Shown here piece after piece: positions 1 through 5,331 of a stretch of 5,331 nt of DNA. The translations under genes and the position numbers were made by a program. The stretch covers positions 1 to 5,331 of the forward strand of contig DSCZ01000424.1 of NCBI GenBank assembly GCA_011048855.1. The letters are read 5' to 3'. The notes beneath the pieces are model-generated. The model made no database searches. It saw nothing but the letters and a program-made list of their open reading frames with translations, and was not told the origin of the DNA. Every line of letters begins with the position of its first letter. Within the stretch, counting starts at the first letter, position 1. This stretch comes from Desulfobacteraceae bacterium (lineage in GTDB: Bacteria > Desulfobacterota > DSM-4660 > Desulfatiglandales > Desulfatiglandaceae).

Positions 1-194
1 ACGACAAGTTGTTTTCCGAGTACAGGGTCCTGAGCGGCATGGGCAAACTGGTTCACACCCTGGGGCTGGAGTGGCCGGTGGAAAGCGATCCGGAAGTTAA
101 GCCTGAATCAAGGTTCATTGAGAGCACGATCCCGCCGAGGGTGGAGATCGATAACTTTTTAGTCGAAGGATGGCCGCCCCACCTTTCGAGGTAA
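1..194 (+). CDS. TolC-family outer-membrane channel protein, C-terminal end (partial, LapE-like)
   Basis: Only the last 63 residues are present. The frame is open from base 3 and ends at TAA 192-194; the gene begins left of the window. The stretch 'FSEYRVLSGMGKLVHTLGL' matches the last helix typical of TolC-family proteins, where a Y-R-V/I-L-x-x-x-G-x-L pattern precedes a short variable tail. In that family the protein is a trimeric outer-membrane channel through which type I systems export substrates. The tail is proline- and acid-rich and ends in HLSR, with nothing to define its role. Together with lapG and lapD just downstream and a LapB-type exporter further on, it is probably the outer-membrane part of the same adhesin secretion system (LapE role). 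That role is inferred from context; the family call rests on one short conserved block. An unrelated efflux channel is possible but less likely. Confidence 0.72.
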   Translation, partial: DKLFSEYRVLSGMGKLVHTLGLEWPVESDPEVKPESRFIESTIPPRVEIDNFLVEGWPPHLSR

Positions 195-223
195 CGGGAG
201 TCCGGAACTCGGTTTGAGATGGA

Positions 224-274
224 ATGAACCATAAAAAAAAATTGATTCCGTTTCGATTGTTTTCCTGTTTTTGA
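224..274 (+). other. Signal-peptide start of lapG, out of frame through an A9 tract
   Basis: ATG at 224-226 opens a 16-codon frame, MNHKKKLIPFRLFSCF, stopped by TGA at 272-274. A run of nine A lies at 233-241. With ten A the reading becomes MNHKKKIDSVSIVFLF and then continues as LIVLAGVDTVYT in the lapG frame: a basic n-region, a hydrophobic core and a small-residue end, as in a Sec signal peptide. The ribosome-binding signal is weak (GAG at 216-218, GGA next to the ATG). The fusion would give a protein of about 226 residues, in the LapG range. The frame offset and the tract are read directly; that this is the true start of lapG is inference. Causes could be a consensus error, phase variation or transcriptional slippage. 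Confidence 0.7.
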
Positions 275-903
275 TAGTTCTCGCCGGCGTCGATACTGTT
301 TATACGAAGCAAACCTTTCGTATAAGCGAGAAGGTGCTTGAGAATGTGGGGAGTATGTACGGAGGGGATTCGGTGGACCGCCTGCTTCAATGGCAGGAAT
401 TGATCCACCGAAACGACAGCTCCACCAACCATGAGAAACTGGAAAAGGTCAACAGCTTTTTTAACGGGCTCATCGAGTTCGTGGACGACATCGATCTCTA
501 CGGTGTACGGGACTACTGGGCCACCCCGATAGAATTTCTTGCCAGGGGCGCGGGCGATTGTGAAGATTTTGCCATCGCAAAATTTTTTACACTGAAAATG
601 ATGGGAGTAAAAGAAGATAAGCTTAATATTACTTATGTTAAAGCTTTAAGCTACAATATTCATCATATGGTTTTGACTTATTACGAGGAACCCGGGGCCG
701 AACCCCTGGTTCTCGATAACCTTGTTGACAGTATCGAACCCGCCGGCAACCGCCCTGATCTCCTGCCTATATTCAGTTTCAACGGTACCGGGCTATGGCT
801 GGCCAAGGAACGGGGAAGAGGAAAATCTGCGGGCAGCAGCAGCAGGCTCAAGGCCTGGCGCGATCTGCTGCAGAGAATGGCAAAAGACGGGCTGCAAAAT
901 TAA
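271..903 (+). CDS. lapG: LapG-family periplasmic transglutaminase-like cysteine protease
   Basis: Bacterial transglutaminase-like cysteine protease of the LapG family, which in Pseudomonas cleaves the N-terminal retention module of a large surface adhesin in a calcium-dependent way. Numbering from the TTG at 271, the catalytic triad is visible: Cys97 in GAGDCEDF, His132 in NIHHMVL and Asp149 in LVLDNL. Asp96 and Glu98, which flank the cysteine, match the calcium ligands known in Pseudomonas LapG. The preceding DYWATPIEFLARG block is also a family hallmark. The C-terminus is basic and has no further domain. The TTG at 271 has no Shine-Dalgarno sequence and would leave only half of a hydrophobic leader; the real start is probably ATG 224, joined through the A9 tract described separately. 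The gene follows the tolC-like gene by a short gap and ends 8 bp before lapD, which suggests an operon. Codons about 200-230 bases before the middle of the window's AT-rich patch are normal, but 601-680 is unusually AT-rich. Family call is firm; whether this allele is expressed as a secreted protein is open. Confidence 0.9.
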   Translation: MIVLAGVDTVYTKQTFRISEKVLENVGSMYGGDSVDRLLQWQELIHRNDSSTNHEKLEKVNSFFNGLIEFVDDIDLYGVRDYWATPIEFLARGAGDCEDFAIAKFFTLKMMGVKEDKLNITYVKALSYNIHHMVLTYYEEPGAEPLVLDNLVDSIEPAGNRPDLLPIFSFNGTGLWLAKERGRGKSAGSSSRLKAWRDLLQRMAKDGLQN

Positions 904-911
904 GGATAAAG
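904..911 (+). promoter_or_regulatory. Ribosome-binding site of lapD
   Basis: TAAGGATAAAG lies directly before ATG 912; the AGGA-like core overlaps the end of the lapG stop codon region and is about 6 bases from the ATG. It decides the lapD start in favour of ATG 912 over in-frame codons further upstream, which would overlap lapG by more than 100 bases. The arrangement suggests translational coupling to lapG. Confidence 0.6.
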
Positions 912-2873
912 ATGACCCTCTACCGCCAGTTGATCATATTCACCCTGATTCTTTTCCTGCTGCTTTTTTCAGGCACGTGGTTCGCCAGGCTTTCCACAAC
1001 CCGGGCCTTTCTCACGGCACAGCTCGAATCCCATGCGCAGGACACGGCGACCTCCCTCGGCCTTTCCATAACTCAATACATCCAGGACATAGAAGTGGAC
1101 ATGCCCGTCGTTGAAAGTATGATGAGCGCTGTGTTTGACAGGGGATATTACCGTTTTGTCAAATTTGTCGATGTCAAGGGTGAAGTTCTGGTTGAGATGG
1201 CCCTGGACGTGGCCGTGGAAGGTGTGCCGGCGTGGTTTGTGCGCATGTTCCCGCTTTCGACTCCAGAGGCCTCCGCCAACGTCATGACCGGCTGGATCCA
1301 GGCGGGAACCGTTCGTGTCAAAAGCCATCCAGGCTATGCCTATGTAACCCTCTGGCAGGACAGCGTTTATATGTCATTGTGGTTTGTCGCCTGCGGAATT
1401 TTTGTGCTTTTGGCCGGGGCTGTTGGTCTCCGTTTCCTGTTGAGGCCCCTTTACGTCGTTGAAGAGCAGGCGGAGGGACTTTGTAGAATGGAATACCGGA
1501 TTCAGGAGAAAATCCCCCGCACAAGGGAGCTGAGGCGCGTGGTCGAGGCGATGAACCGTATGACCGTCAAGGTCAAAGAGATGTTCAATGAAGAAGTAGC
1601 GCGGGCCGAGGATTTCAGGTCGCGTGCCTATCACGATGATTTGACGGGCTTCGGCAACCGCCGGTATTTTACCGGCCAGGTCACCGCGCGGCTTGACTGC
1701 GGGGACGGAGCCGTCGAAGGGGCTCTTGTGATTGCAAAGATACAGGGACTGGATGAGGTCAACAAAACGCGCGGCCTTCAGGCCGGTGACGATTTTATCA
1801 AGAGGGCGGCTTCCGTCATAAGGGAATTCGTGTCCGTCTATTCGAACGCCATACCCGCCAGGCTCACCGGTGGGGATTTCGCAGTTTATTTTCCTGATAC
1901 CCCGCCGTTTGAGGCGGAAGGGATCGCTTCGGGGCTCGCACAGAGGTTGAGTGGTCTTGCAGCCGAAAATGTGGCCTTGGACGATAATATCGCCCACGTG
2001 GGAGCGGCTGCATACGAGGTTCCGACGACACTGGACAGGCTTTTATCCGAAGCCGACCTGGCACTCAGGACCGCTGTGCGTGCCGGCCCGAACTCCTGGC
2101 ATGTAAGGGCCGTGTCCGACGAAACGGAAAGGATGCCCCTGGGTGAACAGCAATGGAAGGAGTCCTTGAGCAGGGCGCTTGAAAAGCGTTCCATCGAGCT
2201 GGTCGGCCAGGTGGTTGTAAAAACCTGCGAACGTGATCATCTGCTTCATCTGGAAATTTTCTCCAGGATAATCCAGGAGGACGGCAGGCATTTGAGCGCC
2301 GGGGTTTTTCTGCCTTTCGCCGAGCGGCTCAATCTCGTCCCCACCCTCGATCGCCAGGTGCTGGAACGTGTGAGGGATCTGGATCCTGGAAGGCTGGGGG
2401 TGAACCGGATCGCTGTGAACGTATCGCCGGCCTCCCTGCGGGATGATGCTTTCCGAAACTGGATGAAAACATTCCTGGAGGATTTTCCCGCCGAATCGCC
2501 ACGGATTGTTTTTGAATTCCCGGAATACGGCGCGGTGCACAATCTGGAGATGGTGAGGGAGTTCGGCGCCTATGCCAGGGAGAAGGGCCATGGAATCGGC
2601 CTGGATCATTACGGCCAGAGTTTTTCCAACCTTGGCTACCTGCAGTCTCTTCGGCCGGAATATGTGAAGATCGACAGCGCTTTTACCGGAGAGCTGAAGG
2701 GTGAGGAAAGCGACGGCAGATTTTACATGGGTTCCCTGTGCAGTGTTGCACACAGCATCGATATCTCGGTGATCGCCGAGGGGGTGGAAATGGAGAGCCA
2801 GTGGCTTATATTGAAGAAACTCAACATCGATGCAATCCAGGGTTACTTTGTCGGGAGGCCGAAACCGGTTTAG
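912..2873 (+). CDS. lapD: LapD-family inner-membrane c-di-GMP receptor with degenerate GGDEF and EAL domains
   Basis: 653-residue protein. A first membrane helix at about 7-25 is followed by a periplasmic LapD/MoxY-type sensor domain (about 26-152). Within it, TGWIQAG (126-132) holds Trp128, in the place of the tryptophan by which Pseudomonas LapD grips LapG. A second helix (about 153-176), a HAMP segment (about 177-230), a GGDEF domain (about 238-395) and an EAL domain (about 415-653) follow. The GGDEF site reads TGGDF (319-323) and the EAL motif reads EIF (448-450). The usual DDFG motif is DHYG (565-568), so one metal-binding Asp is lost. Asn503, Glu535, Lys586, Glu623 and Gln643 remain. 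This fits a receptor that binds c-di-GMP without making or degrading it, as known for LapD. When bound it is expected to sequester LapG in the periplasm. It starts 8 bp after lapG, a typical receptor-protease pair. Residual enzyme activity cannot be excluded from sequence. Confidence 0.92.
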   Translation: MTLYRQLIIFTLILFLLLFSGTWFARLSTTRAFLTAQLESHAQDTATSLGLSITQYIQDIEVDMPVVESMMSAVFDRGYYRFVKFVDVKGEVLVEMALDVAVEGVPAWFVRMFPLSTPEASANVMTGWIQAGTVRVKSHPGYAYVTLWQDSVYMSLWFVACGIFVLLAGAVGLRFLLRPLYVVEEQAEGLCRMEYRIQEKIPRTRELRRVVEAMNRMTVKVKEMFNEEVARAEDFRSRAYHDDLTGFGNRRYFTGQVTARLDCGDGAVEGALVIAKIQGLDEVNKTRGLQAGDDFIKRAASVIREFVSVYSNAIPARLTGGDFAVYFPDTPPFEAEGIASGLAQRLSGLAAENVALDDNIAHVGAAAYEVPTTLDRLLSEADLALRTAVRAGPNSWHVRAVSDETERMPLGEQQWKESLSRALEKRSIELVGQVVVKTCERDHLLHLEIFSRIIQEDGRHLSAGVFLPFAERLNLVPTLDRQVLERVRDLDPGRLGVNRIAVNVSPASLRDDAFRNWMKTFLEDFPAESPRIVFEFPEYGAVHNLEMVREFGAYAREKGHGIGLDHYGQSFSNLGYLQSLRPEYVKIDSAFTGELKGEESDGRFYMGSLCSVAHSIDISVIAEGVEMESQWLILKKLNIDAIQGYFVGRPKPV

Positions 2874-2899
2874 GATTGATGGCCTCCTAAAAAGTCGTC

Positions 2900-2919
2900 A
2901 CCCCGTTGAAAGACGGGGT
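2900..2919 (+). terminator. GC-rich hairpin after lapD, possible weak terminator
   Basis: ACCCCGT (2900-2906) and ACGGGGT (2913-2919) form a perfect 7-bp stem with the 6-base loop TGAAAG. It lies 27 bases after the lapD stop. No T-run follows, so a standard intrinsic terminator is not supported; transcript stabilisation or Rho-dependent ending are alternatives. It is one arm of the 145-bp repeat. Confidence 0.35.
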
Positions 2920-2952
2920 CCAGGGTTTCTGCAACTACTCGGAATAAATGGA

Positions 2953-2979
2953 TTCCCCGACACATGCCGACGTCGGGAA
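2953..2979 (+). repeat. Second hairpin in the repeat element
   Basis: TTCCCCGAC (2953-2961) can pair with GTCGGGAA (2972-2979), leaving one bulged C and a 10-base loop. It forms the right half of the bipartite palindrome and mirrors the hairpin at 2900-2919. On neither strand does a convincing T-run follow directly. Confidence 0.45.
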
Positions 2980-3050
2980 ATGACGAAAAACGACAGCTTT
3001 TGAGTTTTTACGATAACATCAGGACGGGGATGGGATGTATTGAATGGAGC

Positions 3051-3380
3051 CTACAAGATTTCTTCCACGAGCACGGTGCTTGAGGACAACTTTTTCCGGA
3101 AGCGCCGGCGTTCCTGGATTCTTTTCTGGGCTTCCACCGGAAGTTCGGTGAACGTGATGATTTTTTTTTCGATCAACAGGTCTATAAGGTCCTCGATGGT
3201 GCGTACAAGACCGAGATCGGAAAGATCCAGCGACATTCGGAGGGAATCCTCATCGTCGTTATTATTGAGAAATTCCCATATTTCCGAATCCAGGGATGTT
3301 TTTGACTCGGTGGCATCAACAGTTTTTTTTCGGCTCAGGGAAACGATTTTGCCGTCTTTGTCTCGGGCTACGTAGAACAT
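3051..3380 (-). CDS. Small conserved protein of unknown function (Pseudomonas 'tryptophan synthase subunit beta-like' family)
   Basis: 109 residues, no signal peptide or membrane helix, so probably cytoplasmic. It begins MFYVARDKDGKIVSLSR, continues through an acidic middle (NNNDDEDSL, about 39-47), then a helical block, LVRTIEDLIDLLIEKKIITF (58-77), the motif TELPVEAQKRI, and a basic segment (RRRFRKK, 91-97). This layout recalls small proteins in Pseudomonas and related genomes that carry the misleading name 'tryptophan synthase subunit beta-like'; there is no enzyme domain here and I assign no function. The ATG at 3380 is preceded by GGGA at suitable distance. A GTG at 3392 would add four residues but has no such signal. 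The gene faces lapD and is divergent from lapB, with its own likely promoter. It contains A9 and A8 tracts (3161-3169 and 3323-3330, read as T on the plus strand), both in frame. Confidence 0.75.
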   Translation of the reverse strand: MFYVARDKDGKIVSLSRKKTVDATESKTSLDSEIWEFLNNNDDEDSLRMSLDLSDLGLVRTIEDLIDLLIEKKIITFTELPVEAQKRIQERRRFRKKLSSSTVLVEEIL

Positions 3381-3414
3381 TGAGGTTCCCACATTTAGAG
3401 GTAAATTTTTAATG

Positions 3415-3443
3415 CTTTTAACAGAATTTTATGTCATTTTCAA
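3415..3443 (-). promoter_or_regulatory. Candidate sigma-70 promoter for the small minus-strand gene
   Basis: On the minus strand, TTGAAA (3443-3438, five of six matches to the -35 consensus) is followed after 17 bases by TAAAAG (3420-3415, four of six for the -10). Transcription would start near 3408, leaving a leader of about 28 bases to the ATG at 3380. Spacing and position are good; the -10 is imperfect and the region is AT-rich, which raises the chance of a random match. Confidence 0.42.
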
Positions 3444-3513
3444 CCGGGAAATTTTACGGACCCTGAATTGAACGATGGCCTGCCCGAGGCGGAAAAAGGT
3501 TGATCGGTCCGGT

Positions 3514-3536
3514 AAAGGAGAATTTGCACGAATACT
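3514..3536 (+). promoter_or_regulatory. Ribosome-binding site of lapB with unusual spacing
   Basis: AAAGGAG at 3514-3520 is a strong Shine-Dalgarno sequence, but it stands 16 bases before the first in-frame ATG (3537). An in-frame ACG at 3528-3530 sits 7 bases after it, at ideal distance, and would add three residues. An in-frame TAA at 3513-3515 excludes any longer start. Confidence 0.5.
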
Positions 3537-5331
3537 ATGGCACGTTCCGATATTCAATTGAAAGAAGCGGCTGCGACTTGGGCCACGGGCGACGAGACCG
3601 AAACCCATGACGACCCTCTTCTCGACTGCCTTATCCAGTTGACCCGGCTGCACGGACGGTCAGCCTCAAAAACCGCCCTGGTTTCGGGGCTTCCCCTTGT
3701 CAGGAACCGGCTCACTGTCGAACTTTTTTCAAGAGCCGCCGAGCGTGCCGAGTTTGCTTCCCGCGTGGTGAAAAGACCTCTCAATAAAATCTACAGCCTG
3801 CAGCTACCCGCCGTACTCCTGTTAAACGAAGGGCAGGCCTGTGTGCTTGTGGAGAGGAGTGAAGACACGTTTAAACTGCTTCTGCCGGAAACAGGCATGG
3901 GGGCGACGGAGATATCGAGGGAGGAACTGCAGAAGCTTTATACGGGTTACGCGATATTTGTCCGCCCCAGGTTCAGGCAGGAAGCGAAATCGAGCGAAGA
4001 ACTCAGCTATCTCTCAACAAAAAGCTGGTTCTGGGGGACGATTTTCAAGTCCTGGCGGATCTACAGGGATGTTTTTGTAGCTTCCTTTTTGATAAATCTC
4101 TTTGGCCTTGCGTCCCCCTTCTTTGTTTTGAATGTATACGATAGGGTCATTCCCAACAATGCCGTTGAGACACTCTGGGTTCTTGCAACGGGTATTGCGG
4201 TGATTTACCTGTTCGCACTGGTCATGAGGGTCCTGCGCGGCTATTTTGTCGATGAGGCCGGAAAGAAAGCGAACCTTCGGATATCCTCGATGCTTCTCCA
4301 CAAAGTGCTCGGCCTGCGCATGGAGGTCCGGCCCAAGTCCATCGGCTCTTTTTCAAGAAATATGCAGGAATTTGAAACCATAAGGGATTTTATAACTTCT
4401 TTTTCAATTACCACCCTGATAGATCTTCCGTTTGTGGCGCTTGGCCTTTTTGTCATCTGGTATATAGGGGCGGAGATCGTATTCATTCACATAACCGCGA
4501 TAGTGCTGCTGCTGCTGTATTCGATCATCATCCAGGGACCGCTCCAGAGGGCCGTGGGAAATACCTTTCAGGCCTCCGCACAGAAAAACGCAATCCTGGT
4601 CGAAGGGCTCGCCGGCCTCGAGACCATCAAGATGCTGGGCGCCGAGAGCCAGATACAGCGCGCATGGGAGGATTCGGTCGCCTACATTGCAAAGTGGAGT
4701 GCCAAGTCGAGGCTGCTTTCCGCTTCTGTAAGCCATTTTTCTTTCTTCGTTCAAAGCCTGGTCGTGGTGCTCGTGGTGGTGGCCGGGGTTTACATGATTT
4801 CCGACGGTTTCCTCACGATGGGCGGCTTGATCGCTCTCGTGATTCTTTCGCGCCAGGCGGTGGCTCCCATGGCTCAGGTGGCCAACCTGGCGACCCGATT
4901 CCATCGAGCGAGGGCCGCACTCAAGTCCCTCAATACGATCATGGAGCTTCCTGTGGAGCGACCCGCGGGAAAGGCATTCCTTCACAGGACGAGGTTTGAA
5001 GGAGCCATCGGGGTGAAAAACCTTGTCTTCGCTTATCCCGGGCAGGGCGTGAACGTGATCAACAACATAACCCTCGATATAGGCGCCGGTGAAAAGGTCG
5101 GCATTATAGGTCCCGTGGGTTCGGGAAAGACGACGTTGGGCAAGCTGATTCTCGGCCTGTTTGAACCCACGGGGGGGATGGTCAGCATGGACGGCACGGA
5201 TATCCGTCAGATAGACCCCGCACAGCTGCGCCGTTTTATAGGGTACGTGCCGCAGGACATCGTGCTTTTCAGGGGTACGGTGAGGGACAATATCACGATA
5301 GGGACCCACGATGTGGATGACTCCTTGATCA
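3537..5331 (+). CDS. lapB: LapB/LssB-type type I secretion ABC exporter (permease-ATPase), partial
   Basis: 598 residues are visible; family members are about 700-720 long, so the end lies beyond the window. The N-terminus (about 25-145) is a C39-like domain. Judged against HlyB, Pro27 replaces the catalytic Cys and Ala101 the His, so it should not cleave leader peptides and probably docks the substrate. Six membrane helices follow at about 179-203, 213-234, 292-312, 314-335, 402-422 and 429-445. NVYDRVIPNNAVETLWVLATG after the first helix is typical of exporters for large RTX adhesins. The nucleotide-binding domain starts near 487, with A-loop Tyr500, Walker A GPVGSGKTT (525-533) and Q-loop Gln573; the signature, Walker B and H-loop are outside the window. 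It acts in the inner membrane with a membrane-fusion protein and a TolC channel. The frame is unbroken. The start at ATG 3537 is uncertain by three codons. Confidence 0.93.
   Translation, partial: MARSDIQLKEAAATWATGDETETHDDPLLDCLIQLTRLHGRSASKTALVSGLPLVRNRLTVELFSRAAERAEFASRVVKRPLNKIYSLQLPAVLLLNEGQACVLVERSEDTFKLLLPETGMGATEISREELQKLYTGYAIFVRPRFRQEAKSSEELSYLSTKSWFWGTIFKSWRIYRDVFVASFLINLFGLASPFFVLNVYDRVIPNNAVETLWVLATGIAVIYLFALVMRVLRGYFVDEAGKKANLRISSMLLHKVLGLRMEVRPKSIGSFSRNMQEFETIRDFITSFSITTLIDLPFVALGLFVIWYIGAEIVFIHITAIVLLLLYSIIIQGPLQRAVGNTFQASAQKNAILVEGLAGLETIKMLGAESQIQRAWEDSVAYIAKWSAKSRLLSASVSHFSFFVQSLVVVLVVVAGVYMISDGFLTMGGLIALVILSRQAVAPMAQVANLATRFHRARAALKSLNTIMELPVERPAGKAFLHRTRFEGAIGVKNLVFAYPGQGVNVINNITLDIGAGEKVGIIGPVGSGKTTLGKLILGLFEPTGGMVSMDGTDIRQIDPAQLRRFIGYVPQDIVLFRGTVRDNITIGTHDVDDSLI

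Follow-up and report, generated by a model that had tools for sequence, protein, structure and literature searches.

The window, by which we mean the whole 5,331-base stretch analyzed, lies within a Lap-type adhesin locus and takes in the 3′ end of an outer-membrane channel gene, lapG, lapD, a small gene and the start of a transporter gene. In such systems, the cut made by LapG frees the cell from its adhesin, and LapG is sequestered by LapD. The channel gene (3–194, forward strand, open at the window edge) is LapE/TolC-like, as judged by tblastn matches upstream of lapG in relatives. Its stop lies 29 bases ahead of an ATG at position 224, and its homologue in the related locus L105 matches Pfam OEP. 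In another related locus, L107, the channel gene frame stops early, soon after a conserved SEYRVLSGMG stretch and unlike in relatives; possibly, the frame is broken there.

Downstream of lapG, the lapD gene (912–2873, forward strand) encodes LapD_MoxY_N, GGDEF and EAL domains recognized by Pfam, and the NCBIfam LapD model aligns from residue 1 of the reading that begins at ATG 912. In place of the catalytic consensus GGDEF, the LapD motif (within 1660–1900) reads GGDFA, as expected of a c-di-GMP receptor. The transporter gene (3537–5331, forward strand), which runs off the window, encodes a LapB-like type I secretion ABC transporter by Pfam and by TIGR03375 (732.3 bits, above the cut-off of 693.1). 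Between lapD and the transporter gene lies a small conserved gene on the reverse strand (3051–3392), which has no Pfam or NCBIfam match. We found 16 relatives of its product and homologues in 33 of 115 related loci, several of them just after lapD.

The region that joins the channel gene to lapG contains two reading frames that meet at a homopolymer. One begins with ATG 224–226 and continues through AAC and CAT (230–232) into a run of nine A (A9, 233–241). Under standard decoding, this 16-codon frame (224–274, forward strand) supplies the start and basic n-region of a LapG leader and terminates at TGA 272–274. The other, the open lapG frame (235–903, forward strand), is shut by TAA 232–234 just 5′ of the run and carries the hydrophobic core of the leader followed by the protease domain. 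No ATG, GTG or TTG occurs among the 12 codons that it spans over 235–270. The first usual start codon in this frame is TTG 271–273 (forward strand), which falls within the hydrophobic core and shares bases with the TGA that ends the ATG frame; the lapG open reading frame as listed begins there (271–903, 210 amino acids). The window thus offers no in-frame export signal for its protease. By eye, TTG 271 lacks a preceding Shine-Dalgarno-like sequence, and ATG 224 has just a weak GAG (216–218) ahead of it. A promoter scan of positions 1–400 gave just one weak match (214–242; 0.2 expected), and no RNA families were found at gathering thresholds. The first-pass annotation had placed the run, ATG 224, TGA 272 and TTG 271 at these positions and had described TTG 271 as all that the open lapG frame offers, in the middle of the core and lacking a ribosome-binding site; our reading of the sequence, a frame scan and inspection by eye agree with that description.

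Two related loci, L103 and L105, share a GVRTI stretch in front of the leader, and a similar GVRNS occurs in the ATG frame of the window near 197–211. This stretch could be coding or could mark a conserved control site. In both of these loci, the lapG frame extends upstream for dozens of codons with no usual start near the core.

The ATG frame and the lapG frame are both open only over 235–271. Using a codon-usage table built from the bodies of lapG, lapD and lapB (1,433 codons), we obtained a maximum junction score of 12.86 bits at 235–241. The best 13-residue stretch in the lapG frame after the A run has a Kyte-Doolittle mean of 3.02; among relatives (the 92 proteins of at least 220 amino acids in the best 120 listed), core hydrophobicity has a median of 3.0 and a lowest value of 2.37. 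On the same scale, the ATG-frame piece peaks at 0.34 and the reading from TTG 271 at 1.23. Since the codon-usage maximum falls at the A run and the lapG frame carries the entire hydrophobic core immediately beyond it, we place the change of frame at this run. The A run is thus the best-placed junction between the signal peptide frame and the protease frame, and the earlier claim that it splits the two stands on both codon usage and hydrophobicity. We also considered a frame change at the T5 run (268–272), which would give residues that, by eye, resemble the leaders of some relatives. This site is disfavored: it has the minimum junction score in codon usage (6.67 bits), and the ATG-frame piece is low in hydrophobicity.

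Beyond the junction, the protein matches Pfam PF06035 (Peptidase_C93) with 60.8 bits against a cut-off of 27, and this domain aligns without a break to the solved relatives 4u65 and 4fgo. The motifs GAGDCED, HMVLTYY and LVLD, which are presumably the sites of the catalytic Cys, His and Asp, align unchanged to 4u65 chain E. Over the last 175 residues, the window LapG shares a mean identity of 73.3% with 12 outgroup proteins, and a leader-bearing relative, P0004, shares 72.6%. By these alignments, the LapG domain is intact and is evolving no faster than its relatives, which would fit a functional gene as well as a break too recent to show. The score for the NCBIfam equivalog "cysteine protease LapG" is 242.7 bits, below the cut-off of 320, with model positions 36–217 of 221 aligned. 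The protease can be called LapG-type by its domain and neighbors, rather than by the equivalog.

To see how relatives encode the leader, we surveyed 102 places with a tblastn match of E ≤ 1e-20, comprising 101 of the 115 related loci and the window; 14 loci were dropped. We accepted any in-frame ATG, GTG or TTG no more than 45 codons upstream of the hydrophobic core, which is a loose test. L001 and L114 are one and the same place, and L015, at a contig edge, is uncountable. An in-frame start precedes the core in 98 of the 100 countable relatives, the nearest start codons being TTG (44), ATG (32) and GTG (22). The places without an in-frame start upstream of the core are the window, L113 and L069, and L069 does have an ATG, which the script placed inside the core. 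L113 has ATT where a close lapG locus, L110, has ATG, and may use a non-standard start codon or have lost its start. A run of eight A or T lies in the open frame at 13 loci, with none longer among the surveyed loci. These DNA comparisons cover no close relative: the best match in whole genomes is 68% (G069 and G196, in overlapping samples of 389, 194, 3, 395, 194, 3, 194 and 389), genome contigs reach at most 63% among the best 80 relatives listed, and the 22 relatives on viral contigs reach at most 48%, over a short stretch.

Runs of at least nine A or T occur twice in the window, at 233–241 and 3161–3169. First-order Markov resampling of the window (1,000 times) gave a mean of 0.18 such runs, with at least one in 15.8% of resamplings and at least two in 1.7%. 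The 115 related loci contain 11 in 1,021,808 bases, or 0.06 expected per 5,331 bases, and the 19 loci of nearer types contain none in 105,973 bases. The nine-A run by itself is unremarkable; its position exactly at a broken frame is remarkable. The second nine-A run lies in frame inside the small gene, as does a run of eight A (3323–3330), and the relatives of that gene are of equal length, with up to 80% identity. Since the small gene is read in frame through 3161–3169 and its relatives have the same length, the assembly handled this run properly. The organism may tolerate such runs by slipping little.

We also looked for the same protein in other records, scoring 7,998 candidates and noting the best 120. 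An identical leaderless protein of 210 amino acids (P0001) is recorded on two contigs, up to 6,549 bases in length. A 98% match (P0002, on a contig of 1,503 bases) begins at the same leucine as the TTG call in the window, and P0003, of the same lineage, is a shorter call of 182 amino acids on a contig that, at 5,331 bases, is as long as the window. When the lapG frame from base 235 was used as the query (residues 1–60), only P0001 and P0002 matched, both from that leucine on. No protein with an in-frame leader was found for this population, in which at most four contigs are represented. The recurrence of P0001 and P0002 is known from protein records, which reveal the absence of the leader but not the A run, and their contigs could share reads with the window. 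The closest protein with an organism name among the best 120 is P0011 (71%), from a metagenome-assembled genome called Desulfatiglandales. By such matches, the host can be placed only tentatively, in Desulfobacterota.

Among the best 120 proteins, eight of the nine best (at least 78%) were called leaderless, compared with 21 of the 111 others (Fisher p = 3.8e-5), using a leaderless threshold of our own and a test that treats near-identical proteins as independent; the others include P0021, a fragment of the P0005 type. As P0001–P0003 are one lineage and P0005–P0007 are nearly identical, a fair count is four of five lineages called leaderless. P0004 has an in-frame leader and groups with P0008 and P0009 within the clade (92/86 support). 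P0026 belongs to the 21 leaderless calls and, of all such calls, is the only one compared with matching locus DNA; it equals L104, whose DNA carries an in-frame leader started by GTG. With P0026, P0004 and the non-independence counting against it, we keep a conserved frame break, as suggested by called starts, as a lead only.

Our preferred explanation, held tentatively and at something short of an even chance, is that A9 is the real genomic state and that LapG is exported at low yield through slippage on the run. A9 would then be real in the population, with the leader start and n-region in one frame and the core and protease in the other. Standard decoding would stop after a 16-residue peptide, and no LapG would be exported. 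A slip on the run, more likely by RNA polymerase, or else by the ribosome in a −1 slip, would give a small share of exportable LapG. As the A run reads as lysine in every frame, the n-region would be basic after the slip. LapG would be limiting, and release from the adhesin would be rarer than in relatives. The junction at the A run, the full-strength core, the one-frame relatives, the intact domain and the recurrent leaderless protein all support slippage. The in-frame leader of P0004, from the same clade, counts against it, as do the second nine-A run of the window, read in frame in a conserved gene, the weak slippage reported for E. coli RNA polymerase on short A runs and the failure to find a stimulatory RNA fold. 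The anatomy, the intact domain, the position of the junction and the leaderless calls in other records are observations, whereas slippage at this run, its frequency and its effect on attachment are inferred. The slippage-controlled switch suggested by the first-pass annotation thus fits the layout without being proven by it.

One description of homopolymer slippage genes calls for two frames whose overlap contains nine or more consecutive A or T, together with homologues that occupy a single frame (PMC1088944); the window's lapG has this arrangement. In six listed cases, proteins made by slippage have single-frame homologues elsewhere (PMC1088944); by analogy, the window's lapG would fall in this class. 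Thermus thermophilus dnaX, like the window, has a run of nine A, and slippage, which is proven there, accounts for half of its product. In Shigella flexneri mxiE, two overlapping frames likewise meet at a homopolymer, in this case a U run, and are joined by an inserted base through proven slippage (PMC1088944). Unlike the arrangement proposed for the window, neither gene joins an export signal to a protease. Citrobacter rodentium tssM1 is also interrupted near an A run, and RNA polymerase slippage rescues ~20%; there the run has eleven A and lies near the 3′ end of the gene, and length variants were measured (PMC4256274). RNA polymerase of E. coli reportedly slips only on seven or more T, and A runs must be longer still; its slippage is reported as weak on short A runs and was below detection on A runs in one assay (PMC6260861). 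A ribosomal −1 slip, a route absent from the earlier annotation, is possible and would also join the frames, as a slippery A AAA AAA heptamer is in register at 235–241. Known frameshifting at A AAA AAA in insertion sequences relies on a stem-loop (PMC4066793). We found no stimulatory RNA fold in 242–321 better than shuffles (z 0.40), in a test of pseudoknot-free folds.

Homopolymers are the usual place of sequence errors, and the first-pass annotation named a consensus error, with lapG intact in the cell, as the main alternative. The in-frame starts in nearly all countable relatives are what an error would predict. We nonetheless consider it unlikely and rank it second, since it is weakened by the leaderless protein that recurs on two contigs and by the 98% relative with the same leucine start, even if these are protein records from contigs that may share reads. 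The failure to find a protein with an in-frame leader and the window's other nine-A run, which reads correctly in a conserved gene, also argue against an error. Rather unlikely, in our judgment, is a simple recent loss, in which a replication slip broke the leader, LapG is not exported and the adhesin is kept permanently. The broken frame is there in the sequence, loss requires no special mechanism, and one survey saw no evidence of function in 40 of its 53 gene groups with homologues (PMC1088944). An intact domain that evolves no faster than its relatives speaks against loss, although a recent loss would look alike.

The first-pass annotation also raised DNA phase variation, in which replication slippage would toggle lapG between cells. 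Here the nearest parallel is provided by the sortase-dependent pilin genes of Bifidobacterium breve UCC2003, in which, as in the window, a homopolymer separates the frame of the Sec signal from that of the protein body, here of a surface-attachment protein; deep sequencing showed that replication slippage joins them (PMC9187656). The pilins have a G tract, whereas the window has an A tract, encodes an adhesin-releasing protease and has been seen in one state. The authors of GeneTack regarded clusters in which poly-A/T lies close to the frame change as possible cases of phase variation (PMC3711429). As no protein of the other state was found among the at most four contigs represented, a small sample for such a switch, phase variation is unsupported and we think it improbable. 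Quite improbable, too, is a bolder form of the slippage explanation, in which a clade of uncultured bacteria deliberately maintains an out-of-frame LapG leader and slippage on the A run sets a low, noisy level of exported LapG, making biofilm exit rare and cell-by-cell, atop c-di-GMP control. We are most doubtful of unusual initiation, whether from a non-standard start codon (ATT 241, for example) or through re-initiation at TTG 271. The ATT in L113 offers a possible precedent for the former, and the overlap of TTG 271 with TGA 272 is of the kind found in translational coupling. However, a start at ATT 241 would lack a basic n-region, and a start at TTG 271 leaves a hydrophobicity well under the lowest value in the 92 relatives. 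The TTG/TGA overlap is also not conserved, since a valine follows the leucine in P0005–P0007, which excludes an overlapping TGA.

The arrangement around the run otherwise resembles known LapD/LapG adhesin release systems, with lapG and lapD adjoining, type I secretion genes on both sides and matching domain families. Elsewhere, the known control of these systems runs through LapD, as in the V. cholerae pair (PMC6890996); the window adds a homopolymer at the leader. Our searches for LapG with phase variation and for LapG with signal peptide and frameshift found no report of homopolymer control of LapG, and the accessible part of the V. cholerae LapD/LapG paper names phase variation only in its reference list (PMC6890996). 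Thus, the kind of arrangement is already known, and LapG as its subject was not met in the literature searched. The lapG of the window is a well-formed candidate, not a demonstrated switch. If LapG export depends on slippage, both copying errors and c-di-GMP would govern detachment. Automatic start calls in the LapG family often drop the leader, as in 29 of the best 120 proteins by our threshold; under the same condition, leaderless lapG annotations would hide working control.
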